NCBI GenBank assembly: GCA_002840645.1
Contig: PHBO01000019.1
Location: forward strand, 1-39,228
Direction of reading: 5' to 3'
Origin: Candidatus Cloacimonetes bacterium HGW-Cloacimonetes-3
GTDB lineage: Bacteria; Cloacimonadota; Cloacimonadia; Cloacimonadales; Cloacimonadaceae
DNA length: 39,228 nt
Shown here: positions 1-39,228 of the stretch, one piece after another
How the letters are laid out: every line of letters begins with the position of its first letter
Position numbering within the stretch: the first letter of the stretch is position 1
The notes under the pieces: model-generated
The model's database searches: none
What the model was told of the DNA's origin: nothing
The model's input: the letters and a program-made list of their open reading frames with translations, nothing else
Position numbers and translations under genes: made by a program

Positions 1-348
1 CTCTTGACTACTTCTTTTGTTTGCATTTCTATATCTCCTATCAGTGTTGAGGTGTCAACTTATTTAGGATCCCACATCTCCCTTGCTATTTTCCCTAATA
101 CAAGTATATTAATTCCCTAATGATTCCCTAACGCCGTTAAGGAATCGTTAGGGAATTGTTAGGGCAATACTAAGGATAACAGCAAGGCTGCGATAAAAGT
201 TACTTGACATGACTCTATCTGCAATTTGGGGTGTGAGTTGTAGTGGCTATTAAACGATCCGCTTTTATGCTACTCCTCTGTAGAAAAAAGCCTTGACTAA
301 AACCTTAGCCTACAAATAGTAAAAAGTGGAGTTCAACTCTGGGGGATA
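1..348. other. Left intergenic region upstream of the thermonuclease gene
   Basis: No convincing coding frame is visible here. The stretch holds the phased TTCCCTAA / TTAGGGAA array at 91-167, described separately. It also holds two -35-like boxes: TTGACA at 204-209, which lacks a good -10 partner, and TTGACT at 293-298, which has a possible TAGTAA -10 at 317-322. A GGGGG ribosome-binding site at 341-345 precedes the ATG at 349. The A+T-rich character fits a promoter region. Whatever gene lies to the left of the window is not visible. Confidence 0.6.
91..167. repeat. Inverted array of 11-bp units (TTCCCTAA / TTAGGGAA)
   Basis: TTCCCTAA occurs at 91-98, 113-120 and 124-131. The reverse-complement form follows at 137-144 (TTAAGGAA, one change), 148-155 (TTAGGGAA) and 159-167 (TTAGGGCAA, imperfect). 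Inside the array the units repeat every 11 bases, about one helical turn. The segment 111-133 is an inverted repeat of 135-157, with 21 of 23 positions matching around a single central base at 134. It could be an operator for a multimeric DNA-binding protein, a cruciform or transcript hairpin, or the end of a mobile element. The sequence does not decide among these. Confidence 0.8.
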
Positions 349-993
349 ATGAAGCAATTTACTATAACCTTATTGCTGCTTGGCTGTCTGGCAGTATCCA
401 TGGCAACCACCGTCACCGGCAAGGTGGTGGGGGTAATGGATGGCGACACAATCGAGATACTTAGCAACCGCCAAACATACCGCATACGGTTGGATGGGAT
501 AGACTGCCCGGAAAAGAATCAGGCTTTCGGCACGGTAGCCAAGCAAGTAACCTCTCAGTTATGCTTTGGCATGACCGTGAAGGCAAAAGTAACAGATAAA
601 GACAGGTACGGAAGATTTGTAGCCAGGGTTATCCTCCCAAGCGGTGGAGAGCTAAACGCAACCTTGATTAAGAATGGCTATGCCTGGCATTATAAGCAGT
701 ATAGCAAGGATAGTTATTATGCCTCTTTGGAGACCTCTGCCAGAATAGAACGAAGAGGATTGTGGGCAGATATAAACCCCATCCCTCCCTGGGAATACAG
801 GCGCGGAGTGACGTCAAAGAAAGCAGTATCGCCGATAACAGGCTTGTATATGGCATCGGTAAACTCCAGGGTGTTCCACAAACCTTCCTGCGAACAGGCA
901 AAGAGGATAAAGGCAGCAAACAGGAGATGGTTCCAAACCAGGGTGGACGCTGTGAAACAAGGCTATAAGGCATGTAAGTATTGCAAGCCATAA
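349..993 (+). CDS. Secreted thermonuclease (SNase-like) with C-terminal Ada-like zinc domain
   Basis: This is a predicted exported nuclease of 214 residues. A signal peptide of about 19 residues (hydrophobic LLLLGCLAV core) is followed by a staphylococcal-nuclease fold at about residues 24-150. The family's active-site motifs are present: VMDGDT, RIRLDGIDCPE and DRYGR. They supply the calcium-binding aspartates, the catalytic glutamate and both arginines of the family, so it should cleave DNA and RNA in a Ca2+-dependent way. The last 50 residues resemble the Ada N-terminal metal-binding domain: VFHKPSC, then AKRI, then a CKYC pair near the end, giving one His and three Cys. It may help substrate binding or stability outside the cytoplasm. 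The ATG at 349 has a strong GGGGG site 4 bases upstream. The gene appears monocistronic; a promoter for the next operon lies downstream. Confidence 0.9.
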   Translation: MKQFTITLLLLGCLAVSMATTVTGKVVGVMDGDTIEILSNRQTYRIRLDGIDCPEKNQAFGTVAKQVTSQLCFGMTVKAKVTDKDRYGRFVARVILPSGGELNATLIKNGYAWHYKQYSKDSYYASLETSARIERRGLWADINPIPPWEYRRGVTSKKAVSPITGLYMASVNSRVFHKPSCEQAKRIKAANRRWFQTRVDAVKQGYKACKYCKP

Positions 994-1049
994 GCACTTA
1001 CGAATGCCTGTTTATAAAATTTACTGGTACAAGGCAAAAAATAAATCCA

Positions 1050-1081
1050 AATTCTGTCCCCAAAAGCAAAATCTGTCCCCC
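1050..1081 (+). repeat. Tandem CTGTCCCC motif pair
   Basis: ATTCTGTCCCC at 1051-1061 is followed by AATCTGTCCCC at 1070-1080, a direct repeat with a 19-base period in the gap between two genes. From memory, GGGGACAGA-type repeats flank Y1/IS200-like (RAYT) transposase genes in several phyla, so this may be a mobile-element scar. No transposase is present here. Confidence 0.4.
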
Positions 1082-1115
1082 ACACTACTATGAAGGCATG
1101 TGTCTTGAACAAAAC

Positions 1116-1143
1116 TTGACAAGAATTTCTTGTTTATTAGAAT
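1116..1143 (+). promoter_or_regulatory. Sigma70-type promoter for the gerW-like operon
   Basis: A perfect TTGACA (1116-1121) is separated by 16 bases from TAGAAT (1138-1143), which matches the -10 consensus at five of six positions. It lies 29 bases before the ATG at 1173, which has a GGAG site at 1163-1166. This is the best-formed promoter in the window. It would drive the four closely spaced plus-strand genes ending at 5312. Confidence 0.65.
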
Positions 1144-1172
1144 GGCTGAATGTATCAGAATAGGAGTAAATA

Positions 1173-1616
1173 ATGGATATTAAGCAAATCTTATCGCAGA
1201 TTCGCTCCCTTGTAAGCAACGCCGGGGGCGTGGAAATGTCCTTTGGACAGCCTTCTAAAGTTAATGATCTATACGTTATCCCCGTTGCAAAAGTAGCCTT
1301 TGGTTTTGGTGGCGGCGGGGGAAGTTCTGCTGCAAAAAAGAAGAAAAATAATGAAGCCCCGGAACCACCTGTTGAAGATGTTCAACAGGAAAGCCCTGAA
1401 ACAACTTGCCCGGAAGCGGCTGCCGAAGCCAATGTTGGTGGCGGCGGTGGCGGAGGTATGCGTACTTACCCTATCGGCATTTATACCATTAAGGGAGAAG
1501 CAGTTAAGTTTCACCCTGTTATAAGTATTAAAGAGATAATTGCCCTGATAACCGTGATTAGTGTGCTGCTAATGCGCATGGGCAAACACAGAAGTAAAAC
1601 CAAAGGAAAGAGATAA
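1173..1616 (+). CDS. gerW: GerW/YtfJ family protein
   Basis: This 147-residue protein matches the YtfJ (GerW) family, named for a Bacillus spore germination factor but widespread in non-sporulating bacteria, where its role is unclear. The N-terminal domain has the family pattern VNDLYVIPVAKVAFGFGGGGG. A lysine- and acid-rich spacer (KKKK, then PEPPVEDVQQE) and a second glycine run (GGGGGGG) follow. The C-terminal domain ends in a hydrophobic stretch, IIALITVISVLL, likely a membrane anchor, with a basic tail. The start has a GGAG site 6 bases upstream. It is the first gene of a plus-strand operon with one base between its stop and the next ATG. Nothing here suggests sporulation, so the gene symbol reflects family membership only. 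Confidence 0.82.
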   Translation: MDIKQILSQIRSLVSNAGGVEMSFGQPSKVNDLYVIPVAKVAFGFGGGGGSSAAKKKKNNEAPEPPVEDVQQESPETTCPEAAAEANVGGGGGGGMRTYPIGIYTIKGEAVKFHPVISIKEIIALITVISVLLMRMGKHRSKTKGKR

Positions 1617-1617
1617 G

Positions 1618-3342
1618 ATGTTTTTAACCGATGCGAAACTGAAGACAATTCCAAGTAAATACCTGCCAGAAGGCTTTGATATTAGTTCCTGGGACGAAGT
1701 GAAGGGCTATCTGGAAGCACTTTGCGCGGAGGATATCTCTACCCCGAGGGCATTGGAAGCCTTAATTGAGAAATACTCCGACCTGTTGAAGGCTATGAAT
1801 GACGAACTCTCCTGGCGCTATATCCACATGACACTGGCAGCAGACGATGAAAGCAAAGCCGATGCCTATAACGACTATTTTGCCAATACTTATGCTCCCA
1901 CAGAGGCATATCAGTTCAAGATAAAAGAGCTGTATAACAACAGCCCTGCCCATAACCTGCTGGATGCAGATAAATATGCTCTGCTGAACCAGATAATTAC
2001 AAATGATATTGAGCTATTCCGTCTGGAGAACATACCTTTACAGATTCAGGAATCAGAGCTTGCTAATAAATACGGAAGTATTGTAAGCAAGATGTCAGCC
2101 TTCTTCGACGGAGAGGAGCGGACACCTGCCCAGTTGGCAGTTTATTTGAAGGATACCGACCGCAGCAAACGCGAAGAAGCCTGGCGCTTGCGCATGGGCT
2201 TGTTTGAAGCTCATCAGACAGAGCTGAATGAGCTGTATGACAGCCTGCGGGATGTGCGTGGCAAACTGGCAGCCAATTCCGGCTATGATAATTACCGTGA
2301 TTATAAGCATAAAGAAATGGGTCGCTTTTCTTATACCCCAGAGGATATTCACCGTTTTCATGATGCTGTGGAAAGGGTGGTGATGCCCTTTGTTAAAGAA
2401 TTGGATGACAAGCGCAAGGAAGCTTTGGAGTTACCGGTATTACGACCATGGGATACATCTGTGGATTTGGACGGACGTAAGCTGAAACCTTTTGAAACCA
2501 CGGATGAATTTATCAGCAAGAGCCTGATAGTGCTGAATAAGGTGAATCCGGATTATGCGATACAGCTTGAAATGATGAAAAACACAAACCTGTTAGACTT
2601 GGAGAACCGCAAGGGTAAGGCACCCGGAGGCTATAATACCGGGCTGAACAATTTGGCAAGCTCCTTCATCTTCATGAATCACGTGAAGCAACACAACGAC
2701 GTGATAACCCTGCTGCACGAATCCGGGCATGCTATGCATAGTGCTGCTACAGGGCATATCAAGATTGCACAGTATCTGGAGACTCCCTCGGAAGTAGCTG
2801 AATTGGCTTCTATGACAATGGAACTGCTGACAATGGATTATTGGGGTGAATATTACAGCTCTGCCGAGGACTTGAAGAAAGCTAAACGGGATCAGCTTCA
2901 GGGGACACTTTCTTTCCTGCCCTGGTGCATGATCGTGGATGCCTTCCAGCAATGGGTTTACCTTAACCCCAAGCATACTACGGAAGAACGTTTTGCCGCA
3001 TATTTAGGTTTGCACAAACGCTTTGCGGGGAATGTGGATTGGAGCGATCTGGAACACCTGCGTAAACTTGGCTGGATGATGCAGCTACACATCTTTGAAG
3101 TGCCTTTCTACTATATTGAGTACGGCATGGCACAGCTTGGAGCACTGTCCATATATATGAATTACCGTAAGGATAAAGCTAAAGCCCTGAAGCAGTATCA
3201 AGCCTTCCTTGATCTCGGTTACAGCAAACCGGTAAGGGAAATATACCAGACGGCGGGTATTGAATTCGATTTCTCTGAAGCCCGAATTCGCGAACTGGTA
3301 GAATTTGTGAAAAGTGAGCTGGCGGAGATAGAAAAAATATAA
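1618..3342 (+). CDS. M3 family oligoendopeptidase (PepF-like)
   Basis: This is a 574-residue cytoplasmic zinc metallopeptidase of family M3, expected to trim oligopeptides, for example those released from imported peptides or from protein turnover. The zinc motif HESGH spans His367-Glu368-Ser-Gly-His371 within TLLHESGHAMH. Glutamates in ETPSEVAE (388-395) sit where the family places the third zinc ligand. The largely helical N-terminal half and total length are normal for PepF-type enzymes. There is no signal peptide. The ATG at 1618 is preceded by AAAGGAAAGAGAT, an adequate ribosome-binding site. Its stop codon overlaps the next gene's start by one base (TAATG), so translation is probably coupled to the lipoate ligase. 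Confidence 0.92.
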   Translation: MFLTDAKLKTIPSKYLPEGFDISSWDEVKGYLEALCAEDISTPRALEALIEKYSDLLKAMNDELSWRYIHMTLAADDESKADAYNDYFANTYAPTEAYQFKIKELYNNSPAHNLLDADKYALLNQIITNDIELFRLENIPLQIQESELANKYGSIVSKMSAFFDGEERTPAQLAVYLKDTDRSKREEAWRLRMGLFEAHQTELNELYDSLRDVRGKLAANSGYDNYRDYKHKEMGRFSYTPEDIHRFHDAVERVVMPFVKELDDKRKEALELPVLRPWDTSVDLDGRKLKPFETTDEFISKSLIVLNKVNPDYAIQLEMMKNTNLLDLENRKGKAPGGYNTGLNNLASSFIFMNHVKQHNDVITLLHESGHAMHSAATGHIKIAQYLETPSEVAELASMTMELLTMDYWGEYYSSAEDLKKAKRDQLQGTLSFLPWCMIVDAFQQWVYLNPKHTTEERFAAYLGLHKRFAGNVDWSDLEHLRKLGWMMQLHIFEVPFYYIEYGMAQLGALSIYMNYRKDKAKALKQYQAFLDLGYSKPVREIYQTAGIEFDFSEARIRELVEFVKSELAEIEKI

Positions 3343-4322
3343 TGCTGTCGATAATAAGTCCATCCCGCAATGCCCCTTTCAATATTGCAGCGGAAGAATA
3401 CATCCTGCGTAATTTTAAGCAGGACGTGTTTATGCTGTATATAAACAACCCCAGCATCATAGTGGGGAAGCACCAGAATACTCTGGCTGAGATAAATCAG
3501 GATTGGGTGATTTTGAACCAAATTCCGGTGGTGCGAAGGCTAACCGGAGGGGGGAGTGTGTTTCACGATCCCGGTAATCTGAACTTCTCATTCCTGATGA
3601 ACGAAGGCGAGGAGATAACCCGCAGTTTTGAACGCTATACCCGCCCTGTTTTAGACGTACTGAACGAGCTTGGGGTGGATGCTATCCTACAAGGTAGGAA
3701 CGATCTTACCATCAAGGGAAGCAAGTTTTCCGGCAATGCCAAGACTTATGTATTTGGGAAAACACTTCAACACGGAACCATACTGTTTAGCAGTAAGATT
3801 GGGGATTTGAGTGCAGCACTAAAGGTGAGGCCCTTTAAATTCAGCGATAAAGCGGTGAAATCCGTACGCGCACGGGTTACCAATGTTTCAGAGCACTTGC
3901 CTAAGCCTCTTTCTCTGGAAGATTTTATAGAGCTTATCCGGGGCAAAGTACACAGCTTGTACCCAGAGATTAGCGATTATAAATTCAGCGAAGCAGATAC
4001 CGCTGCCATACATGAACTGGTGAAAACAAAGTACGACACGTGGGAATGGAATTTTGGGAAATCACCAAGGTATAACTTATCCCATGAACTGCGCTGTAAG
4101 GCGGGAGTTATTGAGCTATATCTACAGGTAGAAAAGGGCATAATTGTGGAAATTAGCATATTTGGAGATTATTTTAGCTCCAGAGAGACAGCCGATTTGG
4201 AGCGCGCATTAACCGGTTTAGCCCATAAGCGGGACGCTGTGGCAGAAGCTTTGCAACGCATGGATTATCGCAGTTTCTTTGGTGACGTGGAGCTGGATGA
4301 GCTGTTAAGTGCTATGTTCTAG
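3342..4322 (+). CDS. lplA: Lipoate-protein ligase A
   Basis: The 326-residue protein activates lipoate with ATP and attaches it to lipoyl domains such as GcvH or 2-oxoacid dehydrogenase E2 subunits. The catalytic domain shows the diagnostic RRLTGGGSVFHDPGNLNFSF stretch, the GRNDLTIKGSKFSGNAK segment carrying the catalytic lysine, and HGTILFS. A C-terminal accessory domain (about residues 240-326, starting near SPRYNLSHE) is present, so this is the two-domain LplA form that can both make lipoyl-AMP and transfer it. The ATG overlaps the stop of the M3 peptidase gene by one base. No lipoyl-domain protein is encoded nearby. The function is well supported; the target protein is not known. Confidence 0.93.
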   Translation: MLSIISPSRNAPFNIAAEEYILRNFKQDVFMLYINNPSIIVGKHQNTLAEINQDWVILNQIPVVRRLTGGGSVFHDPGNLNFSFLMNEGEEITRSFERYTRPVLDVLNELGVDAILQGRNDLTIKGSKFSGNAKTYVFGKTLQHGTILFSSKIGDLSAALKVRPFKFSDKAVKSVRARVTNVSEHLPKPLSLEDFIELIRGKVHSLYPEISDYKFSEADTAAIHELVKTKYDTWEWNFGKSPRYNLSHELRCKAGVIELYLQVEKGIIVEISIFGDYFSSRETADLERALTGLAHKRDAVAEALQRMDYRSFFGDVELDELLSAMF

Positions 4323-4349
4323 TGTGCTTTTAGAAAACCGAGTAGAAAA

Positions 4350-5312
4350 GTGGAAACGCTGAATCACAAGATTAAACTGGGCATCTCATCCTGTTTATTG
4401 GGTAACAATGTACGCTATGATGGCGGGCACAAGTACGATAGCTGGTTAGTGGAGACACTTGGAGCATGGGTAGACTACGTTCCTGTTTGCCCCGAGGTAG
4501 GCTGCGGCTTACCTGTCCCACGCGAAGCTATGCGTTTGGTGGGAGAACCCGGGAATCCCGCGCTGCTTACCCAAAAAACGCTTGTTGACCATACAGAGAA
4601 GATGCAGAATTATTCTGATGCACAGGTTGGTAGGCTAAAAGATGAAGAGCTTTGCGGTTTCGTGTTTAAAAGCCAATCCCCTTCCAGCGGAATGGAGCGC
4701 GTGAAAGTGTATCCATCCGGTGGGGGAGCAGCAAGCAAAACAGGTATCGGCATCTTTGCCAGGACTTTCCTGAACGCTAACCCCCTGCTTCCCTGTGAAG
4801 AAGAGGGACGCCTGCATGATCCTGACCTTCGGGAGAACTTTATCGAGCGTATCTTTATTATGCAGAGATGGCTCAATCTAATTGCATCCAAACCCAAACC
4901 AGGCAATTTGGTAGACTTTCACACCCGGCTAAAACTATTGATGATGGCACACAGCCCAGTGCATTACAAAAGCATGGGGAAACTGGTAGCGGAAGCTGCT
5001 CTGAAGCCATTTGAGGCTGTTTTGGAAGAGTATTTTATTCAGCTTATGACTGCTGCCAGAAAGCCTGCCACACTTAGCAAGCATCAGAATGTTTTGCTGC
5101 ACATCTTAGGCTATTTCAAGCAGGATCTCACTGCGGAAGAGAAAGTGGAATTGATTGATTTGATAGATAATTATAAAGCCGGATTGCTTCCCCTGATTGT
5201 GCCTGTTACAATGCTAAACCACTATGTGAAGAAGTATTGCAAGGAATATCTTGCAGAACAGTACTATCTAAACCCGCATCCCATAGAGCTGAAGCTGCGC
5301 AATCACTGCTGA
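4350..5312 (+). CDS. DUF523-DUF1722 fusion protein (TudS-like domain plus YbgA-like domain)
   Basis: This is a two-domain protein of 320 residues. The N-terminal half (about 8-150) is DUF523: ISSCLLGNNVRYDG, VCPEVGCGLPVPREAMRLVG and EELCGFVFKSQSPSSG. Its conserved cysteines match the ligands of the [4Fe-4S] cluster in TudS thiouracil desulfidase, the characterised member of the family. The C-terminal half (about 190-310) is DUF1722, as in Escherichia coli YbgA, with the typical MMAHSP and LSKHQNVLLHILGYFK segments. An Fe-S dependent thiopyrimidine or tRNA-thiouridine salvage role is plausible but is inference. The start is a GTG at 4350, 27 bases after lplA, with only a weak ribosome-binding site. 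Its 3' end overlaps the convergent deacetylase gene by 10 bases. Confidence 0.88.
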   Translation: METLNHKIKLGISSCLLGNNVRYDGGHKYDSWLVETLGAWVDYVPVCPEVGCGLPVPREAMRLVGEPGNPALLTQKTLVDHTEKMQNYSDAQVGRLKDEELCGFVFKSQSPSSGMERVKVYPSGGGAASKTGIGIFARTFLNANPLLPCEEEGRLHDPDLRENFIERIFIMQRWLNLIASKPKPGNLVDFHTRLKLLMMAHSPVHYKSMGKLVAEAALKPFEAVLEEYFIQLMTAARKPATLSKHQNVLLHILGYFKQDLTAEEKVELIDLIDNYKAGLLPLIVPVTMLNHYVKKYCKEYLAEQYYLNPHPIELKLRNHC

Positions 5313-6097
5313 TACCAGCGTAACTTCTGATAGTTTGCGATTACATCTGATCTGATATTGCCTATCGGATTGGGAACCCACCACCTGGGATGGCTGAGGA
5401 AGAGGAAGCTTTCCCTGCGCTTGATAAGCTCCATGGGAGAAGTAGGGAAGTAACTCTCTGGAGACGGTTTATCGCTTACATGATTGCGGTATCTTTCCAC
5501 CAACGGCTCATCATAAGCCTCATAAACAATACCCATCTTAGAGCGGAACTCCGGGTCTTTCAGGAAAAAACGGTTACCAACGTCAAGGGTCTGATAGGAG
5601 AAATCACCATGTGCCGCCACGGTGCATAGATCAAAATCCAGGGTTTGCCTAAGATTGCCAAGGTTTTCTGCAAACACGCTGCGGATAGCGGGAAGATGTT
5701 GCATTAGCGTGGCACTATCCTTGATGTGATGCGCTTTGGCATAGTCACTAAGTTCTTCATAGTGATAGCCCACCTCATGTTCCCGTCTGTGCAGAGTGCT
5801 CATCACTTTTGTATCCCATGTTATCCGGCGGAAGAAATAGCTTGCCTGCACCTGATGCTGCTGTTCCACTCCGGCAAAGAGCAATGCTGCCCGTGGATCG
5901 GAATCTATATCGTGGCGCAAGATGATGAAAGCTTCATCCTTCTCTATATTGGCATTCAAAAAGCCCTGCAAGGTGTAAAAGCGGTATCCATTGTTCTTGG
6001 CAAGCTTTATAATGCTATCGTATTCCTTAATGCTGTGAGGAGGCAAGAAGATGTTTTGCAGCTTGTATGCAGCACGCTGCCATAAGGGCTGCTTCAT
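5303..6097 (-). CDS. Polysaccharide deacetylase-like (NodB-homology) protein
   Basis: This is a 264-residue protein of the carbohydrate esterase 4-like fold. The region IILRHDIDSDP carries the metal-binding aspartates of NodB motif 1. HEVGYHYEELSDY stands where motif 2 (HxxxH) is expected, and LSHPRWW near the end recalls the later catalytic histidine motif. There is no signal peptide, so a cytoplasmic role in building a glycan precursor is likelier than cell-wall trimming. I chose the ATG at 6097 because a GAGGAGG site lies 8 bases upstream and it forms an ATGA overlap with the flippase gene; the longer frame to 6172 lies wholly inside that gene. It is the last gene of a minus-strand envelope operon. 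The substrate is unknown. Confidence 0.8.
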   Translation of the reverse strand: MKQPLWQRAAYKLQNIFLPPHSIKEYDSIIKLAKNNGYRFYTLQGFLNANIEKDEAFIILRHDIDSDPRAALLFAGVEQQHQVQASYFFRRITWDTKVMSTLHRREHEVGYHYEELSDYAKAHHIKDSATLMQHLPAIRSVFAENLGNLRQTLDFDLCTVAAHGDFSYQTLDVGNRFFLKDPEFRSKMGIVYEAYDEPLVERYRNHVSDKPSPESYFPTSPMELIKRRESFLFLSHPRWWVPNPIGNIRSDVIANYQKLRWYQQ

Positions 6098-7539
6098 TTT
6101 AGTATCCTCCTCACATCTGTATACACCGGTTTGGCAAATATATAGACGGCAAACAGATATATGGCAAAACAAAGGGCTATATACATCAAAGCATAAGGCA
6201 AAGTGCTAACATAAAGCAAGGCTATACTAAGCAAAGCAATACCTGCTCCCCATTGGCTAAGGCTTGCTAAGGCAGGCAGTAACTTAGTATGCAACAAGCG
6301 CAGCGACATAAAGTAAAACAGCAAGCTCATAACTGCACTACAAATACTGAAAAGCAACACTGCAATGGTAAAGCCATACTTTATTCCCGCATACAGTGCA
6401 AACACTCGCACTACAAGCGATATAATATTCCAGATCAGTTCCAGATGTGGCTTTCTACAAATGAAGGGAATGCCGCTAATGGGGTCGTTTAGCATGCTGC
6501 TGCCGAAGAAGGGAATAAGGAAAAAGAGTAATGGTATAGCGGCATCCCACTTACCACCGAAGAGAATAGGGACAAAGTAGCCCAGCCCGAAGCAATACAC
6601 CAATAGCATTGGAATCCCAAGACTTAAAGTGAGGCGGGTATAGCTTTGGATGCTTTGTATGGTGTTTTCTCTGCCGATTTGGGCGAATACGGGGTAAAAA
6701 ACCTGCCCAACCGCCATCGTGAACATAAGTACAGGAACTCCAATTAGCTGAGTGGCAAAGAAATATTGCCCCATTAAAGCAGTGCTTACCAGTGTTCCCA
6801 GGAACAATATAGGGGCATTGCCAGCATAGGTGTTCAGCAGGCGTATGACACTAACGGTGGTTAAAAAGCTGCGATTTCGGGAGATGAGCTCCAGGCTGTA
6901 CCCAAACCACTTAAGGCTGAATATGCGCCTTAACTGCAACGAATGAAATGGCTTCAGGCACATGTACAGATAGACGGTCTCCACCAGATTACCCAGAAAA
7001 TATGCAACTACATAAACCCACACCTGCCTGTAGAAATAGATAACCGAAAAGCTTGTAAGGCAATAGAACACTACATTCCATGTTTCCGCCAGAGCAAGTT
7101 CTTTGAACTTCAATCTGCTCTGTGCCATGCTGCGAAACAACTTCCGCATCACTTCCACCAGCACAAACAGGGAAGTACACTTCAGCAACATGCCCAATTC
7201 TGCGCTTTGATATAGCCTCGCCAGCCAAACTGACGATAAGGATAACAACAAGCTAAACAGTAAGCCCAGTCCACTGCCTATCTGAGCAAAGCTGAAGGCA
7301 TTTAACTCAGTGTGCCGCTGAGAGGTGATGAGGTTGGAATCAAGACCAATCACCGCAAAAATGGAGGCAATTGCCAATATAAGGCTATATGTGCGGAACA
7401 CGCCAAAATCGCTTTGTGAAAGCCAGGAGGCAAGAGCTATCAGTAGTGCTAAGCTGATTATCCTGCGTAGCACGGTTGTAACTAAGTTCCAGCGTACGCC
7501 GTGGATAACGGTAGCATGGTTCACGGGTGCTTTAGACAA
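6094..7539 (-). CDS. Oligosaccharide flippase / polysaccharide biosynthesis membrane protein (MOP superfamily)
   Basis: This is a 481-residue integral membrane protein with about 12-14 hydrophobic segments, matching Wzx/RfbX-type lipid-linked oligosaccharide flippases. N-terminal pattern RWNLVTTVLRRIISLALLIALASWL and the GLDSNLITSQRH segment after the second helix are typical of the family. It would move an undecaprenyl-linked glycan across the inner membrane. The predicted start is a TTG at 7539, overlapping the end of ruvB by 8 bases; there is no in-frame ATG near the N-terminus, and a GTG at 7524 is an alternative. Its stop overlaps the deacetylase ATG (ATGA). With the glycosyltransferase, acyltransferase and deacetylase it forms a small surface-glycan set. 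No polymerase (Wzy) is visible. Confidence 0.87.
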   Translation of the reverse strand: MSKAPVNHATVIHGVRWNLVTTVLRRIISLALLIALASWLSQSDFGVFRTYSLILAIASIFAVIGLDSNLITSQRHTELNAFSFAQIGSGLGLLFSLLLSLSSVWLARLYQSAELGMLLKCTSLFVLVEVMRKLFRSMAQSRLKFKELALAETWNVVFYCLTSFSVIYFYRQVWVYVVAYFLGNLVETVYLYMCLKPFHSLQLRRIFSLKWFGYSLELISRNRSFLTTVSVIRLLNTYAGNAPILFLGTLVSTALMGQYFFATQLIGVPVLMFTMAVGQVFYPVFAQIGRENTIQSIQSYTRLTLSLGIPMLLVYCFGLGYFVPILFGGKWDAAIPLLFFLIPFFGSSMLNDPISGIPFICRKPHLELIWNIISLVVRVFALYAGIKYGFTIAVLLFSICSAVMSLLFYFMSLRLLHTKLLPALASLSQWGAGIALLSIALLYVSTLPYALMYIALCFAIYLFAVYIFAKPVYTDVRRILK

Positions 7540-8551
7540 AGATTTCGCTTTGCTCCGCCGCAGGACTCAAGCCCAGATGCCGATAGGCTTTGAAAGTGAC
7601 CTTTCTACCCTGCGGACTGCGCTCCAGAAAGCCTTGCTGTACCAAATAGGGCTCGAATATCTCTTCAATGGTGCCTGCATCTTCACCAATAGCAGTGGCA
7701 ATGGTCTTAATCCCCACAGGTCCACCCCGGTAGTTCTCTATTATCGTAGTTAGAATGCGTTTATCCATTTCATCCAGCCCGGCATGATCCACTTGCAACA
7801 TTTGCAGGGCAGACAGGGCGATTTCCAGAGTAATAACTCCCTGTCCCTTTATCTGGGCATAATCGCGTACACGCCGCAACAAGCGATTCGCTATGCGTGG
7901 CGTGCCTCGGCTGCGTCTGGCAAGCTCGGCGATGCCATCCTCGTTGGCAGGAATGTTCAGCAGCTTTGCACTCCGGCGGATGATCATTGTTATGGAATCA
8001 AAATCATAATAGTCCAGGCGTAACACGATGCCAAACCTGTCCCTCAGAGGCGGAGTAAGCAATCCTGCACGGGTAGTGGCACCGATAAGAGTGAAATTCT
8101 CCAGAGGTATCTTCAGGGTGCGTGAGCTGGGTCCGCTATCCAGGATAATCTCCATCTCATAATCTTCCATGGCAGGATAGATATATTCCTCGATAACGTG
8201 GGAAAGACGGTGGATTTCATCTATGAACAAGGCTTCGTGCCTTTGCAGGTTTGTAAGGATACCGGCAAGGTCTGAAGGCTTCTCTATCACCGGTCCGCTG
8301 GAAACAGTAATGTTAACGCCCATTTCGCGGGCAATAATCCCTGCCAGAGTTGTTTTCCCCAAGCCGGGAGGTCCGTAAAGCAGCACATGATCGAGTGATT
8401 CCCCCCGCAGTTTGGCTGCCTGAATGCTGATATCCAGCAGTTCTTTAATGTGATTCTGCCCGATAAATTCTGTTAGGCTTTTGGGGCGCAGTGCCCGGTC
8501 GAGATCTTTGTCTTCACCTTGCAGCACGGGATTATTTATGCGTTCTAACAT
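7532..8551 (-). CDS. ruvB: Holliday junction branch migration helicase RuvB
   Basis: This is the 339-residue AAA+ motor that, with RuvA, drives Holliday junction branch migration in recombination repair. Motifs visible: LRPKSLTEFIGQ near the N-terminus, Walker A GPPGLGKTT, Walker B FIDEIHR, sensor 1 GATTRAG, the arginine finger region PLRDRFG, and the C-terminal winged helix (GGPVGIKTIATAIGED, then YLVQQGFLERSPQGR). Length is standard. I chose the ATG at 8551, which begins MLERINNP and lies 5 bases after the glycosyltransferase stop; the longer frame to 8620 runs into that gene. ruvA and ruvC are not in the window, and ruvB sits inside an envelope-glycan operon. Confidence 0.97.
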   Translation of the reverse strand: MLERINNPVLQGEDKDLDRALRPKSLTEFIGQNHIKELLDISIQAAKLRGESLDHVLLYGPPGLGKTTLAGIIAREMGVNITVSSGPVIEKPSDLAGILTNLQRHEALFIDEIHRLSHVIEEYIYPAMEDYEMEIILDSGPSSRTLKIPLENFTLIGATTRAGLLTPPLRDRFGIVLRLDYYDFDSITMIIRRSAKLLNIPANEDGIAELARRSRGTPRIANRLLRRVRDYAQIKGQGVITLEIALSALQMLQVDHAGLDEMDKRILTTIIENYRGGPVGIKTIATAIGEDAGTIEEIFEPYLVQQGFLERSPQGRKVTFKAYRHLGLSPAAEQSEIFV

Positions 8552-8556
8552 ATCGG

Positions 8557-9273
8557 CTACTTCAACAGTCCAATAAGTTTCATGATATGAAGTTGCCACA
8601 CCATCCATGCAGCTTCCCACACAATGTTACGGCTCATTTTGGATACACCGTTCAGTCGTTCGGTGAACACAATCGGGATTTCTTTGATGCGAAAGCGTTT
8701 AACCCAGGCACGGAAGTTCATTTCTATCTGGAAACCGTAGCCATCGGAGAGGATTTTGTCCAAATCTATGCTTTCCAGCACTCTGCGATGAAAGCACTTA
8801 AAGCCACCTGTGGGGTCTTTTATCGGCATCCCGGTGATTACCCGCACATACTTACTGGCGAAATAGCTTATCAACAGCCGCTTAAAAGGCCAGTTGATGA
8901 TGTTTACACCATTGCAATAACGGCTTCCGATCACCAGGTCTTTATCCTTGGCAGCCTCGATCAATCTGGGCACATCATCGGGATTATGCGAGAAGTCTGC
9001 ATCCATCTCCATGATGTAATCATAATCATGCTCCAGAGCATATTTGAAGCCAGTTACATAGGCAGAGCCAAGCCCCATTTTACCGGGACGCTCGATAAGG
9101 TGCAGGCGTGGTTCGGTGCTTTGCATAAAACGCACCCGCATACCTGTGCCATCGGGAGAACCGTCATCCATCACCAGAATCTCGATATCCTCGCTCTTGC
9201 TAAGGACGATCTCCACCATGCGTTCGATGTTTTCAATCTCGTTGTAAGTAGGGATTATGACAAGGGTTTTCAT
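8557..9273 (-). CDS. Family 2 glycosyltransferase, dolichyl/polyprenyl-phosphate mannose synthase-like
   Basis: This is a 238-residue GT-A fold transferase of the DPM1 type. The N-terminus IIPTYNEIENI, the nucleotide-binding VMDDGSPDGTG, then MGLGSAYVTGFKYAL and the metal-binding EMDADFSHNP are all characteristic. DPTGGFKCFHRRVLE and GYGFQIEMNFRA complete the family signature. It lacks the C-terminal membrane helices of the longer bacterial forms, so it is a soluble or peripheral enzyme. The likely reaction is transfer of a sugar (mannose or glucose) from a nucleotide donor to a polyprenyl phosphate, giving a lipid donor for periplasmic glycosylation. It starts 2 bases after the acyltransferase stop. 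The donor sugar cannot be told from sequence. Confidence 0.9.
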   Translation of the reverse strand: MKTLVIIPTYNEIENIERMVEIVLSKSEDIEILVMDDGSPDGTGMRVRFMQSTEPRLHLIERPGKMGLGSAYVTGFKYALEHDYDYIMEMDADFSHNPDDVPRLIEAAKDKDLVIGSRYCNGVNIINWPFKRLLISYFASKYVRVITGMPIKDPTGGFKCFHRRVLESIDLDKILSDGYGFQIEMNFRAWVKRFRIKEIPIVFTERLNGVSKMSRNIVWEAAWMVWQLHIMKLIGLLK

Positions 9274-9275
9274 GC

Positions 9276-10028
9276 TTATTTATCCAGATTGTTTTCCATC
9301 AGTTGTGTTTCAGGGACTGCCCGCAAGGGTTTGGCAGGATTTCCAACCACGATGGTTTTAGCCGGAACGTCTCTGGTAACCACAGCTCCGGCAGCTACAA
9401 CGCCATCGCTTTGGATTGTTTTGCCTGGCAGGATGGTGGCATTCACGCCGATCCTGGAACCGTTTTCCATAGTTATGCCTTTGAAGTGCTCAAATCTTTC
9501 TTTATCGCGCGCCATATAGTTATCGTTACTCGTGGCGGTGCATGGGGCTACGAAGCAGTAATCGCCGATTTCGGAATAAGCAGTTATATAGCTATTGGTC
9601 TCGAACTTATTGCGGCTGCCTATCTTAACGAAGTTCTCTATGCAAACGTTGCGTCCCACAATGTTCAGATCGCCAAGTGATACGTTTTCCCGAACGGTGG
9701 CAAGATCAGCTATCAGGTTACGAGCTCCGATCTGGCATTGGCAGTAGATAACCACGTTTGCCCCGATCTGGCAGAAATCGCCTATCACAGCCGGCTTTAG
9801 ATCCGTAGGCACTTTAAAGATGCTGCGTGGGGATGACAGGGGTTTCTTGCCGATAATCACGCCATCATCTATGCGCACCGCTTTGCCGATTATGGAGCCG
9901 GCATGGATCACCACATTATGCCCGATAAGGCAATCGTCACCGATCTCCACACCTTCCAGAATGACTGTATTAATGCCTATTGTTACGTTGTCGCCAATCT
10001 TAGCGCTACTGTCTATATGCTGATTCAT
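9276..10028 (-). CDS. Left-handed beta-helix (hexapeptide repeat) acyltransferase
   Basis: This 250-residue protein is built almost entirely of hexapeptide repeats ([LIV]GxxxX), for example SAKIGDNVTIGINTVILEGVEIG near the N-terminus and SRIGVNATILPGKTI near the end. It closes with the GAVVTRDVPAKTIVVGNPAKPLR signature of acetyltransferases that modify nucleotide sugars or surface glycans. An insertion around YCFVAPCTATSNDNYMARDKE resembles the loop of WbpD/WlbB-type UDP-sugar N-acetyltransferases. It would act as a trimer with acyl-CoA. ATG at 10028 has a GGAGG site upstream. It is the first gene of the operon and is divergent from the recombinase. The exact substrate is unknown. Confidence 0.85.
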   Translation of the reverse strand: MNQHIDSSAKIGDNVTIGINTVILEGVEIGDDCLIGHNVVIHAGSIIGKAVRIDDGVIIGKKPLSSPRSIFKVPTDLKPAVIGDFCQIGANVVIYCQCQIGARNLIADLATVRENVSLGDLNIVGRNVCIENFVKIGSRNKFETNSYITAYSEIGDYCFVAPCTATSNDNYMARDKERFEHFKGITMENGSRIGVNATILPGKTIQSDGVVAAGAVVTRDVPAKTIVVGNPAKPLRAVPETQLMENNLDK

Positions 10029-10122
10029 GATACCTCCACTTACAATTAGACCAACATTTTCCTCGACAAGGTTTAAGGCAAGTAAAAAATGACCTAAACA
10101 AGTAAAACTTTAAAGGATAGTG
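10029..10122. promoter_or_regulatory. Divergent promoter region between acyltransferase and recombinase genes
   Basis: This 94-base A+T-rich gap separates two divergently transcribed units, so it must hold promoters for both. I could not assign clean -35/-10 pairs on either strand. The AAAGGA at 10112-10117 is the ribosome-binding site of the recombinase. Confidence 0.5.
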
Positions 10123-11016
10123 ATGAATAACAGCATCAAGCTCTTTTGCGATCATCTTGCATTAGAGGGGAAATCTCCGCTCACTATCGAGGCATACAAG
10201 CTGGATCTGGATCAGTTCCACGCTTTTGTGAAACGCTTTTTCGAGAGTGATGATGTGCCTGTACAGGGGATTACCGTGCTGAACATCCGTGATTTCCTGC
10301 GGCACCTGAACGAAATCCCCGATTGTAACCGTTCTCTGGCACGTAAAAGTGCCTCCCTGAATAGCTTTTTTCGCTATTGCAAAAGGCAGGGCATATGCTC
10401 CATAAACCCCATGGACAAGATAAAACGCCCCAAGTATGAAAAGCCGCTCCCCAAGTGTTTCACGGAGGAGGAGGTGCGCAATCTGCTGGCAATACCGGAT
10501 ACCACCAGTCCTTTCGGGATGCGCAACCGTGCCATTCTGGAAACACTATATTCCTGCGGCTTGCGTCTGATGGAGCTGGCAGGCATAAAAATGAATGACC
10601 TGAACATGAAAACCGGTTTGCTGAAAGTAACGGGAAAAGGCGATAAGCAGCGCATCATTCCGGTAGGTTCCTTTGCACTTGCTGCCATCACGGAATACCT
10701 GCCCGTGCGTGAAAACCTGAAAACCGAACAAAGCCCCGATAGATTGTTCCTCACTAAAAGCGGAAAAGCCTTCGATACAGACCAGCTTGATATCATCCTG
10801 AAGCGCTATTTTCAGCTTATCGCGCGGGCAAAAGGCTATTCTCCGCATACCTTGCGGCATAGCTTTGCCACCCATATGCTCGCCAGAGGTGCGGATCTGA
10901 GAGCAATTCAAGAACTTTTGGGGCATGCTTTGCTCTCTACAACGGAACTTTATACTCATGTTAGCCTGGAAGATATTAAAAAAGCCTATAACAAGGGGCA
11001 CCCGCGCAGCAGTTGA
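10123..11016 (+). CDS. Tyrosine recombinase, XerC/XerD family
   Basis: This is a 297-residue site-specific recombinase of the chromosome-dimer-resolution type. The N-terminal SAM-like DNA-binding domain covers residues 1-90 and the catalytic domain about 108-290. All six catalytic residues are in place: Arg148 (SCGLRLMEL), Lys172 (TGKGDKQR), His242 and Arg245 (HTLRHSF), His268 (LLGHA) and the nucleophile Tyr277 (TTELYTHV). Length and motifs fit housekeeping XerC/D or single-recombinase XerA/XerH systems rather than a phage integrase. I start at the ATG at 10123 because AAAGGA lies 5 bases upstream; a GTG one codon earlier would be too close. No dif-like site or mobile-element boundary was recognised nearby. 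Confidence 0.92.
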   Translation: MNNSIKLFCDHLALEGKSPLTIEAYKLDLDQFHAFVKRFFESDDVPVQGITVLNIRDFLRHLNEIPDCNRSLARKSASLNSFFRYCKRQGICSINPMDKIKRPKYEKPLPKCFTEEEVRNLLAIPDTTSPFGMRNRAILETLYSCGLRLMELAGIKMNDLNMKTGLLKVTGKGDKQRIIPVGSFALAAITEYLPVRENLKTEQSPDRLFLTKSGKAFDTDQLDIILKRYFQLIARAKGYSPHTLRHSFATHMLARGADLRAIQELLGHALLSTTELYTHVSLEDIKKAYNKGHPRSS

Positions 11017-11056
11017 ATCTTCCCTGCCAGCCACAGATAATTCGACCGTGAACTGA

Positions 11057-11092
11057 CCATGATATCACCAAGATTTATCATGGTGAGATCAT
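11057..11092. other. Two mutually exclusive hairpins in a convergent intergenic gap
   Basis: CCATGATA (11057-11064) pairs perfectly with TATCATGG (11076-11083). ATGATATCACCA (11059-11070) pairs with TGGTGAGATCAT (11081-11092) at 11 of 12 positions. The two stems share bases and cannot form together. No T-run follows on either strand, so a classical terminator is not clear. Confidence 0.55.
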
Positions 11093-11164
11093 AGCCGGAT
11101 ATCTTTCGGTTCACTTTCGGAAAGCAGGTGCGGGGCAGGTTACAAACAGAGAATAGCCTTAACA

Positions 11165-11185
11165 CCCTCACATGCATTGTGAGGG
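11165..11185. other. Perfect hairpin between convergent genes (possible terminator)
   Basis: CCCTCACA (11165-11172) and TGTGAGGG (11178-11185) form a perfect 8-bp stem around a TGCAT loop. It lies between the 3' ends of the recombinase and the peptidase genes, where a bidirectional terminator would be expected. It lacks the usual run of T residues, so this role is uncertain. Nothing coding was recognised in 11017-11214. Confidence 0.5.
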
Positions 11186-11214
11186 CTGTATAGGTAGTAT
11201 GCAAATCGGCAATA

Positions 11215-12213
11215 TCAGACTTCAGTTTCTTCAGTATCTTCTGTTTCATCAACAGGTTCGGGAAGATCAGGAAGTAATGCCATACGCTTTCGCTTTTGAT
11301 GATGTGCCAAGATCAGCACCAGCGGCAAAAATATCGCCAGCAATGAATTGATCCCCCAGAAGAGATACTGGAAGCGTAATCGTTTTACATAAGCTGCAAA
11401 TAGTAGGTGAAAATCATACAGATTGGTGCGGTATGCTTGGGAAAAACCCTCGCTGAACACGGCTTTCTTACCTGCTTTTTGCTGTCGGGACACCAGTTCC
11501 CAAAAGAATGCCCATTCATTATCCTTGTTTTCCCTCATGAAGCGTACAGCCATGGAGGAGCTCAGGTAGAATATCTGCCAATCCTCCTGCTTTTTCGGGT
11601 AGCTGTAGCTCATGCGGAAAAGGTCACTGCTTCGGCCAAAGAAACTTTGCTGCAGGAAGTAAACATAGCGTTCGAAACCCATCTGACCGGAGTATTGAAC
11701 TGCCATGCCCTCGTGAAACCACAAGGGTGTGTGTGCGAAGATATTCTCCAGATACCAATGGATGTACTCATGCAATAGAGTGTTTGTAAAGCTTTCCTTA
11801 ATCTCCTCCACGGGGCGGATGTAGATTCTACCTTCATTACCACTGTAAAACGCATCACTAAATTCCACAATCTTCGCTTTCCCCAGAGATAGTCGCTGAT
11901 AGCTTTCATGGTCTTTCACTAAGTAAATTGATGCGGGTTTGTCTATATAGATTCCCAAACTCATTTGCAGGGCGTCTATGCGGGGGTCTAAACCCTCCAA
12001 CCCGTTTTTCAGATTACCGGAAACAGCTGCTTCAGAGTAAATAGCAAGGTTGTTGGTTTTATGCCGTAAGGTGTAGATGCAATGTAAATTGAATGATAAC
12101 AGCAGCATGACCAGTAAGAAAAAGCCATGTAGCCAAACCCTGAAAAGCAAACCGGGCTGAAAGACATCAACCCGGCTTTTGCAGATTATTTTGCAGGCTT
12201 CAAGCATTCTCAC
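11215..12213 (-). CDS. Membrane-anchored gluzincin metallopeptidase (peptidase MA-like)
   Basis: This 332-residue protein has an N-terminal transmembrane helix (about 24-47) and a second near the C-terminus (about 283-305), followed by an acidic tail. The region between carries a zincin site, HEYIH (His148-Glu149-x-x-His152), with WFHEGMA placing Glu168 as the likely third zinc ligand. This HExxH-WFxEG arrangement is typical of the M1-like peptidase MA group. It is probably a periplasmic protease whose substrate is unknown. The GTG at 12213 overlaps the TGA of the S4 gene (GTGA); an ATG two codons later (12207) is an alternative. It is the last gene of the ackA-kinase operon, which suggests, without proof, a role in the same stress or energy response. 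Confidence 0.78.
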   Translation of the reverse strand: MRMLEACKIICKSRVDVFQPGLLFRVWLHGFFLLVMLLLSFNLHCIYTLRHKTNNLAIYSEAAVSGNLKNGLEGLDPRIDALQMSLGIYIDKPASIYLVKDHESYQRLSLGKAKIVEFSDAFYSGNEGRIYIRPVEEIKESFTNTLLHEYIHWYLENIFAHTPLWFHEGMAVQYSGQMGFERYVYFLQQSFFGRSSDLFRMSYSYPKKQEDWQIFYLSSSMAVRFMRENKDNEWAFFWELVSRQQKAGKKAVFSEGFSQAYRTNLYDFHLLFAAYVKRLRFQYLFWGINSLLAIFLPLVLILAHHQKRKRMALLPDLPEPVDETEDTEETEV

Positions 12214-12479
12214 TCGCTGGTAGGAAGCTCATCCCGCCTAAGCATTTCGTAGTATTGGGTGCTGTCCTTTTTTGCCACGTTGCCTGTTGGTATGGAAATG
12301 ATCTTAATCTCATGCTCTGCACCATAAAGACGAAAGACGATGATGTCTCCGGCTTTCACCATGGCGGATGCCTTGGCAGGTTTTCCGACAAGAGTAACCA
12401 AGTTCTTGTCACAGGCATTCTTGGCAATAGAGCGTGTTTTGGTTAGGCACAGCTTATTTAGCAATAAGTCCAGCCGCAT
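12210..12479 (-). CDS. S4-domain RNA-binding protein (Hsp15/RqcP-like)
   Basis: This is a small basic protein of 89 residues with an S4 RNA-binding domain in its first 60 residues (MRLDLLLNKLCLTKTRSIAK, then VKAGDIIVFRL). Proteins of this size and layout include E. coli Hsp15 (HslR) and Bacillus RqcP, which bind the large ribosomal subunit and help handle stalled nascent chains; this assignment is by family, not proof. The ATG has a GGAAG site upstream located inside the kinase gene. The gene overlaps the kinase 3' end by 26 bases and the peptidase start by 4, so its expression is tied to theirs. Confidence 0.85.
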   Translation of the reverse strand: MRLDLLLNKLCLTKTRSIAKNACDKNLVTLVGKPAKASAMVKAGDIIVFRLYGAEHEIKIISIPTGNVAKKDSTQYYEMLRRDELPTSE

Positions 12480-15369
12480 CAGCTTCTTCCTTTTTAAGGT
12501 TCAGGACATCACGGATTCTACCTGCAATATCCTTCATTTTAAACGGCTTCATCACAAAGTCGCTAATTCCTTTTTGTCTGGCATCCTCCACAGAAATAAG
12601 GGTGGTAAACCCGGTGCAGATAATGATGGGAATCTCTGGCTTAATGGCAAGGAGCTTCTGTGCCAGGTCAACTCCATTCATGTATGGCATTGTGGTATCG
12701 GTAACCACCACATCGATACGTGAGTGGTACTTGGCAAAATGCTCGTATGCCTTGCGAGGATCGGTAAAGCCCTCTACCTTGTAGCCCATGCGCATCATAC
12801 CCTGGCGGAATACGTTTACCAAACTGGGTTCATCATCTACAAACATGATGCTTTCCGTTCCGCTGGAATCCACTACTTCTGCTACTTCGGGGGCACCCTG
12901 ATGCCATTGATCAGGAGTATATTGGGGAAGGTAAACTGTGAAGGTGGTGCCCATCCCTATTTCGCTTTCCACGCGTATTGCCCCATGATGAGATTGGATT
13001 ATGCTGTGCACGATAGAAAGCCCCAGTCCGGTGCCTTCGTTTGCACTCTTGGTGGTGAAATATGGATCAAATATATGGTCAACGACACAGGGGTCTATAC
13101 CTGTGCCGTTATCACGCACGGCAATCTTCAGGTATTGGCATTGCTCCAGCTCCGGGAAGGCTTGCATATCCCTGCTGCGGAAAGATACGGATTCCACCGA
13201 TACCTCCAGCAAAGCACCTTCGCGGTGCAAAGCATGCATGGCGTTTGTGCCCAGGTTAATAATAATCTGGTGTATCTGCCCGGGTACAGCAATCACAGAG
13301 CTTTTCTCTGCTTCATAACGTTCCTTGATTTTTATGGAACGGGGCAGATAAGAACGCAAGAAACGTACGGACTCCTTCACATGCTCAGCCAGTTCTATTA
13401 CTTCTGTTTTGGATTCTTCCTGGCGAGAGAAAGATATGAGGTGGCTTATCATTTCTTTGGCACGGGTAGCGGACTTTAGCACTTCCAGCAGGTTCAAGGA
13501 AGAGTCCGATTCAGGATCAAGATCGTCTCCGGCAAGCTCAGTATAGCCAATAATGGCACTAAGGATATTGTTGAAATCATGCGCTATGCCGCCGGTTAGG
13601 CGTCCAATAGCCTCCAGACGCTGGGTACGTTTAAGCTGCTCGTCACGCAGGATTTCGAAGGTTACATCCTTGCAGTTTGCAATGATGCTGGAGAGCCTTC
13701 CGTCGTTGTCTATAACAGGCTTCACCACCATATCCAAGGTAATCTTGGGGCCATCCTTGCGTATCATATCGATCTTGCCATGCCAGGGCTGGGAAGAGCG
13801 CACCCTTAGCCAGGATTGCTTCATCTCCATGCGGCTGGTAGGCTCGAAAGGCAGGTATTCAAAGGGTTTATCCAGCAGTTCTATACGTCTGTAGGAAGTG
13901 ATCTTTTCAAAGATAGTGTTTACATACTGGATGATACCTTCGGGGGAGAAGATTATTATGCCTTCCCCGGCTTGTTCAATAGCCTGGAATAGCACGTTTA
14001 GATTCTCATCGGTCTGTTTTTTATGCAATGCGAAGGCTATTTGTTCGGATACGGATTCCAACAGCAGTTTATCTTCTTCGTTATAAAGATCTGGTTGGGT
14101 GTATGATTGAACCACAAGAGCACCAATAACCTTGCCGGATAAAATCAGTGGTACGCCCAAGAAGTTCTTGCATTCATAGCCCATAAAGCCTATGTCTTTC
14201 GTTCTCTGCTGAACGTCTTCATGATCCAGCAACAAGGTCTTAGCTTCGCTAATAATCTGAGCAGTTAAAGATTTTGTATCATCTGCCACCACCGGGGATG
14301 CGTCTTCATTCATCTCGTCCATAAGGTATGGGAAGGTGATAAGATTGCTTTTGCTGTCATAAAGAGCAATAAAGAAGTTCGTGACATCAATCACTCTGCC
14401 CAGAGAATCGTGAATAGCCTGAAAGAGTTCATCCAGTGACACTTCGATGTTCACAGCGTGGCTTATCTTATGCAGGATAGTTGTCACCACTTCGGAACGG
14501 TACACAGGGGTCATATCGGTAAGTATAACTGCAAAAGTCTGTTCTTTACCTGAAAGGATGGGGATAAGAGTTTGCTTGTGGGCATGGAGCTTGTGCTTAT
14601 CATCCAGGAAGCTATATTCAGAAACCCGTTGTGCATTAGGCGGATCAGAGAGTGCTTCCAGCACTTTCTCACGGTTCATCCTGGGCGGTTTTTCCAGACG
14701 CACACGTTTGTTGAACGCAGCATACACTTCCCACAGGAACTTACCCACCATATCTTTAGCAGAGGCACATAAGTGTATTTCCATCGCTTTGTTTACCAAA
14801 ATAGCTTTTCCGGTAGCATCCAGCAGCATTATACCTTCCGAGGCTTGCTCGAAGATACAACGGAACAGTGCTTCACGTTCTTCCAGTTCACCTCGCGTAA
14901 CCGCAAGCTTGGTCATATCCTGCATGGCGACGATCACGTTTTCATAATCTCGTGTATCTTCACCCGGGATACTCCATGAGATATTGAAATACAGTTTGTT
15001 ACCGTGCAAGTCGTAGTTTATCCCGTGACCATCAAAATACTTCCTGCCTTCCCCGAGCGCAATCACAGACTCCATCAGACAGTCAAGGGCTTCATCTCTA
15101 AACACCATGTGGATGTTATCATAAAGCTCTTTCTTTGTCTTGGCTTTGTACAGCCACAGCGAGGTATTATTCACATCCACCACTTTCAGCCGTTTTACGC
15201 ACTCCATAAACTGATCCGGGTAGGTGCTGAAATGGGCGCGAAGGTCTGTAACACCCTGTGCCTTAAGCTCGTTTAGCTTTTCAAGTATCCCGGAAAAATC
15301 CTCCACCCACAGCGAGACTGGGGATTGGTCGAACAGCATGCGGTAAAAGGTCTGATTCATAGAGTTCAT
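12454..15369 (-). CDS. Hybrid sensor histidine kinase/response regulator with PAS-PAS-GAF-PAS sensors
   Basis: This 971-residue protein has no obvious transmembrane helices, so it is a cytoplasmic sensor. Order, in rough residues: PAS 7-155, PAS 162-290, GAF 305-455, PAS 462-585, HisKA 595-660 with the phospho-acceptor in GGIAHDFNNILS, HATPase 700-815 (IIINLGTNAMHAL, DNGTGID, GTGLGLSIV), and a receiver domain 835-955 (VDDEPS, the phosphorylatable Asp in VVTDTTMPYMNG, CTGF, MKPF). All catalytic motifs are intact. The receiver has no output domain, so the signal must pass to another protein or a phosphorelay. It overlaps ackA by 4 bases (ATGA) and the S4 gene by 26. The ligand is unknown; coupling to acetate kinase suggests sensing of metabolic or energy state. 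Confidence 0.93.
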   Translation of the reverse strand: MNSMNQTFYRMLFDQSPVSLWVEDFSGILEKLNELKAQGVTDLRAHFSTYPDQFMECVKRLKVVDVNNTSLWLYKAKTKKELYDNIHMVFRDEALDCLMESVIALGEGRKYFDGHGINYDLHGNKLYFNISWSIPGEDTRDYENVIVAMQDMTKLAVTRGELEEREALFRCIFEQASEGIMLLDATGKAILVNKAMEIHLCASAKDMVGKFLWEVYAAFNKRVRLEKPPRMNREKVLEALSDPPNAQRVSEYSFLDDKHKLHAHKQTLIPILSGKEQTFAVILTDMTPVYRSEVVTTILHKISHAVNIEVSLDELFQAIHDSLGRVIDVTNFFIALYDSKSNLITFPYLMDEMNEDASPVVADDTKSLTAQIISEAKTLLLDHEDVQQRTKDIGFMGYECKNFLGVPLILSGKVIGALVVQSYTQPDLYNEEDKLLLESVSEQIAFALHKKQTDENLNVLFQAIEQAGEGIIIFSPEGIIQYVNTIFEKITSYRRIELLDKPFEYLPFEPTSRMEMKQSWLRVRSSQPWHGKIDMIRKDGPKITLDMVVKPVIDNDGRLSSIIANCKDVTFEILRDEQLKRTQRLEAIGRLTGGIAHDFNNILSAIIGYTELAGDDLDPESDSSLNLLEVLKSATRAKEMISHLISFSRQEESKTEVIELAEHVKESVRFLRSYLPRSIKIKERYEAEKSSVIAVPGQIHQIIINLGTNAMHALHREGALLEVSVESVSFRSRDMQAFPELEQCQYLKIAVRDNGTGIDPCVVDHIFDPYFTTKSANEGTGLGLSIVHSIIQSHHGAIRVESEIGMGTTFTVYLPQYTPDQWHQGAPEVAEVVDSSGTESIMFVDDEPSLVNVFRQGMMRMGYKVEGFTDPRKAYEHFAKYHSRIDVVVTDTTMPYMNGVDLAQKLLAIKPEIPIIICTGFTTLISVEDARQKGISDFVMKPFKMKDIAGRIRDVLNLKKEEADAAGLIAK

Positions 15370-16574
15370 GATCCCTGCTTCAATAATCTTTGAGTCTCCA
15401 AGGCTATCATCAGTTCTTCATTAGTGGGTATTTTCAGCACTATCACGCGGGAATCCGGAGTGCTTAATACTTGTATATCATCTGTAAATAGGGCGTTCTC
15501 ATCAAGGTTCAGTTTTATCCCTATGGCATCCATGTCACGGCAAACCTGTTCACGCAGGATGGGCATTCGTTCGCCCACGCCACCGGTAAAGATCAGCACG
15601 TCCAAGCCATTTAAGGCAGCAAAATAGCTGCCAATATATTTCTTAATGCGGTAACAATAAACATCGTGTGCCTGGATGGCTTGCGGATTGTGACGAATAA
15701 GTATTTCGTCCTCTATCTCGCGCATATCGTTGGATATGTGCGACAAGCCCAGCATCCCGCTCTTCTTGTTCAGGATGTTGTTCACTTCGTCCACACTCAT
15801 CCCCAGTTGTTGTTGCAGATGGATGGGGATGGCGGGATCCAGGTCTCCGCAGCGGGTGCCCATCATCAAACCTTCCAGAGGTGTTAAACCCATGGAGGTA
15901 TCGATGGACTTGCCGTCCTTAATCGCAGTCATGGAAGCACCATTGCCCAGATGGCAGGAGATGATTTTCAGGGTGGTGATATCCCTTCCCAGAAACTCAG
16001 CAGCTTTCAGGCTAACATACTTGTGGCTGGTGCCGTGGAAGCCATAGCGGCGGATTTTGTGCGTATTATAGAAGTCCAGGGGCAGGGGATAGAGATAGGC
16101 ATGTGGAGGCATGGTCTGATGAAAGGCATTATCAAAAACACCGCACTGAGGGCAATCCGGCATACTTGCTTTTACCGCTTCCACGCCCTTAAGGTTGGCG
16201 GGATTGTGCAGCGGTGCCAACGAGATACATTCTGTCATCACATCCACCACATGGTCGGTTACCATCACGGCATCGGAATAATGTTCTCCGGCATGCACCA
16301 GACGGTGACCAACAGCATCTATATCTGATAAACTGCCAAGCACACCTTTATCGGGATCCACTAATGCATCAAGGATTAACTGCAATCCCTGCTCGTGATT
16401 ATCAATCACCATTTCGCGTTTTTTCTTGGTGAAATTGGGGCTTTTGTAGGTGAATAATGCAATGTCCTCACCGATTTTCTCGGCTATACCATCCGCCATT
16501 ACGTCCTTACTTTCCATATTGATAAGTTGGTACTTAATGGACGAGCTTCCACAATTCAAAACTAATATCTTCAT
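15366..16574 (-). CDS. ackA: Acetate kinase
   Basis: This 402-residue enzyme interconverts acetate plus ATP and acetyl phosphate plus ADP, the ATP-yielding last step of acetogenic fermentation. All family motifs are present: LNCGSSSIKYQL at the N-terminus, VGHRLVHAGE, FGTSHKYV-like GFHGTSHKYVS, SCHLGNGASMTAI, MGTRCGDLDP, and FTGGVGE. Length is standard. The ATG has a GGGGAG site just upstream and a TTGACA-type promoter at 16609-16635. It heads a four-gene operon; its TGA overlaps the ATG of the hybrid kinase. Phosphotransacetylase (pta), its usual partner, is not in this window. Acetyl phosphate can phosphorylate receiver domains, which makes the linkage to a hybrid kinase noteworthy. Confidence 0.97.
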   Translation of the reverse strand: MKILVLNCGSSSIKYQLINMESKDVMADGIAEKIGEDIALFTYKSPNFTKKKREMVIDNHEQGLQLILDALVDPDKGVLGSLSDIDAVGHRLVHAGEHYSDAVMVTDHVVDVMTECISLAPLHNPANLKGVEAVKASMPDCPQCGVFDNAFHQTMPPHAYLYPLPLDFYNTHKIRRYGFHGTSHKYVSLKAAEFLGRDITTLKIISCHLGNGASMTAIKDGKSIDTSMGLTPLEGLMMGTRCGDLDPAIPIHLQQQLGMSVDEVNNILNKKSGMLGLSHISNDMREIEDEILIRHNPQAIQAHDVYCYRIKKYIGSYFAALNGLDVLIFTGGVGERMPILREQVCRDMDAIGIKLNLDENALFTDDIQVLSTPDSRVIVLKIPTNEELMIALETQRLLKQGS

Positions 16575-16608
16575 GTACTCCCCTGATGTTGTTTATCTTT
16601 CAGGGCAG

Positions 16609-16635
16609 ATAATCTAAACTGCTGATAACTGTCAA
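16609..16635 (-). promoter_or_regulatory. Probable promoter of the ackA operon
   Basis: Reading the minus strand, a perfect TTGACA (16635-16630) is followed after 15 bases by GATTAT (16614-16609), four of six matches to the -10 consensus. This would give a leader of roughly 25-30 bases before the ATG at 16574. The short spacer lowers confidence. Confidence 0.5.
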
Positions 16636-16807
16636 ATAGTTTTTACAGCGGATGATGGCGCAAGTTTCGGCAATATAAGTTCAAGTAAGGGTGTTTCCTA
16701 AACCACTCACCAAACTTACATCGCGAATCCACTGTATTGTAAGCACTACCTGCAAGTTGTGTCCAGAGCAGCGAGATTGTTTCTGCCACAAGTTCTTTCG
16801 TATTCTC

Positions 16808-16891
16808 CCGGCAGAAATTACAGTAGCAATACGCATGAGATACGCATCGCATCCGTAATTCATGCGTAATGCATAAGTAATTCAAGCAAGG
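16808..16891. repeat. Dispersed long palindrome, copy 1 (diverged)
   Basis: This 84-base element is related to the one at 25658-25742. The shared core includes CGTAATTCATGCGTAATGC and GCATAAGTAATTC followed by AGCAAGG. Here the left arm (CCGGCAGAAATTACAG side) has decayed, so the hairpin is imperfect, and the element lies in opposite orientation relative to copy 2. It ends 11 bases from the stop codon of the minus-strand gene at 16903. Confidence 0.85.
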
Positions 16892-16902
16892 AAGAAGCTG
16901 GC

Positions 16903-17454
16903 TTAGAAAGAGAAATCTATTTCGAACTCATTATCGGGATGGAAGTTCTGAAACTCCCAGTGATAGGCATTATCATCGTATTTTTGTGGGGAAAAGGGAA
17001 GCCTGTTTATAGTGATGCCCTCTGCCACTTCAAGGCGATAGTTAGCATAAACGAGGGCATTGCCCCAGGTATTGGCGGTTGTTATTATGTACTTGGCAGT
17101 GTTGCCTTTAAGCTCCTGACGGTAGGCGATGCGAACCGTGCAGAAATGCCTTGCGGGCATGGTGAGCATAAATCCGAAGCCACCGGTGCGGACGCTGGAA
17201 AGCATGCAGCTGGCAAGGCTGTCCTCCACCACTTCCAGAGCGAGGATTTCCGGGTGCAGGGAAAGGCTGTCTTCCGGAATGGGGAAATATATGGGGCTGC
17301 TAACCAAGGAATCTGCATAATTGGCAAAATAAAACAAGCCGTCCATCTCCCAGCTGCCTTTGTTAAGGGTAAACTGTAGCTCCTCTGCCTCGAAACTGAG
17401 CGCAAAAACACCCGTGCAGAAAACTGCTAAAAGCAAGAGGAAAAGTGGCTTCAC
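16903..17454 (-). CDS. Small secreted protein of unknown function
   Basis: I do not recognise this 183-residue protein. It starts with a clear signal peptide (MKPLFLLLLAVFCTGVFA, cleavage near residue 18). The mature part is rich in aromatic and acidic residues and alternates hydrophobic positions, suggesting a beta-sandwich. No C-terminal sorting domain, lipobox cysteine or catalytic motif is seen. Its ATG overlaps the stop of the upstream sorting-domain protein by 4 bases, so the two are probably made together and may form a secreted pair. The final residues EIDFSF end in alternating aromatics, as in many outer-membrane or periplasmic proteins, but at this length a full barrel is unlikely. 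Downstream lies palindrome copy 1. Confidence 0.7.
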   Translation of the reverse strand: MKPLFLLLLAVFCTGVFALSFEAEELQFTLNKGSWEMDGLFYFANYADSLVSSPIYFPIPEDSLSLHPEILALEVVEDSLASCMLSSVRTGGFGFMLTMPARHFCTVRIAYRQELKGNTAKYIITTANTWGNALVYANYRLEVAEGITINRLPFSPQKYDDNAYHWEFQNFHPDNEFEIDFSF

Positions 17455-18446
17455 TTAAGCACGATAAGCTTGCTGTTGCCCAACAATCTTCCCTTACTGC
17501 TAAGACGCAGGAAGTAAACTCCGCTTGCAAGCCTGGGGAGCTGCAACTGCATGTTTGTGGCGGTGTAAACCCGGCTTTCTATCAGCCTGCCTTTTATGTC
17601 GTAAAGCTCTATATGGGAATCTGCATCAAGCTTTGCATCGTAACTTAAGTTTACAACACCGCTATTATGGGAGCGTAAAACATTGGGGTATATGCTGAAA
17701 TTGCCTTGGGGAATCTGGGAAAACTGGTCATTAATTGCAGAGCTTGGTACAACAAAATCTATATTATAGGTTTGATCCGGCTCTGCAAAGAAAACCGTAT
17801 CAGCCACAACATCCCAACTGGTAAGACTTCTTACGCTAAGCATTGCTTTGCAACAATAAAAACTGAAGCTTGCGTTACCATTGCTATCTGTGTAACTCAG
17901 GGGCGGCCACATGCTCATCATCATGATTGGGTAGTTGCTGGCAGGGTTGCCATTTTGATCGCTGCAATGAACATTTATCGTGATGCGTGCAAGGGTGTCA
18001 AAAGCACTCCCACTTTCGGTGCTGTAATCTTTCGCAAACAGATAATACGAGCTTTCCCAACCGCTTACCAATAGCTGTGTGGCACATTGTGTCCCCACTA
18101 AAGAGCTAAACCCGTTTGCAATGGATTCCCCCCAACTTACACTATCTGTCACATACCCAACTATAGTAGCCTGCAGATAGCCTTGTTCGCGAGAAAGATG
18201 TGCTTGGGGAAGGTCAATTATCACCGGATTGTCGGCAGTAAAATCTACTGCGTATGTATAGCTGTCATACCCGTCATAGATAATTACATCTGCGGTGCCA
18301 TTGTAGAACATATGTGGGCTGAATTCCAGTTTGGGTTGGTTCTGCTCTGTAAACCAAATCCTGCCGATTAACTTCATTTCGATGGGGTTAGCAAAGATTG
18401 CACCAATGGTGCCGATAAGCAGTATCACTGCAAGTAAACGTTTCAT
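17451..18446 (-). CDS. Secreted protein with type IX-like C-terminal sorting domain
   Basis: This 331-residue protein has a signal peptide (KRLLAVILLIGTIGAIFA) and a mature region I cannot assign to a family. A short stretch (NVHCSDQNGNPASNYPI, then YTDSNGNASFSF) resembles a carboxypeptidase-like or Ig-like fold. The last 80 or so residues form a Por-type sorting domain: FSIYPN, IELYDIKGRLIESR, LPRLASGVYFLRLSS and a terminal KLIVLK. This suggests export by a type IX-like system and surface attachment or release. I chose the ATG at 18446, which has a GGGAGGAAT site, over an upstream ATG without one. The gene overlaps the next one by 4 bases. It may have its own promoter at 18474-18503. Confidence 0.85.
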   Translation of the reverse strand: MKRLLAVILLIGTIGAIFANPIEMKLIGRIWFTEQNQPKLEFSPHMFYNGTADVIIYDGYDSYTYAVDFTADNPVIIDLPQAHLSREQGYLQATIVGYVTDSVSWGESIANGFSSLVGTQCATQLLVSGWESSYYLFAKDYSTESGSAFDTLARITINVHCSDQNGNPASNYPIMMMSMWPPLSYTDSNGNASFSFYCCKAMLSVRSLTSWDVVADTVFFAEPDQTYNIDFVVPSSAINDQFSQIPQGNFSIYPNVLRSHNSGVVNLSYDAKLDADSHIELYDIKGRLIESRVYTATNMQLQLPRLASGVYFLRLSSKGRLLGNSKLIVLK

Positions 18447-18473
18447 TATTCCTCCCTTATTTAAGCTACAAGG

Positions 18474-18503
18474 ATTATGTAAGCACTTGACATATAGAAG
18501 CAA
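18474..18503 (-). promoter_or_regulatory. Possible promoter of the secreted-protein pair
   Basis: On the minus strand TTGCTT (18503-18498) lies 18 bases from CATAAT (18479-18474), which matches five of six -10 positions. It sits 27 bases before the chosen ATG. If real, the secreted pair is expressed separately from the Dlt-like cassette upstream. Confidence 0.35.
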
Positions 18504-18569
18504 CTTTTATTCCATAAGTATGCAATATTTGGCTGCTAAGAAGGTTGTCCGCCTGGTGCGGTGTAAGCG

Positions 18570-19541
18570 TCAGCGAGCGTCTTGTAGCTCGCTTTGCAGG
18601 TGCTTGGCAATTATGCTGCTATACACCGTGGCACCGGAGTGATTAAGGTGGCTGAAATCATAATACAGGTTTAGATCCCGCATCTCCGGGTAAGTATTTG
18701 GCATGATGCTATACAGGGGGATATGGTGCTGCTCCAACTGTAAAACAAGCTCTTCCGACAACAAGGGTGTGGAAGCCAGAAGCTCATTTAAGGGAGCTTT
18801 GGGGCAATGGAAGGCCACCAGCCTGATATTGTTCACCCGGCATAGCTCGATAAACGCAAAGAAATACTTGCGGATAAGCATATCCTTAGCCGCCATTTCG
18901 GGGCTGCGTTTGGAAGCGGATTGCTGTTCCTCATAAAACTGACCCATGGGATTGCGAAGAGTGGAAGGATTTACAACCTCATTTAAGGCATGATAACCCT
19001 TATCTCCCGCCACCCCGGGCTGGGGTTTGAATATATAGGTTCCCACTATGCTTAGCACTTTGTGGTTATAAGGATAAATCCTGCTCAGCAGCCAAAGCTT
19101 GTTTAATGGCTGGATGTCGTACAAAAGCTGCCTGATGCGGCGGTTGTGATGATAGGGAGTTATCATGCCTGTTTTGGAGGCATCGTGGCGATAATAATAA
19201 TCCGCATTGGTGATATCCCAGATAATCAGCTTGGGCTTGCTGTGTTGCAAGATGAGCTGTAGAGCAGCATAATTATGAAAGATGTTGGTACCAGCCTCGC
19301 CGGTGTTAAAGACGCTCAGCCCCAGTTCCTGCTCGAATACGGCGGGGACATAGCCTCTCTGCGCTCCTGATGCACCCATCACATAAGCATCGTACTGCTT
19401 TTCCGCAATATGATTTAACACATAGCCCGGAGCTCCGCTATTGTTGGCAAAGAACATCTGCTGCAAGGCAGTTCCGATCACGTAATCACACACAAAGATA
19501 GTGGCAAATAACAGCAGTGATTTAAGTAAAAAACGTTTCAT
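18570..19541 (-). CDS. SGNH-fold membrane-anchored protein (DltD/AlgJ-like) of the MBOAT cassette
   Basis: This 323-residue protein has an N-terminal hydrophobic anchor (about residues 5-22) and an extracytoplasmic SGNH-hydrolase-like domain. The nucleophile serine is probably Ser58 in YVMGASGAQRG, and the Asp-x-x-His pair is Asp295/His298 in YYDFSHLNHSGA near the C-terminus. Such proteins (DltD, AlgJ, PatB-like) work beside MBOAT transferases to pass acyl or D-alanyl groups to a polymer outside the membrane. It starts 4 bases after the MBOAT stop and is the last gene of the cassette. A short GCGAGC/GCTCGC hairpin overlaps its 3' end (18574-18593). Functional class is well supported by context; the transferred group is not known. 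Confidence 0.8.
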   Translation of the reverse strand: MKRFLLKSLLLFATIFVCDYVIGTALQQMFFANNSGAPGYVLNHIAEKQYDAYVMGASGAQRGYVPAVFEQELGLSVFNTGEAGTNIFHNYAALQLILQHSKPKLIIWDITNADYYYRHDASKTGMITPYHHNRRIRQLLYDIQPLNKLWLLSRIYPYNHKVLSIVGTYIFKPQPGVAGDKGYHALNEVVNPSTLRNPMGQFYEEQQSASKRSPEMAAKDMLIRKYFFAFIELCRVNNIRLVAFHCPKAPLNELLASTPLLSEELVLQLEQHHIPLYSIMPNTYPEMRDLNLYYDFSHLNHSGATVYSSIIAKHLQSELQDAR

Positions 19542-19545
19542 AATC

Positions 19546-20937
19546 CTAAAACTGGAAGTAGATGAAGTTCTCGCTGCTAATCGATCCTATCAAGAGGATA
19601 GACAAGATACTAAGGATGTAAAAAGCCCAGCGGATAACGGGCTTCTGCATTTCCAAATAAGTGGAAAATAGCATTTCTCCCTTGCGGATATCAACAGCTA
19701 ATACCACTGCCATGCCCAATAAGGCGAATATCAGTAGTTGTTTGGAACCCAGGTAAATAGCAGAGCAATCCAGTGAGAAGCGGGAAAACATGGTTACTGC
19801 CTCCCAGAGCGAAGCAGCCCTCAGGAAGATGGCCGAAACCGTGATAAAAACAAATACCAGGATATTAGCGATGGCATTGCCAAGCCATACCGGTAAAAAA
19901 GACCATACCTTGTCTCTATATCTGCTGCTGATGGTTTCCCAGCTTATCGCCACGCCCTGCATCAGACCGAAGATCACCAGTGTCCAGTTTGCCCCGTGCC
20001 AAACCCCGAATATTAAGAACGTAACCAGCGTTGCCAGGATTGTACCCGTCATTCCCATCCTTCTGGTTTGGTACTGTAATGGGACAAATACATAATCCCG
20101 CACCCAGGAAGAGAGGGATATATGCCACCTGCGCCAGAAATCCGTTACGCTACGGGCAAAGAGGGGAATGCGGAAGTTCTCCATCAGGTTAAAACCCAAG
20201 ACTTTGGCAGAGCCGATGGCAATGTCGCTGTAGCCGGAAAAGTCCATGTATATCTGGATAGTGTAGGCGAAGGCTGCTATGGCAAGGGTAACTCCCTGAT
20301 GCATTTGCGGGTTTTGGAAGACGGCATCGGTATAGGGGGATAGGTTGCCGGCGATCACCACCTTTTTGAATATACCCCACAGTATTCTGCGCAACCCGGC
20401 AACCACATTGTCATATTCAAAACGCTTTACTTGTTGTATCTGGGGCAGAAAGCTCTTGCCGCGGGCGATTGGTCCGGCTAATAACTGCGGGAAAAAAGAC
20501 ATGAACAGGGCATAATCCGGAAAGCTGGCGATTTCCTTCTTGTTGCTCCAATACAAATCTATCATATAGCCCATCGCCTGAAAGCTGAAGAATGATAAGC
20601 CGATGGGGATAACCATGCGTTGCAGCAAAGTGCCGTCAAAGCTGTGCCCCAAACCCAGGATGGCAGGAATGTACTTAAAGAACCCTAATAAAGAAATGTT
20701 GAAGACAAGCGATAGATACATCCATACTTTAGCTCTCCGGTTAGACCACAGCAGGCATATGCCGTAATTCACACTAATAGACAGGATCAGGATAAGCAGA
20801 TACATTCCCTGGTTCAGGCTGTAAAACACCCCGCATGCAAGCAGCAGGATGTATATCCTCCACTTATGGGGAGCGATGTAGTTCAGCAGTGCTACAGCTG
20901 CCAAAAAGACCAGATATACTACTGAAACAAGCGACAT
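19546..20937 (-). CDS. MBOAT family O-acyltransferase (DltB/AlgI-like)
   Basis: This is a polytopic membrane protein of 463 residues with about 11 hydrophobic segments. Diagnostic MBOAT motifs: QAMGYMIDLYW, FFPQLLAGPIARG, MDFSGYSDIAIGSAKVLGF, FWRRWHISLSSWVRDYVFVPL, and FGVWHGANWTLVIFGLMQG with the catalytic histidine. DltB and AlgI share this layout and pass an acyl group from a cytoplasmic donor to an acceptor on the outside. Here a dedicated carrier protein is encoded just upstream (14-base gap) and a DltD-like SGNH protein 4 bases downstream, so the donor is probably that carrier's thioester. The acceptor polymer is unknown; teichoic acids are not expected in a diderm. Confidence 0.93.
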   Translation of the reverse strand: MSLVSVVYLVFLAAVALLNYIAPHKWRIYILLLACGVFYSLNQGMYLLILILSISVNYGICLLWSNRRAKVWMYLSLVFNISLLGFFKYIPAILGLGHSFDGTLLQRMVIPIGLSFFSFQAMGYMIDLYWSNKKEIASFPDYALFMSFFPQLLAGPIARGKSFLPQIQQVKRFEYDNVVAGLRRILWGIFKKVVIAGNLSPYTDAVFQNPQMHQGVTLAIAAFAYTIQIYMDFSGYSDIAIGSAKVLGFNLMENFRIPLFARSVTDFWRRWHISLSSWVRDYVFVPLQYQTRRMGMTGTILATLVTFLIFGVWHGANWTLVIFGLMQGVAISWETISSRYRDKVWSFLPVWLGNAIANILVFVFITVSAIFLRAASLWEAVTMFSRFSLDCSAIYLGSKQLLIFALLGMAVVLAVDIRKGEMLFSTYLEMQKPVIRWAFYILSILSILLIGSISSENFIYFQF

Positions 20938-20951
20938 ACTGGCCTAAAACC

Positions 20952-21191
20952 CTACAGCTTTTCCTGCAAGATATCAAACATGCTGCCAATATCGGTAAGA
21001 TTCACCATCTCTATTAAGGTAAAGGTAATCCCGAAGTGCTTCTCAATCGCTGTCATAATCACCATGTGGGACAATGAATCCCAGCCCTTGACATCCTTGG
21101 CGGTTGTCCGCTCAGTAAGGGTGAAATTGCTGTGTTTTAGCACCTTAATCAGTACTTGCGTGGTCTCCTGCAGTAGTTGCGCTCTATTCAT
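20952..21191 (-). CDS. Acyl/aminoacyl carrier protein (DltC-like)
   Basis: This is a 79-residue four-helix carrier protein. The phosphopantetheine attachment serine is Ser39 in GWDSLSHMVIM, a good match to the DSL motif. DltC-type and other dedicated carriers have this size. I chose the ATG at 21191, with a GGGAGG site just upstream, over the ATG at 21203, which lacks one. Its start overlaps the end of the ligase gene by 8 bases, so ligase and carrier are likely translated together. It would receive an aminoacyl or acyl group from the ligase and hand it to the MBOAT protein. No phosphopantetheinyl transferase is encoded nearby. Confidence 0.9.
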   Translation of the reverse strand: MNRAQLLQETTQVLIKVLKHSNFTLTERTTAKDVKGWDSLSHMVIMTAIEKHFGITFTLIEMVNLTDIGSMFDILQEKL

Positions 21192-22680
21192 TCTGCCTCC
21201 CATTATCTTTGCCTATCTCGTTATACAGCTTTCTCATATCCGTTTTGTCGCTTTCCGTTGCAGGAAACTGCTTCAGGTTAATTATATCATTCGGTACCAT
21301 GCATGCGGGCAAGTGCGATTCCAGATATTGGGTTATCGTGTCCTTCTCACCGGCATAATCCTCCACGAACAGATGCAGTCTCTGCACCCCATCCTTGTCT
21401 TGCACCATTGCGATTGCTTGTCCGCCTGTTATCTGGCGGGCATGGTATTCTATCTCGGTAAGCTCGATGCGGTTGCCCTGAATCTTCACTTGGCGGTCTT
21501 TCCTGCCACAATACATGTAGTTGCCAAACTTGTTCTTATATACTATGTCTCCTGTGGCGTAGAAACGTTCAGGGGTGCCATTCCAGTCGTAATAAACGAA
21601 CTCGTTGTGGTTTCTTTCCTCGTCATTCACATAGCCATCGGTCAATTGCTCCCCACCGATAAACAGCTCTCCTTTTACATCGCAAGCGGTAATAACATTG
21701 CCCTCTGCGATTATCAAATGCTTCACACCGGGCATTGGCTTGCCGATGGGAATAAGATCATTGTGCAGTTCATTATCTACATTGGCATCCAGCCGGTAAG
21801 CCATTACACACACAGTTGCTTCAGTAGGACCATAAAGGTTCCAGATAGCAGCGTTAGGTATGGAGGGCATTATTGTATCCAGCCTGGATTTTGCCGTCGC
21901 CTCCGCCCCAACGATGAAAGTAGTTATCGAAGGCAGATGAAGCAAAGCCAACAAGGGCTTCAGCAAAGAGATAATCGAAGGCACCACAAACACATAAGTG
22001 AGGGGATAAGTTACCATGATGCGTGCGATGTCCATGTACTTAATCTTGGCTGGATCGATTGTATAAACTGTCGCACCTGCGCATAAGGGCATAAACAGCA
22101 TCAGAACCGAACCGTCAAAGGTAAGATCAAACATTTGCAGAACTTTGTCGGTTTCAGAAATAGGTATAGGGATGTCCCTGATAGCAACCAGCATGGCATT
22201 AAGGTTCTGCTTGGTAATTCGCACCCCTTTCGGCTTTCCGGTACTGCCGGATGTAAACAGGATATAAGCCGTAGATTGCGGATCAGGCTCAGTGAAGCTA
22301 AGCGGCTCTTGAACCCGGGGGATGGTGTCTAAAGCAGTAAATTCCAGAAAAGACGGGACAGTATGGGTATCATCAGCGATGCTGCTTACGATGTGCTTCA
22401 GTCCTGCTTCTTGGGCAATAACGTTATTGCGCTCCGGCGGATTGTTAAGGTTCAGGATCACGTAGCCACAATTGCTTAAAACGACAGCAGTCATGAACGC
22501 ATAAGTGTAGATATCATTATGCATCGATATGCCGATCAGCTTAATCTCGGTATGTTGCAGCAGGTAGTGATAATACTGCCTAGTTAACACCCCCAGCTCT
22601 GCGTAACTATACGCCTTGTCGTTTATTACAAAAGCTGTATTCTTCGAGCCTTGGAGATGTCTGGGAATCTGGTTTAACAT
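21184..22680 (-). CDS. AMP-forming amino acid (D-alanine?) carrier-protein ligase, DltA-like
   Basis: This 498-residue adenylating enzyme belongs to the ANL superfamily. The ATP-binding loop YILFTSGSTGKPKGV, the A4-type segment MFDLTFDGSV with the Asp expected to bind an alpha-amino group, NLYGPTEATV, and YATGDIVYKN with GRKDRQVKIQGNRIEL are all present, as is the C-terminal lysine region near TDMRKLYN. Overall it resembles DltA and stand-alone NRPS adenylation domains. It should charge the neighbouring carrier protein with an amino acid. I chose the ATG at 22680: an AGAGGA site lies 6 bases upstream and homology begins there. An earlier ATG at 22728 has no usable site. It heads the ligase-carrier-MBOAT-SGNH cassette. 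Confidence 0.87.
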   Translation of the reverse strand: MLNQIPRHLQGSKNTAFVINDKAYSYAELGVLTRQYYHYLLQHTEIKLIGISMHNDIYTYAFMTAVVLSNCGYVILNLNNPPERNNVIAQEAGLKHIVSSIADDTHTVPSFLEFTALDTIPRVQEPLSFTEPDPQSTAYILFTSGSTGKPKGVRITKQNLNAMLVAIRDIPIPISETDKVLQMFDLTFDGSVLMLFMPLCAGATVYTIDPAKIKYMDIARIMVTYPLTYVFVVPSIISLLKPLLALLHLPSITTFIVGAEATAKSRLDTIMPSIPNAAIWNLYGPTEATVCVMAYRLDANVDNELHNDLIPIGKPMPGVKHLIIAEGNVITACDVKGELFIGGEQLTDGYVNDEERNHNEFVYYDWNGTPERFYATGDIVYKNKFGNYMYCGRKDRQVKIQGNRIELTEIEYHARQITGGQAIAMVQDKDGVQRLHLFVEDYAGEKDTITQYLESHLPACMVPNDIINLKQFPATESDKTDMRKLYNEIGKDNGRQNE

Positions 22681-22904
22681 TTTATCCTCTGTTAACATTC
22701 GGTAATCAGGCAGAGCTTTTGGCTTCATCCCTTTTGAAAGCCTAACTAATGGAGGGCGGATAAATCCGTCAATAGATATTTGCTGTCAAAGCTAAACTCT
22801 GTAGGGAACGGTTCAACAAGATTGTCAATAATCTGTTACAGATTCTCTTGCGCATTACAAGAAACTGATTACTATTAGTATGAGCCAATAAAAAAGGAGG
22901 AACA
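22681..22904. promoter_or_regulatory. Divergent promoter region between the Dlt-like cassette and the DUF3078-like gene
   Basis: This 224-base gap lies between divergent genes. On the minus strand two TTGAC-type boxes occur 17 bases apart (TTGACA at 22789-22784 and TTGACG at 22772-22767), without clear -10 partners. A perfect palindrome CGGATAAATCCG at 22757-22768 overlaps the second and could be an operator for the cassette. On the plus strand TTGCGC (22848-22853) and TACTAT (22870-22875) with a 16-base spacer may drive the gene at 22905, which has an AAGGAGG site upstream. Confidence 0.45.
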
Positions 22905-23795
22905 ATGAAACTTAACAGACTTTTATTCACGTTAATAGCAGTTTTAACCATCTCGGCTGCCAATGCCGAGCCATGGGATTTGAAGTGTGACGTGAACTTC
23001 AACCTGAGCCAAAGCGCATACAGCAGTAACTGGGCTGGTTCTGCCGTGGGTTCTATCACTTGGATTACCAGTGCCAGTATGAGTGCTGAAAAAGCAATCT
23101 CCCCCATGTTTTACAACATAAACACACTCAATATGGCAATTGGGCAGACCCATCAGCAAAGAGAAGGCACAGATGCACAGGGGAATAAAACACATTATTG
23201 GGCAAGGCCTGATAAATCTACCGATAGATTAGATATAGAATCCCTGATGAAGATGACAATGGAATCCTATGTCAATCCATTTGCCGCGGTGCGCTTGGAA
23301 AGCCAATTCATAGACCAATCTGATCCTACTCTTACCAAGATACTAAACCCGATGAAATTCACAGAATCATTAGGTGCCACCCGTAATTTTCTGGATAATG
23401 ATCCTGAAATGCTGACTGGTAGATTTGGTTTAGCTTTACGCCAAAACCTTAATCGTGATGTGATGGTAACTGCCATACCCGTGTCCCGTGAGAGTAAGGT
23501 AACCGTTGATGGTGGCTTGGAGTTTGTTGCAAATTACAAGAATGTTTATGAACCCGCCAATCTGATATTCAACAGTAAACTCCAGCTATATCAGGCTGTT
23601 TTTAACAATAAGAGCGATGAGATAAGTGACGATTGGAAATCACCGGATATGAATTGGGAAAACACTTTAACCCTGAAGCTGATCAAAGCTGTATCGCTGA
23701 ATTTCTATATGCAACTGAAGTACGAGAAAGAAGAGATATCCGAATTGCAATTCAAGGAAACCATGGGTTTGGGCTTGTCTTACAACTTGTTCTAA
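22905..23795 (+). CDS. Outer membrane protein with DUF3078-like beta-barrel
   Basis: This is a 296-residue exported protein. A signal peptide (LNRLLFTLIAVLTISAANA) is followed by short alternating hydrophobic strands ending with LGLSYNLF, a C-terminal aromatic residue as needed for outer-membrane assembly. The features NFNLSQSAYSSNWAG near the N-terminus and later strands (ESQFIDQSDP, GLALRQNLNRD, VDGGLEFVANYKN) match DUF3078 proteins, which are common in Bacteroidota relatives and have no settled function. It has a strong AAGGAGG site, stands alone, and is followed by an intrinsic terminator at 23818-23840. Barrel assignment is fairly sure; transport substrate is unknown. Confidence 0.75.
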   Translation: MKLNRLLFTLIAVLTISAANAEPWDLKCDVNFNLSQSAYSSNWAGSAVGSITWITSASMSAEKAISPMFYNINTLNMAIGQTHQQREGTDAQGNKTHYWARPDKSTDRLDIESLMKMTMESYVNPFAAVRLESQFIDQSDPTLTKILNPMKFTESLGATRNFLDNDPEMLTGRFGLALRQNLNRDVMVTAIPVSRESKVTVDGGLEFVANYKNVYEPANLIFNSKLQLYQAVFNNKSDEISDDWKSPDMNWENTLTLKLIKAVSLNFYMQLKYEKEEISELQFKETMGLGLSYNLF

Positions 23796-23817
23796 GATCA
23801 AAAAGCACCACATAATT

Positions 23818-23840
23818 AGGGAAGCGTATGCTTCCCTTTT
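23818..23840 (+). terminator. Intrinsic terminator after the DUF3078-like gene
   Basis: AGGGAAGC and GCTTCCCT form an 8-bp stem around a GTAT loop, followed directly by a run of T residues (23837-23840). It begins 22 bases after the stop codon of the upstream gene, a textbook rho-independent terminator on the plus strand. Confidence 0.85.
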
Positions 23841-23934
23841 CTGTTTGTAGTTACATAACAGTGCTGCAAAGCCGCCGATATCCCGCAAACTGCGCTTGAC
23901 AAAATATCCCCGCTTAAAAAAGTGGAAACATCGT

Positions 23935-24011
<77 letters not shown>

Positions 24012-24035
24012 TCTCCTTTAACATACCACATTTGT

Positions 24036-24112
24036 GGGTGATTAGCTCAGCTGGTTAGAGCGCTACGTTCACATCGTAGAGGTCACTGGTTCGAATCCAG
24101 TATCACCCACCA
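24036..24112 (+). tRNA. tRNA-Val(CAC): tRNA-Val (anticodon CAC)
   Basis: This is a second complete cloverleaf, 24 bases after the first and almost identical to it. The anticodon loop is TTCACAT, giving CAC at 24070-24072, which reads GUG codons. Differences from its neighbour are one base in the D loop (C for T) and the wobble base (C for G). CCA is encoded. It is probably cotranscribed with the first tRNA and ends before the terminator at 24131-24157. Confidence 0.97.
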
Positions 24113-24125
24113 TTTTTTTGCCCAT

Positions 24126-24165
24126 AAAAAAGAACCCGGGTTTATAGCCCGGGTTCTGCTTTATA
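24126..24165. terminator. Bidirectional intrinsic terminator
   Basis: AGAACCCGGG (24131-24140) and CCCGGGTTCT (24148-24157) form a perfect 10-bp stem with a 7-base loop TTTATAG. On the minus strand it is followed by TTTTT; on the plus strand a T-rich stretch follows. It can end both the tRNA transcript and the convergent FadL-family gene, whose stop is at 24181. Confidence 0.85.
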
Positions 24166-24180
24166 TTTTAGCTTATTAGC

Positions 24181-25506
24181 TTAGAATCTGTAACCTATGC
24201 CAATGTTACCGGATATTGAATTAGAATTGTATTTTCCCATCATGTTGGTGGGCATATGGCTTGCGCTATCAACGTTTGTAGTGATCACTTCGCGTTCTGT
24301 GAAGCCAACATACTGCACGTTTGCATCTATGGTGAATTTTCCCATTAATCTACCGTAACCAAGGTTACCGCTTACTTTGTCGCTAACATCGGACAATGTA
24401 GGGGTTTGGGTTTCTAATGGAATTGGGGTTTGGTCATAGTAAACTCCGGCACGGAAAGCATTGCAACCCTTCAAGTATTCAGTTCCAAGGCTGATTCTGG
24501 AGGTAGATTCCCAATTAAAGAGTAGCTTATCCTGCACTACACCTACCGAAGGTATTGTGATATCCACTACAACTTCATCAAGACGATCCCACATTGTGTA
24601 GGCATAATCAAGGTTCACTACCCAACTTGGCATCACCTTGTAAGAAACACCGAGACCTACTTCACCGGGAAGCTTAAGGGCGGATTCGATATCAAACACA
24701 CCACCGGCACGGGTGGATGGAGCAGACCATGTGTATGTTTCCACATCTCCTTCAAGCGATATTTCGCTGGGGAGCTTACCGGAAACACCTACAGAAAGTT
24801 TATCCATGGGCTTAAACAACAAACCGAAGTTAGCTCCAAATCCCATGCCACTTCCGTTTAGGTCAGTTGTCTTAGGAGTTGCATAGCTATAGTATGCAGG
24901 AGCGACACCCGTAAAAGGAAACTGCAATTTAGCAATCTCGATTGTACCATACATGGCGCTTATTCCAAGTCCGGCAGAAAGACAAGGGGTAATCTGATAG
25001 GCAACGCTGGGATGAACATCGATTATGGCGATGCTGCTCATCATCTCTTCAGTAGGGAAATCTGCACTGCTTATACCAACCGCAGCTTGATTATAAGCAT
25101 CCCATGTGGTGCCAAGTCCGTAAGGAATAAATACACCAAGCCCATATTTCAGTTTTGGGTTTTTTGCCATGGTGGCAAATAAATTTGGGAAAGAACGTAA
25201 ACTTTTTTCTGCTTCATACTCTTTGGCTGAAAATCCTGGTATTCCGGTAAGAGCAGTCCCGGTGGGATCCCAAGTGCTGGAAGGCAATATAAATGTACCA
25301 CCCAAACCAACGGACATCTCATCCATAAACCCAAGACCGGCAGGGTTCCAATACATAGCACTGGCATCATCTGCCATGCCACGGAAAGCTCCACCCATAG
25401 AGGTAGCGCGGGAACCTACCCCGGAGAGAGCAAAACCACCGGCAAATAGCATAGTGCCGATGCTGAGGAAAGTTAGGATAAGTGTAAGGAACTGAATCTT
25501 CTTCAT
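24181..25506 (-). CDS. OmpP1/FadL family outer membrane transporter
   Basis: This is a 441-residue outer-membrane barrel for uptake of hydrophobic compounds such as long-chain fatty acids or aromatics. After the signal peptide comes the family's N-terminal plug signature GFALSGVGSRATSMGGAFRGMADDASAMYWNPAGL (shown as GFALSGVG, then ATSMGGAF and YWNPAGL). Later strands include FIPYGLGTTWD and VNLDYAYTMWDRLDEV. It ends in GYRF with the C-terminal phenylalanine. ATG at 25506 has an AAGGAG site. The gene stands alone with a terminator downstream. Upstream, a weak TTGACC/ATACAT pair may be the promoter, giving a leader of about 60 bases. Confidence 0.93.
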   Translation of the reverse strand: MKKIQFLTLILTFLSIGTMLFAGGFALSGVGSRATSMGGAFRGMADDASAMYWNPAGLGFMDEMSVGLGGTFILPSSTWDPTGTALTGIPGFSAKEYEAEKSLRSFPNLFATMAKNPKLKYGLGVFIPYGLGTTWDAYNQAAVGISSADFPTEEMMSSIAIIDVHPSVAYQITPCLSAGLGISAMYGTIEIAKLQFPFTGVAPAYYSYATPKTTDLNGSGMGFGANFGLLFKPMDKLSVGVSGKLPSEISLEGDVETYTWSAPSTRAGGVFDIESALKLPGEVGLGVSYKVMPSWVVNLDYAYTMWDRLDEVVVDITIPSVGVVQDKLLFNWESTSRISLGTEYLKGCNAFRAGVYYDQTPIPLETQTPTLSDVSDKVSGNLGYGRLMGKFTIDANVQYVGFTEREVITTNVDSASHMPTNMMGKYNSNSISGNIGIGYRF

Positions 25507-25753
25507 AGTGTTAACTCCTTGTTGTTTAAGTCTTATTCACAATATTTATGAACAGCGCAATGTATCTGAACATATGTAAAGAGGTCAAGATATATTTTTG
25601 CAGATTTAAACATGCAGGCAAGAGTATTGCCATCTGTTCCGCTCTTTTCTGTATCTTCCTTGCCGGAATTACTTATGCATTACGCATGAATTACGGATGA
25701 GATGCGTATTTCATGCGTAATGCATAAGTAATTCCAGCAAGGAGGGTAGAAGA
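25507..25753. other. Intergenic region between the FadL-family gene and mnmE
   Basis: This 247-base gap carries the 5' leader and promoter region of the FadL-family gene (25507-25620, A+T-rich, with a possible minus-strand TTGACC box near 25595) and the long palindrome at 25658-25742 next to the 3' end of mnmE. No coding frame is credible. The palindrome is the only candidate terminator for the nine-gene operon. Confidence 0.55.
25658..25742. repeat. Dispersed long palindrome, copy 2 (intact 33-bp stem)
   Basis: Arms of 33 bases (25658-25690 and 25710-25742) are complementary except at one position (C at 25664). They enclose a 19-base loop that itself contains a TACG/CGTA pairing. Arms begin CCTTGCCGGAATTAC and end GTAATTCCAGCAAGG. 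The element lies 11 bases from the mnmE stop codon. A diverged copy sits at 16808-16891. Possible roles: a REP/MITE-like element, an mRNA 3'-end stabiliser, or a terminator. Confidence 0.92.
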
Positions 25754-27112
25754 TTATTTGCCGATACAGAAGTTGCTGAAAATGCTTTCCAGAAGGTCAT
25801 CCGGGGTTATTACACCCAGAATTTCCTCCAAAGCATGGCTGGCTGAGATGAGTTCGAAAGCGATAAACTCGAATCCCGCTTCTGTATCCAGGGCATAAAG
25901 TGCTTGTTGCAGGGCTTTGTTACACTTCTCCAATGCTGCCAGATGCCGGGTATTGGTTATTAGGGGTTGGCTAAGAATATCTTCAGAAAGCATCAGGTGT
26001 TGCAGGATGGCAGCCGATAACTGCTCCAGACCATCAGGTAGGGTGGCACTGCAATATATGGCATGTTCAATCCGCACATAGGAGGGAGCTAACAAATCTG
26101 CTTTGCTGTATGCAGTAATGGTTTTGGGTAACAGGTCGGAAGGGATGCCTGCCTGCATAGAATCCATATTGCCGGTGGCATCCAAAAGTAAGATGATAAG
26201 ATCGGAGCTTTGCATCAGACTATAGCTCTTTGCTATCCCGGCAGATTCAATTTCATCGGTGGAACTGCGCAAACCCGCAGTATCATAGATTACTATTGGA
26301 AAGCCAGCAAGCGAGATGCTCTCCTCCAAATAGTCTCTGGTGGTGCCGGGATGAGGAGTAACAATGGCGCGGTTGTGCTGCAGGAAAGCATTGAACAGTG
26401 AGGATTTACCTGCATTAGGCGCACCTGCCAGACATATTTTCACCCCTTCGCGGATGTGTTTTCCCTGTTCTCCTCTGGCAGCAAGATCGCAGGTGTCCTG
26501 TATCAAGCCGAGAAGGCGGGTTTTGAGATCCACAAGGTCTATCTGGGGAAGGTCCTGATCGGCAAAGTCGATGGCAAGTTCACAGCGTAATCTGGCTTCG
26601 CTGATGCGTTCCAAGATGCCTTGCAAATGGTGGCTAAGAATCCCATGAAGCTGCATCAGAGCGGCACTCTCGGCTTTAGATGCCTGTGCATGAATGAGGT
26701 CGTTCACGGCTTCTGCCTGGCTGAGATCAAGCTTGCCATTCAGATATGCCCGTAGCGTAAACTCTCCCGGATTGGCAAGACGACAATGCTGTAACAGGTT
26801 TTGCAGGATACGGTTAGCGAGATTGGGGTTACCATGGCAGGATATCTCCACACTGTCCTCACCGGTGTAGCTGTGGGGGCTGCGGAAAACGCTGAGCAGC
26901 ACATCATCGACAGGCTGTCCGGTTTGGGACAGGAAAACACCATGAATTAAACGATGAGAAGGGGATTTAGTAAGCTTGTGGGCGGGCTTAAAATGCCTTG
27001 CTACAATATCTATTGCAGCTTTTCCGCTAATTCTGATAACGGTGACGGCTGCATAGCCAACGGGGGTAATTTGAGCACAAATCGGATCGTTTTGGTGCGC
27101 GGGAGATATCAA
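25754..27112 (-). CDS. mnmE: tRNA modification GTPase MnmE (TrmE)
   Basis: This 452-residue enzyme, with MnmG, installs the carboxymethylaminomethyl-type group on wobble uridine 34 of several tRNAs. The N-terminal folate-binding domain (ICAQITPVGYAAVTVIRISG) and GEFTLRAYLNGKLDLSQAEAV are typical. The inserted G domain shows GAPNAGKSSLFNAF (G1), GTTRD (G2) and DTAG (G3). G4 reads SKAD instead of NKxD. The protein ends in the diagnostic FCIGK. Start is a TTG at 27112 overlapping the dxs stop (TTGA); no ATG lies nearby and the N-terminus matches the family. It is the last gene of the nine-gene operon. mnmG is not in the window. Confidence 0.96.
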   Translation of the reverse strand: MISPAHQNDPICAQITPVGYAAVTVIRISGKAAIDIVARHFKPAHKLTKSPSHRLIHGVFLSQTGQPVDDVLLSVFRSPHSYTGEDSVEISCHGNPNLANRILQNLLQHCRLANPGEFTLRAYLNGKLDLSQAEAVNDLIHAQASKAESAALMQLHGILSHHLQGILERISEARLRCELAIDFADQDLPQIDLVDLKTRLLGLIQDTCDLAARGEQGKHIREGVKICLAGAPNAGKSSLFNAFLQHNRAIVTPHPGTTRDYLEESISLAGFPIVIYDTAGLRSSTDEIESAGIAKSYSLMQSSDLIILLLDATGNMDSMQAGIPSDLLPKTITAYSKADLLAPSYVRIEHAIYCSATLPDGLEQLSAAILQHLMLSEDILSQPLITNTRHLAALEKCNKALQQALYALDTEAGFEFIAFELISASHALEEILGVITPDDLLESIFSNFCIGK

Positions 27113-28977
27113 GTTTGGCTATCCAACAGTATTTCCCGGCTCAGGTTATCTGCCGTGAAGCCTATCTTCTCCAACAGCAGTTCTGTCTTACCGTGAGGAA
27201 CAAACTCATCGGGATAGCCGAAGTTCTTTACTTGTGTGTTGTAAGCACTGCAAAGCTGTGTAATGTGCGCTCCCATGCCACTAATCGCAGAGCCGTGCTC
27301 GAAAGTATAAATGTGGTGGCAGGTATTAGCCAAATGGCTAAGAATGTCTGCATCCAGTGGTTTTATGCACGGAATACGCAGCAGATGAGGGTTAAATCCG
27401 GCTTTGCAGAGGTTTTGGTGCACTTGCTCGGCAACATAGAAGGCATCTCCGGTAGCGACCAATGCAATACCCTCACCTTCGTGGTGCATAACTGCTTTAC
27501 CCGGCTGGAAATCAACTATAGTATCCTGTTCCGGCATGCACAAGGCAGTTCCCCGGGGATAACGAATGGCAACAGGACCATCCATGTATAGCGCAGCCCA
27601 AGCCAGCATAGCTTCCATTTCCTGAGCGGTATAGGGAGATAAAATAACAAGATTGGGGATGTAACTCAGGAAGGCAATATCAAAGGCACCATGATGCGTG
27701 GCTCCATCTTCGCCCACCAAACCGGCACGGTCTATGCAGAATACAACGGGTAAACGCGGCAGCGCAACATCGTGGATAACCTGATCCAGAGCACGTTGCA
27801 TGAAGGTGGAATATATCGCCACAAAAGGCTTTATCCCCTTAGTAGCCATACCGGCAGCAAGCGTAACGGCGTGTTGCTCGGCGATGCCTACATCAAAGAA
27901 ACGGGCAGGGAAACGCTCTTCAAAAGCGCTCAAACCGGTGCCTGTTGCCATAGCAGCTGTGATGGCGGTAATGCTTGGGTTCTGTTCCGCAAGCTTAACA
28001 AGGCAATTACCCATCACTTCGCTCCAGCTTTCCTTGCCACTGCAAACATACTTTCCGCTTTTAGCCTCGAAAGGACCTATCCCGTGGAAAAGAGAAGCAT
28101 CCTTTTCTGCCGGAGCATAGCCTTTACCTTTCTGGGTAACCACATGGATAAGCACAGGACCCACCATGAAGTCTTTTACCCGCTTTAAGATAGATAGGAG
28201 GTGATCGATATCGTGCCCATCTATGGGACCCACATATTTAAAGCCCAGGTCTTCAAAAATGATGTTGGGCACCAGTATGTTTATCATAGATTCTTCCAGC
28301 TTCTGAGCACCGTAGATAAATCTGCGACGGATGCTGGAAGGAAGGCTGCCGCTTAAATCCCAGACTTGTTTCTTTAAGGTATTGTAAGATCGGCTTGCCA
28401 ACATGCGCGCCATATACTTCTGTAAGCCGCCCACATTTTTGGAAATGGACATGGCATTATCGTTCAGGATAACGATGAATTTGTCTTTTTGCAGATGTCC
28501 GGCATGGTTCAGGGCTTCGAAACTGATGCCGCCTGTTAATGCCCCATCTCCAATCACTGCTATGCAGTGTCCTGTTTCGGCAATTAAATCGCGGGCACAG
28601 GCAATACCCAGGGCAGCAGAAATGGAGGTGCTGCTATGTCCGGTGCTAAATGCATCGCAAGGGCTTTCATCGCGGTTTGTGAACCCGCTGATACCGTTCA
28701 AAGTACGCAATGTGCCAAATTCTGCATTACGTCCGGTAAGGATTTTCCAGCCATAGCTTTGATGCCCTACATCCCATACAATTCTATCTTTTAGGGGATC
28801 GAACAAGTGCAATAAGGCTATGGTGAAATCCACTGCGCCCAAACTGGGGGCTATGTGCCCGCCTGTCTGCGATACCACTTCCACGATGCGGGAGCGGACT
28901 TCCTTGGCTAACAGCTTCAGCTCATTGGAATTAAGCTCGTGGATTAGCTTAGGATCTGTGATGCGTTCTAATATCAT
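27109..28977 (-). CDS. dxs: 1-deoxy-D-xylulose-5-phosphate synthase
   Basis: This 622-residue thiamine-diphosphate enzyme condenses pyruvate and glyceraldehyde 3-phosphate, the first step of the MEP isoprenoid pathway. Motifs: SQTGGHIAPSLGAVDFTIALL near the N-terminus (split here as SQTGGHIAPSLGAV), WDVGHQSYGWKILTGR, the ThDP-binding GDGALTGGISFEALNHAG with ILNDNAMSIS, then GPIDGHD, DVGIAEQHAVTLAAG and DRAGLVGEDGATHHG. Length is standard. It provides precursors for the polyprenyl carriers used by the envelope-glycan genes in this window. It lies 21 bases after the BatA/vWA gene and overlaps mnmE by 4 bases. The ribosome-binding site is weak (AGAGAT). Confidence 0.97.
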   Translation of the reverse strand: MILERITDPKLIHELNSNELKLLAKEVRSRIVEVVSQTGGHIAPSLGAVDFTIALLHLFDPLKDRIVWDVGHQSYGWKILTGRNAEFGTLRTLNGISGFTNRDESPCDAFSTGHSSTSISAALGIACARDLIAETGHCIAVIGDGALTGGISFEALNHAGHLQKDKFIVILNDNAMSISKNVGGLQKYMARMLASRSYNTLKKQVWDLSGSLPSSIRRRFIYGAQKLEESMINILVPNIIFEDLGFKYVGPIDGHDIDHLLSILKRVKDFMVGPVLIHVVTQKGKGYAPAEKDASLFHGIGPFEAKSGKYVCSGKESWSEVMGNCLVKLAEQNPSITAITAAMATGTGLSAFEERFPARFFDVGIAEQHAVTLAAGMATKGIKPFVAIYSTFMQRALDQVIHDVALPRLPVVFCIDRAGLVGEDGATHHGAFDIAFLSYIPNLVILSPYTAQEMEAMLAWAALYMDGPVAIRYPRGTALCMPEQDTIVDFQPGKAVMHHEGEGIALVATGDAFYVAEQVHQNLCKAGFNPHLLRIPCIKPLDADILSHLANTCHHIYTFEHGSAISGMGAHITQLCSAYNTQVKNFGYPDEFVPHGKTELLLEKIGFTADNLSREILLDSQT

Positions 28978-28998
28978 TTTTATCTCTTGGTTAAGGTT

Positions 28999-30918
28999 TT
29001 ATGGCTGGGAACGTGCTTCCTCGATTTTAACGATTATAAGCTCTAAGATAACCAATGCAAAGGCAATAGCCAACAGAGTTTTCCACAGATCATGCCCAAG
29101 CCGGGACTGGAATAGTTTATTCTCCCAGTCTTTGCCTAACTGTTTAGCTCCTGTGGGTTGGTTATTGCGGTTTTTGGAATCACTGTAGTCTATGTTTACG
29201 GCAATAGCACTCAGGTTTGGAGTATCAGGATCGGAAGTATAAATCCCCGGTTCCGACGCAAGCAGCTTACTGCCGGTTACCAATTCCCCGCCGGGTAAAC
29301 GGAGCTTGTTGTAGCTAAGCATTTCGCCAATACGGTGCGAGCTTTCTGGCAGCTCGCTACCGGAATTGAAATTAAGCGTACGGAAAGCCAGTACAGGAAA
29401 GGCGGGATCCATAAAGAAGGTGTTTGCAGCACTGGCTGTATTCCACAGCCACAAGCTCTGCTTGCCATTCTGGAGGGCAAGAGCCTGGCTCGAGGCAGTT
29501 ACTATGCTATTAGCTGTTTTAGCATTAGCTATCCAATAATCGGCAATGGTGGAGTGTTTTAGATTCTTGTCCGAAAGTAGTGCGCTGATGTAATGATGCT
29601 TGTTCACCGTATCGATGTTGATGGCTTTATTGCTGCGCTCTTTTAGCTCGATACCAAAAGCGGTGTTCAAATAGCTCTTGAGGTCTCCGTTTAGGGTGCT
29701 GCCCAGGCAAAAAAGTAAGCCAAGTTTGCGGGCAGTGATGGCGGACAGAATCTCTTGCAGTTTGGGGCTGAGGCTGCCCGGTTCATACACGATGAACATC
29801 TGGTAACTATCCAGCATGCTTAAAGAAAGGGTTTCAGGACGGATTATCCGGGGTGTGCTGCCACTGTAAACTTCTATCAGGGAGGCAAGAAAGTAAGGTA
29901 AACTTGGTGCTGTGCTTATGATCCCAAGCCTGGGGCGGTTAAAGTGCGGAAAGGCAAAATAGCAGCGGTTGTCCATTATCTGCCGTTCATCCACCACTTC
30001 GATATAACCGCTCTGCCAACCATCTTCGCGGACATCGCAAGTAATGGTTTCGCTTATACTTTGCTGAGAGGGGACAGACACGAATTTCTCCGCTACCTTG
30101 ATATTGCCAATTATTGCTTTTACAAGCACATCCTTTCTGTCGCTGCCACCATGGTTTTCCAGAGTGAACTGAATGCTTTGCTGCATACGCTTATCCACCA
30201 ATTGAGGCAAAACTTTGGCGGAAGTACAGGCGATGTTTTCGAATCCTTGCCCCAAAGGAAGGGGAATGGTGGAAACGGGAATGGAAGATTTTAGCTTGAT
30301 AGGCTCCATGCGACGGTCGGATATCAGGTATATCTCCTGATTGGGCATTTGGCTTTCATGGAGCTTGGTTTCTGCCATCTGCAGCATCTCCGGCAGGGGA
30401 AGAGGTGAGTACGTGCTACTTATTTGCTCCACCAACGTTTGCGGAATGTTACCTGCATAGATTTGGGCATGCATCAAGTTCCAGCTTTCGTTTGATGTTA
30501 TCAGAATAAGCCTGTCTTCCGGGTTACAGAGAGTGTTTATCTTGCTAATGGCTTCTTTGGCATTTTGCAGAGAGCTTTTCCCTCCCTCAGCATATTCCAT
30601 GCTGTAGGAAGTATCCAGGATAATAGCCAATGCAGTGGGGGGGTGTTTCTTGGATGGTTTAATCTTGGGAGAACGGAAGATGGGACGTGCCACAGCCAAT
30701 GCTACTAACAGGATGATAAGCATGCGGATAATTAGGAGGAGGATGTTCTTCAGCTTGCTTCTGCTTTTCTCCTGCTCTTTGCTTAGCTTAATGAACCTGA
30801 GCGTGGGGAATACCACCCTTAGCGGCTTCTTCTTTGCCAACAGCCAGATCAACAGCGGCAGAATAGTAGCTGCGGCAAAGATAAGTAATGAGGCATTGAG
30901 GAAGGATAACTGGAACAA
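28999..30918 (-). CDS. BatA-like membrane protein with von Willebrand A domain
   Basis: This 639-residue protein begins with a BatA (aerotolerance regulator N-terminal) domain: a first helix (ASLLIFAAATILPLLIWLLA), a PTLRFIKLS segment, then a second helix (IIRMLIILLVALAVARP). A vWA domain follows at about 85-220 with a metal-binding DTSYSMEYAEG. The long middle part looks like Ig and class I glutamine amidotransferase-like folds, and a transmembrane helix (LLAIAFALVILELIIV) lies at the C-terminus. Related proteins occur in FCB bacteria beside MoxR-type systems, but no moxR is seen here. The start is a TTG at 30918, directly after the stop of the upstream gene, with AGGAA before it; no ATG exists in the first 60 codons. 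Function unknown. Confidence 0.83.
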   Translation of the reverse strand: MFQLSFLNASLLIFAAATILPLLIWLLAKKKPLRVVFPTLRFIKLSKEQEKSRSKLKNILLLIIRMLIILLVALAVARPIFRSPKIKPSKKHPPTALAIILDTSYSMEYAEGGKSSLQNAKEAISKINTLCNPEDRLILITSNESWNLMHAQIYAGNIPQTLVEQISSTYSPLPLPEMLQMAETKLHESQMPNQEIYLISDRRMEPIKLKSSIPVSTIPLPLGQGFENIACTSAKVLPQLVDKRMQQSIQFTLENHGGSDRKDVLVKAIIGNIKVAEKFVSVPSQQSISETITCDVREDGWQSGYIEVVDERQIMDNRCYFAFPHFNRPRLGIISTAPSLPYFLASLIEVYSGSTPRIIRPETLSLSMLDSYQMFIVYEPGSLSPKLQEILSAITARKLGLLFCLGSTLNGDLKSYLNTAFGIELKERSNKAINIDTVNKHHYISALLSDKNLKHSTIADYWIANAKTANSIVTASSQALALQNGKQSLWLWNTASAANTFFMDPAFPVLAFRTLNFNSGSELPESSHRIGEMLSYNKLRLPGGELVTGSKLLASEPGIYTSDPDTPNLSAIAVNIDYSDSKNRNNQPTGAKQLGKDWENKLFQSRLGHDLWKTLLAIAFALVILELIIVKIEEARSQP

Positions 30919-31959
30919 TTAGATTCCTAAGCTTAGGGCAAAAAGGTATTCACTATCGGACATCTTCATACCTTTGTTGTTTAGCGAGAAGTCGAAGCGG
31001 ATGTTCTTGTAATAGTAGCCACCGCCAAAAGTGTAGTTGATATTGTCTGTACCGTAGAAATCTTTACTGTACAGCCCCAGCCTTAGATCCATCGTTTGTC
31101 GGGAAGAATTTTGGGCAGTGGGAGTACTTTGGCTGAAGTTCCAGGTGTAACCATATCCAAGATGGTAGGTAGTTTCCGGCTCGCGGGATATCTTGCTTTG
31201 CACGCCGGCATTCCAGTGGCTGCTGCCGCTATCCAGACCCATACCCATGCTCAATCTGCGTTGTATGGATACGGAATCATAGTTTTCCCACCACAAGCGG
31301 GATAACAAATCATATGCACAACCTGCATAAGTGTAGTTACCTTGCGTGTAGGTGAAGCCAAGATCGGTGGAGATGCCCTTCACTTTGTCGTCTATAAAGG
31401 TATCCCTAACCAGCGTATTCCCAACTCTATGCTCCGCAAGATATACCAGCCTTCCGGAAAGATATTTGATGCTTAGTCCCGCACCAAGCTTGTCATATTT
31501 CTTATCCTTTCCGCTTAAGGATATCTGCACTTTATCCAGCTGGTAATCGTAATACTTGCTGCTGCCATCCGCATTTATCTCGCTGATATGCACCCCGGCT
31601 ACCGGCTGGTAGCCAAAAGAGGCTTGTTTGGTGTTTAGCACGAAGTATTTGAACTGCTTGTTCTTCAGCGAATTACTGATGTTCACAGTTTCCCAAAAGC
31701 TGATGTCATCGGGATTAGTAAGCCTGAATGACGTAGAAAAGGAGCTTAACTCGTTACTTGCCAGCAATGCAGGATTGGAGTAAGCAGCGAAAGGATCGTC
31801 ACTATTGCTTACGTTTATAGCTCCCACGCCCATAGCGATGGGGGAAACATTGTTTTCCGGGATAGCATAATCGTAGGAAGTGATGGGGAATAAGGTTTGA
31901 GAGTACAGGGAACAACAAACCAGACAGGTAGTAAGGATTAACAGGCACTTTGCGAACAT
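30919..31959 (-). CDS. Outer membrane protein, PorV/PorQ (UPF0164)-like
   Basis: This is a 346-residue exported barrel protein. Signal peptide FAKCLLILTTCLVCCSLYS is followed by a signature shared by PorV/PorQ and UPF0164 proteins: SPIAMGVGAINVSNSDDPFA then YSNPALLAS. Repeated alternating strands continue to the end (FSLNNKGMKM, LFALSLGI). PorV is the outer-membrane shuttle of the type IX secretion system and PorQ helps in sorting, so it might serve the C25 peptidase of the same operon; that link is inference. I chose the ATG at 31959 with a GGAG site 5 bases upstream; the frame extends to 31992 but overlaps the PAP2 gene. Confidence 0.78.
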   Translation of the reverse strand: MFAKCLLILTTCLVCCSLYSQTLFPITSYDYAIPENNVSPIAMGVGAINVSNSDDPFAAYSNPALLASNELSSFSTSFRLTNPDDISFWETVNISNSLKNKQFKYFVLNTKQASFGYQPVAGVHISEINADGSSKYYDYQLDKVQISLSGKDKKYDKLGAGLSIKYLSGRLVYLAEHRVGNTLVRDTFIDDKVKGISTDLGFTYTQGNYTYAGCAYDLLSRLWWENYDSVSIQRRLSMGMGLDSGSSHWNAGVQSKISREPETTYHLGYGYTWNFSQSTPTAQNSSRQTMDLRLGLYSKDFYGTDNINYTFGGGYYYKNIRFDFSLNNKGMKMSDSEYLFALSLGI

Positions 31960-31975
31960 TAGAACTCCATATTCT

Positions 31976-32926
31976 TCAATGAAAGCCGGCAAAGTTTAGC
32001 TTTGCCCGCATATAATTTGCCAGATAGTAAGCACCAATACCGGTGATAATACCGGCAGCAGCATCTATAGCCCAATGATAATGGCAGAACACCGTTGCTA
32101 TAGACAGGAAGAATGCTATTACAGCAAACACAATTCCCATGGGCTTCACAAAGCGCAATGCCGCCACGGTAAGCACCAGAGTTATGGCGATATGGCTGCT
32201 GGGGAAAGCTCCGCCCAAGTGCCCTGAAGTGCTGTAGATAAATACCATGATATGGGTAAACAACCCACCCCGGTATGTTTTGGTTAGCTCCATTGCTTCC
32301 GGGATATACCTGCCCCCGATAACCGGAAGCACAGAATAGATGGTATAGCAGAGATAAAACACAAAGGTAAGATTAAAGATAAGCTCCTTAAATGCTTTCG
32401 GCTGCTTAAAATACAGATAAACAGGCAAGCCGACTATCATGGGATAATAACAGAAATAGGCGAAGTGAAACAGCTCCTGAATTGCCCAGTTGCTGTATGT
32501 TTTGCCCCATTCCAGAGATGGATAGTAGCCAAACACGCCTTTATCTATACTCATGAACCAGGGATCAAGCCAGTCTGATACAATTATGCGGTTGAAAGCA
32601 TGCCCGGAGGTGAAGAAATACCCAAAGAGCAACACCGGATAGATACCACGGACGAAGCTGAGTGCCTTACTTATGCGAGGTCTGCCAAGCACCCATGCTT
32701 GTTTGTTTCCCCATGCCATAAGCAGAACGCCAATAGCAATACTAAGGTATTTGGGGATGTGTATCCAGGCTTCATTGGTTCTGCCAATGCCGATGCTCAT
32801 GTATACCAGAATCCAGCCGCAAAAGACCAATGTGATAAGGTCTATGGCAGATAGTAAGCTGCCTGCTGTTCCCTGATACCTGTCGCTTGACACCTGAGAC
32901 TTATTACTTGGGGATTGCTTTGTCAT
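31976..32926 (-). CDS. PAP2-family membrane phosphatase / inositol phosphotransferase-like
   Basis: This 316-residue polytopic protein (about 6 helices) is of the PAP2 superfamily, Aur1/Ipt1-like branch. The three phosphatase motifs are recognisable: a lysine/arginine segment (KTYRGG), FPSSHIAITL with the catalytic serine-histidine region, and CHYHWAIDAAAG with the nucleophile histidine and aspartate. It would remove phosphate from, or exchange head groups of, a membrane lipid such as undecaprenyl diphosphate or phosphatidate. The start overlaps the GNAT gene by 23 bases. Its location beside a PlsY-like acyltransferase suggests phospholipid metabolism. The substrate cannot be assigned. Confidence 0.87.
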   Translation of the reverse strand: MTKQSPSNKSQVSSDRYQGTAGSLLSAIDLITLVFCGWILVYMSIGIGRTNEAWIHIPKYLSIAIGVLLMAWGNKQAWVLGRPRISKALSFVRGIYPVLLFGYFFTSGHAFNRIIVSDWLDPWFMSIDKGVFGYYPSLEWGKTYSNWAIQELFHFAYFCYYPMIVGLPVYLYFKQPKAFKELIFNLTFVFYLCYTIYSVLPVIGGRYIPEAMELTKTYRGGLFTHIMVFIYSTSGHLGGAFPSSHIAITLVLTVAALRFVKPMGIVFAVIAFFLSIATVFCHYHWAIDAAAGIITGIGAYYLANYMRAKLNFAGFH

Positions 32927-34025
32927 ACAACCTATAGGTTTTATATATCACTGCATCCAGTTTTTCTGCCACGTGCATCATCAGGGTATTGGTTTCCAGC
33001 ACCCAGGAGAACTCACCACGCACATATCCCTTCGGCAAGCCATTCTTGTAAGAATGATAATGGAAAACACTATCTATGCCGCGTCCCTGGAACTCTTTTA
33101 TAATCCCCATGGTTATCACTCTGGCAGAGCCGATCTTTTTCTTGGCGATCATGGCTTTTACCAAAGTGACAGGGTTTATGCGTCCATGCATCACTTTTAA
33201 CACTTCATTGTAATTAGGCAGTCCAAGGCTGAAACCTGCCGGCTTACCATCAATCTCTGCGATGAACACCATATCGGGATCAGCAATAGGCAGCAGCTCG
33301 CCCACAATATGGTCAAACTCCGCTTTTGTCATGGGTACATTCCCCCAGTTATACTCCCAGGCTTTGGTGTATATCTGGAAGACGGTTTCAATGTCTTTCT
33401 TCATTTGTTGCTTATCCCGGGAGAGGGAACGGATTGTTACTCCGGTACGTTTCTTGATAATATCTACCATTCTTTGTATGCGTTCCGGTATTTCGTAGCG
33501 GATACTTAAGTAAGCATAGAGATCCATGGTTTTTGTAAGTCCCCATGCCTCAAACAATTTCTGGTAATAAGGATGGTCATGCCGCATCATCACCATGGGC
33601 GGGGTATCAAAACCATCCACCAGCAGCCCGCATTCCTCATTAACAGAGAAATTAAGGGGACCTCTCATAGATGTAAACCCACGGGTTCTGTTCCACTCAA
33701 AGGCGGTATCGAATAGCGCATTGGCAACTTGTTGATCATCGATACTATCGAAAAAGCCAAAGAAGCCTATGTTCTCTTTATGCTCTTTATTATGCTGTGT
33801 GTTTGTATGAGCAGAAATCCTGCCCACCACTTTCTCGTCCTTAACTGCCAGATACAGCTGTACTTCTGAATGCTGATAATAAGGGTTCTTGCTGGGGTTA
33901 AAGAACTTCTTTTGCTCGCTGATAAGCGGAGCTACCCAGTTAGGATCATTCTTATACAGCTCAAAAGGCAGCATAATAAACTGGCGCAACTGTTTTGGGC
34001 TATCTACCGGAACTATTTTAATCAT
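32904..34025 (-). CDS. GNAT-fold N-acetyltransferase-like protein
   Basis: This 373-residue protein belongs to a large, poorly studied GNAT-related family common in FCB bacteria. The N-terminal region (FIMLPFELYKNDPNWVAPL, then KNPYYQHSEVQLYLA) and GRISAHTN strand resemble its usual opening. SMRGPLNFSVNEECGLLVDGFD in the middle (about 115-140) and a second GNAT lobe with ITMGIIKEFQGRGIDSVFHY (CoA-binding R/QxxGx type) complete the signature. No signal peptide or membrane segment is seen. It is placed between PlsY-like and PAP2 genes in the operon and overlaps the latter by 23 bases. Substrate unknown; a lipid or peptide amine are possibilities. Confidence 0.83.
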   Translation of the reverse strand: MIKIVPVDSPKQLRQFIMLPFELYKNDPNWVAPLISEQKKFFNPSKNPYYQHSEVQLYLAVKDEKVVGRISAHTNTQHNKEHKENIGFFGFFDSIDDQQVANALFDTAFEWNRTRGFTSMRGPLNFSVNEECGLLVDGFDTPPMVMMRHDHPYYQKLFEAWGLTKTMDLYAYLSIRYEIPERIQRMVDIIKKRTGVTIRSLSRDKQQMKKDIETVFQIYTKAWEYNWGNVPMTKAEFDHIVGELLPIADPDMVFIAEIDGKPAGFSLGLPNYNEVLKVMHGRINPVTLVKAMIAKKKIGSARVITMGIIKEFQGRGIDSVFHYHSYKNGLPKGYVRGEFSWVLETNTLMMHVAEKLDAVIYKTYRLYDKAIPK

Positions 34026-34047
34026 CTTGCCACATCCTAAAGTTTAT

Positions 34048-34692
34048 TTAGATTTCGCCAAGTTTCTTGGAAACGATAATGTTCAATATTCCCATTAACA
34101 CAGCAATGCCAAGCATAATGGGAACAAAGTATGGTGGTAATTCCTTGCGGAAGGCAGGAATTACAGAATAGAATATTTGGAACAGCACCACCGGTAGAAT
34201 CACGATCAAATACTGCGTAAAGCGTATCTGCCGGAACCTGATTACCAGTATCCATGCTATCACCGCTGTTATCAGCATGGGATAGAAGGCAAAGTACGCC
34301 ACAAAACCCATATAGGTAAATATGCCTCTCCCACCTCTAAAGTGGTTTGTAAGGGGCAGGCAATGCCCAACAAGCATACCCATGCCATAAAGCAGCATCA
34401 CATTTCGCTGGTACAGGGTAGCAATTCCGCTTACCGCACCGCTGTTATCAATTATTCTTAACAGCATTTCTACTAACAGCAGGAAGAAGTATGCCTTGGC
34501 AGCGTCCAAAGCACCAACTAATATCCCTAATGGTTTGCTGATATGGGCGTAGATGTTCTCTGTATCTGCCAAGCCGGTACCAATCTTGTAGATGTTTAGC
34601 GAGCGCACACTCTTTGTAACTATTCTGGCAGTTGAGAAGCACCCATACAAATAGGATAGGCAGATGATGATGAAGGCGATTAAATAACTCAC
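34048..34692 (-). CDS. PlsY-like glycerol-3-phosphate acyltransferase family protein with divergent motifs
   Basis: This 214-residue membrane protein with about six helices matches the PlsY family, which acylates glycerol 3-phosphate with acyl phosphate as the first step of phospholipid synthesis. Motif 2 is well kept: LVGHCLPLTNHFRGGRGIFTYMG contains the GH, P and GGRG positions. Motif 1, normally GSGNPGATN, reads GTGLADTEN, and the C-terminal HRENI-like motif 3 is not visible. It may therefore be a divergent enzyme or have another substrate. The ATG overlaps the YggS stop by 4 bases. No plsX or plsC is in the window. Family placement is fairly sure; activity is not. Confidence 0.75.
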   Translation of the reverse strand: MSYLIAFIIICLSYLYGCFSTARIVTKSVRSLNIYKIGTGLADTENIYAHISKPLGILVGALDAAKAYFFLLLVEMLLRIIDNSGAVSGIATLYQRNVMLLYGMGMLVGHCLPLTNHFRGGRGIFTYMGFVAYFAFYPMLITAVIAWILVIRFRQIRFTQYLIVILPVVLFQIFYSVIPAFRKELPPYFVPIMLGIAVLMGILNIIVSKKLGEI

Positions 34693-35393
34693 GAACGCTC
34701 TCCATAGCTTCTTTGTCCGAAGATAGCACTGCCAATACGCAGCAAGTTTGCTCCCTCGTCCAATGCTATCAGATAATCGTGGCTCATGCCCATGGACAGA
34801 TAGTCCATCTGTACATTGGGAAGATCAAGCTTTTTAATCGTGTCGAACAGTGTTTTCATCTGGGCAAACAGGGGACGGCTTGCTTCCGGTTTACCCACCT
34901 TACCGATCGTCATCAAACCACGAATACACAAGGTGCTGTAACGGGAGATTTCCTCCACATATTGGATTGCATTAGAAAAGCTTACTCCGCTCTTGGTGGC
35001 TTCTTCGCTGATATTCACCTGAATCAGGATATCCTGAAACCGGTTAGTTCTTCCCAGGGCAAGGTGTAGTTTCTGTGCAATATATACAGAATCCACGGAG
35101 TGTATCAGGTATGGCTTCAAGCTAAGTAACTGGTTAATCTTGTTGCTTTGCAAGTGCCCGATGAAGTGAAATCCTTCATAAGGAGTTTGGATCAGAGGTA
35201 ACTTGCGCATTGCTTCCTGCACTTTATTCTCGCCAAAATGGCTAATCCCGAATTTCAGCGCAGCTTCTATAGCATCCACAGTTTGTGTTTTAGTTACGGC
35301 AAGCAGGATAATTTCTTCCTCTTGGCGTCCAAGTTTAGCTAACCGGTTGTCAATCGAGGTGCGAATCGTATCTATGTTCTTATTTATTCTCAT
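34689..35393 (-). CDS. YggS-family pyridoxal 5'-phosphate homeostasis protein (PLPBP)
   Basis: This 234-residue single-domain TIM-barrel protein carries PLP without being a known enzyme and helps control free PLP. Family motifs: LLAVTKTQTVDAIEAAL with the PLP-binding lysine, FGENKVQEA, FHFIGHLQSNKIN, VDSVYIAQKL, LIQVNISEEATKSG, LCIRGLMTIG, LSMGMSHDYLIALDEGANLLRIGSAIFG. Length is typical (about 230). Its ATG overlaps the TGA of the C25 peptidase gene, and its stop overlaps the PlsY-like start, so it is firmly within the nine-gene operon. Placing it behind a secreted protease is unusual, since it usually sits by proC or cell-division genes. Confidence 0.94.
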   Translation of the reverse strand: MRINKNIDTIRTSIDNRLAKLGRQEEEIILLAVTKTQTVDAIEAALKFGISHFGENKVQEAMRKLPLIQTPYEGFHFIGHLQSNKINQLLSLKPYLIHSVDSVYIAQKLHLALGRTNRFQDILIQVNISEEATKSGVSFSNAIQYVEEISRYSTLCIRGLMTIGKVGKPEASRPLFAQMKTLFDTIKKLDLPNVQMDYLSMGMSHDYLIALDEGANLLRIGSAIFGQRSYGERS

Positions 35394-38300
35394 TTCAGCA
35401 GTAGCATCCTTCTCTCTATTTTTTGTTTATTTAGCGTCAGCCGGTAATTATATATTCCACTGGCAACGCTTCTCCCTGAATCATCTCTTCCATCCCAAAG
35501 CACGGTGTGCGTCCCGCTTCTTTGGATTCCATTTATAAGCCTGCGCACTTTCTGCCCTTTTACATTGTAGATATCTATACTTGCGAAGGTATCTACAGCA
35601 AGGCTATACTTAATTGTAGTACTGGGGTTGAAGGGATTAGGGTAGTTTTGCATCAACGCATTTGGTATTGGGATCTGCACTTCATCCTGGCTGCCTACGA
35701 ATCCGGTAGAGGCAAAAGAACCCTGACGCTGGGGACTGCCACGATAGCTGATCCACGGCGCAAGCCCGCCTGAGGGAGCACGCAGGTTATATACTACTAT
35801 TCCATTTGCATATCCTGCCACTAACTTTGCCACTCCATTTACATCAAAATCCACAAGCGATGCGGGAGTGCTGCCGCTAAGGTTATTCACAAAAGGATAG
35901 CCGGCAACAATGCTGCCATTGTGATTATAGATATAAAGGGAATTATTATAGCTTTGCAGCACAATTTCCAGTTGGGGGTCTTCATCCAGATTTGCCAACA
36001 AGGGTGGGCATGTGAAGTATTCTTGCGTTTCCACGGGGAAACCCGGTAAATCCACACCATTGCTGCTAAAAGCGTATATTGTTCCGCTGCTGCTAACCCC
36101 TGCCACATCTATCCCGGAATAGTCCGACATGATATTCCCGATGGCAAATCCACCCGCTATCCCGGTACTGATACCGCGGGTGCTGATAATCTGTCCCTCA
36201 GCACTTACAATATAGATGTGAGAGTTTGTGGAGCAAACAATGCGGTTGTCATTAGTTATCGTGGGAGAACCGGTGATAGCCGAACCCAGTTGCAGCGGAA
36301 ATCCGGGCAAAATCTCGCCGTAGCCGCCTATCAGATACAGGTTCCCGGCAGAAGTTCCCGCCACTATTTCATAATCGCCATCATTATCAAAATCTGCTGC
36401 TGCAAGTTCACACTGAAACGATGCGCCCAAATCAACAGGGAATCCAAAAGGCATGTAACCATCAGGTTGGACAGCATATATCTTGCCATCCAAACCTCCG
36501 GCGATGGTTTCGTTGTATCCGTCACCATTGAGGTCAGCTAATACGGGAGTGTGTAAAAAGGATGTATCTGCATGAAAGCTAAAGATGCTTTCTCCGCCGG
36601 GAGAACAGGCATAGATATCTCCGGTTCTGCTGCAAAATGCCAGGTCTGTACCTGCTTCAGTATCTATAGCACCAGAGGCAAAGCTGCGGATGATGTTCAT
36701 CGTTGCAGGTGCGGCAAAACTGCTGCTTTGTTCACCGTCATTACCTATAATCGAAGCTGTGCCGTAGGCATTTACAGACAGTATATCCAAGCCTGGTTCG
36801 TTATCAAAATATCCGATTATGGGTGCAGATTTTACCGTGACAGAGCTTTCCCACGGGAATCTGGTATCCAACAAGGTTATCTGCATATCGGCGGTGTATT
36901 TCCTAATCCCTGTGCTAAGCGATGTTTGTGGATGGAATGATTCTATCTCCACCTTGATGTTATAAGTTCCAAAGCCCATATCCTGAGGAAGTTGTAAGTG
37001 TATATAAGCACCCAAGGGGCTTGTTGCTCCGGGGCTTATCTGGCTTACCGAGATACAGGGTCCCATCACCACCACACCGGGAGGAGCGGATACCACTCGC
37101 ACGGCAACATTAGCAGCCGTAGCCCAATCCGCATGATTACGCACCACGGGTTCAAATCTTATCAGTTCTCCAGGATTGATGGTGCCGTCATTATCTCCAT
37201 CCACATCGCTAAAGCTGTAACTATCCAGGCTTAGCAGAGGCAAATAGGGGTCTGCTGCTTTCACGGAGATAGAAGGATCGCCAAATAGCACCATTTCATA
37301 ATAGCACCAGCGCATCACATCGTTAGACAGCGCAGCATTAAGGTTTTGCGTGCGGGAAAAGGTTAACGCCTTGCCAAGCTGCGGTTTATTCTGAAAGAAC
37401 ATGCCGTTAAAGAACTGCCTGTCATAGAACTGCGAAGCACCTTCGATACTGCCGGGCATATACCAGCCATAACGAGTGTTACCGATAAAGGCAAACAATG
37501 CGCCATTGGAAGTAAGCAAATGCTCTCCCACGGATTCTCCATCGCCGGAGGTACGTTGATCAAAAGCGGCGGGATAGCAGCCCTGAGAGAACAGGAAGCC
37601 AAACTCGCTGTTTAGCATGTTATCCGCAGTATTGCCGGAAAGACCCATAAGAGTGAACTCATTAGAGTGTCCCATGTGGTTCATGATTCCGGCACCGTTG
37701 TTTATCGCATTCAGCACAGCAGAGCTATTGTATGTATCATCACGCTGGTAAAGGGTTTGCAGGTTATAACCGTTTGGCAGGTATTGAATTATATCATCCT
37801 TATAATCTCCGCCCCAGGTTACGGGATTCATATTCAAATTTTCCCCCATAAAGAGGGCAAAGTTATTGCTAAAGGTGTTGGCATCAGTGTAGTAGCGGGT
37901 CTTGCGGAAGATGTTCTGAAACTCGGCATTAGTCTCCGCGGGAAACCTGCCGATATGCACTTCAGGAATCATATCCGTATTATCCGCCTGCTCCCCGTAT
38001 ATGTTGTTCTGGTTGGCATTCCAGTTGCCGTCCAGATTGCTATAGTACAAATCCACGGGCATGCGCGTATCACTTGTATCGCCCACTCGTCCGTAAGCTC
38101 CACGCTCCGGCACAATCTCATCATCCCCGCCCAGAATAACGTATTGAAGCGGCTCTGAGCTGGCTGCCCAGGTCTGATAGGCATGAATGATGAAGTTACG
38201 CACTTTATCTGCGTTATCCACTCCGGGGTACGTTGTTAGAATATCTTCCATCGTATAGATGGCGTTACTTATGCCTTTGGTCTCGCGCCAGGCAGCATAT

Positions 38301-39010
38301 TCCGCAAACCAGCTTACCCGCTGGTTATCGGTGATAATAATCATCTGCTTCGGATTTGTAAGGTCTATCAGCCTGTTTGCGGGCTGCACATTGCGGTATC
38401 CAGATGCATTGGCATAGCCGGTAACAGCTTCCTGATTTGCTATCATGGCATTTAGCGTCTCAAGCGTTTCCCGGCTGGGAGTAAGGAAGTTTGCCTGATA
38501 CTGCGCTTCCCCGGCATCAAAGCTGCTGTTTATATCTATCCTTGCAGAACCGGAAGCGTACAACTGCCGGGTTATAGGATTGTATTTGTAAGGGTAAAGA
38601 TTGAAAAGTGCTATCTGATAGCCGCGGTAATACTGCGTTCCCAGATACTTATAGTCTTGCTGCGGATACAGTTTGTTCTCCAGAACAAGAGCTTCATTTC
38701 CCCGGGTGCTGCTATCATAGCTTTGGGAAACAGGCATTTGCTGACGCGCAATATCGAACTGCACATTCCGGTCTTGCAAGCTGGTGTGATCCATGCTAAC
38801 CTGCTCGCTTACATACTTTTCGCCGAAGGGTAACAGTATGCCCACAGGCAAATATGGCAGCATAGGCATGCCGGGTTCAAGGATAACATGATTGGGCTTT
38901 CCACTCCTGGTAGTTTCCCAACCCTGTGGATTTATGTCTATTGTAATGCTCAAAGCAATTGCATTCAAGCAGGCAATCAGCGAAATGCCTATCAGTGCTA
39001 TTCTCTTCAT
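35390..39010 (-). CDS. Gingipain-like C25 cysteine peptidase with beta-propeller-like repeats and sorting domain
   Basis: This is a large secreted protein of 1206 residues. Signal peptide (KRIALIGISLIACLNAIA) and propeptide-like region come first. The C25 peptidase domain lies at about 215-590, with the catalytic histidine likely His448 (NHMGHSNEF) and nucleophile Cys478 (FSQGCYPAAFD). An Ig-like segment (about 610-745) contains DVDGDNDGTINPGE. Then come FG-GAP/VCBS-like repeats, about 770-1110, for example LADLNGDGYNETIAGG and ADFDNDGDYEIVAGT, which suggest a calcium-binding propeller. The last 85 residues are a Por/FlgD-type sorting domain (NYPNPFNPSTTIKYSL, then DIYNVKGQKVRRL and ASGIYNYRL). 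It is probably exported by a type IX-like system. It heads the nine-gene operon; the start has only a weak ribosome-binding site. Confidence 0.92.
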   Translation of the reverse strand: MKRIALIGISLIACLNAIALSITIDINPQGWETTRSGKPNHVILEPGMPMLPYLPVGILLPFGEKYVSEQVSMDHTSLQDRNVQFDIARQQMPVSQSYDSSTRGNEALVLENKLYPQQDYKYLGTQYYRGYQIALFNLYPYKYNPITRQLYASGSARIDINSSFDAGEAQYQANFLTPSRETLETLNAMIANQEAVTGYANASGYRNVQPANRLIDLTNPKQMIIITDNQRVSWFAEYAAWRETKGISNAIYTMEDILTTYPGVDNADKVRNFIIHAYQTWAASSEPLQYVILGGDDEIVPERGAYGRVGDTSDTRMPVDLYYSNLDGNWNANQNNIYGEQADNTDMIPEVHIGRFPAETNAEFQNIFRKTRYYTDANTFSNNFALFMGENLNMNPVTWGGDYKDDIIQYLPNGYNLQTLYQRDDTYNSSAVLNAINNGAGIMNHMGHSNEFTLMGLSGNTADNMLNSEFGFLFSQGCYPAAFDQRTSGDGESVGEHLLTSNGALFAFIGNTRYGWYMPGSIEGASQFYDRQFFNGMFFQNKPQLGKALTFSRTQNLNAALSNDVMRWCYYEMVLFGDPSISVKAADPYLPLLSLDSYSFSDVDGDNDGTINPGELIRFEPVVRNHADWATAANVAVRVVSAPPGVVVMGPCISVSQISPGATSPLGAYIHLQLPQDMGFGTYNIKVEIESFHPQTSLSTGIRKYTADMQITLLDTRFPWESSVTVKSAPIIGYFDNEPGLDILSVNAYGTASIIGNDGEQSSSFAAPATMNIIRSFASGAIDTEAGTDLAFCSRTGDIYACSPGGESIFSFHADTSFLHTPVLADLNGDGYNETIAGGLDGKIYAVQPDGYMPFGFPVDLGASFQCELAAADFDNDGDYEIVAGTSAGNLYLIGGYGEILPGFPLQLGSAITGSPTITNDNRIVCSTNSHIYIVSAEGQIISTRGISTGIAGGFAIGNIMSDYSGIDVAGVSSSGTIYAFSSNGVDLPGFPVETQEYFTCPPLLANLDEDPQLEIVLQSYNNSLYIYNHNGSIVAGYPFVNNLSGSTPASLVDFDVNGVAKLVAGYANGIVVYNLRAPSGGLAPWISYRGSPQRQGSFASTGFVGSQDEVQIPIPNALMQNYPNPFNPSTTIKYSLAVDTFASIDIYNVKGQKVRRLINGIQRSGTHTVLWDGRDDSGRSVASGIYNYRLTLNKQKIERRMLLLK

Positions 39011-39228
39011 TTACGTATCCGTCTGCGATATATTTACTTACTTTACAAAGCAAGTCTTGTTCCCCTAACACGAGTGAGAGTATTCCGTCAAGAGTTTTCG
39101 CTTTATTCCGCTTTTAAATGCCTTATTGCTCCTTTGGTACAAACTCACCTGTGTCAAGTCCTGAAATAGTTGTCACGCTACTGCCGCAAAAGCTCCGACG
39201 TGCACAATCAAGGTGCTCGTCGCTTTTG
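39011..39228. promoter_or_regulatory. Upstream region of the C25 peptidase operon
   Basis: This 218-base stretch runs to the window edge. On the minus strand it contains two TTGAC boxes (TTGACA near 39158 and TTGACG near 39091) and an A+T-rich segment just before the ATG with TTGCTT and TATATC 15 bases apart. None forms a convincing full promoter, but transcription of the nine-gene operon must begin here or beyond. No protein was recognised; a plus-strand frame through 38888-39169 is antisense to the gene and not credible. Confidence 0.4.

Follow-up and report, generated by a model that had tools for sequence, protein, structure and literature searches.

We analyzed a window of 39,228 nucleotides, positions 1 to 39,228 of one contig in a 2.68-Mb genome of 32 contigs (G000). 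Two long palindromes of 85 bp each, reported in a preliminary description, lie at 16807-16891 on the minus strand (given there as 16808-16891) and at 25658-25742 on the plus strand. The second is almost perfect, with CCTTGC/GCAAGG ends and arms that are 89% complementary. The first is weaker, with arms 75% complementary over 32 bp and 67% end to end, and its strand is set by the asymmetric center GGATGNGATGCG. When folded as single-stranded DNA with DNA parameters and compared to dinucleotide shuffles, 25652-25748 gave z = -14.6 and 16802-16897 gave z = -5.0. As described, the two are related in inverted orientation (86% over 91 nt); they also match in direct orientation (78%) because both are near-palindromes. 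Each also ends, as had been noted, 11 bases from the stop codon of a minus-strand gene: exactly 11 bases (16892-16902 and 25743-25753) separate GCAAGG from TTA, the reverse-strand TAA, of the genes at 16903 and 25754. Within 16892-16902, AAGAAGC matches a conserved flank of the element. The gene at 25754 is mnmE (NCBIfam TIGR00450), while the 183-aa ORF at 16903 had no Pfam or NCBIfam match and is unclassified.

Two more palindromes in the window had been overlooked. One, at 81-187, is 107 bp long and has CCTTGC/GCAAGG ends around a different core made of TTCCCTAACGA-like modules (type B). The other, at 11040-11100, is weaker, with a score of 11.6 (our survey threshold was 13) and a top lag of 11 at 0.58. 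Positions 1-76 hold the left end of an insertion sequence on the minus strand, 4 bp outside the CCTTGC of the 81-187 palindrome. Its body lies beyond the contig end, and we assigned it to the IS3 family from the copy in G007, a complete 2,246,820-bp genome from the genus of G000. An adjacent pair of tRNA-Val genes (GAC and CAC, 91% alike) occupies 23935-24112, and after them, at 24124-24164, comes a hairpin of the ordinary terminator-like kind.

The 85-bp element, which we call type A, is present in more than 40 copies in G000. A DNA search of the whole genome with the 25658-25742 element gave at least 80 matches at no fewer than 40 places, each place matching on both strands; 40 places is a lower bound, as further copies were found by an end-pattern search and in survey samples. 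Element ends are usually CCTTGC...GCAAGG or close variants, common to types with differing modules, and the oriented type-A consensus is flanked symmetrically by CTTCTT and AAGAAG. The pattern CCTTGC(67-97)GCAAGG occurs at 32 places in G000, some of which are coding coincidences, and the reversed control pattern occurs at none. Palindromic matches to the pattern measured 85, 96, 107, and 108 bp, and some had cores without obvious similarity to type A. There were 51 pattern places in G018 and 42 in G008, and several relatives were near background. The 122 elements collected across the genomes examined were 85 bp (77), 86 bp (32), 107 bp (9), or other lengths (4), and their length and register fell near 11n-3 across unrelated module types. 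In the draft genome G005, some palindromes (L290, L291, L295, and L300) are interrupted by runs of N, consistent with assembly trouble at hairpins.

The type-A query had no match in plasmids or phages, and we rejected a phage or plasmid origin. Nor did it match any of 5,426 E. coli genomes, where type A was the single query tried. A 17-mer from type C matched 25 viral contigs, all within one recurring sequence that lacks the palindrome, the G008 pattern had no viral match, and one scan of a genome contig collection with a type-A 17-mer returned four unrelated contigs. Judged by titles and the starts of abstracts, searches of the open-access PMC literature listed no report of such elements for this group.

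The arms consist of 11-bp modules arranged head to tail and mirrored about a dyad, with module sequences that differ by type and species. In the 25658-25742 element, where the top lag is 11, the sequence and a lag-11 analysis of its type place the left-arm modules TTACTTATGCA, TTACGCATGAA, and TTACGGATGAG at 25669-25701 on the plus strand, mirrored by the right arm. Modules are TTACTTATGCA/TTACGCATGAA/TTACGGATG in type A, GCCATAATAAT/TCCCTAACGAT in type B, CTTCTTAATCC/CCCCTTAATCA in type C, TACCTTAGTAT/AACCTTAGTAT in the G008 type, and ACCCGAATGCC in the G004 type. Unlike most types, type C modules (CTTAATCAAGC) were seen in three genera (G000/G004, G008, and G016; L039, L047, L049, L111, L347, and G004:C33:562-668). 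For 11 type sequences, within-arm identity was 0.58 at lag 11, 0.47 at lag 22, and 0.21-0.32 at other lags, compared to 0.27 (sd 0.016) for shuffled arms, and none of 2000 shuffles reached 0.58 at lag 11. The top lag was 11 in ten of the 11 types, the exception being type D; these sequences were hand-picked from matches and include some that are not independent of one another (A, E, and the G006 type look related), making the survey described below the fairer test. GC maxima fell at 3.5-8.8 of 11 across types, and their phase relative to the dyad was only loosely shared.

We surveyed 20 stretches of 20 kb each from G000 and from G007 with a palindrome score threshold of 13. Thirty of 42 long palindromes in G000 and 14 of 27 in G007 had a top lag of 11. 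When positions within arms were shuffled with pairing kept, the combined 44 of 69 compared to a mean of 4.7 (sd 2.1) and a maximum of 11 in 200 shuffles. Among other members of the family, the counts in two that served as controls were three of seven in 82 kb of G009 and none of two in 99 kb of G012; smaller samples gave 10 of 13 in G016 (including four short contigs picked for the IS ends there), two of two in both G001 and G008, and two of four in G018. In controls outside the family, none of four long palindromes in 147 kb of the order-mates G030 and G031, and one of five in 100 kb of E. coli, had a top lag of 11. Extrapolation suggests about 200 or more modular palindromes in the G000 genome; as none of the 40 listed type-A places falls inside the 20 G000 sample stretches that we chose, the sample densities under-count type A.

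All surveyed modular palindromes were intergenic (30 of 30 in G000 and 14 of 14 in G007), although 90% and 81% of the respective samples are coding. Together with the copy number of type A, this supports the suggestion in the preliminary description of a dispersed intergenic palindrome family resembling REP/BIME elements. With genes called by our own simple ORF scorer, G000 had 13 convergent, 77 tandem, and 24 divergent spacers of at least 100 bp, which contained eight, 16, and six palindromes, respectively; in G007, four palindromes fell in 23 convergent, seven in 68 tandem, and three in 22 divergent spacers. Convergent spacers are thus enriched in G000, and the enrichment is weaker in G007. 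These palindromes form a class, dispersed between genes in many genomes of one family and built of mirrored, one-turn modules of 11 bp.

The IS end at the start of the window has eight identical copies in G000, all at contig ends, and one variant copy. Each of the nine has a palindrome with a top lag of 11 at a distance of 8-37 bp (seven of type B, one of type G, and one of type A), and by eye most are exactly 4 bp from CCTTGC or CCCTGC. A place picked at random would have a modular palindrome within 40 bp with a probability of about 0.012. In G016, which belongs to another genus, all six IS ends have a modular palindrome next to them; again by eye, five are 7 bp outside a GC(T/A)AAGG end and one is about 44 bp away. 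The single match in G007 and one weak match in G001 also adjoin modular palindromes; weaker matches in order-mates (L329, L330, L332, and L335) showed no association, the lag-11 palindrome in L329 being about 500 bp off. In the G007 copy, the encoded transposase belongs to the IS3 family (NF033516, 239.6 bits, cut-off 160). In the G000 and G016 cases it is the left IS end that faces the palindrome (L315-L323, L331-L343, and window 1-76), and at most copies the assembly is interrupted by the IS. At L032 1608-1630 and L256 5839-5850, degraded left ends (TGTGGGAT) sit exactly 4 bp outside type-B palindromes with no full IS, resembling insertion scars.

We compared copies within genomes. G008, from another genus, yielded 32 copies with 41-bp stems and 97% mean column identity; these were collected by exact CCTTGC/GCAAGG ends, which leaves out copies with mutated ends. 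Stem pairs 9, 12, 17, and 21 vary, and each time both sides have changed. One-sided changes number only three, all in copy L116, and the 4-nt loop varies freely. Over 16 distinct rows there were 12 cells with both sides changed compared to 3.1 expected, and covariation was 0.060 compared to 0.017 in shuffles (none of 500 reached the observed value), with slid controls near zero. In the 43 near-identical copies from G018, the arms are consistently asymmetric and variation is mostly one-sided, so matched arms are not a general rule. Also in the G018 copies, A, G, and T all occur at element column 56 and again at column 67, exactly 11 bp away, and the columns next to them are mostly fixed.

We also compared orthologous sites between species. 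Seven of 22 type-A places in G005 had an orthologous G000 stretch among the sequences compared; this count leaves out L283/L245, which matched through a repeated gene, and L060/L022, where the match was to the element only. At three of the seven (L284/L029, L289/L023, and L282/L002), type A is present in both species, whose DNA there is about 72%-76% identical. G000 has another type at the same place in one case (L291/L252) and further along the same spacer in another (L287/L242); at the remaining two (L288/L253 and L300/L257), G000 has no palindrome above threshold. At L284/L029 a start codon follows closely after the element end GCAAGGAAGAAGG, which is Shine-Dalgarno-like and conserved in the two species. 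Of the sites in the window, the spacer after ackA contains other 11-bp-module palindromes in G004 and G007, but in G001 and G002 no palindrome there passes the threshold; in G005, type F occupies the fadL-mnmE spacer. At three further G000 sites, ten stretches from relatives showed a clear lag-11 palindrome in L310, a weak one in L304, and none elsewhere. With several orthologous spacers lacking any palindrome, single sites are dispensable. Mosaic palindromes in L259 (17306) and L248 (17415) have type E modules in one arm and type A modules in the other, in register.

For the three shared type-A pairs, held-out log-likelihood differences at species-diagnostic bases were +20.0, +24.6, and +20.7 for the G000 copies and -3.4, +1.8, and -7.0 for the G005 copies, with five of the six copies leaning to their own species. 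This lean fits homogenization within genomes, though independent insertions at the same spot may also have occurred.

In several respects these palindromes resemble known systems. Like the REP/BIME sequences of Enterobacteria and Pseudomonas, they are dispersed, intergenic, imperfect, and high-copy, form species-specific families, and are targets of IS3-family elements; IS1397, ISKpn1, and ISPsy8 are IS3-family elements that target REPs (PMC1525189). REPs lie mainly between tandem and convergent genes, a further likeness, are 20-40 bp long, and carry an unpaired GTAG or CGTC tag (PMC3733652). The modular palindromes differ in their length (85, 86, 96, or 107 bp) and in having arms of 11-bp modules, and no GTAG or CGTC tag was seen in the type-A consensus, the other types being judged by eye. 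They also differ from GTAG REPs, which go with a RAYT (Y1) transposase in the genome, in that G018, the richest genome, has no Y1 match. A second likeness is to strong gyrase sites. A study of E. coli gyrase describes a symmetric 130-bp motif with arms of 10.75-bp periodic GC (PMC6379681), and both share dyad symmetry, a length of about 100-130 bp, and helically periodic arms. Unlike that motif, which is degenerate and periodic only in GC, the modular palindromes repeat actual sequence every 11 bp, with a GC phase that varies by type. They are similar to ERIC and MITE elements in being about 100 bp, palindromic, intergenic, and multi-copy. However, type A differs from ERIC in having no match in E. 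coli genomes, the palindromes differ from MITEs in lacking a target-site duplication, and they differ from both in keeping their architecture while the core differs between types.

We tentatively favor a reading in which the palindromes are BIME-like sites that act at the level of DNA, with modules offering one face of the helix to a putative wrapping or topology protein. We prefer it because of the dyad, the one-turn modules, the locked length and register, the lack of an RNA signature, the preference for convergent spacers, and the IS targeting across types. Equal modules, recurring at every turn to either side of the dyad, would present the same helix face repeatedly to a symmetric DNA-wrapping or topology protein, for which gyrase or an HU-like protein are candidates. 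Such sites would sit in gene spacers and be densest where genes converge; copying of one arm from the other, by way of a hairpin or cruciform, would keep the arms matched, copies would be homogenized within a genome, and an IS3-family transposon may use the sites, or whatever occupies them, as landing pads. Several observations weigh against this reading. No protein is linked to the sites by gene content, the GC phase is loosely shared, and a period of exactly 11 departs from the 10.5-10.75 of B-DNA and the gyrase motif and also suits A-form RNA. The near-identical G008 and G018 copies suggest dispersal in the recent past, as would also be expected of a purely selfish element; variation in G018 is mostly one-sided, and several orthologous spacers are empty. 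A broader proposal, which we put forward still more cautiously, is that this element class may conserve architecture and not sequence: modules would turn over between species and even at a single site, whereas arm-to-arm copying would preserve the end motif, the register, the dyad, and the quantum of length, and a protein and IS3 transposases would read them by shape or phase and not by their bases.

The main rival, in our judgment somewhat less likely, holds that these are selfish miniature elements, whose hairpin DNA would be dispersed in trans by a putative enzyme reading the CCTTGC ends, with one arm templating the other. It could be the same thing viewed from its origin. Such dispersal would explain why nearly the same sequence recurs in G008 and in G018 at loci whose flanks are unrelated, and also the lineage-specific copy number and the paired arm changes beside a freely varying loop. 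However, we found no target-site duplication, sought as a perfect 2-12 bp repeat, at either end of 51 elements (sets of 13, 12, and 26), and no split or gene-bearing version of type A among the matches listed. The absence of the type-A query from plasmids, phages, and E. coli and the persistence of type A at three orthologous sites also count against it. As to an enzyme, matches to Y1/RAYT (PF01797) numbered six in G000, three in G007, and zero in G018, the genome richest in pattern places, and we rejected a Y1/RAYT partner for G018.

It is improbable that the palindromes have no function, with slippage making the modules, quasi-palindrome template switching keeping them symmetric, and drift letting them accumulate in spacers. 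Template switching would yield exactly the paired changes observed in G008, and the mosaics whose type E and type A arms keep a common register (as at L259 17306) are in keeping with it. Set against this are the length and register locked near 11n-3, the ends shared across unrelated module types, the enrichment in convergent spacers, and the control genomes, which had few long palindromes and almost none that were modular.

We also regard as quite improbable that the elements act in RNA, as hairpins at mRNA ends that serve as terminators, stabilizers, or processing sites; a role at mRNA 3' ends was one of the original suggestions. The elements fold strongly (with DNA parameters), many lie downstream of genes, and 11 bp is one turn of A-form RNA. 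However, divergent spacers are not depleted, and ten of 41 classifiable G000 elements lie between two gene starts. On the transcribed strand, G-U and A-C mismatches numbered 31 and 29 in 24 tandem elements and 21 and 28 in 23 tandem elements from the survey. An RNA hairpin under selection should favor G-U, so the lack of an excess counts against one. Unlike intrinsic terminators, the palindromes have no T-run after the stem, their 3' flanks being purine-rich (AAGAAG/AGGA), and the only Rfam matches across the window were two tRNAs. Thus, a role at mRNA 3' ends is not borne out.

The other original suggestion, that elements insert with an 11-base preference beside stop codons, fits both window copies and can be dismissed for G000, where, with genes again called by our ORF scorer, among 43 elements with recognizable ends (24 tandem, ten divergent, seven convergent, and two at edges) the 39 distances to an adjacent stop ranged from 3 to 353, with three within 9-13 and only the window's own two equal to 11. 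The 11-base spacing is a coincidence, and the scatter of distances across the genome removes the spacing claim and leaves the element family standing.

Sequence is what normally defines a bacterial palindrome family, yet here many unrelated sequences obey one plan with a quantum of one helical turn. A single build plan across sequences points to a physical constraint, and the long-standing question of the role of REP/BIME-like DNA becomes directly testable by phase shifts. In the paired arm changes, nature would have kept a record of DNA correction templated by hairpins, and the fixed distance of the IS3 end across several module types provides a ready assay for shape-directed target choice.
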